This document shows positions 1 through 64,000 of a stretch of DNA of 64,000 nucleotides, piece after piece (position 1 is the stretch's first letter; each line of letters begins with the position of its first letter). The position numbers were made by a program, and so were the translations under genes. The DNA comes from Cryobacterium sp. CG_9.6. Its GTDB lineage: Bacteria > Actinomycetota > Actinomycetes > Actinomycetales > Microbacteriaceae. The notes under the pieces were generated by a model. It did no database searches and had not been told where the DNA came from. It saw only the letters and a list, made by a program, of their open reading frames with translations. Location of the stretch: assembly GCF_029893365.1 (NCBI RefSeq), contig NZ_JARXUZ010000001.1, positions 2,728,001 to 2,792,000 of the forward strand. The letters are read 5' to 3'.

Positions 1-133
1 GCAGGGTTACCGAGATTCCCGCCGGTAGGTTGTTGGCCACCAGCGTCGGGATTCCGATGCCAAGGTTCACGTAATCACCGTCAGCCAGCTCTTCGGCCGC
101 GATCGCGGCCATTTCATCGCGTGTCCAGGTCAT
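1..133 (-). CDS. scoB: 3-oxoacid CoA-transferase subunit B, N-terminal part (runs off the window)
   Basis: Only the first 44 residues are inside the window. They carry the beta-subunit signature [12 protein letters not shown]. With subunit A it would transfer CoA between succinyl-CoA and a 3-oxoacid (acetoacetate or 3-oxoadipate); which one cannot be told from this fragment. The ATG at 133 is preceded by a GGAG ribosome binding site 7-8 nt away. It starts 26 bp after the stop of subunit A on the same strand, so the two form one operon. Confidence 0.85.
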
Positions 134-159
134 GTGTCTTCTCCTTCAAAGTCTCGAAA

Positions 160-870
160 TCAGGCGGCGACGGTGCGGGGGCGCACGGTTCGCTGTTCAA
201 TGTCTTGGGGACGGTTGCGCGACTGCACAATCCGCTGCACGTAGACCCCGGGGGTCACCACGTGATCGGGCTCGATCTCGCCCGGCTGCACAATGTGCTC
301 GGCCTCGACGATCGTCACGAGGCCCGCCGTGGCCACCACGGGGTTGAAGTTTCGCGCCGTGTAGCGATACACGAGGTTTCCCCCGGTATCGGCAATGTGC
401 GCCTTCACCAACGACACATCCGCCACAATCCCGCGCTCCTGCAGGTAGGTGACCCCGTCGAAGTCGGCGAGCGGCTTGCCCTCGGCAATGAGCGTGCCCA
501 CGCCGGTCTTCGTGTAGAACGCGGGGATTCCCGCTCCCCCAGCACGCAGGCGTTCCGCGAGGGTTCCCTGCGGGCTGAACTCCACCTCGAGGGCGCCGGC
601 CAGAAACTGCTCGGCGAACAGCTTGTTCTCACCCACATAGGAGGCAATCACCTTGCCCACCTGCCCGGCCTCCAGCAGAACACCCAGGCCCTTGCCATCG
701 ATGCCCATGTTGTTGGACACCACGGTGAGGTTTTTTACACCGGATGCCCGAACCGCGTCAATGAGGTCGGCGGGAATACCGCTGAGACCGAAGCCTCCGA
801 CGGCGAGGGTCATGCCGTCCCTGAGCACGTCGCCGAGAGCATCGGCCGCACTTGTCTGCACCTTGGTCAC
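160..870 (-). CDS. scoA: 3-oxoacid CoA-transferase subunit A
   Basis: A 236-aa cytosolic alpha subunit of a family I CoA-transferase. The family motif GGFGLSGIPADLI is near residue 23, followed by LTVVSNN and a region ending FNPVVATAGLVTIVEAE, typical of the whole family. A longer open frame extends upstream, but the GTG at 870 is chosen because a GAGGAG box lies 7 nt upstream and homology begins directly after it. The divergent IclR gene and two operators at 906-922 and 1023-1039 suggest IclR control. It could be an acetoacetate enzyme (ScoAB) or 3-oxoadipate enzyme (PcaIJ); no aromatic-pathway neighbour is visible to decide. Confidence 0.88.
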   Translation of the reverse strand: MTKVQTSAADALGDVLRDGMTLAVGGFGLSGIPADLIDAVRASGVKNLTVVSNNMGIDGKGLGVLLEAGQVGKVIASYVGENKLFAEQFLAGALEVEFSPQGTLAERLRAGGAGIPAFYTKTGVGTLIAEGKPLADFDGVTYLQERGIVADVSLVKAHIADTGGNLVYRYTARNFNPVVATAGLVTIVEAEHIVQPGEIEPDHVVTPGVYVQRIVQSRNRPQDIEQRTVRPRTVAA

Positions 871-905
871 TGAATCTCCTCGTTGAGTGGACTGCCGATT
901 CACCA

Positions 906-922
906 TGTCCACGTTGTGGACA
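906..922. promoter_or_regulatory. IclR-type operator 1 (palindrome)
   Basis: TGTCCA-N5-TGGACA, a perfect 6-bp inverted repeat, 36 bp upstream of scoA. The same arms and spacing recur at 1023-1039. The position between scoA and the divergent IclR gene makes it the likely binding site of that regulator (inference). Confidence 0.7.
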
Positions 923-1022
923 GATCGTCTCCCCTTAGCCAATCGCGTTTGTCCAGCAGATGTCAACAGTCGGCCCCGACAATCCCGACAATCCTCCACG
1001 CCGTGGTCAGGTGCTGCCATCA

Positions 1023-1039
1023 TGTCCATATAATGGACA
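1023..1039. promoter_or_regulatory. IclR-type operator 2 (palindrome)
   Basis: TGTCCA-TATAA-TGGACA with one further pairing base on each side, 30 bp before the IclR start. It has the same arms and the same 5-bp spacer as the site at 906-922. It probably mediates autoregulation of the IclR gene, and the pair could also allow looping. Confidence 0.72.
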
Positions 1040-1069
1040 TCATTCGGCCCTGAGGAGAATCGAGTCGTC

Positions 1070-1867
1070 ATGCCAGAGAACGGCACGAGCCGCGCACCGA
1101 CACCCGTGCCGGGCACGCAGGTGGTGAGCCGGGTGGCCCTCCTGCTGCGGCTCGTGGGGCAGGACCCCGGGGGTCTCCCCTTCGGCCAGATTGTGCGGCA
1201 GAGCAGGCTGACCCGGCCCACCGTGCACCGACTGCTGAGTTCCCTCCTCAGCGAGGGGCTACTCGATCACGACCCGGCCACCGGCACGTGGCGATTGGGG
1301 CCGGAAATCTTTGTCATGGGCGCCATTGCGGCGCAGTCGTATCGCATCGAAGATCTGGCCCGCCCGAGTTTGCATCGTCTTGCCGAGGAAACCGGGGAGA
1401 GCGCCTTTCTCTCCATTCGGCGCGGCGGTGAAACCGTGTGCCTCCTCCGCGAGGAGGGTAGTTTCCCCATTCGCTCATTTGTGTTGCATGAGGGGGTGCG
1501 GTTTCCGCTGGGCGTCGCATCCGCTGGCCTGGCGATACTGGCATATCTGCCCACCGACGAGGTGGACCGGTTACTCGTGCAGGACGATGCCTTCCGGGAG
1601 CGGTGGGGAGAGCAGCACTCCCCCGCCGCCATTCGCGTTCACCTCGAGCAGACGCGGGCCACGGGTTACGCACTGAATCCCGAGCTGATTCTGGAGGGGA
1701 GCTGGGGCATGGGCGCGGCCATTTTCGATCACGTGGGCCGGCCCACCTGGGCCCTCTCGCTCACCGGGATAGAGCCGCGCTTTCGCGCCGGACGGCAACC
1801 CTATCTGGGGCAGATGCTGCTCGACGAGGCGCACAAGATCACGCAGAAGTTACAGCGCGGTCGCTAA
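1070..1867 (+). CDS. IclR family transcriptional regulator
   Basis: A 265-aa DNA-binding protein. Residues about 17-80 form the winged helix-turn-helix (FGQIVRQSRLTRPTVHRLL is the recognition helix region). The rest is the IclR effector-binding domain (GESAFLSIRRGGETVCL, then RFPLGVASAGLAILAYL). The length is usual for the family. It is divergent from scoAB with two matched palindromes in the gap, so it most likely controls the CoA-transferase operon and itself. The inducer is unknown; PcaR-, PcaU- and KdgR-type proteins share this architecture. Confidence 0.9.
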   Translation: MPENGTSRAPTPVPGTQVVSRVALLLRLVGQDPGGLPFGQIVRQSRLTRPTVHRLLSSLLSEGLLDHDPATGTWRLGPEIFVMGAIAAQSYRIEDLARPSLHRLAEETGESAFLSIRRGGETVCLLREEGSFPIRSFVLHEGVRFPLGVASAGLAILAYLPTDEVDRLLVQDDAFRERWGEQHSPAAIRVHLEQTRATGYALNPELILEGSWGMGAAIFDHVGRPTWALSLTGIEPRFRAGRQPYLGQMLLDEAHKITQKLQRGR

Positions 1868-1958
1868 TTCGGGACTTGTGGCCCTGCTCCAGCCCATTTC
1901 GGTGCATCATCGTTGGAATCATCTGCTGATCACTCTTCGAGAATGCCTGAGGTACTGC

Positions 1959-3416
1959 ATGAGCACAGCGGCAGCCACATCTGCAACTCCACCGGCCCGT
2001 CCCGGCGGCGGCCTGCGGGCGGTCTTTCTCATTCTCGTCATTCTTGGCGCCCTCATCGCCTCCTCCGGAATCGGGTCCATTGTGGGCGGATCGGTGGTGG
2101 CCTGGGCCGGTGCCCAGCAGGGGTCAGCCGGGTTCTTCAGCACCCCCACGCGAACACTGGCTGTGGACACCTACGCGGTCACCTCCCCGGCCATCGATCT
2201 GGGCACCCCGTCGGGAACCACCGTGATGACCACAAACGTGGGCAGTATTCGGCTGCAGGCCACGTCCCGACGACCGCTGTTTCTCGGTGTCGCTCCCACA
2301 GCCGACGTGGAACGCTACCTCGCCTCCTCGGCACACTCCGAAATAACCGGGATGGACAACTCACCCTTCACGGCCAGGTTTCGCGAACTGCCCGGCACCG
2401 AGCAGCCCGCACCGCCCGGCACGCAGGACTTCTGGGCCGCCTCAACCTCGGGTACCGGCACGCAGGAGCTGGTCTTCGCCGTGCGGGATGGCACGGAGAT
2501 ACCGCGGGGCCAGTGGACCGTCGTCATGATGAACGTGGACGCCAGCCCCGGTGTGAGCGCTCAGGTGTCCGCCGGTGCGCGTCTGACCCTGCTCGGGCCG
2601 CTGGGAGCCGTTCTCATCGTTGCGGGACTGCTCGCCCTGCTCGTGGGGAGCGCCCTTGTTCTGGTGGGGGCGATTTCGCTCGGGCGCGGCCAGGCGCTAG
2701 CCGGGGCATCCGCTGTGGATACGCCGCCCACATCGCTCTACCCGTCGAGGGTGCGCGGGGAACTTGACCCGCAGGTGTCCCGCGGACTGTGGCTGGTGAA
2801 GTGGGTTCTCATCATTCCGCACCTGATCATTCTTGTTTTTCTGTATTTCGCCTTCGCGGTGGTCACTGTTGTCGCGTTTTTCGCCATCCTCTTCACGGCT
2901 CGCTACCCGCGGGCACTGTTCACCTTCAACGTGGGGGTCATCCGGTGGGGGTGGCGAGTGGCGTATTACTCGTACTCCGCCCTCGGCACCGACAGGTATC
3001 CGCCCTTCACGCTGGAGAGGACGGACTATCCGGCCGACTTCGATGTGGACTACCCCGACCGTCTCTCTCGCGGGCTCATCTTCGTGAAATCTTGGCTGCT
3101 CGCCCTCCCGCACCTGCTCATCGTGGCCGTCTTCACGGGCGCCGCCACGAGTGGAACCTGGGGAGGCGACTGGCCTACGACCGGGAGCGTACCCTCGGGT
3201 GCTGCGGCTGGATTCTCCCTGATCGGAGCGTTGGTGATCATTGCGGCCGTGATCCTGCTCTTCAGCGGTCGGTATCAGCAACCGCTCTTCGATCTGATCC
3301 TGGGCCTTGACCGCTGGGTGCTGCGCGTACTCACCTACACGGCTCTGTTCCGCGACGAATACCCGCCCTTTCGTCTCGATCAGGGTGCCGAGGAACCGGA
3401 GGCACTCAGGTCGTGA
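1959..3416 (+). CDS. DUF4389 domain membrane protein
   Basis: A 485-aa integral membrane protein. An N-terminal membrane segment (about residues 20-45) is followed by an extracytoplasmic domain of roughly 180 residues, a second membrane segment, and two DUF4389 repeats. The repeats share the pattern KW/S-x-L-x-x-x-PHL (KWVLIIPHLIIL and KSWLLALPHLLIV) followed by YP-x-x-LF-type segments. The start at 1959 is preferred over an upstream in-frame ATG because GAGG lies 6 nt before it and the Thr/Ala-rich N-terminus begins there. DUF4389 proteins have no established biochemical role. No operon partner: IclR ends upstream and the next gene is convergent. Confidence 0.8.
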   Translation: MSTAAATSATPPARPGGGLRAVFLILVILGALIASSGIGSIVGGSVVAWAGAQQGSAGFFSTPTRTLAVDTYAVTSPAIDLGTPSGTTVMTTNVGSIRLQATSRRPLFLGVAPTADVERYLASSAHSEITGMDNSPFTARFRELPGTEQPAPPGTQDFWAASTSGTGTQELVFAVRDGTEIPRGQWTVVMMNVDASPGVSAQVSAGARLTLLGPLGAVLIVAGLLALLVGSALVLVGAISLGRGQALAGASAVDTPPTSLYPSRVRGELDPQVSRGLWLVKWVLIIPHLIILVFLYFAFAVVTVVAFFAILFTARYPRALFTFNVGVIRWGWRVAYYSYSALGTDRYPPFTLERTDYPADFDVDYPDRLSRGLIFVKSWLLALPHLLIVAVFTGAATSGTWGGDWPTTGSVPSGAAAGFSLIGALVIIAAVILLFSGRYQQPLFDLILGLDRWVLRVLTYTALFRDEYPPFRLDQGAEEPEALRS

Positions 3417-3461
3417 TCGTGGTGGGCTGCGGCAGCGCCGGGATCGGTCTTATCCGTGCCG

Positions 3462-3971
3462 CTAGCCCAGACGCTCGGCGATCCCACGCAGAAGCGCGGC
3501 CTGTCCGGCGTGCTCCAAGTCGTCTCCGATCACGCTCACCAGCCGAACACCGCGAGTCACGGCCGGGGTCCACCGGCGATCAATCACGTCGTCGAGGTCG
3601 GCTTCGGTCAGAGTCGACAGGTAGGCAAGCGTCGTGGCATGCACGGCGTCGTAGTAACCACGGAGCAACTCGGCATCCACGCGCACCGCGGCAACCTCAT
3701 CGCTTGAGTGCCCGTAACCAGTGGCCGACGCTTCGAAGGGCAGACCAAACTTCTGCTCCCAGCCGCCTTCGGTCCAGGTCTGCTCTCGGCCGGCCAGCTC
3801 GGCTACATGGTCGTCTTGCACGCGGGCGAGATGCCAGACGAGCCAAGCCACCGTGTTGGCATCGGCATCCGCTCGGAACGTGAGAGTGTCAACGGATGCC
3901 CCGTCAACGGCCCCATGAACAGCAAACTGAATGCGTCCATAGGCTTCGATAAGCAGGTCCGTCGAGTTCAT
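3462..3971 (-). CDS. DinB-like (DUF664-type) protein
   Basis: A 169-aa protein of the DinB/YfiT four-helix fold. The typical pattern of metal-ligand histidines is visible (WLVWHLARVQDDH near residue 50 and GDDLEHAGQAALLRG near the C-terminus). In actinobacteria many such proteins are mycothiol-dependent S-transferases; the specific thiol and substrate cannot be inferred. The start at 3971 has AGGAG 6 nt upstream. It lies 32 bp downstream of the XdhC gene on the same strand and may be the last gene of the cox transcript. Confidence 0.8.
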   Translation of the reverse strand: MNSTDLLIEAYGRIQFAVHGAVDGASVDTLTFRADADANTVAWLVWHLARVQDDHVAELAGREQTWTEGGWEQKFGLPFEASATGYGHSSDEVAAVRVDAELLRGYYDAVHATTLAYLSTLTEADLDDVIDRRWTPAVTRGVRLVSVIGDDLEHAGQAALLRGIAERLG

Positions 3972-4003
3972 GGGTCTCCTTGGTGGGTGCGGCTGCTCCC
4001 ACG

Positions 4004-5176
4004 CTACCCGTTCACGCCCACCCGGGAGTCGTTCGGGAGCGCCTCCAGGGACGGCTGCTTGTCGTGGTGAATGGGGTCGGCGAGTCGACCGAGCGGCAGA
4101 CCGCTGCCACCCCACTGGGTGCTGATAATTTCGGCCACGATCGAGATGGCGGTCTCCTCGGGGGTGCGGGAGCCAAGGTCCAGCCCGATCGGGCTGTGCA
4201 GCGTGGCCAGGGCCGTTTCGTCGACGCCGGCTTCCCGCAACCGGGCCATGCGGTCGAGGTGGGTGCGCCGGGACCCCATCGCCCCGATATAGGCGACGGT
4301 CGGGCCGGCCAGGGCCACCTCCAGCACGGGGACGTCGAATTTGGGATCGTGGGTGAGCACGCAGATCACGGTGCGGCCGTCGATGCGACCTGCTGCCACT
4401 TCGGCGGCGAGATACCGGTGCGGCCAGTCCACCACCACCTCGTCGGCTCCCGGAAACCGGGACGACGTGGCGAACAGGGCGCGCGCGTCGCACACGGTCA
4501 CGCGATAGCCGAGGAAGGACCCGGCCTGGGCCAGAGCTGCCGCAAAGTCAATAGCGCCGAAGACCAGCATCCGTGGCCTTGGCGCGTAGCTGCTCACGAA
4601 CACGCGAAGCCCCTCACCGCGGCGTTCGCCGTCCGGCCCGTAGCCGAGTGTGGTGGTGCGGCCGGCCGCGAGGAGACCGAGTACGTCGTCACCGACGGCA
4701 TGGTTGGCACGCTCGGACCCCAGATCCCCTTCCACGCCGGTCGAGCGCACCACCAGGTGACGGCCGAGCCACGCCGGGTCGGGATGCTCGATCACGGTCA
4801 CCACTCCCACGGCGCGACCGGCATCGATATCCTGCTGTACCCCCTCGAGAAGCGCAAACGTGTCCCGGGAAAGCGGTTCGACGAAGATGTCGAGAATCCC
4901 GCCGCAGGTCAGCCCCACAGAAAAAGCGTCATCATCGCTGATGCCATACCGCACCAGCTGCGCCTGACCGTCCTCCACCACCTGAGTGGCGAGATCGTAG
5001 ACCGCGCCCTCGACGCACCCTCCCGAGACCGACCCGACGACGGTGCCGTCGGCGCCCACGAGCATGGTCGCACCAGGCGGGCGGGGCGCTGATTTGAACG
5101 TGCGCACGACTGTTGCCAGCCCGGCCGTCGTTCCGCCGCACCACCCCGTCATAATGTCGGCGAGGATCTCGCGCAT
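4004..5176 (-). CDS. XdhC/CoxF-type molybdenum-cofactor maturation protein
   Basis: A 390-aa cytosolic protein with the XdhC_CoxI domain at the N-terminus (PGATMLVGADGTVVGSVSGG, then the conserved Cys in GGCVEGAVYDLA). The C-terminal Rossmann-like XdhC_C domain has GAMGSRRTHLDR and GLDLGSRTPEETAISI. XdhC proteins bind Mo cofactor and insert the sulfurated or otherwise mature form into xanthine dehydrogenase-family enzymes, here presumably CoxL. It follows coxG by 53 bp in the cox operon. The usual GAG-H turn of the Rossmann domain reads FGAIDFAA, a small deviation. This is the second XdhC paralogue of the operon; the other is fused to a YHS domain. Confidence 0.9.
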   Translation of the reverse strand: MREILADIMTGWCGGTTAGLATVVRTFKSAPRPPGATMLVGADGTVVGSVSGGCVEGAVYDLATQVVEDGQAQLVRYGISDDDAFSVGLTCGGILDIFVEPLSRDTFALLEGVQQDIDAGRAVGVVTVIEHPDPAWLGRHLVVRSTGVEGDLGSERANHAVGDDVLGLLAAGRTTTLGYGPDGERRGEGLRVFVSSYAPRPRMLVFGAIDFAAALAQAGSFLGYRVTVCDARALFATSSRFPGADEVVVDWPHRYLAAEVAAGRIDGRTVICVLTHDPKFDVPVLEVALAGPTVAYIGAMGSRRTHLDRMARLREAGVDETALATLHSPIGLDLGSRTPEETAISIVAEIISTQWGGSGLPLGRLADPIHHDKQPSLEALPNDSRVGVNG

Positions 5177-5229
5177 CCTGTTCCTTTCGGTCGTGTCGCC
5201 GTGTCGTCGTATGCCCCTCGCGTGGCTGA

Positions 5230-5985
5230 CTATCGTCCAGCCACGCGACGGCCAATCTGGTATGCGATTAACGCTACCGCCGCCAGCAGACCCACAACCG
5301 TGCAGGGCTTGCTGAGCTGGTCCGTGACCATACCGCGGGCGAGGGTCATGGCGTTCAGGCTGGTCTCGGCCGGGGCGGTGCTGCGCGCAGACTGCGTCGT
5401 CGGCCGCGCGACCGGGGCGCTCGCTACGGGCGGAGAAACCGCGTCACTCCGGGCCAGAATGACCTCCGGCCCGGCAGAGGAGGCCGCAACGACTGGTTGC
5501 GGTGCCGTGTCACTAACCGGTGCCGGGGCCGACCCGGGACCCTCCTCGACCAGTTCCTGAAGGTTGTCGGCGAATAAGCGCATCATCTGGTCGGTGACAC
5601 TGCTGATGACGCCCTTGCCCATGGCCGCGGCCTTCCCGGAGAGGGCCATGTCCGCGCTGACCGTGCCACTGGTGATTCCACCGCTCTCGGTGAGAATAAG
5701 CGTCACGGTGGCCTGGGCGGTTCCCTGTCCGCGGGTCTCCTGCGCTTTGCCGGAGAAGACGGCGCGGTGGGCGGGTTCATCGCGCTCGTCCACGTTCATC
5801 TGACCGCGGTATTGCATGGTCACCGGCCCCAGTTTTACCTTCATTCCCACCTGGTAGGCATCGTCGGAGAGCCTGTTCAAAATTTGGGCGCCGGGCACAC
5901 ACCCCGCCACCCGCTCGAAATCCATCAGGGTATCCCACACGGTCTGCACCGGGGCGGTGACGGAGAAGGTGCTGTCGAGTTGCAT
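5230..5985 (-). CDS. coxG: CoxG-like SRPBCC protein (CO dehydrogenase subunit G family)
   Basis: A 251-aa protein. Residues 1-145 form the SRPBCC/CoxG fold (FSVTAPVQTVWDTLMDFERVAGCVPGA is the family start; only part is quoted here). A Pro/Ala/Thr-rich linker and one C-terminal membrane helix (about residues 224-242) with a basic end follow. CoxG is associated with membrane recruitment of CO dehydrogenase, and in recent work with delivery of the electron acceptor. Its ATG overlaps the coxE stop by one base (TAATG), so translation is coupled. Confidence 0.88.
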   Translation of the reverse strand: MQLDSTFSVTAPVQTVWDTLMDFERVAGCVPGAQILNRLSDDAYQVGMKVKLGPVTMQYRGQMNVDERDEPAHRAVFSGKAQETRGQGTAQATVTLILTESGGITSGTVSADMALSGKAAAMGKGVISSVTDQMMRLFADNLQELVEEGPGSAPAPVSDTAPQPVVAASSAGPEVILARSDAVSPPVASAPVARPTTQSARSTAPAETSLNAMTLARGMVTDQLSKPCTVVGLLAAVALIAYQIGRRVAGR

Positions 5986-7253
5986 TAGGTTGTCCTCTGC
6001 TCGTTAAGAGTCGGCGTCCTGGGCGTCGGTGCCCGGGATGGTTGGTCGGCGCCGATCACGGCCGCCAAGTCGGTGAGAGCTGCATAGCTATGCCCGCTCA
6101 GAAACGCGTCACAGAAGGGCAGCGCCGCCGCCATGCCGCCCACAAGCGGCTGGTAGTCGCGGGCAACCTTGCGGGGATTTACCCAGATGATGCGGTGAGC
6201 GAGGCGACGCAGCCGCTCCATTTGCGCAGCCACGTCCTCCGGAGCGTCCTGCGACCAGCCATCCGATAACACCACCACCACAGCGCCGCGGGCCAGTCCG
6301 CGCCGGCCGTACGCGTCGATGAAACAGCGGATGCCCGCGGCGAGCCTCGTCCCCCCGGCCCAGTCCGTGGCCGTGGCCGCTGCTCGTGCAAGCGCGAGGT
6401 CGGGGTCATGCAGGGCGAGCTGACGGGTGAGCCGGGTCAGGTGGGTGGAGAAAACGAACGCTTCCGCGCGTGCCCCGCTCGCCGCTCCCTGTAACAGGGA
6501 CAGGAACACGCGAGTGTAGGGCTCCATCGACCCGGAAACGTCGCAGAGCAGCACGAGCCGACGGGCCGTCGAGCGGCGGCGTTGATGCACCAGCCGGGTC
6601 GGGTCGCCGCCGGTTCGCTGCGCGGCGCGAACGGTGCGGGCCAGGTCGAGGCGGTCGCGGCGGTGTCGAGACGCCACGGTGCGCCGGCTGAGCCGGGTGG
6701 GAGTTTGTAACCGGATGCTGCGCACCAGCAGGCGCACTCGCTCCCGTTCGTCAGGACCCAGGTCGGCAAAAGCCATGTTGTGCAGGTGTTCCTCGGCCGA
6801 GGTCAGCAGCAGAACGGACTCACGTTCCGGGGCGTTGGAGGCAGCTGAATCGGAGTCGGCACCGGGGAGCGGCGCGGGCGCGCGGGGCGCGGACGGGGGG
6901 TCGCCGCCATCGGCTGGCCGGTTCGCCGGCGGCGCGGGCCGCTCCTGCGGCTCGGAGCCCACCGCTGGCGGGGCGTTTTGCTCACCGCGCCGGTCTGCCG
7001 GGTCAAGTTGTCCGTCGAAGACGGCGCTGAACACCGCGTCGAAGCGCGGCAGCTGAGTGAGTGAAGACACGAAGACAACGCGGGCGGTCCAGTACAACGC
7101 CGGCCGGTCGGTGGGCGGAACCAGCCGCAGCGCCTCGGCGAACCGCATGGCCCTGTCGGGCGATACGCTCAACCCTGCCCGGTGCAGTGCGGTCCCGAAG
7201 CCGGCGGCGAAAGCAGCGCCCTCAACGGCGACGGGCCAGGCCGTCTCAGCCAT
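5985..7253 (-). CDS. coxE: CoxE: VWA-domain protein of CO dehydrogenase maturation
   Basis: A 422-aa protein. The N-terminal half is the VWA-associated CoxE helical region. A Pro/Ala-rich low-complexity linker lies around residues 85-140, and the VWA domain is C-terminal (LVLLCDVSGSMEPYT with the DxSxS MIDAS motif, and later VVVVLSDGWSQD). CoxE works with the MoxR ATPase CoxD to assemble the Cu-S-Mo active site of CO dehydrogenase. Two ATGs lie six bases apart; the inner one at 7253 has GGAGG at proper distance. Its start overlaps the coxD stop by 8 bp. Confidence 0.9.
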   Translation of the reverse strand: MAETAWPVAVEGAAFAAGFGTALHRAGLSVSPDRAMRFAEALRLVPPTDRPALYWTARVVFVSSLTQLPRFDAVFSAVFDGQLDPADRRGEQNAPPAVGSEPQERPAPPANRPADGGDPPSAPRAPAPLPGADSDSAASNAPERESVLLLTSAEEHLHNMAFADLGPDERERVRLLVRSIRLQTPTRLSRRTVASRHRRDRLDLARTVRAAQRTGGDPTRLVHQRRRSTARRLVLLCDVSGSMEPYTRVFLSLLQGAASGARAEAFVFSTHLTRLTRQLALHDPDLALARAAATATDWAGGTRLAAGIRCFIDAYGRRGLARGAVVVVLSDGWSQDAPEDVAAQMERLRRLAHRIIWVNPRKVARDYQPLVGGMAAALPFCDAFLSGHSYAALTDLAAVIGADQPSRAPTPRTPTLNEQRTT

Positions 7254-8238
7254 GGACATCCTCCAGCAGCCACTCAGTTCCGCGCGCCAGAGCGGTCTGC
7301 TGGTCATCGCGGTTCTTCAGCACGGACCCCCAGGTCTGTTCCACTGCGCGCTGCGTCAACCGCGGAACACCCAGCACGGTGAGGGCGCTCACCCAGTCGA
7401 TGGCTTCCGCGATACCGGGCGGCTTCACCAGATCGAGAGAACGCAGCCGACCGATGGCGGTTGCGGCGTCCCGGGCGATCGGCTCCAAGCTGGTCGGCAC
7501 CCGCCGCCGCACAATCTCGGCAATCCGCTCCGCACCCGGATAGTCGATCCAGTGGTAGAGGCAGCGCCGGGTGAGGGCGTCGTGCAGATCGCGCGTGCGG
7601 TTACTGGTGAGGATGACGATGGGCGGATGCGAGGCACGTACCGTTCCCAGCTCTGGCACCGTGACACTGGCCTCGGCGAGCAACTCGAACGTGAGCGCCT
7701 CAAACTCCGCGTCGGCCCGGTCGATCTCGTCGAGGAGAAGAATGGCCGGCCTGGGTCCGGGATGTTGGATCGCCTGCAGCAGCGGGCGACGCAGCAGGTA
7801 GTCCGGTCCGTACAGACCGCTTTCGGTCAGGTCCAGGCCCTGCGCCTCGGCCAAGCGAATACCCAGCAGCTGACGCGGGTAGTTCCACTCATACAGGGCC
7901 TCACCGGAGGAGATCCCTTCGTAGCACTGCAGCCGGTAGAGAGGGGTGTCGAGCAGGGTCGCCAGTACCTTGGCGATCTCGGTCTTCCCCACCCCGGGTT
8001 CACCTTCAAGAAGCAACGGCTGCGGCATGCGCATCGCGAGGAACAGTGCGGTCACGAGCCCCTCGTCGGCGAGGTAATCGCCGGAATCAAGCGACCGACG
8101 GAGCGCCTCCACACTGGGAACGAGGTCAACGATCCCCGGTTCCGCGCCCGCGCGAGCAGCCCCGGCGTGGGCACGGGGAGCCTCGTCAGCGGCGGGCAAA
8201 CCCGCGGCGACGCCGGGTCGCTCAGCTCGCGAAAGCAT
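7246..8238 (-). CDS. coxD: CoxD: MoxR-type AAA+ ATPase
   Basis: A 330-aa MoxR-family AAA+ protein with Walker A LLLEGEPGVGKTE near residue 75 and Walker B AILLLDEIDRA. Sensor 1 is VILTSNRTRDLHDAL, followed by the arginine-finger region (TRRCLYHWIDYP). In Oligotropha, CoxD is needed to convert the apo-MoCu site into the functional sulfur-bridged cluster. The start at 8238 overlaps the XdhC-YHS stop by 17 bp. The longer upstream frame is rejected because it lies entirely inside that gene. Confidence 0.9.
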   Translation of the reverse strand: MLSRAERPGVAAGLPAADEAPRAHAGAARAGAEPGIVDLVPSVEALRRSLDSGDYLADEGLVTALFLAMRMPQPLLLEGEPGVGKTEIAKVLATLLDTPLYRLQCYEGISSGEALYEWNYPRQLLGIRLAEAQGLDLTESGLYGPDYLLRRPLLQAIQHPGPRPAILLLDEIDRADAEFEALTFELLAEASVTVPELGTVRASHPPIVILTSNRTRDLHDALTRRCLYHWIDYPGAERIAEIVRRRVPTSLEPIARDAATAIGRLRSLDLVKPPGIAEAIDWVSALTVLGVPRLTQRAVEQTWGSVLKNRDDQQTALARGTEWLLEDVHG

Positions 8239-9229
8239 ATGCTGCCGGGTCGGCAATGAAGGCGCGGCGACAGCCCGGCGCGCAAAAATAGACGGGCTGG
8301 CCCTCGTGCACAACGTGGAGCGACTCGGCCACCGCCGGCACGGACATGCCACACACCGGGTCGACAGCATCGAGCCCGACCGTATCGCTCTCTGCCTTGT
8401 CGAGCTCTGCCGTGTCGGGCACGGCGTCGTCGATCACCGGAGCCGCCCGGGTGGCACGCTGCTGCACGAGTTGCGCCAGGATCGACAGGGCAATCTCACC
8501 GGGTGTGCGCGCCCCCAGGTCGAGTCCGGCCGGGCTGAAGACGCTCGCCCGCTGCTCGGGGGTCACATCCAACGAGCGGAGCACCGCGGCTCCCCGGGAG
8601 AAGCTGGCCACCAGCGCCACATACGGCACGCCCGCCTGGAGCGCGGCGGTGAGTGCGGGTTCTTCGTCGCGGCCATGCGAGGCCACAATCAGTGCGTCGT
8701 CACTCTCGCTCGGCCGCGCAGCAGCACCGTCCGAGAGCACAATCTGCAGGTCGAGGTGGGGTCCGAGATCGGCGAGCGCCAACGCAACGGGCGTGCCGCC
8801 CACCACCAGCACCCGGGGCAACGGCAGCACCGGCTCTAAAAATATTTCTATAGCCCCATTGCTCAGACAGGGGTTGGCCACCTCCACGGCCCCCTCCTCG
8901 AACGCGCTCGACGGCACGCCGGGCACCACCCGTAACAACAACGGCCGGCGGTCCCCGAGAACTTTCAAGCCAAAGCGGCGAACGGATGCCTCCACGCACG
9001 TGCCGCCGACGAATCCGTCGATCGCCCCATCGGAAAGCACCAGGGCGGTGTCGCCCGCATGGGCACTGGTTGGTCTCTGCGCGCGAACCACGGTGGCCCG
9101 CACGTAGGGTTCGCGCCGGGCGGACAGCCCGTCGGCACGCTCTTGTAGCGTGCCGACGGGACGGGTCTGCTGCGTCGCTGCCGGTGAGGTCGAGCCATCC
9201 CCACCCCAGGTGTGCAGTACGTCACTCAT
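8222..9229 (-). CDS. XdhC-family protein fused to a C-terminal YHS metal-binding domain
   Basis: A 335-aa protein. Residues 1-265 are an XdhC/CoxI protein (VLSDGAIDGFVGGTCVEA with the conserved Cys; FSPAGLDLGARTPGEIALSI at the end). An acidic linker (repeating D-T/S-A-x-L-D units) then leads to a YHS domain at about 288-335 (DPVCGMSV, then YFCAPGCRRAF with Cys residues typical of metal-binding YHS). YHS domains occur in copper- and heavy-metal-handling proteins, so a role in bringing Cu or protecting the MoCu site of CoxL is plausible (inference). The start overlaps the coxL stop by one base. Confidence 0.87.
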   Translation of the reverse strand: MSDVLHTWGGDGSTSPAATQQTRPVGTLQERADGLSARREPYVRATVVRAQRPTSAHAGDTALVLSDGAIDGFVGGTCVEASVRRFGLKVLGDRRPLLLRVVPGVPSSAFEEGAVEVANPCLSNGAIEIFLEPVLPLPRVLVVGGTPVALALADLGPHLDLQIVLSDGAAARPSESDDALIVASHGRDEEPALTAALQAGVPYVALVASFSRGAAVLRSLDVTPEQRASVFSPAGLDLGARTPGEIALSILAQLVQQRATRAAPVIDDAVPDTAELDKAESDTVGLDAVDPVCGMSVPAVAESLHVVHEGQPVYFCAPGCRRAFIADPAAYAFAS

Positions 9230-11622
9230 TAAATCGGTGACCGGGTCCGGCCCTGCATTGCTTCCCAGACTCGAGCGGGAGTGCAGGGCATGTCCATGTG
9301 GGTCACGCCGAACGGAGCCAGGGCATCCACCACCGCGTTCACGACCGCCGGCGGGGACCCGACCGTGGCCGATTCTCCGATGCCCTTGGCACCAATGGGG
9401 TGGTGCGGTGAGGGCGTCACGGTGAATCCGGTCTCCCAGTCCGGCACCTCCATGGCAGTGGGAATGAGGTAGTCCATGAACGACCCGCCGAGGCAGTTAC
9501 CCTCCTCGTCGAACTCGATGAACTCCATCAGGGCCATTCCCACGCCGTCGGTGAGCCCGCCGTGCACCTGACCCTCGATGATCATCGGGTTGATCCGCGT
9601 GCCGCAATCGTCCACGGCGATGAAGCGGCGCACCTTTACGTGCCCGGTACCCGGGTCGATGTCGACAACGCAGATGTAGGCGCCAAAGGGGAAGGTGAGG
9701 TTCGGCGGGTCATAGTTCACCTCGGCGTCGAGATTACCGTCGATTCCTTCCGGCAGTGCGACGGTTCCGTGGGCTCCCATGGCGATCTCGGCCATGGTTT
9801 TGCCCATGCTCGGGTCACCCTTCACAAACCAGCGCCCCTTCTCCCATTCCAGGTCTTCAGGTCGCGTCTCCAGCATCGCCGCGGCAATGAACTTGGCCTT
9901 CTCCTTCACCTTGCGGGCAACAAGCACCACCGCGGCACCACTCACCGGAGTGGAACGGCTGCCGTAGGTGCCGAGCCCGAACGGGGTCTGGTCGGTGTCC
10001 CCGTGCACGACGTCGATGTCTTCCGGCGGGATACCGATCTCTTCAGCCACGATCTGCGCAAACGTGGTCTCGTGACCCTGACCCTGACTCTGCACCGAGA
10101 TTCGCACCACGGCTTTGCCGGTGGGGTGAATGCGCAGTTCGGCACCGTCTGCCATACCCAGGCCGAGAATGTCCATGTCCTTGCGCGGCCCCGCGCCGAC
10201 GGTCTCGGTGAAGAAGGAGATACCGATTCCCATCAGCTCCCCGCGCTCACGCTTCTCCTTCTGCTCGCGGCGCAGTTCGTCGTAGCCGGCCATCTCCATG
10301 GACAGCCTCATGGTGGGCTCGTAGTCGCCCGAGTCGTATTCCCAGCCGGTCTTGTTGAAGTAGGGAAACTGCTCCGGCTTGATGAAGTTTTTCAGTCGCA
10401 GTTCCGCCGGGTCCATTTCGAGTTTTTGGGCGAGAATGTCCACCATGCGTTCCACCAGGTACACCGCCTCGGTGACGCGGAACGAGCAGGCGTACGCCAC
10501 TCCTCCCGGCGCCTTGTTGGTATAGACACCGGTGACGGAGCAGTGTGCCGCGGCCAGGTCGTAGCTTCCGGTGAAGATATGGAAGAAGCCGGCCGGGTAC
10601 TTGGTGGGCTGCGCAGTGGCGTTGAACGCCCCATGGTCGGCGAGAACGTTGGTGCGAAGGCCCAGGATCTTGCCGTCCTTGGTCGCTGCAATCTCGCCCT
10701 GCATGATGTAGTCGCGGGCAAACGAGGTGCTCATCAGGTTTTCCGAGCGGTCCTCCACCCATTTCACCGGCTTGCCGGTGACCATGGACCCGACGACAGC
10801 CAGAATGTAGCCGGGGTAGATGCCCACCTTGTTGCCGAAACCGCCGCCGATGTCGGGCGAGATGACCCGAATCTTGTGCTCGGGAATGCCGGAAACCATG
10901 GCGAAGAGTGTGCGGTGAGCGTGCGGAGCCTGCGTGGTCTCGTACAGGGTCAACCGGCCGTCGACGGCGTCGAAGTCGGCAACCGCCCCGCAGGTCTCCA
11001 TCGGAGCCGGGTGCACGCGGGGGTAAATGAGCTCCTGCGACACGACCACGTCTGCGGCCGCGAAGACGGCATCCGTTTCGGCCTTGTTGCCCGCCTCCCA
11101 GTCGAAGATATGGTTGTCGGTTCGACCCTCAAGATCGTCGCGGATGACCGGCGCACCGGGGTCGAGCGCCTTCCGGGCATCAACGACGGGGGTCAACACG
11201 TCGTACTCAACCTGAATCAGCTCGAGTGCATCGCGGGCGGCGTAGCGGTCTTCGGCCACCACAAAGGCAACCTCCTGCCCCTGAAAGCGCACCTTGTCGG
11301 TGACCAAAACCGCCTGCACGTCCATGGACAGGGTGGGCGCCCAGGCCAGGCCGAGCTCCTGCAGGTCGGCGCCGGTGATGACGGCTACAACTTTGGGGTG
11401 TGCCAGCGCCTCGGTGGTGTCGATGGAGACCAGGCGGGCGTGCGCGACCGGTGCCCGCAAAATGGCGCCGTGGAGCATACCGGGCAGCACGATGTCGTCG
11501 ACGTAGCGTCCCTTGCCCCGCACGAAGCGGGGGTCTTCCTTGCGCTGCATGCGGCCATGCCCCACTGGACGGTTGGCGTCGCCGGCTGCCGGGTTGGGCC
11601 CGCGCTCATCGAGAATGGTCAT
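9229..11622 (-). CDS. coxL: Form I aerobic carbon monoxide dehydrogenase, large (molybdenum) subunit
   Basis: A 797-aa catalytic subunit that oxidises CO + H2O to CO2 with two electrons at a Mo-S-Cu centre. The diagnostic form I active-site motif AYACSFR is at residues 376-382, with the Cu-binding Cys379; form II paralogues read AYRGAGR instead. The cofactor-binding GGGFGNK motif is at about 259-265. The conserved catalytic glutamate motif GAKGIGES is close to the C-terminus. The length equals known CoxL proteins. The start overlaps the coxS stop (ATGA) and has GAGGAGG upstream. It is part of the coxMSL unit and lacks a signal peptide, as expected for this cytoplasmic-face complex. Confidence 0.97.
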   Translation of the reverse strand: MTILDERGPNPAAGDANRPVGHGRMQRKEDPRFVRGKGRYVDDIVLPGMLHGAILRAPVAHARLVSIDTTEALAHPKVVAVITGADLQELGLAWAPTLSMDVQAVLVTDKVRFQGQEVAFVVAEDRYAARDALELIQVEYDVLTPVVDARKALDPGAPVIRDDLEGRTDNHIFDWEAGNKAETDAVFAAADVVVSQELIYPRVHPAPMETCGAVADFDAVDGRLTLYETTQAPHAHRTLFAMVSGIPEHKIRVISPDIGGGFGNKVGIYPGYILAVVGSMVTGKPVKWVEDRSENLMSTSFARDYIMQGEIAATKDGKILGLRTNVLADHGAFNATAQPTKYPAGFFHIFTGSYDLAAAHCSVTGVYTNKAPGGVAYACSFRVTEAVYLVERMVDILAQKLEMDPAELRLKNFIKPEQFPYFNKTGWEYDSGDYEPTMRLSMEMAGYDELRREQKEKRERGELMGIGISFFTETVGAGPRKDMDILGLGMADGAELRIHPTGKAVVRISVQSQGQGHETTFAQIVAEEIGIPPEDIDVVHGDTDQTPFGLGTYGSRSTPVSGAAVVLVARKVKEKAKFIAAAMLETRPEDLEWEKGRWFVKGDPSMGKTMAEIAMGAHGTVALPEGIDGNLDAEVNYDPPNLTFPFGAYICVVDIDPGTGHVKVRRFIAVDDCGTRINPMIIEGQVHGGLTDGVGMALMEFIEFDEEGNCLGGSFMDYLIPTAMEVPDWETGFTVTPSPHHPIGAKGIGESATVGSPPAVVNAVVDALAPFGVTHMDMPCTPARVWEAMQGRTRSPI

Positions 11623-12143
11623 GCGCGCACCTCCTCGGTACTCGCACCGGTGGTGCCCGAGTCAACGGATGCCGCCTCTCGGCCGTTCGGATGCTCGGCG
11701 GCCCACTGCACCGACCGCACGATCGTGGCATAACCGGTGCACCGGCAGATCTGTCCCGAAATGGCTTCGCGAATCTCCAGCTCCTCCGGGTGGGGGTTGG
11801 CGTCGAGCAGGGCGCGGGCGGTGAGCATCATGCCGGGGGTGCAGAAACCGCACTGCAGGCCGTGTTCCTCCATGAAGCCCTGCTGGACGGGGTCGAGCGT
11901 GGCCCCGTTGGCCAGGCCTTCCACCGTGGTGATGGCATGCCCGTCGGCCATAGCGGCGAGCACCGTGCAGGATTTGACCGGTTGACCGTCCATGAGCACC
12001 ACGCAGGTGCCGCAGTTCGAGGTGTCGCAGCCCCAGTGCGTTCCCGTGAGGCGCAGGTCGTCACGGATGAAGTGCACGAGCAGAACCCGAGGTTCGATCT
12101 CGCGGGTGACGTCATTGCCGTTGATGGTCATGCTGATCTGCAT
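11619..12143 (-). CDS. coxS: CO dehydrogenase small (2Fe-2S) subunit
   Basis: A 174-aa iron-sulfur subunit that passes electrons from the Mo site to FAD. Eight cysteines of two 2Fe-2S clusters are visible: the plant-ferredoxin type HWGCDTSNCGTC plus KSC, and the second set CGFC and CRC with the signature CRCTGYATIV. It was started at the ATG at 12143, with GGAAGG 9 nt upstream. A TTG 9 bp earlier would sit directly on that box. The coxM stop is 5 nt upstream. Confidence 0.95.
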   Translation of the reverse strand: MQISMTINGNDVTREIEPRVLLVHFIRDDLRLTGTHWGCDTSNCGTCVVLMDGQPVKSCTVLAAMADGHAITTVEGLANGATLDPVQQGFMEEHGLQCGFCTPGMMLTARALLDANPHPEELEIREAISGQICRCTGYATIVRSVQWAAEHPNGREAASVDSGTTGASTEEVRA

Positions 12144-12148
12144 CGTCT

Positions 12149-13042
12149 TCAACCTTCCGTACTGTCGATGGTGAGGGTGGAGGCTGCGCGGGCGGAGGCT
12201 TTCCGCAGCACGCGGCGAGTGAGTTCGTCGGCGAGGTGTCGTTTGTAGTCCACCGGGCCGCGCTGGTCGGCGAGGGGGTCAGAGGCCAACGCGGCCAGTC
12301 GGCCAGACTCCTCGAACAGGGCTTCGGTGGGTACCTGGCCGATGAGCACCGCTTCCACCTCTGTGACGTTGCGCTCGAGCCCCACCGCGGTGAGTCCCAC
12401 GGCGACGGACTCGATGGTGCCGTTGGTCGCCAGGGTGACCGAGGCACCGGCGGCTGCCACAGCCCAGTCGCCTACCCGGCGCTCGACTTTCTCGTAGGCG
12501 CTGCCGGAGTGCGCGCGAATAGGCAAGCGCACCTCGCAGAGCAGTTCGTTCTGGGCCACGGCGGTCTCATACGGACCGCGATGGAAGTCGGTCATCGACA
12601 ACATCCGCTCCCCGGACGGCCCTCGAACGACGGCGATCGCACCGAGCACGTGACACACGGTGGACAGGTCTTCGGCCGGGTCGGCCTGGCAGAGGGAGCC
12701 ACCGATGGTTCCTCGGTTACGCACGATCGGGTCGGCGATGACCTTCTCGGCATCGACGATGATCGGGAACAGGCGGGCCACGTCCGCGGATTCAAACAGG
12801 GCGGTGTGCCGGGTCATGGCACCGATGCGCAGAAAACCCTTGTCCACCAACATGAAGTCCAGCTCAAACAGGTCGTTGATGTCAACGAGCCATTCGGGTC
12901 GCGCCAGGCGCAGTTTCATCATGGGCAGGAGGCTGTGGCCACCCGCGACAACCCGGGATTCCGGGCCGTGGCGATCAAGCAGGGCCAGGGCATTCTCGAC
13001 CGAACTGGCACGCACATAGTCGAATGGAGCGGGAATCTGCAC
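12149..13042 (-). CDS. coxM: CO dehydrogenase medium (FAD) subunit
   Basis: A 297-aa flavoprotein subunit. The two FAD-binding motifs of the family are present: AGGHSLLPMMKLRLA at about residues 33-47 and NRGTIGGSLCQADPAED at about 108-124. It is the first gene of the operon; the order M-S-L is the hallmark of form I CO dehydrogenase operons, whereas form II clusters read S-L-M. The LysR gene starts 113 bp away in the opposite direction, so that gap holds both promoters. Confidence 0.95.
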   Translation of the reverse strand: MQIPAPFDYVRASSVENALALLDRHGPESRVVAGGHSLLPMMKLRLARPEWLVDINDLFELDFMLVDKGFLRIGAMTRHTALFESADVARLFPIIVDAEKVIADPIVRNRGTIGGSLCQADPAEDLSTVCHVLGAIAVVRGPSGERMLSMTDFHRGPYETAVAQNELLCEVRLPIRAHSGSAYEKVERRVGDWAVAAAGASVTLATNGTIESVAVGLTAVGLERNVTEVEAVLIGQVPTEALFEESGRLAALASDPLADQRGPVDYKRHLADELTRRVLRKASARAASTLTIDSTEG

Positions 13043-13155
13043 AGGTCTCTCCTCACTGAGAGTGGCCGGCCACGGTGCCGGACGCTGTTGTGTTCGATAG
13101 CTTGCTCCCCGGCTCCAAGGCTGTCAATATCGTCCTAAGCGAAAGGTTATGAGCC

Positions 13156-14136
13156 GTGTCGATGACGATGAAGCAGCTGCGGGCATTCGCGCTGGTGGCC
13201 AAACTGGGCTCGCTGCGCGCCGCTGCGGAGTCCCTGGGCATCAGCGAACCGGCCGTGTCATCGGCCATCGCGTCGCTCCGCCTCGACCTTGGTGACCAGC
13301 TTTTTTTGCGCTCGGGCGCCGGTATCGCGCTCACCCCGGGAGGTCGGGCGCTGGCCGGTCATGCGCAGGAAATCGTAGGACTGGCCGACCAGATTCGCTG
13401 GGAGGTCAGCCATGCCGAGACATCGGCACCGGGTCTGCGGGTGCTTGTCACGGGGGCTTTCGGCGAGCATGCGGCCGGGCGTCTGCTGGATGCCTTCTCC
13501 CGGCGCGCGCCCGGGCTGTCCGTCGATGTGGAGATGGTGGTTGAGTCCGCCCACGACGTCTCGGCGCTTCTGCAGGAGCACGCCTACGACGTGGCGCTCG
13601 GGAGTCGGATACCGATTCGGGGCGGCGGCATGAACCTCAGTTCGGTTCCTTTTCTGCGCTACCACCGCGTGCTGGTGGCAGCGCCCGGGCATCCGCTTGC
13701 TCAGCTCAACGGGCCTGTTCCGCTCAGCCGGCTGCCCGCGGCCCCGTGGTTTACCGGCCCGATCGGGGTGGAGGAGTTCACCTCCGAGGGCGACTGGCTT
13801 GCAGCGCTCCCCGAACTACCGGACCTGGTTGCGCTCAGCAGTGAGACGGATGCCCTCGCCGCCGTTCGCGCCGGCGAGGGCATCATGCTCGCGCTCGCGC
13901 ATATCGTGCGGCAAGAGGTGGCGGACCACTCATTGGCGAGCCTGCCGGTGCCCGGCCTGCCCGTGCCCGGGCTGTGGTGGGCCACGACGCTGGATGGGGA
14001 GCGGGCCAGCCCGGCAGCGCGCACCCTGCAACGCTTCGTCACCACGGCCGAAGCGACAGCAGCCATGCTCGCACCCGGCGGGTCACGAGGCCTGGCCCGC
14101 AGGGGATCACGCGTGCACGTGGCGCTCTGGAGTTGA
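13156..14136 (+). CDS. LysR family regulator, likely of the CO dehydrogenase operon
   Basis: A 326-aa LysR-type protein: an N-terminal winged HTH (SLRAAAESLGISEPAVSSAIASL) and a C-terminal periplasmic-binding-like effector domain. It starts at a GTG (13156), with an in-frame ATG two codons later as an alternative. It is divergent from coxM with a 113-bp shared intergenic region. In mycobacteria the LysR protein CutR activates the CO dehydrogenase genes from the same position, so this is probably its functional counterpart (inference). Confidence 0.88.
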   Translation: MSMTMKQLRAFALVAKLGSLRAAAESLGISEPAVSSAIASLRLDLGDQLFLRSGAGIALTPGGRALAGHAQEIVGLADQIRWEVSHAETSAPGLRVLVTGAFGEHAAGRLLDAFSRRAPGLSVDVEMVVESAHDVSALLQEHAYDVALGSRIPIRGGGMNLSSVPFLRYHRVLVAAPGHPLAQLNGPVPLSRLPAAPWFTGPIGVEEFTSEGDWLAALPELPDLVALSSETDALAAVRAGEGIMLALAHIVRQEVADHSLASLPVPGLPVPGLWWATTLDGERASPAARTLQRFVTTAEATAAMLAPGGSRGLARRGSRVHVALWS

Positions 14137-14234
14137 CAAGGTACGCACGACCGCTTCAGCAAGAACGGGGGCTTTCGACCCGCGCTGCTGCGCCCTGGCC
14201 TGATGGTCTGTCAATGACGCCAATTGAGGCTGCT

Positions 14235-14687
14235 GTGAACATGATCACCCGCTCTACTTCCCGACTACTCGCGGTTGCCATGACCGTTGCCGCGCTCACT
14301 CTTGCGGGCGGTGGAATTGCGAACGCCAAACCGGGTGGTGTGCCCGCAATTCCCCTCAACAACGAGCAGGAAACCGGAATGGTCGACACGGGGGCGAGTG
14401 GTTTTCTGAGTTACGACGTGTCGGGCACGGAATTTTGCTACACGCTCGAGGTACGCAATCTCTCCCAGCCGGCTGTCGCCGGGCACATCCACGTGGGAGC
14501 ACGAAATGCGGCGGGGCCCGTCGTCATCCCACTGACGATCGGCGCAGGGACGGATTGGACCGTCCAGACCTGCGTGGCCGCAAGCGAGGCGCTGCTCGCA
14601 AACATCGCGGCCAACCCCCGCGACTATTACGTCAACGTACACACCCCGGCTTTCCCCGGCGGTGAGATTCGCGGGCAGGTCAAATAA
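14235..14687 (+). CDS. Secreted CHRD-domain protein
   Basis: A protein of about 150 aa with a Sec signal peptide (basic start, hydrophobic stretch LLAVAMTVAALTLAGGG, cleavage near ANAKPG). A CHRD domain follows: the N-terminal part has NNEQETG, the core AGHIHVGA, and the C-terminal signature YYVNVHTPAFPGGEIRGQ. CHRD domains occur in chordin and in many bacterial exported proteins of unknown role. GTG 14235 (GAGG 5 nt upstream) and ATG 14241 are both possible starts, as is an ATG at 14214. It stands alone and is followed by a hairpin at 14797-14837. Confidence 0.82.
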   Translation: MNMITRSTSRLLAVAMTVAALTLAGGGIANAKPGGVPAIPLNNEQETGMVDTGASGFLSYDVSGTEFCYTLEVRNLSQPAVAGHIHVGARNAAGPVVIPLTIGAGTDWTVQTCVAASEALLANIAANPRDYYVNVHTPAFPGGEIRGQVK

Positions 14688-14796
14688 CCACAGTGCAGAG
14701 CCGCTGAGCCAACCGTCGTCGCATAGCCTCACTCTCAGTTGATTATTCCGGCGACCAGTTCCGCGCACCCGCCCGGGCGCTGCCAGGGCAAGAAAA

Positions 14797-14837
14797 AAGC
14801 AGCCGGCTTTCAGGTTGAACCCTGAAGCCGGCTGCTT
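14797..14837 (-). terminator. Intrinsic terminator downstream of tRNA-Ala
   Basis: Arms at 14797-14814 and 14821-14837 pair over 17 bp with one bulged T and a 6-nt loop. On the minus strand the hairpin is followed by a T-run (complement of agaaaaaa at 14791-14798), so it terminates the tRNA transcript. It may also act on the CHRD transcript from the other side. Confidence 0.8.
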
Positions 14838-14886
14838 CGTTGCGATTTCCCAGAACATCTCGTGAGATGTCCTGAAACCGCCTCAG

Positions 14887-14959
14887 TGGAGCTAAGGAGA
14901 TTCGAACTCCTGACCTTCTCATTGCGAACGAGACGCGCTACCAACTGCGCCATAGCCCC
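14887..14959 (-). tRNA. tRNA-Ala (anticodon CGC)
   Basis: A 73-nt cloverleaf without encoded CCA. The acceptor arms are GGGGCTA and TAGCTCC and include the G3-U70 wobble pair that identifies alanine tRNAs. The anticodon loop is TTCGCAA with anticodon CGC. The T-arm carries TTCGAAT. Confidence 0.95.
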
Positions 14960-15025
14960 TTACTGCTTATGCAGAATATCACGCGCGGGAGAGGCCCGAG
15001 TGCACGGGCACGCCCATTTCGGGGT

Positions 15026-16033
15026 TTAGCCCACCGCGCGACGCAGTCGCAGCACGGCGTCGAGGTCGGTCATGCCCGGTTCAGTATCGCCCAAGATCCC
15101 CATCGCGGCGAAGCGATTGTCGGCGGCGGGGGCGGCCACGGGGATGGCTGCGGGGATAGGCACAGGGGTGGCCACGGGGAGCGATCGCGGAGCCGGAACG
15201 GACGGGGTGATCTGCGACGCACGACGCTCGATCTCCGCTTCCTGAGCGGCGCGGCGAAGCTGAGCCGCGGCATCCACTGAGGCCATGGCTGTCTGGGCGA
15301 TCGAGCCGCGGGAGAGGTGCAGGGGGCGTGGCAGCGGCTGCGGCGTCCACGTGGGAGCGACCACGGGGGTGGTCTCCAGCTGAACGGGCTCGAACGGCTG
15401 CCCGGTGAGCCGGGCGCGTTCGGGTGTGACGACGTGCACGACACGAGCCGTGCGAGCCACCCGGGCCAGTCGGGTGAGGGTGAAGAAGGCGGCAGCGATG
15501 GTGACGATACCCATGACGAACAGTCCCCAGGAGCCTGCCACCACGATGGGCGCAATCCCGCCCAGAAGGCACAGGAGACCGGTGAGGAGCACAACGGAGC
15601 TGAGGGCGCGCCCGCGGCGCAGGCGGCGCAGCGTCTGGGCCGGAGACACCGGAATGGGAACCCGGTTGGCCGCCTCGATAGCGGCTGTCACCCCGCGGGC
15701 CGCCGCGGCGGCATCTGCCTCGGCCTGGTCTGCTGCAACCTTCATTTTTGCCTGCTCCTTCGCTGCGGCGCTCGCGGCCGCCCGAGCCGTCTTTTCACTC
15801 TGAGCAAGAATCTTTTGTTGTTCTGCCACCGTGCGCGCGTTGGCCTCGAGGCGCACCTGCGCGGGGATCTCGGCGGTTTCGGCAAGAATACGCAGCGTCT
15901 GCTGCAATCGAACGGCGTTACGTTCGGTGGCCAGGTACTGGCGGCGACGCGACCAGGTGGGCATCAAGTACGCGACCCAGAGCACAGCAGCCACCGCTAC
16001 CATCACTCCCCCACCCAGTGCGTCACCAGTCAT
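15026..16033 (-). CDS. SepX/GlpR-like actinobacterial cell-division membrane protein
   Basis: A 335-aa protein. It has one N-terminal membrane helix (about residues 8-25) and the basic motif PTWSRRRQY just after it. A long Ala-rich coiled-coil-like stretch (about 45-125) is followed by two central membrane helices (about 150-185) and a Pro/Ala-rich C-terminal tail. The topology and its place beside rimJ and galU match SepX of Streptomyces and the Glp receptor (GLPR) of Corynebacterium and mycobacteria, which bind division proteins near FtsZ. Identification rests on synteny, topology and the RRRQY region rather than on a clear domain, hence moderate confidence. Confidence 0.65.
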   Translation of the reverse strand: MTGDALGGGVMVAVAAVLWVAYLMPTWSRRRQYLATERNAVRLQQTLRILAETAEIPAQVRLEANARTVAEQQKILAQSEKTARAAASAAAKEQAKMKVAADQAEADAAAAARGVTAAIEAANRVPIPVSPAQTLRRLRRGRALSSVVLLTGLLCLLGGIAPIVVAGSWGLFVMGIVTIAAAFFTLTRLARVARTARVVHVVTPERARLTGQPFEPVQLETTPVVAPTWTPQPLPRPLHLSRGSIAQTAMASVDAAAQLRRAAQEAEIERRASQITPSVPAPRSLPVATPVPIPAAIPVAAPAADNRFAAMGILGDTEPGMTDLDAVLRLRRAVG

Positions 16034-16124
16034 GTTGTCTACGGTAAGAGTCTGCGGCGCGTCCGCGCATGATTACGGAAGGTGTGTTCATCAAAATTGT
16101 CACTATTTTGTAATCCGGCAGCGG

Positions 16125-16838
16125 TTATCGAGTCTTCGTGGGCAGCGGATGCGCTGCCGCCTCACGATCGGCGGCCGTCACCTGTGCGGCATCCTCCGGC
16201 ACGCGGCCGTCCTTCCAGCGGCGCAAGACGCCCTGGTCGAGTTCTTCCGCCACCAGTCCGAAACAGAAATGATCACGCCAGTCACCGTTGATATGAATGA
16301 ATCGGCGCCGAAGTCCCTCATAGCGAAATCCGAGCTTCTGCACGACGCGAAGGGAGGGAGCGTTCTCCGGGCGAATGCAGATCTCCATGCGGTGCAGCCC
16401 CAGCTGGTAAAAGCAGTAGTCCGTGGCGAGGGCCACCGCGGTGGGCGTCACAGATTTTCCGGCAAAACGCTCGCCAACCCAGTACCCCACGGTTGCCGAC
16501 GAGAGTGAACCCCACGTGATGGACGACACGTTCAACTGACCGGCAAGCTGGCCGTCATACTCCACGATGAACGGGAGGCCACTCCCGGCACGAGAATGTG
16601 ACAGCAACCCGCGAATGCTGGCCCGCGAGTCAAAAGACATGGGCGCGTAGGGATTGGTCGCCTCCCACTTGCGCAGCCACGACCGATTGTCCAGAAGTTC
16701 GCCCTCGAGCACCTTGGAGTCCCGCAGGCGCACCGGGCGCAACGTAACAAGGCCCTCCCTGAGGGTGGGAATGGCGAGTGGCACGGGTGACCTGTCTGTT
16801 CGGGGGCGCGGGCGGGCCACAAGGCCCAGCGATCGCAA
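16125..16838 (-). CDS. GNAT acetyltransferase, RimJ-like
   Basis: A 237-aa N-acetyltransferase of the ribosomal-protein Ser/Ala type. GNAT motifs are seen as VGYWVGERFAGKSVTPTAVA (acetyl-CoA loop, here with GKS) and RMEICIRPENAPSLRVVQKL, then GFRYEGLRRRFIHINGDWRDH. It would acetylate protein N-termini or a small amine; the substrate is not determined. The start is uncertain: the TTG at 16838 gives the full frame but has no strong ribosome binding site. It lies between galU and the SepX-like gene, as in many actinobacteria. Confidence 0.82.
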   Translation of the reverse strand: MRSLGLVARPRPRTDRSPVPLAIPTLREGLVTLRPVRLRDSKVLEGELLDNRSWLRKWEATNPYAPMSFDSRASIRGLLSHSRAGSGLPFIVEYDGQLAGQLNVSSITWGSLSSATVGYWVGERFAGKSVTPTAVALATDYCFYQLGLHRMEICIRPENAPSLRVVQKLGFRYEGLRRRFIHINGDWRDHFCFGLVAEELDQGVLRRWKDGRVPEDAAQVTAADREAAAHPLPTKTR

Positions 16839-16871
16839 CTGCGTGGTGGAACTTTCTGGTTCTAGTCTGCC

Positions 16872-17765
16872 TTAGTCCATCTGCTTCACGAATTCGTGCA
16901 GCCACGGCTTGAGGTCAACACCAAGGTCTTCCCTGTCGACGGCGAGCTGCACAATGGCCTTGATGTAGTCGAGGCGGTCGCCGGTGTCATAACGCCGGCC
17001 GCGGAAGATGACGCCGTACACGCCGCCGGTCTCATCGGGGTTGGCGGCCATCTCCTGCAGCGCGTCGGTGAGCTGGATCTCATTACCCTTGCCCGGTGCG
17101 GTGTGCTCCAGAATGTCGAAGACCTCGGGGCGCAGCACGTAGCGACCGATGATGGCCAGGTTGGAGGGAGCTTCCTCCGCGCTCGGCTTTTCGACCAGAC
17201 CGGTGATGCGCACCACGTCCGGGTCGTCGGTGGGCTCGATCGCGGCGGCACCGTACATGTGGATCTGCGAGGGGTCGACCTCCATGAGGGCAACAATGCT
17301 GGTGTTGCGCTTCATCTGCTCGTCGATCATCTGTGTGAGCAACGGGTCGCGGGCATCGATGATGTCGTCACCGAGCAGTACGGCGAAGGGCTCGTGGTTG
17401 ATGTGCATGCGGGCGCGGAGCACGGCGTGACCGAGGCCGCGCGGGTCACCCTGACGCACGTAGTGAATGTCGGCCAGCTCGTTCGACTCGCGCACCCGGG
17501 CGAGACGGGCGTGGTCGCCCTTGCGCTCCAGCATGGCCTCGAGCTCCGTCATGCGGTCGAAGTGGTTTTCGAGTGCGTTTTTGTTGCGGCCCGTGACCAT
17601 GAGAATGTCACTCAGACCCGAGGCCACGGCCTCTTCGACGACGTACTGAATGGCCGGCTTGTCAACGACCGGCAGCATTTCCTTCGGCATTGCCTTGGTG
17701 GCAGGCAGAAAGCGCGTGCCGAGTCCTGCTGCCGGAATGACGGCCTTTGTAATTTGGGTTCCCAT
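16872..17765 (-). CDS. galU: UTP-glucose-1-phosphate uridylyltransferase
   Basis: A 297-aa nucleotidyltransferase making UDP-glucose from UTP and glucose-1-phosphate. The nucleotide-binding motif AVIPAAGLGTRFLPATKAMP starts at residue 8, with KEMLPVVDKPAIQYV next. The sugar-binding VEKP motif and the C-terminal RRYDTGDRLDYIKA are also present. The start MGTQ (17765) is chosen over an upstream ATG that would overlap the divergent gene. Only 34 bp separate it from the divergent 5-formyl-THF cyclo-ligase start. Confidence 0.95.
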   Translation of the reverse strand: MGTQITKAVIPAAGLGTRFLPATKAMPKEMLPVVDKPAIQYVVEEAVASGLSDILMVTGRNKNALENHFDRMTELEAMLERKGDHARLARVRESNELADIHYVRQGDPRGLGHAVLRARMHINHEPFAVLLGDDIIDARDPLLTQMIDEQMKRNTSIVALMEVDPSQIHMYGAAAIEPTDDPDVVRITGLVEKPSAEEAPSNLAIIGRYVLRPEVFDILEHTAPGKGNEIQLTDALQEMAANPDETGGVYGVIFRGRRYDTGDRLDYIKAIVQLAVDREDLGVDLKPWLHEFVKQMD

Positions 17766-17799
17766 GGCCCCTACGTTAGCGGCATCTAGAATGTGACGT

Positions 17800-18378
17800 A
17801 TGGACTCAGACATCGCTCACCGCAAGCGAGCGCTCCGCGCTGAGTTACGGGAACGCCGCCGCAACCTCACTTCGCGCGAGCGCGAGGCCGCGACGGCCGG
17901 TTTCACCGCCAACTTGCAGAGCCTCGTTATCGATCTTTCCGCTCGTTCACTGTCGTGTTACCTGTCAGCGACGAATGAACCCAACACTCGGCCCTTTCTT
18001 AACTGGGCGCACGACCAGGGTCTCACCGTCCTCCTCCCCATTTCGAGGGAGGACGGTTTGCTCGACTGGACCGTGGGCGACAACGAGTCAGAATTCGAGG
18101 GTATCGCCGGTGTGCCGGAGGCGGTGGGTGAACTCCTCGGCCCCATTGCCATCAACAACGTTGATCTCATCATCGTGCCGGCCGCAGCAGTGGATGCGAC
18201 GGGGTTGCGGATGGGCTGGGGCCGCGGGTATTTCGACAAAACACTGGGTTCCATGGAAAAATGTCCTCCGGTGTATGCCCTCGTTTTTGACAGTGAGTAC
18301 GTGGACGATGTGCCCCGCGAGGTTCACGACCAGCCCGTCAACGGCCTCGTCACCCCCACGCGAATTATCGCGTTCTAG
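17800..18378 (+). CDS. 5-formyltetrahydrofolate cyclo-ligase
   Basis: A 192-aa enzyme converting 5-formyl-THF to 5,10-methenyl-THF with ATP. The N-terminal basic helix KRALRAELRERRRNL and the C-terminal signature RMGWGRGYFDKTL are both family hallmarks. Divergent from galU, as in many actinobacteria, and followed by the FmdB-like and mscL genes on the same strand. Confidence 0.93.
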   Translation: MDSDIAHRKRALRAELRERRRNLTSREREAATAGFTANLQSLVIDLSARSLSCYLSATNEPNTRPFLNWAHDQGLTVLLPISREDGLLDWTVGDNESEFEGIAGVPEAVGELLGPIAINNVDLIIVPAAAVDATGLRMGWGRGYFDKTLGSMEKCPPVYALVFDSEYVDDVPREVHDQPVNGLVTPTRIIAF

Positions 18379-18427
18379 TTTTACCCGGCACGCAAACGCG
18401 TACCGCGCCTTACCAGCTGGAGATTCA

Positions 18428-18796
18428 GTGCCTACCTATTCTTACCGTTGCACCGAGTGTGACACCGCCTTCGACATCCAGCAGGCCTTCACCGACCACT
18501 CGCTCACGGTGTGTCCCACCTGCCAGGGAAAGCTCCGCAAGGTCTTCTCGTCCATCGGCGTGACCTTCAGCGGATCGGGCTTCTACAGCAACGACTCGAA
18601 GAGCGATTCCAAACGCTCTAACCCCAACCTCGACCGCAAGCCGAGCGAGAAGTCCGACAGTAAATCAGACTCGACGTCATCGTCTACGCCGTCTGCACCG
18701 CCCAGCACGCCGGCCAAGAAGGACAGTGCTCCCGCGTCGTCGTCGTCATCGTCGTCGTCTTCCAGTTCATCCACGTCCGCAGCCAAGGCCTCCTGA
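18428..18796 (+). CDS. FmdB-type zinc-ribbon protein with Ser-rich tail
   Basis: A 122-aa protein. Residues 1-45 are the FmdB zinc ribbon with two CxxC knuckles (YRCTEC and CPTC). The remaining part is a low-complexity Ser/Lys/Pro tail with a Ser run of about 12. It starts at GTG 18428 (GGAG 6 nt upstream), giving the usual family start PTYSYRC. The function is unknown; the fold suggests a regulatory nucleic-acid- or protein-binding role. Three bases separate its stop from the first possible mscL start. Confidence 0.85.
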   Translation: MPTYSYRCTECDTAFDIQQAFTDHSLTVCPTCQGKLRKVFSSIGVTFSGSGFYSNDSKSDSKRSNPNLDRKPSEKSDSKSDSTSSSTPSAPPSTPAKKDSAPASSSSSSSSSSSSTSAAKAS

Positions 18797-18844
18797 GGCA
18801 TGTCACGTGGCGTTGTCACCCAAGTACTTCGTCTGGAGCACCCT

Positions 18845-19288
18845 TTGCTAAGTGGATTCAAAGAGTTCATCATGCGCGGAAACGTGATCGATCTTGCCGT
18901 GGCCGTGGTCATAGGCACGGCGTTCACGGCCGTTGTCACCGCGATTGTGACCAGCGTCTTCAATCCGTTGATCGCCGCGATCTTCAACTCGGAGACCCTC
19001 AGCGAGGCGCTGCGGATCCCGCTGCGTGCCGGCAATAACCCGCCCGAGCTGGCTCTCGGCGCCGTGCTCGCCGCGCTGATCAACTTTGTGCTGATCGCCG
19101 CGGTGGTCTATTTTGTCTTCGTGCTGCCGCTGAACAAGCTCAAGGAGTCTCAGGACCGCCGTCGGAACGCGGGTGTTCCCGTCGCCGTTGTTGCGCAGCC
19201 CACCACCGAACTCGACCTGCTCACCGAGATCCGCGACCTGCTCGCCAAGAACGCGGCTTCGTCCGCAGTTGAGCCACCGAAGCACTAG
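18845..19288 (+). CDS. mscL: Large-conductance mechanosensitive channel
   Basis: A 147-aa channel releasing solutes on hypo-osmotic shock; two membrane helices (VIDLAVAVVIGTAFTAVVTA and an ALINFVLIAAVVYFVFVLPL-type second helix) and a C-terminal helical bundle. The TTG at 18845 is preferred over the ATG at 18800: GGAG lies 6 nt before it and it yields the canonical start LSGFKEFIMRGNVID. The upstream ATG would add 15 atypical residues. Confidence 0.92.
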   Translation: MLSGFKEFIMRGNVIDLAVAVVIGTAFTAVVTAIVTSVFNPLIAAIFNSETLSEALRIPLRAGNNPPELALGAVLAALINFVLIAAVVYFVFVLPLNKLKESQDRRRNAGVPVAVVAQPTTELDLLTEIRDLLAKNAASSAVEPPKH

Positions 19289-19293
19289 CGTCC

Positions 19294-19829
19294 CCGCACC
19301 GCGCGCAGCACCGCGGCTACCGCTCCCGGTGTCGCTAGTTCAGGAGATCCGCACCGCGGCATCCGCTCGCCCCCGTCATTCCGCGGCGACCCCGCGGCCC
19401 AGGCGACTATCTCCTGAAGTAGCAACCACAAGGCCCGTCCAGCTGGCCAAGCAGGGGCACCGCACGGCGGCGAGGTCCGGCTATCCGCACCGCGCGCAGC
19501 ACCGCGGCTACCGCTCCCGGTGTCGCTACTTCAGGAGATCCGCACCGCGGCACCCGCTCGCCCCCGTCATTCCGCGGCGACCCCGCGGCCCAGGCGACTA
19601 TCTCCTGAACTAGCAACCACACGGCCCGCCCAGCAGGCCAAGCAGGGGCACCGCACGGCGGCGAGGTCCGGCTATCCGCACCGCGCGCAGCACCGCCGCG
19701 GCTACCGCTCCCGGTGTCGCTAGTTCAGGAGATCCGCACCGCGGCACGCGCGCGCCCCCGTCATTCCGCGGCGGCCCCGCGGCCCAGGCGAGTATCTCCT
19801 GAAGTAGCAACCAGAAGGGCCGTCCAGGG
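19294..19829. repeat. Tandem 191-bp repeat with palindromic arms (2.8 copies), no gene
   Basis: Three head-to-tail units start at 19294, 19485 and 19676; the last is cut short at about 19829 and holds a 3-bp insertion near its start. Each unit contains a roughly 90-bp inverted-repeat element bounded by GCTA(G/C)TTCAGGAGAT and its reverse complement: arms 19334-19348/19409-19423, 19525-19539/19600-19614, 19719-19733/19794-19808. Open frames across it are repeat artefacts, with no ribosome binding site or family match. It fills the gap between mscL and the convergent ABC operon. Confidence 0.9.
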
Positions 19830-19842
19830 GGCGTTGGCGGCT

Positions 19843-20634
19843 CTAGTCGCGGGCGATCTCGTGCGCGAGCGCATCAAGCTCGGCACCGCCGGCCATGAGC
19901 CGGGTGAGCTCGGCAATCTCGATGTCTGCCTTGGCGAACTCGCCGAGGCTCGCCCCGCGATTGAGCAGCAGGAACCGGTCCCCCACCGGGTAGGCGTGGT
20001 GCGGGTTGTGGGTGATGAACACGAGGCCGAGGCCGCTGTCGCGTGCCTGTGCGATGTAGCGCAGCACGATTCCGGCCTGCTTCACTCCCAGCGCGGACGT
20101 GGGTTCATCGAGGATGACCACCTTGGCCCCGAAGTGCACAGCGCGGGCAATGGCCACGGATTGGCGCTCGCCCCCGGACAGTGTGCCGATGGGCTGGGTC
20201 ACGTCGCGCAGGTCGATGCCCATGCGCGCCAGCTCGTGCTTCGTGATGGCCTTCATCTCTCGCACCTTGAGACTGCTGAACGGCCCGACACCGGTCGACA
20301 GCTCCGCACCCAAAAAGAAGTTGCGCCACACGGGCATCAGGGGGACGACGGCAAGGTCCTGGTAGACCGTGGCGATCCCGGAGTCGAGGGCGTCTCGCGG
20401 CCCCGTGAATCGCTTTTCGGTTCCGTTCAGAAGCAGAGAACCGGAGTCGTGGGCGTGGGCACCGGCGAGAATCTTGATGAACGTGGACTTGCCGGCGCCG
20501 TTGTCACCCAGTACACACAAAACCTGACCCGCATCCACCGCAGTGGAAATGTCGGTGAGGGCAATGATCGAGCCGTAGCTTTTGCCGAGGTGCCGCACCT
20601 CGAGAATCGGTGGTGTGCCTGTGTCGGTGTTCAT
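19843..20634 (-). CDS. CUT2-type sugar ABC transporter, ATP-binding protein
   Basis: A 263-aa ATPase with Walker [10 protein letters not shown], signature [15 protein letters not shown] and Walker [15 protein letters not shown]2 (ribose/xylose) ATPases usually have two ABC domains. This one has a single domain, like the fructose FrcA type. The start at 20634 overlaps the permease stop by 4 bp (ATGA). The longer frame upstream lies within the permease and is rejected. Confidence 0.9.
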
Positions 20635-21683
20635 TCTCGGACTCCGGCCTGTCGACGCACATACAGGTTGACCAGCACGGCCAGCAGAAGCATGCCGCCC
20701 AGAAATGCTTTCAGCCAGTTGTTGTCCCACTGGGCGAAGACGATCCCCTGCAGGGTCATACCGTAGATGAGTGCGCCGATGGCGGCACCAATAGCCGAGC
20801 CGAAGCCTCCGGTGAGGAGGCATCCGCCCACCACGGCACAGATGATGTAGATAAACTCCTGGCCGATTCCGGTGGTGGCCTGCACCGTGGACACGTCAAA
20901 GAGGGAGAGCATTCCCACCAGCCAGCCTGCCCCCGCTGTTCCCATGAACAGGCCAATCTTCGTTTTGACCACCGGAACCCCGGTCTGGCGGGCGCTTTGC
21001 TGCTGCCCGCCCACGGCAAAGATCCAGTTTCCGTAGGTGGTGCGCAACAGTATCCAGGTGGCCACGACCGTGATCACCAACCACCACACCACAGAGATCT
21101 TCAGGTTGAGACCGAGGATGGGGAGCGTCGATCCGAAAAAGCCCGCGACGACATCGAACCCGGGAACGGCGGCCATGCCCTGAATGGCAACCTGCCCGGT
21201 CACCAGCTTGGTTCCGGCGAGGTTGACACCCTGCAAGATGAAGAATGTTCCCAGCGTGACGATGAAGCTGGGCAGCCCGGTTTTCATGACAACAAAACCG
21301 TTGAACGCGCCTACCGACAGCGCGACCCCCAGCGCCACAAGCATGGCAACCCAAATATTCATGCCATATTGCGTGGTGAACGCACCCACCAGAAGCCCGG
21401 TTGTTCCCGTCATGGCGCCCGCCGACAGATCGAATTCGCCGCCGATCATCAGCATGGCCACCGCCACGGCCATGATTCCAAACAATGACGCGGAGAACAG
21501 CCAGGTTGCCACGCCAGCCGGCGACAAAAACGCGTCCGTGATCAGGGAGAAGAACACAAAGATCCCGAGCGCGGCCACGAGGGCGCCAATCTCGGGACGC
21601 CGCAGGAGCAGCACGACCGGCCGGGTGGAAACCACACGTTCTTCCGTCACCTCCCTGACCGATGCAGCGGGGGTCCTACTCAT
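20631..21683 (-). CDS. CUT2-type sugar ABC transporter, permease
   Basis: A 350-aa permease with about eight to ten membrane helices and the family stretch [20 protein letters not shown]. The EAA-like region near [20 protein letters not shown] is also present. It works with the ATPase and lipoprotein encoded next to it. The sugar cannot be inferred from sequence. Confidence 0.9.
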
Positions 21684-21719
21684 GAGCGTCCGTTCGGGTG
21701 GGTGAGAGCATCGGTCGAG

Positions 21720-22718
21720 TTAGCGGGTGCCGTTTCCGGCGTATTCCGCCACCTGCGACGCATTCTCCTTGGTGATGTAGCCCGGACCGGAGTACACGGG
21801 CGCGCCACCGCCCACGATGTTTCCGTTGCTCCAGTACAGCTCAAAGAACGTCACCGGGAGATAGCCCTGCAGATACGGCTGCTGATCGATCGCAAAAAGA
21901 ATCTTGTCGTCCTGGATGAGCTTCGTGACATCGCTGGACACATCAAATGTGCCCACCTGAGCCGAACTCGCAGCCTCCTCAACGGCCTGCGCCGCCGCCA
22001 CCGCAATGGCGGGGTTGAGAGTGAGTACGGCGTCAATGCTCGGGTCAGCCAGCAACGCGCTCGTGATGGTGTTCTGCGCATCGGCGATATTGGCCACGTC
22101 AACCTGCACGTTTTTGATCGCACCGCCGAAGGTGTCCGCGGCACCGGCGCACCGATCCTCGAGGCCCTTGTTGCCGGCCTCATGAACAATGCAGATCACA
22201 TTGGTGGCCCCGGCGTCGGTGAACTGCTGACCCGCACCCTGCCCTGCGGGGAATTCGCTCTGACCCACGTGGGTCATCGCACCGAACGCCGCCGACTCTT
22301 CGGCACCCGAGTTAATGGTGATGACCGGAATCTTGGCGGCCACGGCATCGGCAATGGCGCCCTTGACACCATCAGGGTTGGCCATGGACACAATAATGCC
22401 GTCGACGTCAGCGGCGATGGCGGTCTCAATGAGCTGACTCTGCTTCTGCGGGTCCGGGTCACCCTGGTACGTGATCGTGGCCCCGTAGACCTCGGCAGCG
22501 GCTTCTGCCCCCGACTTCACCACGTCCCAGAAGGGGTCCCCCGGCACGGAGTGCACCACCAGAGCGAACGTACGCTCGCTCGACTCAGCCGCGGACGTGG
22601 GTGCCGCCGTGGGGGTGCATCCGCTCAGCAGGAGGGGAACCGTGGCGGCGGCGACAAGCAGGCCGATCAGGCCGCGACGGGTTCTGGGCAACATGGGGGC
22701 AGCGGTGAGTCGTGACAT
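21720..22718 (-). CDS. Sugar ABC transporter substrate-binding lipoprotein
   Basis: A 332-aa periplasmic-binding protein (type 1, ribose-like). The lipoprotein signal has RRGLIGLLVAAA and lipobox LLLSGC; the mature part begins with an Ala/Thr/Ser linker. Family stretches VVHSVPGDPFWDVVKSGAEA and DGIIVSMANPDGV are visible. It is first in the operon, 36 bp before the permease. The upstream frame extension is rejected because the signal peptide starts at MSRLTAA. Confidence 0.9.
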   Translation of the reverse strand: MSRLTAAPMLPRTRRGLIGLLVAAATVPLLLSGCTPTAAPTSAAESSERTFALVVHSVPGDPFWDVVKSGAEAAAEVYGATITYQGDPDPQKQSQLIETAIAADVDGIIVSMANPDGVKGAIADAVAAKIPVITINSGAEESAAFGAMTHVGQSEFPAGQGAGQQFTDAGATNVICIVHEAGNKGLEDRCAGAADTFGGAIKNVQVDVANIADAQNTITSALLADPSIDAVLTLNPAIAVAAAQAVEEAASSAQVGTFDVSSDVTKLIQDDKILFAIDQQPYLQGYLPVTFFELYWSNGNIVGGGAPVYSGPGYITKENASQVAEYAGNGTR

Positions 22719-23063
22719 GGTGAACTGGGCTCCTGGGCACGGGCGCGGATGGTGGGGAGGACGAGCGCGGAAGGCCGGTGCGCTCGCTTCGCGCCTTCGC
22801 CGGTCTTTTGGACCGATTCCCCCAGAATACGCCCCGGCAGACCCACAATGGTGGTTACCAGTGCGGCGGCCGGTCCTGACGCAGCCGCGCGTCGTTCGCG
22901 CTCGGGGTCGCGCCACCGTGGGCAACACCCCCCTCTTCGCGCAATACGGGCGGATGCGGGTTGGGATCAGTCCCGGGGGCCGGGAGCAGTTTGGCGCGGC
23001 GTGCGGTGCCCGCCGCCCGCACAATCGGCTGGCGCTCGGTGCCCCGCTTCGAAACCGGGTCCA
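22719..23063. other. Intergenic region upstream of the sugar ABC operon
   Basis: 345 bp between the binding-protein start and the convergent stop of the helicase-like gene. Open frames here are shadows with no ribosome binding site. It must hold the promoter of the ABC operon, but I see no convincing operator palindrome or RNA structure in it. Confidence 0.5.
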
Positions 23064-26000
23064 TCAGGACAGCGGCCGTACCGGGTCACCCTGACCGGCA
23101 GAGCCGATGCCCGGGCGTTCGACACCAACGATTGACGCCACGCGAGCGGCGACGGCGTCGGGGTTGCTGAACAATTCGAAGCTGTGCACGCGCAGGTAGT
23201 GCCAGCCCAGACGACGAAGCACCTCGGGGCGAAGCCTGAGGGACTCGCGCAGGCTCGCCCGGCCCACCACGGCATCCGTTTCCACCACGATGGCACGACC
23301 CAGGTGCGATGCCGCGAGAGCCAGCTTGCCGCGATGCCCGAGGGTCACCGTGAGCCCAAGGCGTTCCAGGCGACCCGCCAGATCAACGAGCATGGCCTCG
23401 CTCGCATCGGGCACCTGAACCTCAACGCTGCGGGCCTCGGTTTCGCTGAGCACCTGCGCGAGGGCAAGTATGCCGTGGCGCTGGCGGTCCACCTCGATGT
23501 CGGAGGGGCGGAAGCACGACACGATGTCCATTGACCGACGGGCGCGCGTCATTCCGATTGCGAGCAGGCGTTCGCCGCCCGGTTCGCCCAGCGACCCGAA
23601 GTTGGACAGCAGGCGTCCGTGGGGCGTGCGCCCGTAACCGATGGAGAAGATGACCCGGTCGCGGCTCTGTGCCACGGCCTGCTCCAGGGTGAGAACGGTG
23701 AACGGCTCGGCGCGATCCTTCAAAATGAAGTCGGAGAGGTCGGTGCGTTTGGCGAACGCGGCAAGCACGGCCTGGTGCACGCGCACCGAGTGCCGGGCAC
23801 TGGCGGTGATGACCATGAGCGATTCGCGGGGACGCTTCATCGCGTGGTCGATCACCAGTTCCACGACCTTGACAACTTCGGCGTCGACGCTCTCAATGGC
23901 GCCGCTGTCGGCGTCGGGCATTCCGCGTCCGCCGGCCACGTAGTTGATGCTGAGGCTCCCGTGCCCCAAATAACTTCCCGCCCACGGCAGCGAGTCGATG
24001 CGTCCGCCGTAGAAGCGGTGATTCACGAGCTCCGCGAGGTCTTCTCCCCCGGCCCGGTAGCTGCGGGTGAGGGTGAGCGTGGGCAGCAACTCGCCCAGCC
24101 GAGCGAGCGCGGAGTCGGCGTGCATCGCGTCGACGGTGACGGTGGGTTCGGTGCCCGGTTCCGCAGCGTCCCGAATGCCGGTTTCAAATGACGACGGTGT
24201 CTGGGTGACGGGGTCGCCGAAGGCCACAATCTGCCGACCGCGGCGAATGGCCCCCACGTTTTCGGCGAGGGTGGTGGCCCCGGCATCCACGAGCAGCACG
24301 GTATCGAAGCTGATGCGATCCGAGATGCCGGCCATCTCATAGGGCGACGCGAGCCACACGGGCGCGAGCACGCGGCCGAGGTGCGGCGCCACGTCGTTCA
24401 ACCGTGCCGGGGTCGCGCGATCGGCGCGCAGCAGTCGCCGCAGCTGATCGGCCTCGTCGGGCCAGTCCACCACGCCGATCTTCCACGTCTCGGCCAGCAG
24501 CCACGCCAGAAGCTGGCCGGTAGCGGATGCGTGCGCCTCGTCCACGAGTTTGAAATCGGCTTCGAGGCGGTCCAGAACGCCGGTGTTCGCGTTCAGCAGC
24601 GCGCGGTCTCCCGAGAGCATGGTTTCGAGCACCGACTGCCACCACGCGAGTTCCAGCTCGGCGGCCACGTTCTGCTCCGACACGTGTCGCTGAGACAGGT
24701 CCATCATCAGTGGGTCGAGGTTGTTCTCGCGCAGGGTGGCGAGCAGCGCCGTACGCTCGTGCAGGTTGGCCAGCACCTCGCTCTCGGCGGCAAGGCCGGC
24801 AATCGTGTAAATCAGTTCCTTGATCGGACGGGACACCAGGGCACGTGTTGTGCCGGCTGCGCCGAGCGGAACATCGAGGAGGCTCAGGTCTTCGGAAACC
24901 CGCTGATAGGCGACATGCACGTCGTTGATGCCCACCGGAACCTCCGGAGTGACGCCCGCCGCGGCGTAGCGCTGCCACAGGGTGCGCTGCTGCTGAATGC
25001 GCCGCAGGCTCTCGTTCATGTCGGTGACCCGAACTCCGGGACGCAAATACTCGTCGGCCAACTTGCGCAGTCGGCGACGGTTGGCCGATGTCATCTCCGT
25101 CGATTCTCGGCGCGATGACGTGGCCGCAATCAGCTCGGTGAGGGATCGGTCGTAAACGGCCGGCTGAAACTTGTCGAGGGTCTCCCGAATATCGAGCAGC
25201 AACCGCAGGTACACGCCGAGCTCCGACACGGTTTCGAACGGACGCAACCGCGTCTGACCGACCAGTCCGGCGGCACGCTCCAAGAGGCGCGGAAGTTCGG
25301 TCTTGTTAATACGCTTGGCTAGCTGATGCGTGTTGGAGGCATCCGCTGTGGAGGTGAACGAGGCGCCATACCAGGGCGAGTCACCGGGTCCGTAGCGGAA
25401 TTCGCCGAGCGCTGCGGCCTTGATGAGCGTCGCGGCAGCGGCGGGCCGCGAGTAGGCGAGCAGCTCAAGCGCATGGCGGTCGAGGCGCGCGGTGGTGGAT
25501 GGCGGCGGCGACAGCTGGGCCAGACGGGCGAGTTCACCGAGGGCGTCGAGCACCGATACGCCAAGAGCCGAGTCGCGTCGCGTCAGCGCGGAGCGGTAGT
25601 CGAGCAGCACCTTGCGCAGGCGCACGAGGGCGTCATCCACGTCCCCCACGCGCGGCTGGGTGGCCTTCTCGTTGCGCGTGATCGACTGAATCAGGTCGCG
25701 CTTGAGGCTGCGCGGGGTGACGGCCACGCCCGGCAGACCCACCTGCACGAGGCGATGCGCAATGCCGTCGAGGCTCGAGCGGCGCGCACTCACCACGAGC
25801 ACCCGCTTGTGCTGTGCGATGAGGGAACCGATGGCGTTCACGATGGTTTGCGTGCCGCCGGTGCCCGGGAGCGTCTTCACCACAAGCGAGTTGCCCGCGG
25901 CAATTTGCGCCACCACGTTCTCCTGCTCGGGGTCCGCGTCAAGCAGCAGCACGTCCGTGGCCGGCGGGCGGGCGTCTTGCCCGATGGGCACCACCGGGTT

Positions 26001-26831
26001 GTAGGCCGTTTCAATGTTCTGCCGGGCATGACGGTTGCCGGCAATCGCGTCGAGAAGCGGATGCTCCAACTTGTGGGCATCGGCGGCCAGCGCACGGCCC
26101 ACATCGGCGAACGACGACACCACCAGTCGGGGAACAACCTGAAACCAGGGAAGGTGCGAGGTGAGGCCACGCAGTCGGTCAATCACCGGCTGCGGCTTGA
26201 AGGCCCCGTTCGTGACGGCGAGGGCCACGAACGCGTCGGCGTCGAGGGTGATCTGAAACTGGTCGTGCAGGGCCCGAGCGAGTTCGGGGTTGAGAAACGG
26301 TTGCCCCTTGAGCTTGAGCTCGTAATCGCGACCGTAACGACGAATGGCAAGCGGTCGCAGCAGCACCGGCGCGAGAAAGTCCACGTCGTTGAAGCGCCAT
26401 TCCGCCAGACCGATACCCAGGTTGACGGACTCAATGCCGCGCATCGATCGAAGCTCGATGCCCTTCTGGGTGATCTCGTTCGCGGCCAGGCGGGCATTGC
26501 GCAGCGCCAGTTCATCGCGAATCAAATTGGACAGCAGCGTGGTTTTTCCGGAAATGAACTGCGGCAGACCACCGGGATGGGTGGCGCTCAGCTCAATGCG
26601 CGTGCGCGGGCTGTCGCTGAAGTGCAGCAGCGGAGAGCGACCACCCAGCTGCCCGATTTCGTCGCGCCACCGCTTCCACTCGGGCTCAGCAATGTTGCCG
26701 GCCACCAGCGAGGGGTCGCCCAGGCTCAACGCATGCGGGCTGGTGGAGTTTTGCGGGTCAGGTGAAGAGACGTCCGCGTACTTCGAGAGCACATCGTCGT
26801 CGTCATCTTGTTTTCTATCCAAGTGCCACAC
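23064..26831 (-). CDS. Large SF1-helicase-like protein with degenerate ATPase motifs and C-terminal nuclease-like domain
   Basis: A 1255-aa cytosolic protein of the DUF4011/AAA_11-AAA_12 helicase type common in actinobacteria. The motif I position reads PGTGGTQT at about 322-329, with Gly326 where the Walker A lysine belongs. Motif II reads LLVDAGATTL instead of the usual DEAS. Motif III (AFGDPVTQTPSSF), motif IV (LTLTRSYRAGGEDLAEL) and motif VI (GMTRARRSMDI) remain recognisable. The last 90 residues resemble the REase-like domain (DUF559/MTES_1575 type) with the ending LRRLGWHYLRVHSFELF. The GTG at 26831 is used as start. It is monocistronic. It may be a catalytically altered helicase with structural or regulatory function; no role is established. 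Confidence 0.72.
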   Translation of the reverse strand: MWHLDRKQDDDDDVLSKYADVSSPDPQNSTSPHALSLGDPSLVAGNIAEPEWKRWRDEIGQLGGRSPLLHFSDSPRTRIELSATHPGGLPQFISGKTTLLSNLIRDELALRNARLAANEITQKGIELRSMRGIESVNLGIGLAEWRFNDVDFLAPVLLRPLAIRRYGRDYELKLKGQPFLNPELARALHDQFQITLDADAFVALAVTNGAFKPQPVIDRLRGLTSHLPWFQVVPRLVVSSFADVGRALAADAHKLEHPLLDAIAGNRHARQNIETAYNPVVPIGQDARPPATDVLLLDADPEQENVVAQIAAGNSLVVKTLPGTGGTQTIVNAIGSLIAQHKRVLVVSARRSSLDGIAHRLVQVGLPGVAVTPRSLKRDLIQSITRNEKATQPRVGDVDDALVRLRKVLLDYRSALTRRDSALGVSVLDALGELARLAQLSPPPSTTARLDRHALELLAYSRPAAAATLIKAAALGEFRYGPGDSPWYGASFTSTADASNTHQLAKRINKTELPRLLERAAGLVGQTRLRPFETVSELGVYLRLLLDIRETLDKFQPAVYDRSLTELIAATSSRRESTEMTSANRRRLRKLADEYLRPGVRVTDMNESLRRIQQQRTLWQRYAAAGVTPEVPVGINDVHVAYQRVSEDLSLLDVPLGAAGTTRALVSRPIKELIYTIAGLAAESEVLANLHERTALLATLRENNLDPLMMDLSQRHVSEQNVAAELELAWWQSVLETMLSGDRALLNANTGVLDRLEADFKLVDEAHASATGQLLAWLLAETWKIGVVDWPDEADQLRRLLRADRATPARLNDVAPHLGRVLAPVWLASPYEMAGISDRISFDTVLLVDAGATTLAENVGAIRRGRQIVAFGDPVTQTPSSFETGIRDAAEPGTEPTVTVDAMHADSALARLGELLPTLTLTRSYRAGGEDLAELVNHRFYGGRIDSLPWAGSYLGHGSLSINYVAGGRGMPDADSGAIESVDAEVVKVVELVIDHAMKRPRESLMVITASARHSVRVHQAVLAAFAKRTDLSDFILKDRAEPFTVLTLEQAVAQSRDRVIFSIGYGRTPHGRLLSNFGSLGEPGGERLLAIGMTRARRSMDIVSCFRPSDIEVDRQRHGILALAQVLSETEARSVEVQVPDASEAMLVDLAGRLERLGLTVTLGHRGKLALAASHLGRAIVVETDAVVGRASLRESLRLRPEVLRRLGWHYLRVHSFELFSNPDAVAARVASIVGVERPGIGSAGQGDPVRPLS

Positions 26832-26892
26832 AGGGCCACCCTAATTGCCCAACATGATAATCGTGGTGAAGCGGCCGGGGTTTCGTGGGTTT

Positions 26893-27633
26893 ATGCCCCG
26901 ATATCACGCGACAGGCCTCCTCCACTCGCCTAGGCTCATCGCTGTGCACGGTACTCGGTCAGCGGATGTCTCGGTGCGAGTTCGCGCCCGCGCCACCACC
27001 ACCGCCACTGATCACGCCGCGCTGGCTGCCCTCGTGGCTGCTCGACTCGCGAGCGAGCCGTCGACCGGCTTCCGCCGGGGGCACGTTGTGCACGTGTCCG
27101 AGATCGAAATCGCCCACCGCTGCTCCCACTGCGGGTCGTCCCGGCACGGCCAGCCGTATGTGGCCGCTCCCCTCCACCTCGCCGGAACGGTGCACGTGAG
27201 CCTGAGTCGCGCCGGCACCTGGCTGGCACTGGCCGTGTCGCGCACCGGGCCTGTGGGAATCGATCTGGAGGAGATCTCTGCCGTGCGCCGTGCCGGATTT
27301 GATGATGTGGCCTTCAACCCCACTGAAAGGGCCGAACTGGCCCTGCTCGATACCGCCGCCGCCGATCACGCGCGTGCCGTGTTCTGGACCCGCAAAGAAG
27401 CCCTGCTGAAACTCACCGGAGACGGCCTGCGGGTTGACCCGCGAGAGCTCACCGCCTCACTCTGGGAGAGTGCCCCGCTCCTCTGGCCCCGTGCACCACT
27501 GGACATGACCACGGTGCAAATCAGCCCGGTACACATCGACCCGGTACGTGTGGGCGACGCCACCCTCGTCGGAACCCTCGTGCAGCAGGTTAGAGGCTCG
27601 GAAGACTGGCCGAGAAAATCCAGCGATCGATGA
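26893..27633 (+). CDS. 4'-phosphopantetheinyl transferase (Sfp type)
   Basis: A protein of up to 246 aa that would transfer the phosphopantetheine arm of CoA to a carrier-protein serine. The two diagnostic motifs are present: GIDLEEI (Mg2+ binding) at about residue 120 and FWTRKEALLKLTGDGL at about 161. The start is unsettled: ATG 26893 or GTG 26944, neither with a strong ribosome binding site. The 3' end overlaps the convergent M1 peptidase by 44 bp. The neighbouring Pls-like synthetase carries a carrier domain, its likely target. Confidence 0.85.
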   Translation: MPRYHATGLLHSPRLIAVHGTRSADVSVRVRARATTTATDHAALAALVAARLASEPSTGFRRGHVVHVSEIEIAHRCSHCGSSRHGQPYVAAPLHLAGTVHVSLSRAGTWLALAVSRTGPVGIDLEEISAVRRAGFDDVAFNPTERAELALLDTAAADHARAVFWTRKEALLKLTGDGLRVDPRELTASLWESAPLLWPRAPLDMTTVQISPVHIDPVRVGDATLVGTLVQQVRGSEDWPRKSSDR

Positions 27634-28918
27634 AGGTGCCGATGACGCGGCTTCCGGTGTGCTGGGCAAAGAAGGTGATGAAGGCATCCGTTGTCACGTG
27701 GCCGTGGCGAAACGCTTGCGTGTAGGCGCTCAGCGCGGAGAAGAACGCCTCGTCCCCGAGGGACACCCGAATGGCGTGCAGGGTCAGCGCGCCGCGCTTG
27801 TAGACGCGATCGTCAAACATGTCGCGCGGCCCCGGGTCGCCCACAACGAGGTCTTTGGGTAGCTTGTTGAGCTCGTTACGAAACGCGCGGGCACTCTGAT
27901 CTGCGCTCCGCCCGCCGCTCTGTTCCTCCCATAACCACTCGGCGTAGCAGGCAAAGCCCTCGTGTAACCAGATGTCTTGCCACCTTGAGACCGTGAGGCT
28001 GTTTCCGTACCACTGGTGGGCCAGTTCGTGGGCGATCAGCCGGTCGCTGCCATGCACTCCGTCGGCGTGATTGCGCCCGAACACCGCCAGACCGTGCGCC
28101 TCCAGCGGAATCTCCAGCTCGTCGTCGGTCACCACGACTGAGTACGACGAGAACGGGTAGGGCCCAAACCGGTCGGAAAAGAACGTGATCATTTCGCCCA
28201 GCCGCCCGAAGTCCGTCGCCACCTCGCTCGAGTGGTCGGCGGGGAAGAACAGGCTCTGCGCCACCGGGGACGCCGCCAGATCCCGCCTGCGGTAGCGGCC
28301 GATCGCCACGGTGGCGAGATACGTGGCCACGGGCTCGCGCACATAAAATGTCCAGCTCGTGCGGCCCGACCGTGCCGACTGCGACACGAGCGTGCCATTG
28401 GAAATAACGGTGTAGCCCGATTCGCAGCTCACGCTGATGCGATAGGTGGCCTTGTTGCTCGGATGGTCGTTACACGGAAACCAGGTTTGTGCGCCAATAG
28501 GTTGCCCCGACACCAGCACACCGTCGTCGAGCTCTTCCCACCCCACCTCGCCCCAGGCGCTGCGCACCGGATGCGGCGCACCGCGGTAGCGCACCAGAAT
28601 CTCGAACGACACCCCCGCCTGCAGCGTCGTGGCCGCGGTCACCACGAGTTTGCGCGCCGTGTGGGTGAATTTGCGCGCCGCCACCCCGTTCACGGTCACC
28701 TTGTCCACGGACAAACCGGCGCAGTCAAGACTGAAACGATCAAGCCGGCCGGTGGCCCGTGCGGTGATGATCGCCGTGGCGTTCAGCCGGTTCGTGGCCA
28801 CGCGGTAGTCAAGGGCGAGGTCGTAGTGCTCCGCGAGATACCCGCCATTTCCGCTGGTGGGAATGTAGGGATCACCAGCGGTTGCGGAGCCGGAGTGGAG
28901 AGTGGGAAGAGAGGGCAT
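27590..28918 (-). CDS. M1 family metallopeptidase (aminopeptidase N type, short form)
   Basis: A 442-aa zinc aminopeptidase. The catalytic HELAHQWYGN motif and the downstream zinc-binding Glu in LHEGFACYAEWLW are present. The N-terminal beta domain has the substrate-binding region around AHGLAVFGR; the canonical GAMEN stretch reads EIPLEAHGLAVF. It lacks the long C-terminal helical domain of PepN. ATG 28918 has GGGAGG 4 nt upstream and starts 11 bp after the synthetase stop, so both are in one transcript. No signal peptide is visible. Confidence 0.88.
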   Translation of the reverse strand: MPSLPTLHSGSATAGDPYIPTSGNGGYLAEHYDLALDYRVATNRLNATAIITARATGRLDRFSLDCAGLSVDKVTVNGVAARKFTHTARKLVVTAATTLQAGVSFEILVRYRGAPHPVRSAWGEVGWEELDDGVLVSGQPIGAQTWFPCNDHPSNKATYRISVSCESGYTVISNGTLVSQSARSGRTSWTFYVREPVATYLATVAIGRYRRRDLAASPVAQSLFFPADHSSEVATDFGRLGEMITFFSDRFGPYPFSSYSVVVTDDELEIPLEAHGLAVFGRNHADGVHGSDRLIAHELAHQWYGNSLTVSRWQDIWLHEGFACYAEWLWEEQSGGRSADQSARAFRNELNKLPKDLVVGDPGPRDMFDDRVYKRGALTLHAIRVSLGDEAFFSALSAYTQAFRHGHVTTDAFITFFAQHTGSRVIGTFIDRWIFSASLPSL

Positions 28919-28929
28919 CAGACCTCCCA

Positions 28930-31900
28930 CTATTTCATGACCGGCTGCACATCAGCCACCGGAACCGGCCATGGCGGGGCGTGCCACGGCGAGATGGGGT
29001 TTCCCGACCAGATCGATCCGGTAGGAACCCGTTCGCCGCGCATCACGAGCGAGGCCGGTCCCACGGTCGATCCCTCATCGACCGACGCCGCGGGCAGGAT
29101 CACGCTGTGCGGGCCCAGCGTCGATCCGGCGGCCATCACCACCGTGTCGAGCTGCATAATACGGTCGTGAAAAAGGTGCGTTTGCACAACGCAGCCGCGG
29201 TTCACGGTAACGCCGTCACCGAGGTTCACGAGGTCGGCTTCGGGTAGCCAGTACGACTCGCACCACACTCCCCGGCCCACCGTGGCACCCAGGCTACGCA
29301 GCCACACGGCCAGGGCGGGTGTTCCGGCCGCCTTCGCCGCGAACCACGGCCGCGCCACAATCTCCACAAAGCTATCCGACACGTCGTTGCGCCAGATGAA
29401 CGATGACCAGAGCGGATGCTCCGTGGCCGCGATGCGCCCCACCAGCAGCCACTTGGCCGCACTGGTCACCACTGCGGCGAGCGCTCCCGCCGCCAGCAGC
29501 ACCACGCCGGAGAGGGCAATCGCAAAGCCGAGACCCACGGTGAGCCAGAGCCATTCGAGGCCGCCCAGCACGCCGAGGGCCACCAGCGCACTCACGATCG
29601 CGGGCACCAGGCGCAGAATCTCCCACAGTGCCCGGGCCACCTTCAGCTGCGTGGGCGGGTCGAATGTTCGCGCCTCGTCGGCATCCGTTATGGTTCGACG
29701 CAGCCGCGCTGCCGGGTTGCCCAGCCAGCTGGAACCCCGCTTAGCTTTGCGCGGGGTGGACGAGAGCACGGCCACGAGACCATTGCGGGGCACGGTTCGG
29801 CCGGGCCCCGCCATGCCGCTGTTGCCGAGGAACGCGCGACGCCCCACCTTGGCCGGGCCAATGTGCAGCCAGCCTCCACCCAGTTCGTAACAGGCCACCA
29901 TGGTGTCATCGGCGAGGAAGGCGTCCGGCGCGATGGTGGTGAGAGACGGGATGAGTAGAACCGTGCTGGCCTCCACGCCGGAGCCCACCTTGGCCCCGAG
30001 CAGCCGCAGCCACACGGGCGTGAACAGGCTCGCGAAGAGGGGAAACAAAACGTCGCGGGTGCCATCGAGCAAGCGTTCGGTCATCCACGCTTGCCAGCCG
30101 ATGCGGCTCCGCACCGGGTAGTAGCCCTCCCGCAGTCCCATGCTGAGGACCCGCACCGCCCCGATCACGAGCAGGGCGTAGAACACTCCGCCCACAAGAA
30201 CGGCGAGCGGCATCATCGCTGCGGCGCGCAGCAGGGCGGAGCCGAGCGAGTCGGCGTCGCCGATAGCAAGGCCGAGCAGCAGGGCTCCCAGAGCGATCGC
30301 GAGTGCCGGAATTCCGGTGAGCGCAATCGATCCGGCCGCAAAGAGGGCGAGCCAGCGGCGACCGGCGGGCGGGCGATCGGCGGGCCACGACGACTTGGCC
30401 GAGCCGACGCGGCGGGCCGGGGACCCGGCCCAGCGTTCACCGGCCGGCACCGCATCACTCACTGCGGCTCCCGGTTCAATCTGGGCGCCGTTTCCAATGT
30501 GGGCGCCGCCGAGCAGGGTACTGCGGGAGCCGATCTTCGCGTCGGCACCGATGTGCACGTGACCGATGCGCAGAATATCTCCGTCCACCCAGAACCCGGC
30601 AAGGTCGCACTCCGGTTCAATGGCCGCCTGCGAGCCGATCGAGAGCATCCCCGTGACCGGGGGCAGGGTGTGCAGGTCAACGTCGCGGCCGATCTGGGCA
30701 CCCAGTGCGCGGGCGTAGTAGCTGATCCACGGTGCACCGGCCAGACTGTGCGCGTCAACCAGAAGGGCAACCTGTTCCGCGAGCCAGAGTCGCAGATGAA
30801 CGGAACCGCCGCGGGGATAGTTGCCGGGTTTCAGGCCGCGCAGCAGCAGCCGTGCGGCTACAACGGAGATCGTCATTTTGCCCACCGGGGTGACGAAGAG
30901 CAGGAAGCCCGTCACCACGGCCCACCACGAGAGTGTGGGGACAAAAGTGGATGCGCCCCAGGCCGCGAGCAGGTTGTTCGCCACCGCCAGATACACCAGC
31001 CAGCGGGCGCCGACCAGAACGTGGAGCGGAATGCCGAGCAGCGTCTGGGCGAACTGGCTGCCGCGCGGTGTGGGCAGAACACGACGGGTGACCACGGGGA
31101 TGTCGGGAGTGCGGGCGTCGAGCTCGTCGGCGAGGGAGCCGATGCGCGGGTAATCGTAGATGTCGGCCACGGTGGTTTCGGCGAAGCGCTCCCGCACGGC
31201 GGAGACAAACTGTGCGGCGGAGAGCGACCCACCGCCATGGGCGAAGAAATCATCATCCGGGCCGGACACGGGAACGCCGAGGATCGCGGCCCACTTTTCG
31301 GCCAGCCACGTGGCTGTGGGGCTCAGCTCGGTGGCGGCACCCTCCTCGCCGGTGGCCGGCAGGGGCCACGGCAGTGCCGCGCGGTCCACCTTGCCGGAGG
31401 TACGGGTGGGAAGTTCGGCAACAACGGCAAGCAGCGGAACGAGTGCGGCGGGCAGTTCTTCGCGGAGCCGGTCCATGGCGACGGCGCGGTCGAAGCCGTG
31501 GGGGGCATCCGCTTGCCCGGCGGTGGTGAGCGCAATGTAGCCGACGAGCACGTGGTTACCAGCCGGAGTGGTCTGCACCACGGCAGCGCCGCCGGCAACC
31601 CCGGCGAGGGACTGCAGGGCGGCGTCGACCTCCCCGAGTTCGATACGGCGTCCGCCGAGTTTCACCTGGTCGTCGGCGCGGCCCACGAACACGAGGCCGG
31701 CGGCTTCGAAGCGCACGAGGTCGCCGCTCCGGTAGGCACGGTCCCAGCCGAGTTCGGCATGCGGGGCATACTTTTCGGCGTCTTTGGCGGGATCCAGGTA
31801 GCGGGCGAGCCCCACGCCACCAATGATGAGCTCCCCCGTCTCGCCCTCGGCCACGCGCTGGCCGGCCGCGTCGACCACGGCCAGGTTCCAGCCGTCGAGG

Positions 31901-32931
31901 GGCAAGCCGATGCGCACGAGGCTCTCGGTACCAAGCAACGCGCCGCACGACACTACGGTGGCCTCGGTGGGTCCGTAGGTGTTCCACACCTCACGATCGC
32001 GGTCGGTGATGCGGGCCACGAGGTCGGGCGGACAGGCCTCGCCGCCGAAGATCACGAGGCGCACCCGTTCGAGGGCGTCCTGCGGCCAGAGCGCCGCGAG
32101 CGTGGGCACGGTGGAGACCACGGTGATGCCGTGCGCAATGAGCCAGGGGCCGAGGTCTGCCCCGGAGCGCACGAGTGACCGGGGGGCGGGAACCAGGCAG
32201 GCGCCGTTGCGCCAGGCTAACCACATCTCTTCGCAGCTGGCGTCGAAGGCAACGGAGAGGCCGGCGAGCACGCGGTCGCCCGTGCCAATCGGTTCATCGC
32301 GCAGAAAGAGGCCGGCCTCGGCATCAACGAAGGCTGCGGCGGAGCGGTGCGTGACAGCCACGCCTTTGGGCACCCCGGTAGATCCCGAGGTGAAGATCAC
32401 CCAGGCGTCGTCCTCGGGCGTGGGAATGACGCCGGTGGGAAAGACCAGGCCCGGGTCTTCGTTCGCGGGCAAGCCACGCGCGGCGAGCGCGGCACCGTCA
32501 ACGCTGTCACGCACGGCAAAGACGGCCCCCGTGCCGATGATGCCCACAACCTGCGCCTCGGTGAAAACGAGCCGGGCGCGTTCCTCGGGGTCGTCGGCGT
32601 CGACGGGCACGTAGGCCGCGCCAACCAGCAGGGTGGCGAGAATGGACACGTAGAGGTCGCGGGTTCCCGAGGGGATGCGAATCCCCACGTTGTCCCCGCG
32701 CCGCACTCCGCTGCGGCTGAGCCTCGTGGCCTGGTCGTTCACCAGCCGCAGCAGGCCACGGTAGCTGATGGCGCCGGCCGCGTCTTCCAGGGCGAGCGCC
32801 TCCGGGTGCAGCTGCGCCGTCGCGGCCAGAATGTCGGCGAGGGTGCGCGCCGGGGTGACGCGTGATCCGGCCTCGAGCACGCGCTGCGGATGCACGTGCC
32901 GCTGGTTCTCATCTAGTGTGCTGACGTTCAC
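28930..32931 (-). CDS. Pls/PosA-family single-module nonribosomal peptide synthetase (poly-amino-acid synthetase-like)
   Basis: A 1333-aa membrane enzyme. Domains: adenylation (1-515; IFTSGSTGVPKGVAVTH at about 180, YGPTEAT at 319-325), carrier domain (phosphopantetheine Ser569 in HGGGSLSA), then six or so membrane helices interleaved with three left-handed beta-helix/condensation-like blocks typical of epsilon-poly-lysine synthetase (Pls, about 1319 aa). Manual alignment to PheA gives pocket residues D230, A231, E234, S273, I294, G296, T318, V326, V327 plus the invariant Lys of TSGKVDR, i.e. DAESIGTVVK. This differs at one place from the lysine code DAESIGSVVK. The GTG start has GGGAG 6 nt upstream. 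It is co-transcribed with the M1 peptidase; a PPTase lies next to it. Confidence 0.88.
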   Translation of the reverse strand: MNVSTLDENQRHVHPQRVLEAGSRVTPARTLADILAATAQLHPEALALEDAAGAISYRGLLRLVNDQATRLSRSGVRRGDNVGIRIPSGTRDLYVSILATLLVGAAYVPVDADDPEERARLVFTEAQVVGIIGTGAVFAVRDSVDGAALAARGLPANEDPGLVFPTGVIPTPEDDAWVIFTSGSTGVPKGVAVTHRSAAAFVDAEAGLFLRDEPIGTGDRVLAGLSVAFDASCEEMWLAWRNGACLVPAPRSLVRSGADLGPWLIAHGITVVSTVPTLAALWPQDALERVRLVIFGGEACPPDLVARITDRDREVWNTYGPTEATVVSCGALLGTESLVRIGLPLDGWNLAVVDAAGQRVAEGETGELIIGGVGLARYLDPAKDAEKYAPHAELGWDRAYRSGDLVRFEAAGLVFVGRADDQVKLGGRRIELGEVDAALQSLAGVAGGAAVVQTTPAGNHVLVGYIALTTAGQADAPHGFDRAVAMDRLREELPAALVPLLAVVAELPTRTSGKVDRAALPWPLPATGEEGAATELSPTATWLAEKWAAILGVPVSGPDDDFFAHGGGSLSAAQFVSAVRERFAETTVADIYDYPRIGSLADELDARTPDIPVVTRRVLPTPRGSQFAQTLLGIPLHVLVGARWLVYLAVANNLLAAWGASTFVPTLSWWAVVTGFLLFVTPVGKMTISVVAARLLLRGLKPGNYPRGGSVHLRLWLAEQVALLVDAHSLAGAPWISYYARALGAQIGRDVDLHTLPPVTGMLSIGSQAAIEPECDLAGFWVDGDILRIGHVHIGADAKIGSRSTLLGGAHIGNGAQIEPGAAVSDAVPAGERWAGSPARRVGSAKSSWPADRPPAGRRWLALFAAGSIALTGIPALAIALGALLLGLAIGDADSLGSALLRAAAMMPLAVLVGGVFYALLVIGAVRVLSMGLREGYYPVRSRIGWQAWMTERLLDGTRDVLFPLFASLFTPVWLRLLGAKVGSGVEASTVLLIPSLTTIAPDAFLADDTMVACYELGGGWLHIGPAKVGRRAFLGNSGMAGPGRTVPRNGLVAVLSSTPRKAKRGSSWLGNPAARLRRTITDADEARTFDPPTQLKVARALWEILRLVPAIVSALVALGVLGGLEWLWLTVGLGFAIALSGVVLLAAGALAAVVTSAAKWLLVGRIAATEHPLWSSFIWRNDVSDSFVEIVARPWFAAKAAGTPALAVWLRSLGATVGRGVWCESYWLPEADLVNLGDGVTVNRGCVVQTHLFHDRIMQLDTVVMAAGSTLGPHSVILPAASVDEGSTVGPASLVMRGERVPTGSIWSGNPISPWHAPPWPVPVADVQPVMK

Positions 32932-33109
32932 GGCGCTCCCTTTATTACGCGGCCTTTTCGGCCGTGCACGGGCTTAGTTTAGAGGTCGGAGGTGTCGCGC
33001 TGACGGCACGGTCGGCATCCGCTTCTGCAACGCGGCGTAACCCTACTTGGATCTTCGGGGTACACCGGTCGATGATGAGGTTCACCACATGATTCTCGAG
33101 GGGAGACCG

Positions 33110-33685
33110 ATGAGCACTCACAACAACGCGCGACGGATCGAAACTGGAGACCTGGGCGAGATGCCCACCCCCCAGCCGTTCGGCGGGCTCAGCCCCGAAG
33201 ATTTCAAACTGGCGTTTCGCAATCACCCGGCCGGTGTCGCCGTGATCACCGCGGATGCGGGCGACGGCCCAGTGGGGCTCACCGCAACCTCGGTGTTTTC
33301 GGTCAGTGCGGAGCCGCCGCTGCTGGTGTTCTCGCTCTCCGACCAATCGTCCAGCGCACCCACCATCGGGCGGGCCGACACCGTGGTGGTGCACCTCCTC
33401 GGTGCCGACCAGCTGTCCATCGCCCAGCTCTGCGCCACGAGCGGCATCGACCGCTTCGCGGACACGGAAATCTGGGACCGCCTCGCCTCGGGAGAACCCT
33501 ATTTTCCCTCGGCCCACGCGTGGATTCGTGGGCGGGTGATCAATCAGATGGCGGCCGGAAGCTCCACCGTGATTGCCGTGCACGCCCTGGAATCGCACGT
33601 GTCCAACGACGGCGCTGGTTCCGACGCACTGGTGTACCACAACCGCACGTGGCACCAGTTGAGTGAGTCGTCCGCCATCGCCTAG
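33110..33685 (+). CDS. Flavin reductase family protein (FMN-binding split barrel)
   Basis: A 191-aa oxidoreductase of the HpaC/NtaB type. The conserved stretch LAFRNHPAGVAVITADAGDG and the flavin-binding GLTATSVFSVSAEPPLLVFS (20 residues) are present. The ATG at 33110 has GGGGAG 5 nt upstream. It could supply reduced flavin to a two-component monooxygenase, but no partner oxygenase lies nearby. Confidence 0.85.
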   Translation: MSTHNNARRIETGDLGEMPTPQPFGGLSPEDFKLAFRNHPAGVAVITADAGDGPVGLTATSVFSVSAEPPLLVFSLSDQSSSAPTIGRADTVVVHLLGADQLSIAQLCATSGIDRFADTEIWDRLASGEPYFPSAHAWIRGRVINQMAAGSSTVIAVHALESHVSNDGAGSDALVYHNRTWHQLSESSAIA

Positions 33686-33694
33686 AATCGACTG

Positions 33695-33710
33695 CACTCC
33701 CCCCGGAGTG
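33695..33710. terminator. Possible terminator between convergent genes
   Basis: A short hairpin, CACTCC with GGAGTG and a 4-nt C-rich loop, lies 10 bp after the flavin reductase stop and 17 bp from the convergent ATP-grasp stop. No T-run, so weak. Confidence 0.35.
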
Positions 33711-33726
33711 ACTGCTCCGCGCACGG

Positions 33727-34689
33727 CTACGCGGCGAGACCCTTGAGGTACCGCGCGAGAGCCTGCGGTGCGGAGCGAGGCGCTTCCGCTTCGACCACCG
33801 CGTTGTAGTTGGTGTTCGTGTTCACGTCGTAGGTGAGCACGCGGCCGTCCTCCGCCTCGATGAACTCGATGCCGAACACTTCGAGCCCGGCCCGGCGACC
33901 GAACTCCAGATACTTCTCGATGATGGAATGATCGAAGTCGTCGCGCACGCTGAACAGCTGTTGCCCGGCCACGGGGGCAATCGTGGCTCCGTGCGGCATG
34001 ATCAGTTCGCGGGTGATCGGGTCGATGGCACAGGCATCCGCGGGGCACAGCTGAAAACCGCCGCGCGCGGTATCGGCCTTCACCGCGTAGATGAATTCAC
34101 CGCCCACAATTTCGGCCCGCGTGATGAAGGGCTCTGCCGCCCGGATGTATTCCTGCACGAGCGTGATGCCGTCTTGCGACTGTTCAAAGTCGGGGCCGTT
34201 CACGTACTCGGCGAGCTCCTCATGGCTGTCGATCTTACGCACCCCGAGGCCCTTGCCGCCCTGGTTGTGCTTGATGATGAACGGTGCCGTGAAGCCGCGA
34301 GCCGCGTCGAGAATCTGTGACCGACCCACGGCGGCAACGGTGCGCGGAGTATCGATTCCGGAGGCCTTCAGCGCCACGAGCTGCTCAACCTTGCTCATTT
34401 CGAGTTCAAGCACCCGGCGACCGTTCACGGTGCGACGACCGTGCGCTTCCAGCCAGGCCAGAACCGCGCGGGCGTAGTCCTTCGACATTCCGTGATCGCG
34501 AGTGTGAGCGGATGCGCTGATGCGCGACCAGAAAATACCTTCCGGCGGTACCGAATCCAGGTCGAGGACCCCGTCGGTGAGCAGCCACTCCTTTACATGC
34601 ATTCCTTCGGCTTCAAAGGCGCGAGCAAAGGGCGGGAACCATTCCGGGTTTTCGTGCAGGGCATAGATCGTGGGCTGGCTGGAACTCAT
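33727..34689 (-). CDS. RimK-type ATP-grasp ligase-like protein
   Basis: A 320-aa ATP-grasp protein that would join a carboxylate to an amine with ATP. The glycine-rich ATP loop KHNQGGKGLGVRK and the C-terminal Mg/ATP ligands (GIEFIEAEDGRVLTYDVNTN, with the E/N pair) are visible. The start at 34689 has AAGGA 7 nt upstream. It lies 70 bp downstream of abgT and completes a three-gene unit with an M20 amidohydrolase. The amino-acid substrate is unknown. Confidence 0.83.
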   Translation of the reverse strand: MSSSQPTIYALHENPEWFPPFARAFEAEGMHVKEWLLTDGVLDLDSVPPEGIFWSRISASAHTRDHGMSKDYARAVLAWLEAHGRRTVNGRRVLELEMSKVEQLVALKASGIDTPRTVAAVGRSQILDAARGFTAPFIIKHNQGGKGLGVRKIDSHEELAEYVNGPDFEQSQDGITLVQEYIRAAEPFITRAEIVGGEFIYAVKADTARGGFQLCPADACAIDPITRELIMPHGATIAPVAGQQLFSVRDDFDHSIIEKYLEFGRRAGLEVFGIEFIEAEDGRVLTYDVNTNTNYNAVVEAEAPRSAPQALARYLKGLAA

Positions 34690-34759
34690 GGCAGATCCTT
34701 TCGAAAACGGGGGTGCCTCAGACACAAGGCGGGTGAGCGGGGCAGTATTCCGGGGCGCT

Positions 34760-36334
34760 TTACTGCGGGATCATGATGCCGTTGCCCGGACCCATCGGCA
34801 GGTCGAAGAAGAAGAACACGCTGAGTACGGCCACCCAGCCCACCCAGAACGTCACCGCGAAAGGCAGCATGCGCGCAATGATGGTGCCGAGGCCGGCCTG
34901 CGGCTCATATTTGCGCAGCATGGTGAGCAGCACGATCAGGTACGGATTCAGGGGGGTGAGTACCTGGGTGGCCGAGTCTCCCACCCGAAATGCGCCCTGA
35001 ATGAAGGCGGGTTCGTACCCGAGCAGCACGAACAGCGGCACGAACACGGCGGCCATCAGCGTCCACATTGCCGATCCCGAGATGATGAACAGATTCAGAA
35101 TGGATGCCAGCAGCACGAACGCGAGAATGGCCGGGAACCCGGTGAGGCCAATGGCCTGGAGCCCGCCGGCACCGGCAACGGCAATCCAGCTGCCAATCCC
35201 CGAGTAGTTGAACAGGGCCACGAACTGACCGAGGATGAAAGCCAGCACGAGGAAGCCGCTCATGTCTTTGATGGCCTGCCCCATCACGCGTGGAACGTCA
35301 CTTCCCGTGGAGATGGTTCCGGTGATTTTGCCGTACACGAGACCGGGCACAACGAAGAGCGCGAACACGATGAAGACGATGGAGCTCAGTAGCGGCGACC
35401 GCGGCAAGAACCCGCCGTCCTCGTTGCGCCAGGGGGAATCGGGCAGCACCGCTGCAACCACGATGAGCGCCGTCACGAACAGCCCCACAATGAACGACCA
35501 GCGCAGCCCGCGGTTTTCCGTGGCGGTGAGCGTGGAGCTCAGGGTCACCGGGGTCGTCAAATCGTCGTCGACCAGCTCGGTGCGCGAGACGCTCTGGCGT
35601 CCAAGCCGGGGCTCCAGCACCTTGTCAATGATGAAGCCGGCAATCGCGATGAGCACCACCGACGAGACCACATTGAAGAAGTAGTTGGAGATGGGCGTCA
35701 CGACCGAACCGGCGTTGGGCAGGTTGACGGTGACGGCCGTGGTGATACCGGCGAAAAGAGCATCAAGGCTCGTGACGAGCATTGAGGTGGAGTACCCGGC
35801 TCCCACCGCGGCGAAACCTCCGAGCAGCCCCGCAACCGGATGCCGTCCCGCGGCCTTGAACACCAGCGCCGCCAGCGGGGGAATCACGACAAAAGCCGCA
35901 TCGGACATGATGGAGCCGAGCACGCCGACAAATGCCACGGCGTAGGGCAACGACCAGCGGGGTGCGGAGCCAAATGCCTTGCGAATGAGGGCGGAGAGCA
36001 GGCCCGACTTCTCGGCCACACCGACCGCGAGCAGGATGGGCAGCACGGTCGCCAGTGGCGGGAAACCGAGATAGTTGGCGCCAATGTTCTGCGTGAACCA
36101 GGTGAGTCCCTCTGCAGTGAAGAAGCCCTGGATGACGGTGACCTCGTCGCTGCCGGGCACCTGCACCGAGACGTTACCCCAGGCCATCAGGGTGGAGGCC
36201 ACGGCCGTGATGCCGAACAGAATGAGAAAAAGCATGAAGGGGTCGGGCAGTTTGTTGCCCACCCGTTCGATGCCGGTGAGCACGCGATCGATGATGACGG
36301 TTCGACGGCCGGTGAGAGGCGGTGCGGTGGTCAT
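34760..36334 (-). CDS. abgT: AbgT family transporter
   Basis: A 524-aa permease of the AbgT/MtrF family (p-aminobenzoyl-glutamate uptake in E. coli, sulfonamide export in others). It has about a dozen membrane segments. Conserved N-terminal NKLPDPFMLFLILFGITA and the central GSIMSDAAFVVIPPLAALVF-type region are present. The ATG at 36334 has GGGGGA upstream. It sits between an AbgB-like M20 amidohydrolase and an ATP-grasp gene, which fits uptake and cleavage of an acyl-amino acid. Confidence 0.88.
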   Translation of the reverse strand: MTTAPPLTGRRTVIIDRVLTGIERVGNKLPDPFMLFLILFGITAVASTLMAWGNVSVQVPGSDEVTVIQGFFTAEGLTWFTQNIGANYLGFPPLATVLPILLAVGVAEKSGLLSALIRKAFGSAPRWSLPYAVAFVGVLGSIMSDAAFVVIPPLAALVFKAAGRHPVAGLLGGFAAVGAGYSTSMLVTSLDALFAGITTAVTVNLPNAGSVVTPISNYFFNVVSSVVLIAIAGFIIDKVLEPRLGRQSVSRTELVDDDLTTPVTLSSTLTATENRGLRWSFIVGLFVTALIVVAAVLPDSPWRNEDGGFLPRSPLLSSIVFIVFALFVVPGLVYGKITGTISTGSDVPRVMGQAIKDMSGFLVLAFILGQFVALFNYSGIGSWIAVAGAGGLQAIGLTGFPAILAFVLLASILNLFIISGSAMWTLMAAVFVPLFVLLGYEPAFIQGAFRVGDSATQVLTPLNPYLIVLLTMLRKYEPQAGLGTIIARMLPFAVTFWVGWVAVLSVFFFFDLPMGPGNGIMIPQ

Positions 36335-36382
36335 AAATCCCCCAGGAAGCGGTGCGGAAGGTGTGGATGCGGAGCGGAAGCG

Positions 36383-37711
36383 TCAGTCAAAGAAGTGCGG
36401 CACGTCGATCGCCCCGCCCTGGGCGGCAAACTCCGCGGCCACGCTCGCCCGTAGGGCCGGGTCACAGAGAAAATCAAGGGCGGTGAGAGCCAGGCCACTG
36501 GCGCCGTCGAGCGCGCCGAGCTCGGCGGCATCCGTTTGGGCGGCATGGGCGAACTCGCGCGTGTGCAGCGCCACGTGCGGCGCAGCGATTTTGATGAGGG
36601 GATGAATACCCGGAATGCGAAAACTCACATTGCCGAAGTCGGTGGAGGCGGCAATGGTTTCGGAGACCACGCCGAGCGGCAGCGGGTGGCGGCCGCGGCG
36701 CTGCTGCGCGGTGACCCAGCGCCCGGTGAGCACCTCGTTTGTGCGCACGGGAAGGGAGGGAGCGTGTTCGTCCCAGTCAATCTGCACCGTCGTTCCGGTC
36801 ATCAGGGCGGCGCCCTCGGCGATTCCCTCGAGGCGATCGCTCAGATCCTTCAGCGTGTCGGCGAACTTGGAGCGAGCGTACAGTTTGAGCACAGTCCGTT
36901 CGGGGATGATGCTCGGCCGTGTTCCCCCCTCGGAGATGATGGCGTGCACGCGGTCAACGGGGGGAAGCTGCTGGCGCAACAGACCGATCGCCTGATAGGC
37001 CAGCGTGGCAGCGTCGAGGGCATTGCGGCCCATGAAGGGCTGCGCGGACGCGTGGGCCGCCACACCGGTATAGGTGACGGTGAGCACGCGGCGGCCGAGC
37101 CACACCTGGTCGGCGAGGTCGTAACCGTAGGGGTGCACCATGATGGCGGCGTCGAGGCCGTCGAAGGCACCCTGCCGAGCCATCACCTCCTTGCCGGAGA
37201 ACCCTTCCTCCGCCGGCGTTCCCAGAAAGACAACCCGCCCGGGGAAAGCCTCGGGGTCCTCCATAAGCGTCGCGGCCAGAGCGAGGAACGCCCCTACCCC
37301 GGTGGCGGCAATAACATTGTGCCCACAGCCGTGACCCACGTCCGGCAGGGCATCGTACTCACTCAAAATCGCGATTGCCGGTCCGTCCCCCGACCCGATT
37401 TCAGCGCGGATGCCGGTGGCCACGCCATGAACACCCAGCTGGGCGTCGATCCCGTGTCGGGTCAGTACCTCCACGAGGTAGGCGGCGCTGCGATGCTCGG
37501 CGAAGGCAGTTTCGGGGTCGGCGTGCAGGGTGTGCACAATGCCGTTGAGCTCCCCGGCGAGCGCGTCAACATGAGCGTCCACGGTGGCCACGAGCTGTTC
37601 CGGCGCTCCCGCGAATGGCGACGGCACCGCCACGAAGGCGCTCATGCGCCGGGTGGTCTCCTCCTGAAGCTTCTGCAGATAAATAGGATTCGGCTCGGTC
37701 GAAGAGGTCAT
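36383..37711 (-). CDS. M20 family amidohydrolase (AbgA/AbgB-like)
   Basis: A 442-aa zinc amidohydrolase. Metal-ligand motifs: GHGCGHNVIAATGVG, GTPAEEGFSGKE, and the late His region of M20D proteins (ASTDFGNVSFRIPGIHP). The dimerisation lid lies at about 195-305. With AbgT it may hydrolyse p-aminobenzoyl-glutamate or another N-acyl amino acid. In E. coli AbgA and AbgB are both needed; only one subunit-like gene is here, so the substrate may differ. Confidence 0.87.
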   Translation of the reverse strand: MTSSTEPNPIYLQKLQEETTRRMSAFVAVPSPFAGAPEQLVATVDAHVDALAGELNGIVHTLHADPETAFAEHRSAAYLVEVLTRHGIDAQLGVHGVATGIRAEIGSGDGPAIAILSEYDALPDVGHGCGHNVIAATGVGAFLALAATLMEDPEAFPGRVVFLGTPAEEGFSGKEVMARQGAFDGLDAAIMVHPYGYDLADQVWLGRRVLTVTYTGVAAHASAQPFMGRNALDAATLAYQAIGLLRQQLPPVDRVHAIISEGGTRPSIIPERTVLKLYARSKFADTLKDLSDRLEGIAEGAALMTGTTVQIDWDEHAPSLPVRTNEVLTGRWVTAQQRRGRHPLPLGVVSETIAASTDFGNVSFRIPGIHPLIKIAAPHVALHTREFAHAAQTDAAELGALDGASGLALTALDFLCDPALRASVAAEFAAQGGAIDVPHFFD

Positions 37712-37777
37712 CTCTCTACCCTAGACACGTGGTACACCCCACGTGGGCGCGGAAATCTATTCGTAACAGTCGGGTCG

Positions 37778-38710
37778 TCAGGTCATGGCCGGTCGGCCGA
37801 CACGCGGAACGCGGGCGGTCAGAATGACAAGGCCCGCCACCAGGAGCAGCACTCCGGCAGCCGTGGAGAGGGTGAACACCTCCTGCAGCACCAGCACGCC
37901 CAGCAGAGTGGCCGTGACGGGTTCCAGAAGTGTGAGCGTAGCCACCTGGGCGGCGGGGAGCGCGCGGAGGCCCCGGCCAAAGAGCGTGTAGGCCAGAGCC
38001 GTGGTGACCACGGCGAGCCACGCTACTGTGACCAGGCCGGCGGGCCGAGACATCCACTCGAGATTGGTGCTGAGCAGCACGGGAAGCGAGAGGGCGGCGG
38101 CCACCCCGAAGGTGGTTCCCATGGCAAGCGCCGGCGACCAGCCACGGTCAAGGAGTAGCTTCGTGGTGACCGTGTACACGGCGTAGCAACCGGCGGCGCC
38201 AAGCGAGGCGGCGAGTCCCGGCAGGGTGAGCGTCATTGCTCCCCCGGTGCCGAGCCCCGACAGAACCGCAATGCCGAGCGCAGCCACGGACGTGGCGATG
38301 GCCCAGCGGATGCCGGGAGCGCGTCCGCGCACCGCCCACTCGAGCAGGCCGGTGAGCACCGGCGCACAGCCCAGCGCCACCAGAGTACCCACGGCCACAC
38401 CGTTCTGCGCCGTGCCGGTGAAGAACGTGGGCTGATACCCGGCCACACCGCACGCTCCCAGAAGAACGAGAACACCGGCGCTCATGCTGCTCCGCCCTGC
38501 CGGCCACCGCACCCGTTGCACTCCTGGCCTGCGCCGTGCCCGTTCCGCGAATGCGGCGACCAGGGCGAGTAACACGCCGCCGCCCACGATGCGGGCCGCG
38601 CCGAGGGAGGTTGCCGACGCCTCGCTGCCGCCCAGCGCCTGGGCCGTGCCCGTGGTGCCAAAACACACCGCGGCGATCACGATCAGCACAATGGAACCCC
38701 GCGTGGTCAT
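37778..38710 (-). CDS. EamA/DMT family transporter
   Basis: A 310-aa membrane protein with ten predicted helices made of two EamA repeats. The first opens with IAAVCFGTTGTAQAL; the second has GLAASLGAAGCYAVYTVTTK and the conserved ending LLEPVTATLLGVLVL. The drug/metabolite transporter fold usually exports small metabolites; substrate unknown. It is separated from aceA upstream by a strong terminator. Confidence 0.87.
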   Translation of the reverse strand: MTTRGSIVLIVIAAVCFGTTGTAQALGGSEASATSLGAARIVGGGVLLALVAAFAERARRRPGVQRVRWPAGRSSMSAGVLVLLGACGVAGYQPTFFTGTAQNGVAVGTLVALGCAPVLTGLLEWAVRGRAPGIRWAIATSVAALGIAVLSGLGTGGAMTLTLPGLAASLGAAGCYAVYTVTTKLLLDRGWSPALAMGTTFGVAAALSLPVLLSTNLEWMSRPAGLVTVAWLAVVTTALAYTLFGRGLRALPAAQVATLTLLEPVTATLLGVLVLQEVFTLSTAAGVLLLVAGLVILTARVPRVGRPAMT

Positions 38711-38739
38711 GCCTCATTCTTCCACGGTGCGCAAACGGG

Positions 38740-38785
38740 AGGCACACAGAAGCCCCCGCCATGAGGCGGGGGCTTCTGTGTGCCT
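38740..38785 (-). terminator. Strong intrinsic terminator after aceA
   Basis: A perfect 21-bp stem (38740-38760 with 38765-38785) and ATGA loop lie 18 bp after the isocitrate lyase stop and 29 bp before the eamA start. It separates the two transcription units; the T-tract is short. Confidence 0.85.
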
Positions 38786-38803
38786 CGAGCGGCTGCAGCC
38801 GTT

Positions 38804-40420
38804 TTAGTGGGTGGTGAGCACCGGCTCGTCGAACTGGTTGCTGGTGTTGTTCACGCCGCCGGCCTTGAGGGCGGCGTCGCCGGCGAAGTACTCCTTGTGG
38901 TTATCGCCCAGGTCGGAGCCCGACATGTTCTGGTGCTTGACCGTGGCGATTCCCTCGCGGATCTCGCGGCGCTGCACGCCCTTCACATAGGCGAGCATGC
39001 CCTGACCGGCGAAGTAGCCCTTGGCCAGATCATCGGTAGAGAGGGCTGCCGTGTGGTACGTAGGCAGGGTGATGAGGTGGTGGAAGATACCGGCTTCGGC
39101 CGAGCTGTCGCGCTGGAACGTACGAATCTTTTCGTCGGCGTTTTGAGCCAGCTCGGTCTCGTCGTAGTCCACGCTCATGAGCTTGGCGCGGTCGTACGAC
39201 GACACGTCCTTGCCCTCGGCGAGCAGCGCGTCGTAGGCCTGCTGACGGAAGTTGAGGGTCCAGTTGAACGATGGGCTGTTGTTGTAAACAAGCTTGGCGT
39301 TCGGGATCTCCTTGCGCACTTCGTTCATCATCGCGGCGATCTGGCCGATGTGCGGCTTTTCGGTTTCAATCCAGAGCAGGTCGGCGCCATTGCGCAGCGA
39401 GGTGATGCTGTCGAGCACGCAGCGTGCCTCACCGGTTCCGGCACGGAACTGGAACAGATTGCTGGCCAGACGCTTCGGTCGCAGCAGCTTGCCGTCGCGC
39501 TTGATGACAACATCGCCGTTGCCCAGGTCAGCTTCGGTGATCTCGTCCACGTCGAGGAAGGAGTTGTACTGGTCACCGAGGTCACCAGGTGCCGTTGTCA
39601 CGGCGAGCTTCTGGGTGAGGCCGGCCCCGAGCGAGTCGGTGCGGGAGACGATGATGCCGTTCTCGATGCCGAGCTCCAGGAACGCGTATCGCACGGCGTT
39701 GATCTTGGCAATGAAGTCCTCGTGCGGAACCGTGACCTTGCCGTCCTGGTGGCCACACTGCTTCTCGTCCGACACCTGATTCTCAATCTGGATGGCGCAG
39801 GCACCCGCCTCAATCATCTTCTTGGCGAGGAGGTACGTGGCCTCGGGGTTTCCGAATCCAGCATCGATGTCGGCGATGATCGGCACCACGTGGGTCTCGA
39901 AGTTGTTGATCTGCGTCTGAAGCGCCGCGATCGTGGCGTCGTCGCCCACGATCCGGGCGTTGTCGAGGCCGGTGAAGAGCAGGTCGAGTTCGCGGGCATC
40001 CGCTTGCCGAAGGAAGGTGTACAGCTCTTCGACCAGCGCGGGGACTGCCGTTTTCTCGTGCATGGACTGGTCGGGGAGCGGACCGAACTCGCTGCGAAGC
40101 GCGGCTACCATCCAGCCGGACAGGTAGAGGTAGCGCTTGTTCGTGGTCTTGAGGTGCTTCTTGATGGAGATCATTTTCTGCTGGCCGATGAAGCCGTGCC
40201 ACACCCCGAGTGACTGCGTGTAAATAGAGGAGTCTCCGTCGTACTCGAGCATGTCCTTGCGCATGATATCGGCGGTGTACTGGGCGATCTCGAGGCCGGT
40301 CTTGAAGCGATTCTGCGCACGCATGCGGGCCACCGACTCGGGGTTGATCGCATCCCAGCTGCTGCCAACCTGCTTCTTCAGCGCTTGAACGGACGTGATG
40401 TCGTCTTCGTAGAGAGTCAT
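38804..40420 (-). CDS. aceA: Isocitrate lyase, long form
   Basis: A 538-aa glyoxylate-cycle enzyme splitting isocitrate into succinate and glyoxylate. The active-site loop is EKQCGHQDGK with the catalytic Cys. The metal/substrate region DIDAGFGNPEATYLL is also present. The length of about 540 residues belongs to the longer isocitrate lyase subfamily seen in Pseudomonas and many actinobacteria, not the 430-aa E. coli type. The second ATG (40420) is chosen: AAGGA is 6 nt before it, but touches the first ATG at 40426. No malate synthase is in the window. Confidence 0.95.
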   Translation of the reverse strand: MTLYEDDITSVQALKKQVGSSWDAINPESVARMRAQNRFKTGLEIAQYTADIMRKDMLEYDGDSSIYTQSLGVWHGFIGQQKMISIKKHLKTTNKRYLYLSGWMVAALRSEFGPLPDQSMHEKTAVPALVEELYTFLRQADARELDLLFTGLDNARIVGDDATIAALQTQINNFETHVVPIIADIDAGFGNPEATYLLAKKMIEAGACAIQIENQVSDEKQCGHQDGKVTVPHEDFIAKINAVRYAFLELGIENGIIVSRTDSLGAGLTQKLAVTTAPGDLGDQYNSFLDVDEITEADLGNGDVVIKRDGKLLRPKRLASNLFQFRAGTGEARCVLDSITSLRNGADLLWIETEKPHIGQIAAMMNEVRKEIPNAKLVYNNSPSFNWTLNFRQQAYDALLAEGKDVSSYDRAKLMSVDYDETELAQNADEKIRTFQRDSSAEAGIFHHLITLPTYHTAALSTDDLAKGYFAGQGMLAYVKGVQRREIREGIATVKHQNMSGSDLGDNHKEYFAGDAALKAGGVNNTSNQFDEPVLTTH

Positions 40421-40757
40421 TGTCATTCCTTCGACGGGAGAGTTGTGGAGCCTGGACGAAAAATGTGGCGACCCGGTATCGGCTGCTGGTTACAGACTCC
40501 TCCCTGCGAGCGGGGTTGCGATCAGACTTCTTCACAGAACTTTGCCGTTTCTTCTGCGATTGAGAAGAAAACCACGGTCCGGCTTCGGACAGAGCCGAAA
40601 AGAGTGCCTGATTTACCCTCGAACGGGGCACTGGGGGCCTCACCAGGAACACACGACCGGTGTGGTCGTCCCGCCCGCCCATCCCGGTTCACGCCCAGAC
40701 AATCGTGGTTTCATGGAACAATATGCGCCCGTTACGCCGGGCAGGAAAAGAGCTGTT
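40421..40757. promoter_or_regulatory. Divergent promoter region aceA / ABC1 kinase
   Basis: 337 bp with no supported gene. Besides the inverted repeat at 40548-40570 it contains agaactttgccgttt at 40536-40550, loosely like the RamB half-site of corynebacterial aceA promoters. That resemblance is only suggestive. Confidence 0.5.
40548..40570. promoter_or_regulatory. Candidate operator upstream of aceA
   Basis: A perfect 8-bp inverted repeat, TTTCTTCT-N7-AGAAGAAA, about 130 bp before the aceA start and 190 bp before the ABC1 kinase start. A regulator of acetate metabolism is a plausible binder (inference); there is no regulator gene adjacent. Confidence 0.45.
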
Positions 40758-42485
40758 ATGGCGAATGAGACACTCGGTATCTCCGTCCCTCGACTGTCGT
40801 CGTTTACCAATCAGGGCTCCGCGGACCGCACCGTGTCCGTGCTGGGTCGAGGTCGACGATTCGCCCAACTCATGGGGATCGCCAAAAAAAATGGCCTCTT
40901 TCCCCTGCGCAAACTCGACTTTGGCTCGGCGCCGAGCGGGGCAGCCACGCGCCTGGTGCAGGCCGAGGGACTGCGCCGTGCACTGGAGGAGGCCGGCGGA
41001 GCCTTCGTGAAAATCGGCCAACTCATGTCCACCCGAACGGATGTGCTCCCCGAGGAGTTCGTGTCGGCTCTCTCCCAACTGCAACATTCCGTCGAACCGG
41101 CACCGTGGGACGATGTTGAACCGCTCCTCGTGACGGAGTTCGGAGCCCCACTGGAGAGTCTGTTCTCCTCGTTTGACCGCGAACCCGTGGCCGCGGCATC
41201 CATTGGCCAGGTTCACCGTGCCACATTGAAATCGGGCCAAGTGGTGGCCGTGAAGGTGCAGCGACCCGGAATTGTTCCCGAGGTGAAGCGCGACGTGGAC
41301 ATCGCCCTGCGCATGGTGAATGTGCTCAGCCTGTCGTCGCCTCAGGCGCGGGCGCTGGGCATCAGACCCGCCGCCGCCCAGTACGGCGCCGATCTCATTC
41401 GCCAACTCGACTTTCGCCTCGAGGCCCGCAACCTGCTGGCGCTTCGGGCGCTGCAGGCTCGTGGCCCCCACGCCGAAGAGATTCGCCTGCCGGAACTCAT
41501 CGAATCGCTGTCAACCGATCGCGTCATTCTGATGGAGTTTCTAGAGGGTGACACCTTTGCTGCCCTGAACGAGAGAGCGGATGCGGCGCCAGCCGCCCTG
41601 ACCGCGGCGATGCGGGTGATCCTGAGCGCTTTTGTGCGGCAGATCGTTTTTGACGGGGTGTATCACGCAGACCTGCACCCCGGAAACATCATGCTGCTCG
41701 CCAACGGCCAGCCGGCTCTCGTGGACTTCGGGTCGGTGGGCCGACTGGACCTCCAGCTGCGCGAATCGGTTCAGGAACTGCTCATCGCCTTTCTGCAATC
41801 CGACACCCAGCTGATTGCGGATGGTCTCCTCCAGCTGGCACCGCTCACCGCGGGCTCCGATGAGCGCGGATTTCGCCGGGACCTGAGTGCCTTCATCACG
41901 CTTGAGCTCGGACCGGGAGCGCGGATTGATGTGACCACCGTCGACTCGATGGTCGCGATCCTGGTGCAGTATTCGATGGCCATCCCCACGGAATTCATCG
42001 CGGCCGCGCGCGCCCTCGTCATTCTCGAGGGAACCCTGCGTTCCACGTTGCCCGACTTTGATCTGTTGGAAGAAGCGCGCGGGCTGGCCGCGGGCCAGAT
42101 TCGCGACCAAATGGCCCCCGCCAACCTGCGGGAAGTGGGAACCACCGAGCTGCTTGCTCTGCTGCCAAGCATCCGCCGATTGCCGCGTCGCTTCGATCAA
42201 ATCGGGCTCGCGCTGGAAACAGGCAAGCTCGGTGTCAATGTTCGGCTCCTCGCCCATCCGGACGACCGCCGGTTGCTGGCCGGCTTCATCCGGCAGATCG
42301 GGGTCGGCGTGGTGGGTCTCGTGAGCGGAATCCTGGCACTCGGGTATCTGACCGCGCCACTGCAGGCATCCGCTTCGGTGGGCTTGATCAGTACGGCGAG
42401 CGCCGGGGTCGCTCTCGGGTCGACTTCGATCGTGCTGCTCGCGGCGGCGCTGGTGGATGCGCTCGTGTCGCGCCACCGCGACTGA
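40758..42485 (+). CDS. ABC1/UbiB family kinase-like protein (AarF)
   Basis: A 575-aa atypical kinase. Family motifs: KIGQLMSTRTDVLP (KxGQ), the Ala-rich loop PVAAASIGQVHRATL, VAVKVQRPG with the ATP-binding Lys, HADLHPGNIM and LVDFGSVGRLD. Two hydrophobic helices at the C-terminus (about 505-560) anchor it in the membrane. UbiB/Coq8 proteins support quinone lipid metabolism. The ATG at 40758 has AGGAAAAGAG upstream; another ATG at 40713 is possible. Confidence 0.9.
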   Translation: MANETLGISVPRLSSFTNQGSADRTVSVLGRGRRFAQLMGIAKKNGLFPLRKLDFGSAPSGAATRLVQAEGLRRALEEAGGAFVKIGQLMSTRTDVLPEEFVSALSQLQHSVEPAPWDDVEPLLVTEFGAPLESLFSSFDREPVAAASIGQVHRATLKSGQVVAVKVQRPGIVPEVKRDVDIALRMVNVLSLSSPQARALGIRPAAAQYGADLIRQLDFRLEARNLLALRALQARGPHAEEIRLPELIESLSTDRVILMEFLEGDTFAALNERADAAPAALTAAMRVILSAFVRQIVFDGVYHADLHPGNIMLLANGQPALVDFGSVGRLDLQLRESVQELLIAFLQSDTQLIADGLLQLAPLTAGSDERGFRRDLSAFITLELGPGARIDVTTVDSMVAILVQYSMAIPTEFIAAARALVILEGTLRSTLPDFDLLEEARGLAAGQIRDQMAPANLREVGTTELLALLPSIRRLPRRFDQIGLALETGKLGVNVRLLAHPDDRRLLAGFIRQIGVGVVGLVSGILALGYLTAPLQASASVGLISTASAGVALGSTSIVLLAAALVDALVSRHRD

Positions 42486-42749
42486 CCCCGCCGCTGCCAC
42501 CCGGTGTCGGCCGGCGCCGTGCGGGAATGTACCCCAAATGGGTGAGAAGTGAGCAAATATCAGGTAGTCTCGAAAATCAGCTGAACAGCCGCTCCGGTTC
42601 AGAGGTGGTCCCCAGGCTTGAGCGGAGTGACCAGCTGCCCGTTGAAAGCAGCCCGTCAGACACTGAACCAGCACCTGAACGTTCACCCCGTTGCTCGCCG
42701 GCACACCGGCGGGGGCAACACAGCCGGGAGAGCGAGAAAATGCGCACTC

Positions 42750-42935
42750 ATGACCGACGATGATCTTCTCCGTGAAGCCGATTACACGAGCTACCACGAC
42801 TCCTGCCGCGACCCGCACATCACCCCGTCCGAAGACCTCGTGGAGTGTCGGCGGCAAACCGGCCACACCGACACCCACGCCACGCGGTCCGGCCTGCTCG
42901 CCATCCGCTGGACAGCACACGACGGCGATCGCTGA
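42750..42935 (+). CDS. Small Cys/His-rich hypothetical protein
   Basis: A 61-aa acidic protein with two cysteines and a cluster of histidines in the order C-x3-H...C-x5-GH-x3-TH, suggestive of a small metal-binding fold. No strong ribosome binding site lies at the usual distance. The 260 bp upstream (42486-42749) has several short complementary segments (CTGAAC/GTTCAG, CCGCTC/GAGCGG) that could fold into a structured leader. It is followed directly by a terminator at 42947-42975. I do not recognise a family. Confidence 0.55.
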   Translation: MTDDDLLREADYTSYHDSCRDPHITPSEDLVECRRQTGHTDTHATRSGLLAIRWTAHDGDR

Positions 42936-42946
42936 CCCCACGGCCA

Positions 42947-42975
42947 AATCGCCCGCGCCAGTGGCGCGGGCGATT
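42947..42975. terminator. Terminator between convergent genes
   Basis: Perfect 14-bp arms (42947-42960 and 42962-42975) form a hairpin 11 bp after the small gene stop and 33 bp from the convergent GH55-like gene stop. It probably serves both directions. Confidence 0.8.
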
Positions 42976-43008
42976 CTGTTGATCTGCTGCAATGTGAGAC
43001 CGCTTCGG

Positions 43009-44937
43009 TTACCCCACGGCTGGCAGCGCCGGATAATCCGAGACGGTCACCGGAGTGCTGGTGTTGCCGATATTCGATGAGCCTCCCACACCGTTGACGA
43101 CGTTGGAGATGCCGCCCGCACCCCGGTTGGGATCGAGGAAGATCGTGGTCATATTGTGGAGGCTCCCGGGGGCCAGGGTCTCCGGCACCTCGAACGCATT
43201 TGCCGCGAAGATGTCGACGCCCTGGTTGAAGAAGCTGTAACTGCCAAGCGCGGATGCCGTGAACGTGGTGACAGAGTCTGCAACCTTCAACGCGGACCAG
43301 CCAAGAACGTCTGGCGCCTGCATCCACGATTCCTGGCTCGGCGGGTCATAGGCCAACTCGTTCTGGAAGAAGACAATCTCGCCGCCGTTGCCTTTCCAGA
43401 TCACGTTGTGCTCCTGGTAATGCTCCACGAAGAGTCCGGTAGCGGTCACATTGTCGCCGTTGACGATCACGCCGTTCTTGGCGGTATTGATGGTCCAGCC
43501 CACCGTGCCGGCAATGCCGTGGTCTGCGCGCCAGGCCCAGATGTCATCGAGGATGACGTGGTCACTATTGACCTGCAAACTGACGTCGGCCTTACCAACA
43601 TTCGGTCCGCCGATCCGGAAGAACACATCCTGCAGGGCGGTCGGGTTGGCCGCACTGGTGGTCGACTTCTTCTCCTTCGACGTCTTGCTGCTGCCGATCT
43701 GCAGCAGCACCGGGGAATTCTTTGTACCCGCATCAAACGTTATTCCGGCGATGTCCACACCCGGGACATCCGGGACCGTCATGACGACTGCACCCTTCAT
43801 CGCGGTCAGTGTGGCAATACCCATACCCAGCACAACGGTGTCGGCCGTTTTTACCTCGATCGTCTTGTCGATGGGATACACACCCGGTGTGAAGAGCAGG
43901 TTCTGACCTTTTCTCAGCTGCTTGTTGATGGTCTGAACCGAATCGGTGGGCTGTGCCACGTAGAACTGGGACAGCGGAATACTGCGGCCCGGCGTGGGCC
44001 CGTTCTCCCACGTTGTCCCGGTGGTGTTGATGCCGGCAGCCGGAACGAACACGTTATAGGTGCCATCAGCATCGATATAGAGGTAGGGCTTTTCTTTGCT
44101 CGCCGGGGTCTGGTCGAGCGTCGTGTACGGACCACACACGTCGGTGACGGCCGGAAAACACTCCGCCGGCGCGCCGGTGACGCCGGAGAACACCTGGTTC
44201 CACACCCCGTTCGACCAGCCACCGATACTGCTGTTGCGCACGATGTACTGCTGCTGGGACCCGTTAATGACAAAGCCGGTCTTCGAATCGGCAATGAAAC
44301 CGCCACTGGCATACTGCGGACCGTCGCTGCAGTAGTCCATCAGCGAGAGGTTGCCGCCGGTGATGTTCACCCGGCGCATCGGCGATGCCTGCGATGCGGC
44401 CCAGAAGTTTGCTGACGACCGGCACCCCTCACCGCCCATGACGTTGATGGTGAGGTTCGACATCGAGCGCCAGAAGTTATCCAACGCGATGCATCCGGAT
44501 TCGGGACGGCACCGGTTATAGACATCCACATGGCCGTTGATGGTGACATCGGTGGGGTTTTGACCTAGGCCCGCCACCTCGGTGTAGTACCCGACCTGGA
44601 TCAACAGCGGTTGCTCAGCGCTGCCGTAACTTCCGGGCTTGAAGAGCAGCGCGTACCGATTCGTGCCCATTTCGTCATTGATCTGCTGATCTTTGATCGC
44701 ATCGACTTCGGCCTGAATCTGGCTGGTGGACATGCTCGGGTCGAAGATTCGTACGTTGGGCCCAAAATCCGGTTGACCGGCGCTCGGTTGACCGGCGCTC
44801 GGTGCATTGGCCGGAACCGCCAGGGCGGGCGATGCGCTGGTGAACGCGAGTGCTGCGACCAGTGCGCTGGCCGCCACCAGGGCAAACAACCGGCGTCGTT
44901 CAGGAGGAGCGGAAGACGTGACATGTGTCAGCGACAT
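43009..44937 (-). CDS. Secreted right-handed beta-helix protein, GH55-like
   Basis: A 642-aa exported protein. The signal peptide has RRRLFALVAASALVAALAF and cleavage after ASPALA. A short linker contains a tandem SAGQP repeat. Two beta-helix halves follow, with FKPGSYGSAEQPLLIQVGYY and TDVTINGHVDVYNRC early and ANPTALQDVFFRIGGPNVGK later. These resemble the family of exo-beta-1,3-glucanases (GH55) often misannotated as adenylyl cyclase or coagulation factor 5/8. The hydrolytic residue cannot be placed by eye. A LacI/CebR-like operator lies 35-48 bp upstream, supporting carbohydrate control. Confidence 0.75.
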   Translation of the reverse strand: MSLTHVTSSAPPERRRLFALVAASALVAALAFTSASPALAVPANAPSAGQPSAGQPDFGPNVRIFDPSMSTSQIQAEVDAIKDQQINDEMGTNRYALLFKPGSYGSAEQPLLIQVGYYTEVAGLGQNPTDVTINGHVDVYNRCRPESGCIALDNFWRSMSNLTINVMGGEGCRSSANFWAASQASPMRRVNITGGNLSLMDYCSDGPQYASGGFIADSKTGFVINGSQQQYIVRNSSIGGWSNGVWNQVFSGVTGAPAECFPAVTDVCGPYTTLDQTPASKEKPYLYIDADGTYNVFVPAAGINTTGTTWENGPTPGRSIPLSQFYVAQPTDSVQTINKQLRKGQNLLFTPGVYPIDKTIEVKTADTVVLGMGIATLTAMKGAVVMTVPDVPGVDIAGITFDAGTKNSPVLLQIGSSKTSKEKKSTTSAANPTALQDVFFRIGGPNVGKADVSLQVNSDHVILDDIWAWRADHGIAGTVGWTINTAKNGVIVNGDNVTATGLFVEHYQEHNVIWKGNGGEIVFFQNELAYDPPSQESWMQAPDVLGWSALKVADSVTTFTASALGSYSFFNQGVDIFAANAFEVPETLAPGSLHNMTTIFLDPNRGAGGISNVVNGVGGSSNIGNTSTPVTVSDYPALPAVG

Positions 44938-44971
44938 TGCTGGCCTGCTTTCTGAAGAAGGATTCCGCGCG

Positions 44972-44985
44972 TGAGAGCGCTCTCA
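44972..44985. promoter_or_regulatory. LacI/CebR-like operator
   Basis: TGAGAGCGCTCTCA is a perfect 14-bp palindrome with the central CG typical of LacI-family sites; Streptomyces CebR binds TGGGAGCGCTCCCA. It lies 35 bp before the GH55-like start. The cognate regulator is not in the window. Confidence 0.75.
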
Positions 44986-45172
44986 GCATGAGAGTAGTGC
45001 CCTCGACCCGCCACGTCAACCGCTTGCAGAACGAACGGGGAGGTGCGGCCGGTCGTGCGAAAACTCTGTCGCTGAAACGTCTCGATCGGGTCTCCTCACA
45101 CTGGCGTCGTGCAGAATAGGACAGCGAAGCCGTGGGCTTAGGCCAGAACCGAGCAGCGCAGGAAGACTGACT

Positions 45173-45991
45173 ATGACGAAGACCATCATCATTACCGGTG
45201 CCAGCGACGGTATTGGCGCCGCAGCCGCCCGGCAGCTCTCGGCCAACGGCCATCGCGTCGTGGTTGTGGGTCGCTCCGCAGCCAAAACGGCTGCGGTTGC
45301 AACGGAGATCGGGGCGGAATACTTTGTTGCCGACTTCGCCGAGCTGTCTCAGGTTCGACGACTCGCGGATCAACTTCTGGCGGCCTATCCGTCAATTGAT
45401 GTGCTCGCAGACAACGCCGGCGGCATCATGGGCGAACGCACCCTCACCGTCGACGGCTACGAAAAGACGTTCCAGGTCAACCACCTGGCGACGTTTCTGC
45501 TTACGACCCTGCTGCTGCCCAGTCTTGAGGCGGGCGGAGCCACCGTTATTCAGACGTCCAGCAGGGCTGCGCGTTTGTATGGAAAGTTTGACATCCACGA
45601 TCTCCAGAACGCGCACGGTTACGCACCGCAGACAGCCTACGGAAATGCCAAGCTCGCGAACATTCTTTTCACGAAAGAACTGCAGCGCCGGTACTCCGGG
45701 CGGGGAATCGCGGCGGTCGCATTCCATCCCGGCGTGGTGGGCACCAACTTTGCCAGCGACACGACCCACATTATGCGCCGGCTGTACCACGGCCCGCTGA
45801 AGCGGCTGCTCACCCTCACCCCAACAGCCGGAGCCGACCAGCTGGTGTGGCTGGCTGAGGGCACCCCGGGAGTCACCTTCGAACCCGGAGGTTACTACGA
45901 GTCCCGAAAGCTGGCCACACGGGTAAATGCAGCGCAGAACGACGCGCGCCTTGCCGAACAGCTGTGGGACGAATCGGCCGCACTGGTGTGA
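45173..45991 (+). CDS. Short-chain dehydrogenase/reductase
   Basis: A 272-aa NAD(P)-dependent oxidoreductase. The cofactor loop is TGASDGIGAAAA at residue 8. DNAGGIMG stands in place of NNAG, and the catalytic YGNAK fits YxxxK. It resembles the retinol-dehydrogenase-like, WW-domain oxidoreductase-like SDR subgroup. Substrate unknown. Followed by a cysteine hydrolase gene 70 bp downstream on the same strand. Confidence 0.88.
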   Translation: MTKTIIITGASDGIGAAAARQLSANGHRVVVVGRSAAKTAAVATEIGAEYFVADFAELSQVRRLADQLLAAYPSIDVLADNAGGIMGERTLTVDGYEKTFQVNHLATFLLTTLLLPSLEAGGATVIQTSSRAARLYGKFDIHDLQNAHGYAPQTAYGNAKLANILFTKELQRRYSGRGIAAVAFHPGVVGTNFASDTTHIMRRLYHGPLKRLLTLTPTAGADQLVWLAEGTPGVTFEPGGYYESRKLATRVNAAQNDARLAEQLWDESAALV

Positions 45992-46061
45992 CCGGTCGCC
46001 TCAGCCAGCACCGCTCGTGGCAGGCAGCCCACTTTTCAGCTGCACTTGTCATACTGACCAC

Positions 46062-46604
46062 ATGACTCGTGCACTCATCATCATTGATATTCAGCGTGAC
46101 TATTTTGCCGGCGGTGCGTTACCGCTGGTCGAACCGGATGCCGCGGCCACAGCTGCGCATGCTGTTCTTGAATCATTCCGCGCCTCTGGCGAACCGGTGG
46201 TGCATATCTTTCACGTGGCCACGGACCCGGCAGCTACGTTCTTCCTGCCCGGAACTCCCGGTATCGAAATCCACCCTCTCGTCACACCCCTCGACGGTGA
46301 GATCGTCCTGGAGAAGCACCAACCCAACAGTTTCATCGGTACCGACCTCGCGAACGTGCTGGCCAACACCGGTGCCGACGAACTGGTCGTCGTCGGCATG
46401 ATGAGCAGCATGTGCGTGGATTCAACCGTCCGCGCCGCCGCCGAACACGGTTTCACTGTGACCGTCGTGCACGATGCGTGCGCCGCGCCGGATCTGACCT
46501 TCGGGCACACGGTCATTCCGGGCGCCACGGTGCATGCGTCCTTCATGGCCGCCCTGCACGGCAGCTTTGCCACCGTCGTCCCGAGCGCCGCACTGGTGAG
46601 CTGA
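46062..46604 (+). CDS. Isochorismatase-family cysteine hydrolase
   Basis: A 180-aa hydrolase of the nicotinamidase-like family. The catalytic triad is visible: Asp9 in LIIIDIQRDYF, a Lys in LEKHQPNSF, and the Cys in GMMSSMCVDST preceded by the usual turn. Start at the ATG at 46062 rather than the longer frame, because the family begins with TRALIIIDIQ. Substrate undetermined (nicotinamide, amide or ureidoacrylate types share this fold). Confidence 0.87.
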   Translation: MTRALIIIDIQRDYFAGGALPLVEPDAAATAAHAVLESFRASGEPVVHIFHVATDPAATFFLPGTPGIEIHPLVTPLDGEIVLEKHQPNSFIGTDLANVLANTGADELVVVGMMSSMCVDSTVRAAAEHGFTVTVVHDACAAPDLTFGHTVIPGATVHASFMAALHGSFATVVPSAALVS

Positions 46605-46626
46605 CCTCCTCAGGCGCCGCACCCGG

Positions 46627-48192
46627 TCATCGTCGGGCCGGCAGGTGTGAGTAGTCGGGAAAGTTGCCGAAGAGGCGTTCCTCTGATCCGGTGAGCCCCT
46701 GAGTGACGGCGCGCACGAGCAGATCGCCGCCTACAAATGCTCCCTTCCACGAGGCGCCAAGCCCCCCAAAAACCTCCTCCCGGTCGCCTCGACTCCGTGT
46801 CTTATTGATGCCCACCTTGAATGCCCGCAACTCTTCGGACATCCGGGCGGCGAGGTCGAGGTCGTCGGTGGCAATGGATGCCACGAGGTTACCGTTGCTG
46901 ACATTCATCGCCGCCAAAAGTTCGGCCTCGGTGTCGACCAACACGATCGAGTCCAACGGCCCAAACGGTTCCGCGTGGTGCAGAGACCAGGACCGTGAGG
47001 GGTCCAGCACCGTTGCCGGGGCAATGTAGGCGCTTCGGTCCTGCCCGTCAAGGAATGTTCCCGCGGTGAGGTCACCGCGGTACAGGGGCGCGGCGCCCTT
47101 ATCCAGGGCCTCCTCGAACTGCTCATACAGCGCCACGGCCTTCGTAGCGTGAATAACGGGACCAAAGTCGAGTTCGGGCAGCGGATCATCGTCTGCGGCC
47201 ACCGCCAACGGGTGCCCGAACCGAAGTCCGCGCACAACCGGCAGATAGCAGTCGAGAAACTGCGGGAGCAGGCGGCGCTGCACAACATAGCGCGGGTAGG
47301 CGGTGCATCGTTGCTTGGCGTACTCAAACCCTTTCTGCAGCTGTGGCGCCAGCTGATCCCACTGGGAGAAGTCCCAGATACCCCACGCATTCAGCCCTTC
47401 CTGCTCCAGAATGTGCCGCCGACCCGTGTCGGCCAGACTGACCGCGGCCTTGCGACCGTTCGAGCGTCCTCCGACGAAGGCGAGGGCACCGATCTCGGGT
47501 GACTGAATCAAGATCTCGCCCAGATGCGACCCCACTCCAGAGATGAGGGTGACGGGTACTCCCGCGCGGCGCATGAGTGCATGCGCGAGCGTGAGCGCAT
47601 GGAAGCCGCCCTGCGAGGGTGTCTTGGCGATCACGGCATTACCTGCAAGCGCTTGCACGAGCTCGGCGTGCACCTGCACGCTCAGGGGGTAGTTCCAGGA
47701 CGCAATGTTCGACACCGGGCCGGACAGCGCCGTTCTCTCGTCGGGCGTGCCCGCAAGAAGCTGACGACTGATGTTCTCGAGATACCAGCGCACTCCGTCA
47801 ACGCACCGGTCCACGTCGGCCAGCGCGATCCGCCACGGCTTGCCGATCTCCCACACCAGCATCAGGGCGAGCAGCTCTCGCTCCATTTCAATGAGGTCAA
47901 CAGCGGCCCGCACGCGCTCAATTCGCTCGGCCAGAGGAACAATGAACCAGCGAATATGCTCTTCGGCTGCCAGGCGCACCGCGTCCATCGCTACGGAATG
48001 GTCGACGCGCGGCGGTCCGGCGATGACGGTCCCATCGATCGGCGACTGGTGGATGCCCTGATCGCCGAGATTCACCCACTCACCACCGATGAGGTTACGC
48101 AGTCCAGTGGCTTGGAACGCCTCGGGCGCGACGGCTTGGCTGCGGGCGGAGACCTCGGCCCAGGTGGTGCCCGGTTTGATTCGGAGTGACAT
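46627..48192 (-). CDS. Aldehyde dehydrogenase family protein
   Basis: A 521-aa NAD(P)-dependent aldehyde dehydrogenase fold. The catalytic Cys lies in AKQRCTAYPR and the general-base Glu in LEQEGLNAWG, in the unusual setting LEQEG instead of ELGGK. The cofactor region ASWNYPLSVQVHAELVQAL is divergent from classical NAD-binding text. It could be a member of an uncharacterised actinobacterial subfamily. ATG 48192 is used; the longer frame upstream overlaps no other gene but has poor composition. Convergent with the hydrolase, 22 bp apart. Confidence 0.82.
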   Translation of the reverse strand: MSLRIKPGTTWAEVSARSQAVAPEAFQATGLRNLIGGEWVNLGDQGIHQSPIDGTVIAGPPRVDHSVAMDAVRLAAEEHIRWFIVPLAERIERVRAAVDLIEMERELLALMLVWEIGKPWRIALADVDRCVDGVRWYLENISRQLLAGTPDERTALSGPVSNIASWNYPLSVQVHAELVQALAGNAVIAKTPSQGGFHALTLAHALMRRAGVPVTLISGVGSHLGEILIQSPEIGALAFVGGRSNGRKAAVSLADTGRRHILEQEGLNAWGIWDFSQWDQLAPQLQKGFEYAKQRCTAYPRYVVQRRLLPQFLDCYLPVVRGLRFGHPLAVAADDDPLPELDFGPVIHATKAVALYEQFEEALDKGAAPLYRGDLTAGTFLDGQDRSAYIAPATVLDPSRSWSLHHAEPFGPLDSIVLVDTEAELLAAMNVSNGNLVASIATDDLDLAARMSEELRAFKVGINKTRSRGDREEVFGGLGASWKGAFVGGDLLVRAVTQGLTGSEERLFGNFPDYSHLPARR

Positions 48193-48395
48193 CTTTGTCC
48201 AATGTGGGGAGGGGACGGCACCGAGGCCGGCCCAACGGAAAAGCATCTAACACACAACATCCACGGAGGCGGAACAGATGATTTCTCAGACTGTGACCCA
48301 CTGAGGTGTTGGGATCTGGATGGTTTCGATGCTACTACTGGCATGCACCTGAGACAGCGTTGCGGGTGTTCTGGGGGCGAACACAGAGATAACCC

Positions 48396-48424
48396 CCGGT
48401 CGCCCTCATTCCGAGGGCGACCGG
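48396..48424. terminator. Bidirectional terminator candidate downstream of the sulfatase
   Basis: Perfect 12-bp arms (48396-48407 with 48413-48424) and a 5-nt loop. It lies 24 bp after the sulfatase stop; the ALDH gene starts on the far side. Confidence 0.75.
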
Positions 48425-48448
48425 AGGGTACAGGAATGCTACTCCTCG

Positions 48449-50842
48449 CTAGTTTGTGTCGATCGTTTGGCTCTTGGGTCGGGCATCAGCTCGAGCGCGC
48501 TGTGGCACGGTATATGCGACACCCACGGTGTCGATCTGTCCGTCGAAGGCAAAGGGCATCCGGTCAACGTATGCTCTCGAGACTGCTCCACCGTAGGCGC
48601 GCCCAATGTCGAGGCAGTCATTACCTGAGAACAGCAGTGGAGCGCTCACCGGAACCTGACCGGATCCGACCTCCACGCCATCGACCCGCAGGGTCACGTG
48701 CAGCGGACCGCCGGGTCGCCGCTCCACGTAATCGGTCTCGATCTCGACGGTGTGGACGCCAGCCTCAACGGGGGAAGCCGATGAGATCTTCGTCCGCTGG
48801 ATCAGGAACAGGTTGTACTCGTAGACAAGCACCCCCTCCATGAAAAAGCAGGTGAGGCCCCCGCCGGCGCCGCCGAGCTTGTAGAGCACGCCGTTCGCTC
48901 GCTCGGGGGCGTCGAGTTGGATCTTCACCGTATTGGGCCGGTTACCGAGAGCTGGCGCGCAGAACTCGGGCACTCGCACAGTATCTCCGGTCATCTCCCA
49001 CTCTGTGTACGGAGGGAGGATACGGTCTTCCGGGTGCATCACCGGAACCCAGAGCCCCGCACCAATGGGCAGAACATCGTTGCGCGCCGCTTCGATCGCG
49101 AAGATCTCCTTCATGGCGGCTAGCTTCGCTGGGTTGTCAGCAGCGAGGTCGTGCGCCTGGCTCCAGTCTCGGTCGAGATCGTAAAGCTCCCAGCGGTCAT
49201 TATCGGGCGTCCACTTCTTGATGCCCGGCGGTAGCCCTTGCAGCCAGGGGAGGCGTGGTCCCGCCGTGGAGGCCATCCAGCCATCACAATAAATGCTACG
49301 GCTGGCCATGATCTCGAAATACTGCGTGCGGCGGCGGCCTGCGGCGGCAGGCTTGTCGATCGAATACGCCAGACTGATCCCGTCAATCGGGTCCTGCGGG
49401 ATGCCGTTAACCGTGTCGGGATGAGAGATTCCGAGGATGTCATAAATGGTTGGCACAATGTCGATCACGTGATGGAACTGAGTTCGTGGAACTGGATCAG
49501 GCTCAATGCGTTTGGGCCAGCTCACGACCATCGGGTTACGGGTGCCGCCGAGGTGAGAAGCCATCAGCTTCATTCCTTGGTAGGGCGACGAACCCGCCCA
49601 GGCCCACGCGGCATGATACTGATTGTCGGTTGCCGGTGTGCCCAACGCGTCCAGCCCACCCAATTCGTCGAGCGCGTTGAGGTGCTGTTCAATTGTGGAG
49701 GGGATACCGTTCTGCGCGAGGAGCTCGCTGATTGTGCCGTTTTGCCCCTCACCAGAAGATCCGTTATCTCCCCAGATATACATGACGATCGTGTTGTCCT
49801 TGTAGCCGAGACGTTCCACCTCGTCGAGTAGCCGACCCGCCTGCACATCGGCGTGCTCACCGAATCCCGCCGCAATCTCCATCAACCGAGCCTGAAACGG
49901 CTTCTGGTCGTCGGGAATGTCATCCCACGCCGCCAGCGAGTCCGGTCGCGGAGTCAACTCGGCATCCTGCGGAACCCAGCCTGCCGACTTCGCCCCTTCG
50001 AGCGCCTTCACGCGATAAGCGTCCCACCCGTCGTCGAAAGCGCCCGCGTATTTGTCCGCCCACTCCTTCATGATGTGGTGCGGTCCGTGCAGACACCCCG
50101 TCGCCCAGTACATGAAGAACGGCTTGTCGGGGCTGATCGCCTTATGGTCACGCAGCCATCCGACGGCGTCGTCGGCGATGTCCGCACTGAGGTGGTAACC
50201 CTCCTCGGGTGACTTGGGCGGCAGCACTGACGTGGTGTTGCGCACGAGGTTGGGCTCGTACTGGGAGGCCTCACCCGCCAGGAAACCGTAGAAGTACTCA
50301 AACCCGCAGCCGGTGGGCCACCGATCGAACGGGCCCGCTTTCGTCGTCTCCTCGGCGGGAGTGTTGTGCCACTTACCCCACGCGCCCGTTGAGTACCCGT
50401 AGTTGCGAAGCACCTCCGCTATCGTGGCGCTGCTTTTGGGGATGTGGCCGGAGTATCCGTCCCAGTCGTTCGCGAGTTCAGCGATTTGGCCCGCACCCAC
50501 CCGATGGTGATTGCGACCAGTCAGCAAGGACGCTCGAGTGGGAGAGCACATCGCTGTGGTGTGGAAACGGTTATACCCGATTCCCTCCGCGCGCACGCGG
50601 TCGAGTGTCGTTGTCGTGATCGCACCACCGAATGTAGACGGGAGGGCCGGCCCGGCGTCGTCGATGAGAATAATCAGCACGTTTGGTGCATCCTGTGGCA
50701 GGTGGTGCTCGGGTGGCAACGGCGAATACGTCGAATCGGCCAATGTTCGGCCGGCGGTGCTTCCCGACGGCTTCGGCGGGAACGGCAACGTTCGTGTTGG
50801 CGGCAACGGGCTGCCGATGACGGTGCGGGGTGCAGCGTTCAT
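48449..50842 (-). CDS. Type I (formylglycine-dependent) sulfatase
   Basis: A 797-aa arylsulfatase. The active-site motif CSPTRASLLTGR has Cys99, which must be oxidised to formylglycine. Calcium ligands lie in LIILIDDAG at about 57 and in MYIWGDNGSSG. A C-terminal beta-sandwich of about 200 residues gives the larger AtsA-like size. The start at 50842 has AAGGAG 6 nt upstream. No signal peptide is visible, so it may be cytosolic or use another route. The FGE-type gene starts 277 bp away divergently. Confidence 0.92.
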   Translation of the reverse strand: MNAAPRTVIGSPLPPTRTLPFPPKPSGSTAGRTLADSTYSPLPPEHHLPQDAPNVLIILIDDAGPALPSTFGGAITTTTLDRVRAEGIGYNRFHTTAMCSPTRASLLTGRNHHRVGAGQIAELANDWDGYSGHIPKSSATIAEVLRNYGYSTGAWGKWHNTPAEETTKAGPFDRWPTGCGFEYFYGFLAGEASQYEPNLVRNTTSVLPPKSPEEGYHLSADIADDAVGWLRDHKAISPDKPFFMYWATGCLHGPHHIMKEWADKYAGAFDDGWDAYRVKALEGAKSAGWVPQDAELTPRPDSLAAWDDIPDDQKPFQARLMEIAAGFGEHADVQAGRLLDEVERLGYKDNTIVMYIWGDNGSSGEGQNGTISELLAQNGIPSTIEQHLNALDELGGLDALGTPATDNQYHAAWAWAGSSPYQGMKLMASHLGGTRNPMVVSWPKRIEPDPVPRTQFHHVIDIVPTIYDILGISHPDTVNGIPQDPIDGISLAYSIDKPAAAGRRRTQYFEIMASRSIYCDGWMASTAGPRLPWLQGLPPGIKKWTPDNDRWELYDLDRDWSQAHDLAADNPAKLAAMKEIFAIEAARNDVLPIGAGLWVPVMHPEDRILPPYTEWEMTGDTVRVPEFCAPALGNRPNTVKIQLDAPERANGVLYKLGGAGGGLTCFFMEGVLVYEYNLFLIQRTKISSASPVEAGVHTVEIETDYVERRPGGPLHVTLRVDGVEVGSGQVPVSAPLLFSGNDCLDIGRAYGGAVSRAYVDRMPFAFDGQIDTVGVAYTVPQRARADARPKSQTIDTN

Positions 50843-51119
50843 GTGGGTCTCCTTCGTTTTCCCCATCTCGCCTCACAAGGTTGGCCTGCGCGACCCCTGA
50901 CTCGACGAAGCCCGGCATCCGGTGGATACCGTGCAATGCGTAACCCCGAACCATGCAAGAAGTCCGTGGCTCGCGTCGTTCACCAGCTGGTGCGACATTA
51001 GCCCGAGTGCAGAGGCGCGACAAGGACCTGCAGAATCGCAAAACCGACTGCCAGAACAAGTACAGAGCTGGCCATACTGATTCGGTGACGGGCTATTTTT
51101 CTTGGAAGGGACTGCCGAC

Positions 51120-52019
51120 ATGCAACGCATCGCCAGCGGAGATTTTCTGATGGGCAGTAATAAGTACTACCCAGACGAGCGCCCTGTTCATTCCCGTCAT
51201 GTTGCCGCGTTTGAAATCGATGTCGCACCGGTCACCAACCTCGAGTTCGCAGCATTCGTGAATACGACCGGGTACGTGACCATCGCTGAACGCCTCCTCG
51301 ATCCTGCTGACTACCCGCACGCCGACATCGCAGATCTCGTCCCCGGCGCCCTCGTCTTTCGACCAACGAACGGCCCCGTGGATTTACGTGATTGGCGGCA
51401 ATGGTGGGACTGGGTCCCCGACGCCTGCTGGAAGGCACCCGCCGGACCGGGCTCGAGCGTCAACGATCGGCCGCAGCATCCTGTTGTTCAGATCGCGTTC
51501 GAGGATGCGACCAACTACGCAGCGTGGGTCGGCAAGCGTCTGCCGACCGAGGCCGAATGGGAGTTCGCGGCACGAGGCGGACTCGACGGTGCGCGGTTTG
51601 CCTGGGGTGATCACCCAGACACCGACACGCTCCGCGGCAATCACTGGCAGGGCGATTTCCCGTATCGCAACACGGGTGCTTCAGGCTGGTTCGGCACGTC
51701 GCCAGTCGGCACTTTTGCCCCGAATCCCTTCGGACTCGTGGACATGATCGGCAACGTGTGGGAGTGGACAAGCGACTATTACTCGTTCCAACACGTTCCG
51801 CCGAGCACCACGAGTCCGGTCGACGCGGGCGGCCGACACAGCCTCCTGGCCAGCGCTGAATCGGGATCATCGATTCCCCGCCGGGTACTGAAAGGCGGCT
51901 CGCACCTGTGTGCGCCCGAATACTGTTTGCGTTACCGCCCCGCTGCTCGGTCTCCCCAGGCCGAGGACACGGCGACGACCCACATCGGCTTCCGCTGCGC
52001 CCGAAGCGTGACCGCGTGA
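51120..52019 (+). CDS. Formylglycine-generating enzyme (sulfatase-modifying)
   Basis: A 299-aa member of the FGE/SUMF1 family. It has RLPTEAEWEFAARGG, the central GNVWEWTSDYY, and the end signature GFRCARS. The two redox cysteines are Cys264 and Cys269 in SHLCAPEYCLRYRPAAR, with the five-residue spacing of Streptomyces FGE. It would convert Cys99 of the neighbouring sulfatase into formylglycine. ATG 51120 has GGAAGGG 9 nt upstream; a TTG at 51102 is possible. Confidence 0.92.
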   Translation: MQRIASGDFLMGSNKYYPDERPVHSRHVAAFEIDVAPVTNLEFAAFVNTTGYVTIAERLLDPADYPHADIADLVPGALVFRPTNGPVDLRDWRQWWDWVPDACWKAPAGPGSSVNDRPQHPVVQIAFEDATNYAAWVGKRLPTEAEWEFAARGGLDGARFAWGDHPDTDTLRGNHWQGDFPYRNTGASGWFGTSPVGTFAPNPFGLVDMIGNVWEWTSDYYSFQHVPPSTTSPVDAGGRHSLLASAESGSSIPRRVLKGGSHLCAPEYCLRYRPAARSPQAEDTATTHIGFRCARSVTA

Positions 52020-52066
52020 CCGGTGCGTACTTCCACGCGCTCGGCGTGTGCGCTAGAGCATCAGGG

Positions 52067-53104
52067 TCACGTGGCGACTCGGACGCACGCGTCCTGCCAG
52101 AGGCGGGTGAACACATCTGCTGCCGGCTCGGCGGTAGCGTCGCGGTAACCGGTACCGGCCCAGAGAGCGAGGCCGTCGGCGTCACCGCGACGGCCGGCAT
52201 CCGCTCGCAGAGCAGCCGTGAGCTGGTGCGCCTGGGGGTACGCCCACGGCGCGCCCGCGTCGTGCTCGGTGATGAACGCGTTGAGTAGCCCGCGGGCGGC
52301 ACGGCCGGAGAACGCCCGGGTAATCACGGTCTGGGTAAACCTCGGGTCGGCGAGCGCATTCTTATGGGCCTGCGGCGCACCGGACTCATCGGTACGCAAA
52401 AATGCCGTGCCGAGCTGCACGGCGGTCGCTCCGCCGTCGAGCAGCGCCGAGATCTGCGATCCCGAACGGATGCCCCCGGCCGCAACCACGGGTAGCCCCA
52501 CGCTGCTAAGAACCGCAGCCAGGAGCTCCGGCAGCGGAATGTTCTGCGGACGGTCCGCCGTGTGAAACGTGCCGCGGTGTCCGCCGGCGTCGGGTCCCTG
52601 CACACAGAGCGCGTCGACGCCGCGGCTCTCGGCCTGCCGGGCCTCCTCCACCGAGGTGACCGTGGCGACCACACTGGTGCCCACCTGGTGCAGCCGGGCG
52701 ACAACATCCACTGAGGGCAAGCCGAACGTGAACGACACCACGGCCACCCGCAGGGCGACCAGCAGGTCAATCTTCTCCGCAAACCAGTCGTCATCACTCC
52801 GGCTGGGCGGCAGTGTCACGCCGCGGGCCAACGCCTGGGGTTCGAGCGCACGGCGGTACCGCTCCACGCCAGCCAAGTCGCTGGCCGGAGCCTGCGGCAG
52901 GAACACGTTGACACCAAACGGATGCGTGGTGGTGCCGCGTACCGCTGATATTTGGCGTTCGAGCACCTCCGGCGTCTTGTAACCCGCAGCGAGAAAGCCG
53001 AGGCCGCCCTGTTCGCCCACCGCGACAACAAGATGCGGGGTGGATGCGCCCCCAGCCATCGGCGCCGCTATCACGGGAATTCGCAGGCCTGCCAGGGTGA
53101 ACAT
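52067..53104 (-). CDS. Nitronate monooxygenase family protein
   Basis: A 345-aa FMN enzyme (2-nitropropane dioxygenase fold). The N-terminal PVIAAPMAGGASTPHL, the conserved CVQGPDAGGHRG with the catalytic His, and PVVAAGGIRSGSQI for phosphate binding are all present. Bacterial members often detoxify propionate-3-nitronate. Stands alone. Confidence 0.88.
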   Translation of the reverse strand: MFTLAGLRIPVIAAPMAGGASTPHLVVAVGEQGGLGFLAAGYKTPEVLERQISAVRGTTTHPFGVNVFLPQAPASDLAGVERYRRALEPQALARGVTLPPSRSDDDWFAEKIDLLVALRVAVVSFTFGLPSVDVVARLHQVGTSVVATVTSVEEARQAESRGVDALCVQGPDAGGHRGTFHTADRPQNIPLPELLAAVLSSVGLPVVAAGGIRSGSQISALLDGGATAVQLGTAFLRTDESGAPQAHKNALADPRFTQTVITRAFSGRAARGLLNAFITEHDAGAPWAYPQAHQLTAALRADAGRRGDADGLALWAGTGYRDATAEPAADVFTRLWQDACVRVAT

Positions 53105-53261
53105 GTTTGCTCCTCAGAGTGCACGCACGTGCGTGGATACTCCCATGCTGGCAGCCCGCGGGCCCCAACGGGGCGTCACGGCACAATTGGTGCCGGTTCC
53201 CTCCGCGTCAGCGCGTGGGGCAGTACTGAAGCCGGGGCCCTGCCGTCCTGGCGGAGCACAC

Positions 53262-54496
53262 CTAATTCGTGCTGGTGGGGCGCCCGTCAAGCAGGTTTCT
53301 GGTGAACATAGCAATGTCGTCCTGAAGCCCGGCGTAGGCGTTCTCGACGAGGCTCTCCGACCGGACAAACATGTCCACCGCCTCGAGCGCTGAGGTGATG
53401 ATCGCGCGAGGTGCGCGCACTTTCCATGACAGGCCTTCCTCGATGAGGTCGTCGATGGTGATTGCGGCGTGCGCATACTTCCGGTTAATGGCCAACGCCA
53501 TTTTTCCATCGCTATCGAGGTGAGTTTGTGGCACAACATCGTAGGCCGGTGTAATTCTTGTGCTCCCGTCATGCAGATGGAGCATGCTGATGTTCTTGCC
53601 GTGCATGTCGAGGTTGCCCACAGCCTGCGAGACGGTGAGGAGTCTGAGGAGTTGGTCGACTGAGGTCCGGTCGCCGTTGCGCCCCAGGACCTCTGCTACT
53701 CGCTTGAGTGAGACTTTCCCGCCGAACTCCTGGTATTTCTCGTTCTTCGATGCGCCCAGGGCTTGGTTCATGTCTTCCTGGTGGATGCGTCCCTGCGGCG
53801 CGTCCGGCGACCTGTCGTACCGCTCGATGACGAGGCCGCGAGCCCCGCCGAAGTCTTCGATCCATGCCTCCAATGTGGTGAGGCCAGCAGCTCTGGCCAC
53901 ACGAAAGCCGTACTCCTCGTCAAACGTGATGGTCGGGTAGCGGACGGACGGCGGCTTGATAATGTGGGTGGACGGATAGCCCTCGAGAACCTGAAACCAG
54001 TTATTCTCCTTGTGCGCTAGAACGATCTTGTCCTGCACTCCGGCCAGCGAGGTCCGGCCGGACTTCGGCCGGTTTCCGAGAGGGGCGGCCTGAGTGTTGC
54101 CGAGCATTCGGCCGACCTCGGCCGCGTCGACCGGGGCCAAGTCAGGCTTGCGTGGCTCGCCCGGCGCCTCCGGGTCATAGATCTGAACGGCACCAGCGAC
54201 GTCTCGGCCAAACTGGGCGAGCAGCGGGATCACGTCATCGGTGGAGACTCTGATCTCGGCGGCGAGATTGTCGAGAGCGGCGCCCTCGGGAAGCAGCTCG
54301 GCGAAGAAGTTGCGGCGCGCGCGGCCCTGCTGCGGTTGGCCATGAGGTCGAATGGAACCGACTCGGAGAGAATCGTGCTCCCGAGCCCAAATCTCTCGAT
54401 GGCATTCTTAGTCGCGATGAAATCGAAAGTGCGACGGTCGGCGCCGACCAAGTGCCCCACCAGCTCGCCGTAGAGCTCCACGCGCAAGTCAGCCAT
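53262..54496 (-). pseudogene. hipA: hipA toxin kinase, split by a frameshift
   Basis: HipA-like Ser/Thr kinase. The first part (54496 to about 54315; MADLRVELYGELVGHL...DLMANRSRAAR) is in one frame. The rest (from RNFFAELLPEG onwards) is in another. The break is in a GC-rich run at about 54310-54325 and needs a one-base insertion or two-base loss. The kinase part keeps its motifs: SLAGVQDK, the catalytic GNLDMHGKNIS and the metal-binding PAYDVVP. Either a decayed toxin, a sequencing error in the GC run, or programmed shifting. The start overlaps the hipB stop by 8 bp. Confidence 0.8.
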
Positions 54497-54758
54497 TGGA
54501 TTCTTCCACGATGTCGTGACCGGTCTCATCCGATGAGTCAGCGATCTCCATGTACATCCTTACGCCGGTCTCCCGCATAATCGCGAAAATGCGTTCGAGG
54601 ATGATCGTGTTCTTGCCGGACTCCACAGCCCAGATGTATTTCTGGTCAGTCTCGAGCCTGTCGGCGAGGCCGCGCTGCGTCAGTCCGCTGACAAGGCGAC
54701 CCTGCTGCAGCATCCGACCAAGAGCCTCGGCGCTTCTCACTTCTCCGCGTGCTGCCAT
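54489..54758 (-). CDS. hipB: HipB-like antitoxin (Xre family)
   Basis: An 89-aa helix-turn-helix protein (SGLTQRGLADRLETDQKYIW at about 30-49; WAVESGKNTI follows). The position before hipA with an 8-bp overlap is the classic antitoxin-toxin order. A strong AGGAGGG lies 7 nt upstream of ATG 54758. The operator half-sites at 54772-54852 are its likely binding sites for autorepression. Confidence 0.88.
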   Translation of the reverse strand: MAARGEVRSAEALGRMLQQGRLVSGLTQRGLADRLETDQKYIWAVESGKNTIILERIFAIMRETGVRMYMEIADSSDETGHDIVEESNG

Positions 54759-54771
54759 GACAGTTCCCTCC

Positions 54772-54852
54772 TGACGGTCTTATTGCCTTCATGTTACCTG
54801 ACGGTCTTATCACCGTCAAGCAATCCTATGGTCATATTCCCGTCAAGCAATC
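54772..54852. promoter_or_regulatory. hipBA operator array
   Basis: Half-sites TGACGGT/CTTAT at 54772 and 54799 repeat with a 27-bp period. CCGTCAAGCAATC at 54813 and 54840 repeats with the same 27-bp period. The inner pair forms a perfect inverted repeat TGACGGT-N6-ACCGTCA at 54799-54818. HipB of E. coli also binds several spaced operators. It lies 14-94 bp before hipB. Confidence 0.75.
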
Positions 54853-54961
54853 AGCGTTTTGGTCGGAGATCGCACCTGAAACTCAACGATCGGTGACTGA
54901 GCGGTGTGCGGATCCCGCTCAGGGGATGACCAATGCTTCAGAATTCTGAAAAGCGGCGCAA

Positions 54962-55990
54962 ATGCATATAGAGGCAACGAGGACACGCGCCGTGGCTTCA
55001 GCGCGGCTCTCCCGCTGGTTGATGGCAGTCGGAGCGATTCTCACCCCAATCTCTCTCCTCCTCCTCCTCCTCCTCCTCCTCCTCCTCCTCCTCCTCCTCC
55101 TCCTCCTCCTCCTCCTCCTCCTCCTCCTCCTGACGTTCTTGCCTAGCGTGCCATCCGACGCGACGGCGATACCAGCGTGGGTTCAACGCGGAGAGGTATT
55201 GCTCACGTGGAGCGACGAGCTGCTGTTCTTCGTGGTCATCTGCTGGCGGGTCGGGGCGAGCGGCCTCTTTGGTTCTTACAGGTCGGCAGGCTCGGTGAGA
55301 ATCAACGTCGGGATGACGTCTCTGGCTTTAGCCCTTGGGGCTCTCGTCGTTCTCCTGCTGTCGGCAGGGCGTCTGGTGCACCCGGTGTTCGGGATTCAAC
55401 TTTCCGCCGATGTACTGGCCTTGGCTGTCAGCGCGTCGTTCGGCCTCAATCAGCGACTGGGGCGCACCCACAAACGGGCACGACCGCGGGGCGAGTTCTC
55501 GCATCCCCAGGTTCGCGGCACTCGTTTGAGTGGACGGCACTCGGGAAAAGGAGTGCTCGCCGCGCAAACACGTGCCGCGAGCGTCACGGGGCCTCACCCA
55601 GCGGGAGGGCTCAGCAAGCGAGCGGGCACGACCGCGAGGCCAGCTCGCACATCCGCCGGTTCGCGGCACTCGTTTGAGCGCGCGGCACTCGGGAAAACAA
55701 GTGCGACCCGCGCAAACACATGCCGCGAGCGCCACGTGGCCTCGACCAGCGAGTTCGGCACGCCAGCAAATGGGCCCCGGCCCCGGGCAGCGAGCGAGCA
55801 CGACCGCGGCATCCCCGCGGGTGATGAGTCACACCACCCCGGCCGACCAACGCCCAGACCTCGCTGTTCTCCGGCTGGCAGGGCGACCTTTCGTCACCAA
55901 GAGGGCACCGAACCGGATCGCTGGCGGGGCGCCATTGAGACCATCTTGCGGATCGCTTCACCGGCGCACTTGAAGGGCATTGCAACATAG
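54962..55990 (+). CDS. Hypothetical membrane protein with a 26-leucine run
   Basis: A frame of 342 codons without recognised family. After a short basic N-terminus (possible second start at 55022) comes a run of 26 leucines (residues 32-57) encoded by (CTC)25-CTG. Three further hydrophobic segments lie at about 83-98, 118-140 and 145-160. The remaining C-terminal 170 residues are Arg/Ser/Thr/Ala-rich and coincide with imperfect DNA repeats (55475 onwards), so the real protein may end early or be decayed. No good ribosome binding site. Confidence 0.4.
   Translation: MHIEATRTRAVASARLSRWLMAVGAILTPISLLLLLLLLLLLLLLLLLLLLLLLLLLTFLPSVPSDATAIPAWVQRGEVLLTWSDELLFFVVICWRVGASGLFGSYRSAGSVRINVGMTSLALALGALVVLLLSAGRLVHPVFGIQLSADVLALAVSASFGLNQRLGRTHKRARPRGEFSHPQVRGTRLSGRHSGKGVLAAQTRAASVTGPHPAGGLSKRAGTTARPARTSAGSRHSFERAALGKTSATRANTCRERHVASTSEFGTPANGPRPRAASEHDRGIPAGDESHHPGRPTPRPRCSPAGRATFRHQEGTEPDRWRGAIETILRIASPAHLKGIAT
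55055..55129 (+). repeat. (CTC)25 trinucleotide microsatellite
   Basis: Twenty-five exact CTC units in a row. In the frame 54962-55990 they code for leucine; other frames give proline or, on the other strand, glutamate runs. A uniform run this long is prone to slippage, and slippage by whole units keeps the frame. Confidence 0.95.
55475..55770 (+). repeat. Imperfect direct repeats of about 150 bp
   Basis: Two diverged copies start at CGGGCACGACCGCG (55475 and 55623, offset 148). They share the later blocks GTTCGCGGCACTCGTTTGAG, GGCACTCGGGAAAA and GCGCAAACAC-TGCCGCGAGCG. A third remnant of the start is at 55795. They cover the Arg-rich C-terminal part of the poly-leucine frame. Confidence 0.75.
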
Positions 55991-56158
55991 AGTATTTCAA
56001 AAAACGCGGGGCTCATCCGCAGTCCCGTGAGTCGGACCCTCATGGGGCCCAGAATTGGTCGCTATGGCTTCGAGCCGGCGTTGGGAAGCTGGACGCCATT
56101 TGGGAACCGTGGAGCTTCCCTATCCTGCGGGGCCGGACTGTTGTTGAGGTGCTCGGTG

Positions 56159-56740
56159 TTATGTGCGGGCACCCAGGAAGGGAGGGGGCGGCGATGCTGG
56201 GACTGCGGGGATTCCCTGTTTGAAGATGGGTTCGAGGAGGCGCAGTGCTTTGTCGGGGAGCCCGTCTCCCGGGAAAAAGTCATTCAGCAATTCCTCGGCC
56301 GCACTGAGTTCACGAACATCGCAGATCGCGAGCAGGTTGGCGATGTCCTGCACGTCGCGTCCCGGGCGCGATGCGTTGAGCTTCATGGCTAGCAGCGCCC
56401 GGGGTGAGGCAACTTCCACTGTGATGTCCTCGTTCGCGTAGAGGACCTCCCAGCCAGGGTCAGCCCCATAGGACGGTAGAAACATCGTGGCGTTGCTGTT
56501 GAGCCAGTCCTGTGGCCAGCCGTTCTCGTCGGCTACTTCAACTGCAGCCTTCAGGATTGGTTGCTCGGGCTGCAGGTGCGCATCGACATCTGCGGTTGTT
56601 CGGCGGTCGAAGTACCGAAGAGCGAGTGCAGCGCCTCCAACGATTCGGATGACTGCAGGCTGGCCGGCCACGCGGAGTTTGGCGATGACCGCGTTGATGC
56701 CTCGGATGAGGTCATCGCGGTCGAGTTGATCTCCGGGCAT
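56159..56740 (-). CDS. Nucleotidyltransferase-like protein (DUF6036 type), partner of the Xre gene
   Basis: A 193-aa protein. The minimal nucleotidyltransferase motif is GGAALALRYFDRRTTADVDAHL in pattern (GG-x-A-x9-T-x-D-x-D), with a later acidic residue (EDITVEVASP) as third ligand. Such proteins form toxin-antitoxin or defence pairs with Xre regulators. Its ATG at 56740 overlaps the stop of the upstream Xre gene. The role of this pair is inferred from architecture only. Confidence 0.72.
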   Translation of the reverse strand: MPGDQLDRDDLIRGINAVIAKLRVAGQPAVIRIVGGAALALRYFDRRTTADVDAHLQPEQPILKAAVEVADENGWPQDWLNSNATMFLPSYGADPGWEVLYANEDITVEVASPRALLAMKLNASRPGRDVQDIANLLAICDVRELSAAEELLNDFFPGDGLPDKALRLLEPIFKQGIPAVPASPPPPFLGART

Positions 56741-57327
56741 TAGACACTTTCTAGGGTTTCGGCTTCAATCAGGATGCCGCGGCGGAGGAACTCGACGGGT
56801 ACTCGCGCCGGGTCTGCCGGGATGTCGTAGTCACTTGTGCGGGGTGCCCACGGGCTGTCAGGGAGTCCTACTTGTTTGGTGACCCAGTCCGGAACGGGCA
56901 GGGCCTCTGCTTTGAGCCGGTATTCGCAAAGAGCGGCGATGGCGGCGTCCCATCGGTCGGACCCGGTGGAGGACGGCTCGCTCAACGCGAGGCCGACTCG
57001 GGTGGCTCCGCGTTCTGAAGCGAGGTTGTCGGCGAGTTGGAGGAATCGCCGGAATGCCGCGACTTCATCCGATCTGGTGATTGCTTCGCCGATCTCGGAT
57101 GCGATGCGGGCGGCATCGCTGCGTACCGTCGGGACTGTCACAATCGTGTGGCGGGTCGCTCGCAACAGTGCCTCGAGTGTGGCGACTGTCGGTTCGCGCT
57201 TGCCGTGTTCAATCAGGGAGAGCGATGAGCCGGCGATCCCTGAGCGAAGTGCGAGCTGGCTTTGCGTGAGTCCGCTCGCAGCCCTGGCGGAACGAGCAAG
57301 AACACCTGCTGTCATCTCAATCACCAC
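56740..57327 (-). CDS. Xre family regulator with C-terminal extension
   Basis: A 195-aa protein. The N-terminal helix-turn-helix is ASGLTQSQLALRSGIAGSSL; the C-terminal 100 residues (PVPDWV, SPWAPR, EFLRRGILIEAE) form a conserved companion domain of nucleotidyltransferase-linked regulators. Start GTG 57327 or ATG 57315; neither has a strong box. A palindrome at 57329-57346 directly abuts the GTG, so autorepression is likely. Confidence 0.78.
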   Translation of the reverse strand: MVIEMTAGVLARSARAASGLTQSQLALRSGIAGSSLSLIEHGKREPTVATLEALLRATRHTIVTVPTVRSDAARIASEIGEAITRSDEVAAFRRFLQLADNLASERGATRVGLALSEPSSTGSDRWDAAIAALCEYRLKAEALPVPDWVTKQVGLPDSPWAPRTSDYDIPADPARVPVEFLRRGILIEAETLESV

Positions 57328-57328
57328 T

Positions 57329-57346
57329 TTTTACTAAGTAGTAAAA
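57329..57346. promoter_or_regulatory. Palindromic operator of the Xre-nucleotidyltransferase operon
   Basis: TTTTACTA-AG-TAGTAAAA has perfect 8-bp arms and a 2-bp centre. It is AT-rich against a GC-rich background and directly upstream of the Xre start. Confidence 0.75.
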
Positions 57347-57419
57347 GCATACCAATCCCGATCCAATGAAGGGCTGGAGAATGTTGACGGCCCTGCAAGT
57401 CGAGGTGAATTGTGCCGTC

Positions 57420-58004
57420 ATGGATGAACTACTGATCGGGTACGCGCACGTATCCACAAATGAGCAAGACCTCACCGTCCAACAAAACGCCTTGGAACGA
57501 CTGGGCGTTAGATCGAACCTGATCTACACCGATCATGGCCTCACGGGAACCAACCGTGCGAGGCCAGGATTGCGCGAAGCGCTTGCTGCCTGCAGGAGCG
57601 GTGACACGCTCGTGGTGGCCAAACTCGATCGTCTGGCCAGGTCGCTCCGCGATGCGCAAGACATCGTCGATGAGCTGACCGCCAAGGGAATGAAGCTCAG
57701 CATCGGCGGCTCCGTGCATGACCCGAATGATCCAGTTGGCTGGCTCCTCTTCAACGTCCTCGCCATGGTCGCGGAATTCGAGTCCGATCTCATCCGCCCT
57801 CGAACGAAAGAGGGCATGCAAGTGGCGAAAGCGAAGGGACGGTTGCGCGGCAATTCACCGAAGCTGTCCCCGGCGCAGCAGAAGCACCTGATGGAGGTCT
57901 ACAACGCTGGCACTCACACAACGGCCGAGCTTGCTGAACTGTTCAATGTCGCCCGCTCCACAATCTACCGAACCATCCAGCGCCAAGACCGAGGCAATAC
58001 CTAG
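57420..58004 (+). CDS. Serine recombinase (resolvase/invertase family)
   Basis: A 194-aa site-specific recombinase. The catalytic Ser12 is in YAHVSTNEQDL. The rest of the domain has LDRLARSLRDA and EFESDLIRPRTKEGM, with a C-terminal HTH (TTAELAELFNVARSTIYRTI). The usual YARVST reads YAHVST: the position of catalytic Arg8 of gamma-delta resolvase is His10 here. IRERT reads IRPRT. These changes may reduce activity. It is divergent from the Xre gene and near relBE; no matching inverted crossover sites were seen. Confidence 0.85.
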   Translation: MDELLIGYAHVSTNEQDLTVQQNALERLGVRSNLIYTDHGLTGTNRARPGLREALAACRSGDTLVVAKLDRLARSLRDAQDIVDELTAKGMKLSIGGSVHDPNDPVGWLLFNVLAMVAEFESDLIRPRTKEGMQVAKAKGRLRGNSPKLSPAQQKHLMEVYNAGTHTTAELAELFNVARSTIYRTIQRQDRGNT

Positions 58005-58101
58005 CCGCCGAGATCGCGTTGCAGGACGGACTGTCCTGCACGGGGAACGGCTTGCGCGACAGAACTGCTTGTCTTGGCGCCTTCCTAAAGTGCTGCTGTG
58101 T

Positions 58102-58368
58102 TCAGAGCCTGTTGTAAACCTCGCGACGGTGTGCATCCTCAACGATGAGGATGAGAATCTGATCGTCGTCGATAGTTGTGAGGATGCGGTAATCACCAAC
58201 TCGATAACGCCAGAACTCCTCGTTCACGAGCTTCTTGCCGAGCATGCGCGGATTGTCGAGGCGAGCGAGTTTTTGCTCAAGAAATCCTCGGATGCGTTTC
58301 GCTGCTGTGGGATCAAGTTGTGTAACCTGCTTCGCTGCCTTCGGCGTGAATCTGATCGCGTAGCTCAC
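58102..58368 (-). CDS. relE: RelE/ParE family toxin
   Basis: An 88-aa toxin of the RelE superfamily (mRNA interferase type). It has the N-terminal pattern YAIRFTPKAAKQVTQLD. The C-terminal WRYRVGDYRILTTIDDD and AHRREVY carry the basic and aromatic residues used for mRNA cleavage. The start overlaps the antitoxin stop by 4 bp (ATGA). Confidence 0.88.
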   Translation of the reverse strand: MSYAIRFTPKAAKQVTQLDPTAAKRIRGFLEQKLARLDNPRMLGKKLVNEEFWRYRVGDYRILTTIDDDQILILIVEDAHRREVYNRL

Positions 58369-58583
58369 GCAGGCCAGACCACGTCAGCAAGATCGATCGC
58401 ATCGTCGTTGGACTGAGTGAATTCCTCCAGCGCATCTTTTGCCAGAAGGTAATCTTCGTTCTCGTCCAGATACTGCGTCAATGCCTCGGTCGCATAAAAA
58501 GTTTTCGACCGGCCAGTACGCGCAGACAGGTACTGCAAACGACGCTCCGTTTCATCGTCAACGCGGATATTGATTTGCGGCAT
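58365..58583 (-). CDS. relB: RelB-like ribbon-helix-helix antitoxin
   Basis: A 72-aa acidic protein. The N-terminal ribbon-helix-helix DNA-binding part (PQINIRVDDETERRLQYLSA) is followed by an acidic toxin-binding tail. A GGAGGAG box lies 6 nt before ATG 58583. A palindrome at 58601-58616 overlaps the likely -10 region, fitting autoregulation. Confidence 0.85.
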   Translation of the reverse strand: MPQINIRVDDETERRLQYLSARTGRSKTFYATEALTQYLDENEDYLLAKDALEEFTQSNDDAIDLADVVWPA

Positions 58584-58600
58584 GAAATTCTCCTCCGGAT

Positions 58601-58616
58601 GCTATACAAATATAGC
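58601..58616. promoter_or_regulatory. relBE operator
   Basis: GCTATA-CAAA-TATAGC, perfect 6-bp arms, 17 bp upstream of relB. The arms resemble a -10 box, so RelB binding would block RNA polymerase. Confidence 0.72.
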
Positions 58617-58824
58617 ACTGTCGAGCGCAAGAGAGACCGATTTCGGCAGAGCACCGGCGCGCAAGCGGAACGGACTGCGGGATATGTGTCCGGTCGACCA
58701 CAGAGTCACTTATTGACACATGTTGGATTCACTGAGAAGTTATAAGAAGTTCTTGAACACGGGCGTGGGTGTTCATCACCCAAGGCGTCGGAACACGCAC
58801 TGCCGCAACGAGGGGGAAATAAGC

Positions 58825-59127
58825 ATGATGCAGGAAGCAACGGTCACTGGTAGACAACGCCGAGTCGGACCGCTCCTCATCGGCGGAGGGGTGTGCGCCC
58901 AAAGCATTGGAATTAGTCTCCTGCTGCTGGCCACTATGGCGGTGGTTGGTCTCGATCGTTCCGGATACCCGGTGGTGAGCGGCCTGGGGCACCCAGCCTG
59001 GATTCTCCTTGGAGCTCTTTTGGGTGCGATCGGTGGCCTGGTTACGGGGTACGGGTACTTCCTGGTGCTTCGCCTCCTGGTGCAGATCAATCCCACACGA
59101 ACTGCAGTCGCGCCCGCCAGCGTGTGA
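58825..59127 (+). CDS. Small two-helix membrane protein
   Basis: A 100-aa protein with two hydrophobic helices (about 18-40 and 57-88), the second with GALLGAIGGLVTGYGYF. A strong GAGGGGG lies 8 nt before ATG 58825. No family recognised. It sits alone between relBE and the tRNA-Arg island. Confidence 0.6.
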   Translation: MMQEATVTGRQRRVGPLLIGGGVCAQSIGISLLLLATMAVVGLDRSGYPVVSGLGHPAWILLGALLGAIGGLVTGYGYFLVLRLLVQINPTRTAVAPASV

Positions 59128-59257
59128 GGTCCTGCCACTGCGGCCCTCGAAGCTCACTGCTGGTCGGCGGAACGCCGTTTAGGTGTCCCGAGAAACTGCC
59201 CGATGACCGGGCGTGTTAAGGACGAGAGAGTGGTCTGCTTTTCCAGAGCCGCAATGA

Positions 59258-59464
59258 CACTCTGCTCTCACGAAGGTCAACTCCGTTTTTGGTCACGAGG
59301 TTGCGTCGGTGATCGTCGATCCCAACAGCGCCGAGGTCACACGCACGCACTTTGTAGGAGTACTCGAAGTCGCGGGCCCTGACGTCCGCTCCGCACCTAA
59401 CGAACTGGGATCGTTTGGCGAGCTTCGAGCGGTTGAGAAGGCCTCAGAGCGAGCAAAACGATGA
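59258..59464 (+). pseudogene. 3' remnant of an unidentified gene next to the tRNA-Arg locus
   Basis: An open stretch of 68 codons without start; the stop TGA is at 59462. It has coding-like composition (VASVIVDPNSAEVTRTHF, VLEVAGPDVRSAPNELG) and ends RAVEKASERAKR. The matching part of the second repeat copy (61258-61281) keeps RAVEKAS and then stops. It was probably the end of the gene that lay beside tRNA-Arg before the insertion. Family unknown. Confidence 0.5.
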
Positions 59465-59549
59465 GTAAACAATGGATCGGCCGGGATTTCGTAAAGAATC
59501 TCCCGGCTGATCCACTTGTTTTATGTGCCCCTGGAGGGATTCGAACCCC
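59431..59549. repeat. Left direct repeat of the AbiE island (att-like, tRNA 3' end copy)
   Basis: 119 bp aligned without gaps to 61261-61379 (offset 1830); I count 107 identical bases. The last 24 bases (59526-59549) copy the 3' end of tRNA-Arg(CCT) exactly, and the identical core extends to 35 bp. It also includes a copy of the tRNA terminator hairpin (59481-59506). Confidence 0.88.
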
Positions 59550-59730
59550 AATAATCGACCGGCCAGCGTCGCCGACGTGGTCAAAAACCGCGTGATTTCA
59601 ACGTTTTTGGGTCACAGTGAGGCGTCCAGATTCACCCAGATTTTTTCACGTGTGGGCAAAATGTGGGCACGCAGGGGGGGGTCAGGGCAGCTTTGATTCC
59701 TTGGTGTACGAAAGTGTTTGCAGCTAAAGT

Positions 59731-59756
59731 TACGTGTGTACACTTCAATACACGTA
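59731..59756. promoter_or_regulatory. abiE operator
   Basis: Perfect 7-bp inverted repeat TACGTGT-N12-ACACGTA, 14 bp before abiEi. The core GTGTAC also occurs 32 bp upstream at 59704. AbiEi antitoxins repress their own promoter through inverted repeats, so this is the expected site. Confidence 0.7.
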
Positions 59757-59769
59757 GAAGGGGGTTGGG

Positions 59770-60354
59770 ATGCATTCGATTGACAGCCTGCCTGCTGCCG
59801 CCTTCACCACCGCCATGGCCACCGATGCTGGGGTGGGGGCACGAGACCTGCGTCGGCTCAGCGATAACGGAACCATCGACCGAATCGCCCGAGGGCTTTA
59901 CCGCCGTGCCGATCTGCCGCCAGCCAACCTGGACCTAATTGAGATCGTGGCGCGGAAGCCCGACGCAACAATGTGCCTGTCGAGTGCTTTGGCGCACCAC
60001 GGCCTCGTTGACGTCATCCCCGCCCGAATCGATATTGCCCTTCCGCGGGGTGCTCGAATCCCTCGCACTGATACTCCGGTTTCCTGGCATCATTTCGACG
60101 TCGCAACGTTCGTGCTCGAGCGCACCGAGCTGGCCATCGACGGATCCGACGCGACGATCGGCCTGTATTCGCCGGAACGTTCCATCGTCGATGCCTATCG
60201 ATTGCGCGGGTCGGAGGGGTACGAGATCGCCCCGGAAGCGCTGAAGAACTGGCTGCGCCGACGTGGGTCTCACCCTTCCGCACTGATGAACATCGCCCGG
60301 CAGCTGCCCCGAGCGAGCGGTCCGTTGCGTCATGCCCTGGAGTTGCTCTCGTGA
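59770..60354 (+). CDS. abiEi: AbiEi-type antitoxin/transcriptional repressor
   Basis: A 194-aa protein. The N-terminal winged helix is of AbiEi_4 type (GVGARDLRRLSDNGTIDRIARG in pattern, ending GLYRRAD). The C-terminal antitoxin domain has LSSALAHHGL and YSPERSIVDAYRLRG. It represses the operon and neutralises AbiEii, a type IV arrangement in which toxin and antitoxin do not bind stably. AAGGGGG precedes ATG 59770. Confidence 0.9.
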   Translation: MHSIDSLPAAAFTTAMATDAGVGARDLRRLSDNGTIDRIARGLYRRADLPPANLDLIEIVARKPDATMCLSSALAHHGLVDVIPARIDIALPRGARIPRTDTPVSWHHFDVATFVLERTELAIDGSDATIGLYSPERSIVDAYRLRGSEGYEIAPEALKNWLRRRGSHPSALMNIARQLPRASGPLRHALELLS

Positions 60355-61232
60355 GTCAGCCGTCGCAACTCTATGCCGCGCTCTCACGGTATGCCCGAAC
60401 GTCGGGCCGGGCAGTCTCAGAGACGGTCACCCTCTACGCCATGGAGGCTTTCCTGAGCAGACTCGCTCAGACAATCTACAAGGATGACTTCGTACTGAAA
60501 GGCGGAGTGCTTCTTGCTGCGTATCGCCTCCGCCGTCCGACGAGCGACATCGATATGGAAGCAGTCAACTTTCAGGTGGATGCCGCCCATTTGCTCGCTG
60601 TAGTGGAGGCAGTTGCGGCCGTATCCGTCGACGAAGCCCTGGCAATTGACCCGGCACGCACCGAGGTCCGCGCCATCCGCGAGGGTGACGACTACTCCGG
60701 GCTCCGAGTCAAGATATTTGCACACGTATACACGAGCGCGCTGTCGTTCCATCTGGACATCAGCACCGGTGACCCGATCTGGCCGGCCCCGCGTTCGGTG
60801 GCTGTCCCGCGTATCCTCGGTGGCGAAATTGAGATGCTCGGCTATCCGCTGGTGATGGTTGTTGCAGAAAAGGCGGTCACGATGCTGACCCGTGGAACGA
60901 CAAGCACACGATGGCGCGACATCGTCGACCTGCGAAATTTCTCGCTGACCCACGACTTCAGCGCGAGTGAGCTTCGCGGTGCGGCTCAGCGCGTGGCCGA
61001 TTTCCGCCAAGTGCCGCTGACCTCAGCCTCTGTCGCCACGACAAGCTGGCCAGTGGTCGCTCAAACAAAATGGGCAGCCTGGCGTCGCAAACTCGCCCTC
61101 ACCGACATCTGCCTCGAATCATTCGACAGCCAACTGGCCAACGTGATCCAATTCATAGATCCGGTTTTCATCGGTACCGTGGGCGACGTTGACACGTGGG
61201 ACCCGTCGACTCAGCGCTGGACCAAACGCTGA
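60351..61232 (+). CDS. abiEii: AbiEii-type nucleotidyltransferase toxin
   Basis: A 293-aa toxin of the AbiEii/AbiGii (DUF1814) family. The nucleotidyltransferase core is FVLKGGVLLAAYRLRRPTSD followed by DID; a third motif is VKIFAHVYTSALSFHLDIS. The conserved Lys motif is MVVAEKAVTML, then RWRDIVDL. AbiE family toxins add nucleotides to RNA (tRNA acceptor ends in studied homologues) and cause abortive infection of phage. The start overlaps abiEi by 4 bp. Confidence 0.9.
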   Translation: MSQPSQLYAALSRYARTSGRAVSETVTLYAMEAFLSRLAQTIYKDDFVLKGGVLLAAYRLRRPTSDIDMEAVNFQVDAAHLLAVVEAVAAVSVDEALAIDPARTEVRAIREGDDYSGLRVKIFAHVYTSALSFHLDISTGDPIWPAPRSVAVPRILGGEIEMLGYPLVMVVAEKAVTMLTRGTTSTRWRDIVDLRNFSLTHDFSASELRGAAQRVADFRQVPLTSASVATTSWPVVAQTKWAAWRRKLALTDICLESFDSQLANVIQFIDPVFIGTVGDVDTWDPSTQRWTKR

Positions 61233-61260
61233 ATTCAAATCCGCAAGGGGAACGTCGCGC

Positions 61261-61379
61261 GGTTGAGAAGGCCTCATAGCGAGCAATGCAAGGAGTAAAC
61301 AAGGGACGTGCCGGGATTTCGTAAGGAATCTCCCGGCCGATCCCCTTGTTTTATGTGCCCCTGGAGGGATTCGAACCCC
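61261..61379. repeat. Right direct repeat of the AbiE island (includes the functional tRNA 3' end)
   Basis: Counterpart of 59431-59549. Its last 24 bases are part of the intact tRNA-Arg gene. Mismatches between the copies lie outside the tRNA segment, mostly at 61281-61310. Confidence 0.88.
61310..61337 (-). terminator. Terminator of tRNA-Arg
   Basis: A hairpin with GCCGGGA and TCCCGGC arms and further partly paired A/T bases lies about 20 bp after the tRNA 3' end. The same hairpin is copied at 59481-59506 in the left repeat. Confidence 0.6.
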
Positions 61380-61427
61380 CAACCGTTTCCTTAGGACGGA
61401 ACTGCTCTTCCGTTGAGCTACAGAGGC
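61356..61427 (-). tRNA. tRNA-Arg (anticodon CCT)
   Basis: A 72-nt cloverleaf. The acceptor arms GCCTCTG and CAGGGGC pair with one G-U. The anticodon loop GTCCTAA has CCT (reads AGG). The T-arm has TTCGAAT. No encoded CCA. Its 3' end is the integration target of the AbiE island. The first anticodon-stem pair appears mismatched (G-A). Confidence 0.9.
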
Positions 61428-61487
61428 TGGTTCCGCAAGTTTACCCGGTCGCGACCCGACACATGGCCGCCCGTGCCACCGCGAGGG

Positions 61488-61991
61488 TCAGGCGGCGGCC
61501 GCAGGCGCCAGGTAGGCGTCCCATTGGGAGAGCGGATGCTCCACCCCACGCACGACCCATGTGGCGCCAGAGGGCATGCGCGGGATGAAGCGCAAACTCC
61601 AGCCCATCTCGGCCGGCGTGTGGTCGCTCTTTGAGTTGTTGCACTTGAGACAGCACGCAGCCAGGTTGTCCCAGGTATCGCGCCCGCCGCGTGACCGTGG
61701 TAGCACGTGGTCGATGGTGGCCGCCGACTTGCCGCAGTAGCAGCAGCGGTGGTCATCACGCCGCAACACACCTCGCCGGCTCACGGGAACAATCCTCCCC
61801 CGCGGCAACCGTACGTAACGCGAGAGCAGAATGACGCTCGGCCGCTCCCACACTCCAGAGGCGGCAAAAACGGGATGCCCCTGATCTGACTGCACGATGG
61901 TGGCCTTCTGGTTCATCACCAGAATCATCGCTCGTTTGTACGTAACCACGGCGAGGGGCTCGTACCCCGCGTTGAGGACCAATGTTCGCAT
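61488..61991 (-). CDS. HNH endonuclease family protein
   Basis: A 167-aa protein conserved across actinobacteria. The start MRTLVLNAGYEPLAVV is typical. The HNH region has RDDHRCCYCGKSAATIDHVL, then RGGRDTWDNLAACCLKCNNSK, with two CxxC knuckles and the catalytic DH. ATG 61991 has GGGAG 4 nt upstream; the longer frame is rejected. Confidence 0.9.
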   Translation of the reverse strand: MRTLVLNAGYEPLAVVTYKRAMILVMNQKATIVQSDQGHPVFAASGVWERPSVILLSRYVRLPRGRIVPVSRRGVLRRDDHRCCYCGKSAATIDHVLPRSRGGRDTWDNLAACCLKCNNSKSDHTPAEMGWSLRFIPRMPSGATWVVRGVEHPLSQWDAYLAPAAAA

Positions 61992-62340
61992 GCGCTCCCT
62001 TTCGAAGGAGACTGGACGGCTTCCAGCCATTCGAACTGCTTTTCTGACGAACGCAGGAGGAAACGAGCGATCAAACAAAAAAGGACGCTGTCACGAATGA
62101 CAACGCCCATCACGCCACGAAGTGGCTCACTACTGTTTGACAACTATGACGACGCACAGCATGTACACGCTCATCCATGGTGTGGATTGTGCGTACTCGG
62201 TGCATTCGGCTCTCCCTAACCCGTAAACGACAGATTCCTAGGTTAACCCACAAGTGGCACCTCGCGAAAGACGAGACGCCACTTTGTGCTAGCTGTTACA
62301 CAATGTTCATCGAGCAAACTTCGGCGACGATGTGCGGAAT
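61992..62340. other. Intergenic region between HNH gene and NlpC gene
   Basis: 349 bp. It holds the HNH promoter and, at 62251-62286, the terminator of the NlpC/P60 gene. No further supported gene or RNA is visible. Confidence 0.6.
62251..62286 (-). terminator. Terminator of the NlpC/P60 gene
   Basis: Arms CAAGTGGCACCTCG and CGAGACGCCACTTTG pair over about 12 bp with small bulges, 55 bp after the stop. Confidence 0.6.
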
Positions 62341-63156
62341 TTAGATCCCGATCCTAACGATGTAGTAATCGCTGGTCCAGATGGGCTGAATGCGCACGTT
62401 CTGGCCGGTGTACGGGGCGTGCAGGATGTTGCCGTTGCCAGCATAGAAGCCGTCGTGGCCCGGCATGATCACGAGATCGCCAGGAACAGCGTCCTCAATG
62501 GAAATACGTGTTCCACTGGCACCCTGACCCGTAGACGAGTGGGGCAGGCTCACACCGAACTGGGCGTACACGTACATGATGAAGCCCGAGCAGTCGAAGC
62601 CGGCCGGAGTGGCTCCGCCATAAACGTAGGGAACACCCTGATACTCCGCGGCCTTGTTGAACACGGCCTGCAGATCGAATGCCGGGTGACTCGGGTTGGC
62701 CAGGTAATCAGCAGCTGACGGACCGGTATAGGCGCTGGCATAGCTGGAGCGCTGCGAGGCAACCTGCACCCGACGAGCCTCCGCCGCGACGGCTGCTGCG
62801 GCTGCCGCAATCTCCTCGGGCGTGGTGGCTGAGAAGCTTTCGCGGGCAACGGTGACGGTGTTGGCCGCAGCATCGACCTCGACGGCCTGTGCGCCGGACT
62901 TCGTGGCCTGCGTTGACGCAGTCGACTCGAAGGTGGCATCCCGTGAACCGGGAGCGAAGGCATAGGCCGGAAGGGCCATGGTGGCCACCAAACCGGTAGC
63001 GAGCGTCATGATGACGATGTTGCTGATCCCGCTGCGTCGCTTGGGCGTCGGTGTGGCACGACGGCCGGTTGAGTGACGACTGACCGCTAATTCAGTTTTC
63101 TGCACGGATTCGGGTGTCGTCCCACGACGGGACCTTCTCATTCCTAATGCGGCCAA
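62341..63156 (-). CDS. Secreted NlpC/P60 (C40) cell-wall hydrolase
   Basis: A 271-aa exported peptidase. A basic N-terminus of about 45 residues precedes a membrane or signal segment (IVIMTLATGLVATMALPAYA). An Ala-rich helical linker and the NlpC/P60 domain (about 150-271) follow. Catalytic residues: Cys in AGFDCSGFIMYVYAQF, His in MPGHDGFYAG, third polar residue in ILHAPYTG. It cleaves peptide stems of peptidoglycan. TTG 63156 is chosen as start: GGAGG lies 6 nt upstream. Confidence 0.88.
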   Translation of the reverse strand: MAALGMRRSRRGTTPESVQKTELAVSRHSTGRRATPTPKRRSGISNIVIMTLATGLVATMALPAYAFAPGSRDATFESTASTQATKSGAQAVEVDAAANTVTVARESFSATTPEEIAAAAAAVAAEARRVQVASQRSSYASAYTGPSAADYLANPSHPAFDLQAVFNKAAEYQGVPYVYGGATPAGFDCSGFIMYVYAQFGVSLPHSSTGQGASGTRISIEDAVPGDLVIMPGHDGFYAGNGNILHAPYTGQNVRIQPIWTSDYYIVRIGI

Positions 63157-63442
63157 AGTTATCCTCCGACGCCCTGACAACACTAGGTAGTTGCCCCGTC
63201 CACTTCGCTAGTCGCGGGTGTGTACCGCAGCAAGAGACGGGTAAATCTGGCGTCTTGCCGAGGGTCCTTCGACCTTTGTCTGGTCGGTGGGACAGGTTAG
63301 AGGCTACGTGACAGCGGTCGGTTTGTCACCCTGAAAGGCACTTTTCTAACGAATTGGTAACGGGTCATGCGGTACGAACAGGCGACGGAGACGCGCGACG
63401 CGCCACATTCGCGCTGTGCAGATACGTCGCAAATCGCCGTAA
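63157..63442. other. Long leader region upstream of the NlpC/P60 gene
   Basis: 286 bp between the wall-hydrolase start and the stop of the DtxR-type gene on the same strand. Some C/G-rich complementary segments (GGTCGAAGGACC) suggest local structure. I could not match the c-di-AMP (ydaO) riboswitch consensus that often precedes actinobacterial wall hydrolases. Confidence 0.4.
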
Positions 63443-64000
63443 TTACGCGGAAGTACCCGGGGTGGCGACGAAGATGTGACTGGCAACATCGTTGGGCAAT
63501 TCGAGGCCATTCCCAAAACCCTCAACCTTAACCAGAACGTAAGATCCAACGGCCGAAAACAGGCCTGTTGATCCCGGAATAACACCCGACTGCTTCAGCT
63601 GAAGAAGGAGTTCGGGGTCAAACTGCACGGGCTCACCCAGACGACGGATGACGGCACTCACGGGCTCCGGCGAACCCGCCACGAGGGTCAGCAGGTTGGT
63701 GACCCCGGCCATGAAGGCCACGGCCGGTGAATCACCGAACTCGTCGAGCCCAGGGATCGGATTGCCATACGGGGATTCGGTCGGGTGACCGAGTATTTCG
63801 AGGATCTTCCGTTCCACCTGCTCGCTCATCACGTGTTCCCAGCGACAGGCTTCGTCGTGCACGAACTCCCATTCGAGGCCGATCACGTCGCTTAACAAAC
63901 GCTCGGCGAGGCGGTGCTTGCGCATCACGTGCACCGCTTTGCTCCGGCCCTCGACGGTGAGTTCAAGGTGGCGATCACCAGAAACGACGACGAGTCCGTC
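63443..64000 (-). CDS. DtxR/IdeR-type metal-dependent regulator, N-terminus outside the window
   Basis: The last 185 residues. They begin in the recognition-wing region (GDRHLELTVEGRSKAV), followed by the dimerisation/metal domain (HRLAERLLSDVIGLEW, VHDEACRWEHVMS, CxxxEH-type ligands, HPTESPYGNPIPG). A C-terminal FeoA/SH3-like domain ends the protein. Likely an iron- or manganese-responsive repressor. The end at 63443 is complete. Confidence 0.93.
   Translation of the reverse strand, partial: DGLVVVSGDRHLELTVEGRSKAVHVMRKHRLAERLLSDVIGLEWEFVHDEACRWEHVMSEQVERKILEILGHPTESPYGNPIPGLDEFGDSPAVAFMAGVTNLLTLVAGSPEPVSAVIRRLGEPVQFDPELLLQLKQSGVIPGSTGLFSAVGSYVLVKVEGFGNGLELPNDVASHIFVATPGTSA

Follow-up and report, generated by a model that had tools for sequence, protein, structure and literature searches.

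How a defence-family gene pair of the AbiE type came to lie between two copies of the 3′ end of tRNA-Arg(CCT), and whether it can still move, is the question raised by a 1.8-kb segment of Cryobacterium sp. CG_9.6. The segment is part of the 64-kb stretch of DNA analysed here (the window), and its features are collected in the table below. A first-pass annotation had described it as a defence cassette bounded by duplicated tRNA 3′ ends, and this architecture is borne out, with both AbiEi and AbiEii located between the cores. Integrative elements probably accumulated in tandem at tRNA-Arg(CCT) and then decayed, losing most of their genes, integrases included, and leaving AbiE between hybrid ends. 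The “island” itself is best understood as a chimera that tandem integration and deletion left behind.

Features of the AbiE locus (window positions; hairpin z-scores were computed against mono-nucleotide shuffles)
Feature	Position	Strand	Basis
Broken int6-type integrase remnant	59205-59464	+	tblastn E 3.9e-10 to G006 integrase among 59 loci
Terminator-like hairpin, outer copy	59459-59524	minus	fold -30.1 kcal/mol, z -6.6
Outer att core, copy of tRNA 3′ end	59525-59549	minus	25/25 identical to inner core
int14-type arm, holds GTGTGGGCAAAATGTGGGCAC	59550-59675		83-95% identity in G014, G043, G036, G049, G017
AbiEi antitoxin (predicted), 194 aa, open frame	59770-60354	+	Pfam PF13338 8.3e-9; PADLOC AbiEi 1e-49
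AbiEii nucleotidyltransferase toxin (predicted), 293 aa, open frame	60351-61232	+	Pfam PF08843 1.3e-26; PADLOC AbiEii 8.5e-70
Presumed deletion junction	61250-61258		AbiE-unit homology stops, integrase tail starts
Integrase gene end, int6 family, last six codons (AVEKAS) and stop	61259-61279	+	sequence
Terminator-like hairpin, inner copy, directly 3′ of tRNA (int6-type end)	61289-61354	minus	fold -30.5 kcal/mol, z -5.0
Inner att core, 3′ 25 bases of tRNA	61355-61379	minus	25/25 identity to outer core
tRNA-Arg(CCT), intact	61355-61427	minus	ARAGORN

The cores belong to a gapless direct repeat (59417-59549 and 61247-61379) in which 117 of 133 positions (88%) are identical. Identity is complete (25/25) over the 3′ end of the tRNA, confirming its duplication, and amounts to 82/94 outside the tRNA (59431-59524). 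The 119 bp originally assigned to the repeat are a fair length, with homology fading on the AbiEii side at about 61250-61258. A search of the genome itself returned these two places only, the second copy at an E-value of 1.3e-42, far beyond chance; within the 64-kb window, no core copy besides the two was found with up to 6 mismatches allowed.

Beyond the tRNA, the repeated flank had been thought to hold a terminator and the tail of a gene that was formerly its neighbour. A terminator-like hairpin is indeed present, but what was taken for a neighbour gene is a tyrosine-integrase 3′ end. The neighbour-gene reading was rejected by a tblastn match to the integrase of another Cryobacterium genome, G006. 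That integrase is an unbroken open frame of 375 residues, contains a Phage_integrase domain and lies beside tRNA-Arg(CCT) with its C-terminus facing the tRNA. The outer remnant consists of two pieces in different frames, corresponding to G006 residues 265-285 and 314-374 (46% of 61 identical), and the stretch between them is missing. The tyrosine of the G006 motif RHYIE, which we take to be the catalytic one, is replaced by phenylalanine in the remnant. Past the tRNA and hairpin, the plus-strand frame of the outer copy ends in AVEKASERAKR and a stop; the G006 protein ends in LVEKAP, and the inner copy lacks the rest of the int6 integrase gene. A Pfam search with the 68-residue integrase piece of the window found no family. 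The earlier statement that the cassette contains no integrase thus holds for a complete or working one, although the 3′ end of an integrase gene is part of the repeat. Judged from these alignments, each repeat copy is a tRNA 3′ end followed by a terminator-like hairpin and an integrase 3′ end, and both copies are tRNA-side ends of the predicted int6 element family. Because the “neighbour gene” is an integrase tail, the repeated flank is an element end; what looks like a long att repeat can thus consist of the ends of two elements with their integrase tails and not of duplicated chromosome. Further int6 remnants lie beside tRNA-Arg(CCT) in G016 and G032 (tblastn), and in G049 one is found next to a core copy preceded by an int14-type arm, the same order as at the outer junction of the window.

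The hairpin was aligned across seven ends, namely the two of the window and those of G006, G049, G032, G016 and G015, in the last of which no integrase remnant was found. In this alignment 89.6% of cells pair, and 5 of the 14 pairs are changed on both sides. The covariation score was reached by 1 of 500 shuffles, but the number of pair types by 352 of 500. When the seven sequences are folded singly, two of them give weak hairpins (G015, z -2.1; G016, z -1.8).

The outer edge of the cassette has a different affiliation. Arm and core together (59525-59675) are matched at 83-95% identity in 5 of 100 relatives searched and at 73-74% in G044, in addition to shorter partial matches, and the arm adjoins core copies in other genomes, some with AbiE and some without. 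On these matches, the edge is the far end of a second putative element family, int14. The closest counterpart is that of C. luteum (G014), where core, arm and AbiE (59525-61257) are matched at 94.6% at the same tRNA locus. Backbone synteny continues beyond the core of G014, where an AMP-binding gene lies, and an unbroken 365-aa int14 integrase (Pfam) adjoins the tRNA on a contig other than that of AbiE. Since the tRNA is on a separate contig from AbiE in G014, and from the int6 ends in G049, adjacency in these two genomes rests on synteny and core copies. A unit of AbiE, arm and core is also present in G043 at 86-91% identity, with a homocysteine S-methyltransferase gene beyond the core; the same gene is found 1.0-2.0 kb from the tRNA in G052. 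The proposal that the cassette derives from the same locus of a related strain therefore stands as far as AbiE and the outer core are concerned, and fails for the other end, which differs in C. luteum. G014 and G017 have an open int14 integrase frame at the tRNA, and G044 has one next to a second core. Truncated int14 genes at the tRNA in four other relatives (G047, G019, G049, G045) show that integrase loss recurs at tRNA-Arg(CCT).

The two affiliations meet just behind abiEii. By blastn, the four closest AbiE units (G014, G043, G003, G028) end at 61253-61257, immediately before the integrase tail, and four more distant ones end earlier, at 61181-61220. The proposed history has four steps. 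An int6-type element would have integrated and decayed to give the outer copy. An int14-type element with AbiE at its far end would then have entered the same tRNA in front of the int6 remnant, after which another int6-type end may have come to adjoin the tRNA. Finally, a deletion would have brought the end of abiEii up against the six terminal codons of that integrase and removed the rest of both elements, leaving an AbiE island presumably incapable of self-mobility. No genome examined has the intermediate stage, in which a complete int6-type element would precede AbiE, and the order of the steps is the one that we infer. Duplication of the outer copy followed by drift could likewise yield two int6 tails, which diverge by about 13%.

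The cassette had initially been taken for a model of a satellite island. In such a reading it would be a minimal mobile unit, excising and integrating through its core by means of an integrase that an int6- or int14-type element supplies in trans. Such a unit would account for the identical cores on both sides, and it has possible helpers in the unbroken int14 and int6 integrases at tRNA-Arg(CCT) of other species. Possible analogues are found in G050, G044 and G015, where cores enclose cassettes of 1.6-2.3 kb inside which neither of these two families, the ones searched, has a match. It is nevertheless an unlikely account of this locus: each end has its match in a different integrase family, the best int14-like and int6-like proteins of the genome are only 55% and 28% identical and are encoded elsewhere in it, and a unit with both ends was not among the matches listed for 100 relatives. 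The satellite claim is thus weakened, decay being the simpler history. PICI-like phage satellites are defined by their own integrase and phage-hijacking genes. The AbiE segment shares with PICI/SaPI elements its small size, a tRNA-type site and defence cargo, but no integrase, replication, packaging or phage-hijacking gene was recognised in window positions 59550-61354. A more speculative version, in which the hybrid att ends make the two-gene defence cassette movable by either of the two integrase families upon entering the cell, is given little credence; if true, decay at a crowded tRNA site would create new minimal mobile defence units.

Comparison with relatives' tRNA loci bears on the remaining alternatives. 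Of 60 genomes of the same family, 58 yielded such a locus; the other two, G027 and G029, had no full tRNA match. The search of other genomes for the duplicated tRNA-Arg(CCT) 3′ end, as had been suggested, returned a downstream core copy with at most 4 mismatches in 7 of the 58 loci (G015, G032, G016, G050, G044, G024, G052); G036 is missed by this threshold, and the matches in G024 and G052, with 3-4 mismatches, may be other tRNA remnants. Over the 120 positions beyond the core copy, identity is 24-34% in the seven relatives versus 78% in the window. A second, core-free control compared the first 110 bases after each tRNA with downstream DNA of the same locus. The window aligns over 108 bases at 85% (E 6e-28); the best of the other loci are G036, over 40 bases in an arm motif (2e-7) and 37 bases at 81% in a hairpin directly after its outer core (3e-5), and G012, over 69 bases at 68% (3e-5). 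In G036 a hairpin of the int14 type follows the tRNA and another follows the outer core, which makes this locus a partial parallel for the stacking of similar ends. None of the 58 loci has the extended repeat at full length within downstream ranges of 1.3-18 kb (median 17.8), some of which stop at contig ends, so that more distant copies would be missed. Sharing of the arrangement by all relatives, named beforehand as the mark of an old fixed duplication, is thus not observed, and it is unlikely that a plain tandem duplication of the tRNA 3′ flank became fixed long ago in the lineage. Apart from the gapless alignment of the repeat, little agrees with such a duplication, as the enclosed unit and the arm occur elsewhere as units, and it can practically be discounted. 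A further core-copy group, the third, is represented in G050, G044, G033 and G005 by about 43 shared bases with another flank type, and some of its members enclose cassettes of 1.6-2.0 kb.

A homologous exchange could also be envisaged, in which the tRNA-side segment was gained from a related strain already carrying tRNA, int6 tail and AbiE. Divergent outer parts around an identical core and the 94.6% similarity of the AbiE unit to C. luteum are compatible with this route, yet no such donor is present at the 58 tRNA loci, and the origin of the chimera would only be shifted to another strain. It is considered quite improbable, and decay of a tandem array is the preferred reading.

The cargo is a predicted type IV toxin-antitoxin pair, assigned by family membership. 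AbiEi would repress and counteract, and the AbiEii nucleotidyltransferase would halt the growth of infected cells. Work on Serratia AbiE proposes tRNA as the target and describes an AbiEi_4 antitoxin there too (PMC7725324). As in known AbiE systems, an AbiEi_4-type antitoxin is adjacent to an AbiEii nucleotidyltransferase, the end of the first gene overlapping the start of the second by 4 bases; the window pair differs in that its matches to plasmid and phage records lie below 60% identity and its function is predicted. AbiEii was aligned with 7 relatives, and the sole solved chain found to match this toxin type is AbiGII (9hlo, E 7.3e-20). Between the window and G014, 44 synonymous and 27 non-synonymous codon differences among 489 suggest constraint on the pair. 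Its close relatives are mainly in Cryobacterium. Eight of ten loci of AbiEii relatives were examined, two from Nocardiopsis being left out; within the fetched flank a core copy accompanies AbiEii at two and is missing at six, which means that AbiE is found elsewhere too. AbiEii is split across two frames in G043, and in G035 a remnant of AbiEii, 139 bp long, persists at the tRNA locus. A second AbiEii-like fragment (G000 C2, 60617-60772) is 50% identical across 52 residues and contains a stop. A viral origin of the pair was also considered and rejected: viral contigs, scanned by patterns able to reveal close relatives only, contained no AbiEii or int6 relative, and 16 phage and 605 plasmid records match only below 60%.

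Among described elements, the locus is most like a cis-mobilizable element (CIME; defined in PMC5704250), and may be viewed as a CIME-like remnant with hybrid ends, a decayed genomic island of an ordinary kind. Like a CIME, it has att copies at both ends, shares a single target gene with further decayed elements stacked there, has lost its integration gene (only the pieces at 59205-59464 and 61259-61279 are kept in the window) and carries no transfer gene between the cores, where the frames scanned are AbiEi and AbiEii. It differs in its size of only 1.8 kb, in ends from two integrase families and in parent elements that are partly known, among them the int14-type element of G044 described below, whose gene content bears on a possible ICE or IME ancestry; the locus is a candidate member of the class. 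By title, no publication on the tRNA-Arg(CCT) AbiE locus was found in the literature on Cryobacterium genomic islands.

The wider site looks like an integration hotspot. An AMP-binding/PP-binding backbone gene (Pfam) is located downstream of the tRNA at 33 of 58 relatives' loci, at distances from about 230 bp (G003) to more than 17 kb among Cryobacterium relatives; in the window the distance is about 28 kb (32890-61354). The locus would thus be a layered example of defence genes stranded at a tRNA integration hotspot. A larger element in G044 (C23, 8427-54287) spans about 46 kb between core-like copies, its far boundary being placed by an imperfect core and a match of 73% to the arm. Besides an int14 integrase it encodes the Gabija proteins GajA and GajB as well as type III restriction-modification, and it has a match to the SCO6880 family (9.7e-22) and a weak VirB4-like match (7.8e-6) below its cut-off.

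Other genes of the window also have counterparts or partners. A HipA_C region (53220-54846) and a serine resolvase (57371-58039) match contig L067 of G008 at 89% and 86%, and in G008 they also lie beside an AbiE pair, without a core copy. A DUF6036/AbiEii-like nucleotidyltransferase adjoins an HTH gene (56159-57327), possibly a second toxin-antitoxin pair, and another is likely formed by a gene for a ParE-type toxin and its small partner, which is TraY/Rv0623-like (58102-58583). Between these regions, a plus-strand frame (54962-55990) encodes a long leucine run and arginine-rich repeated segments.
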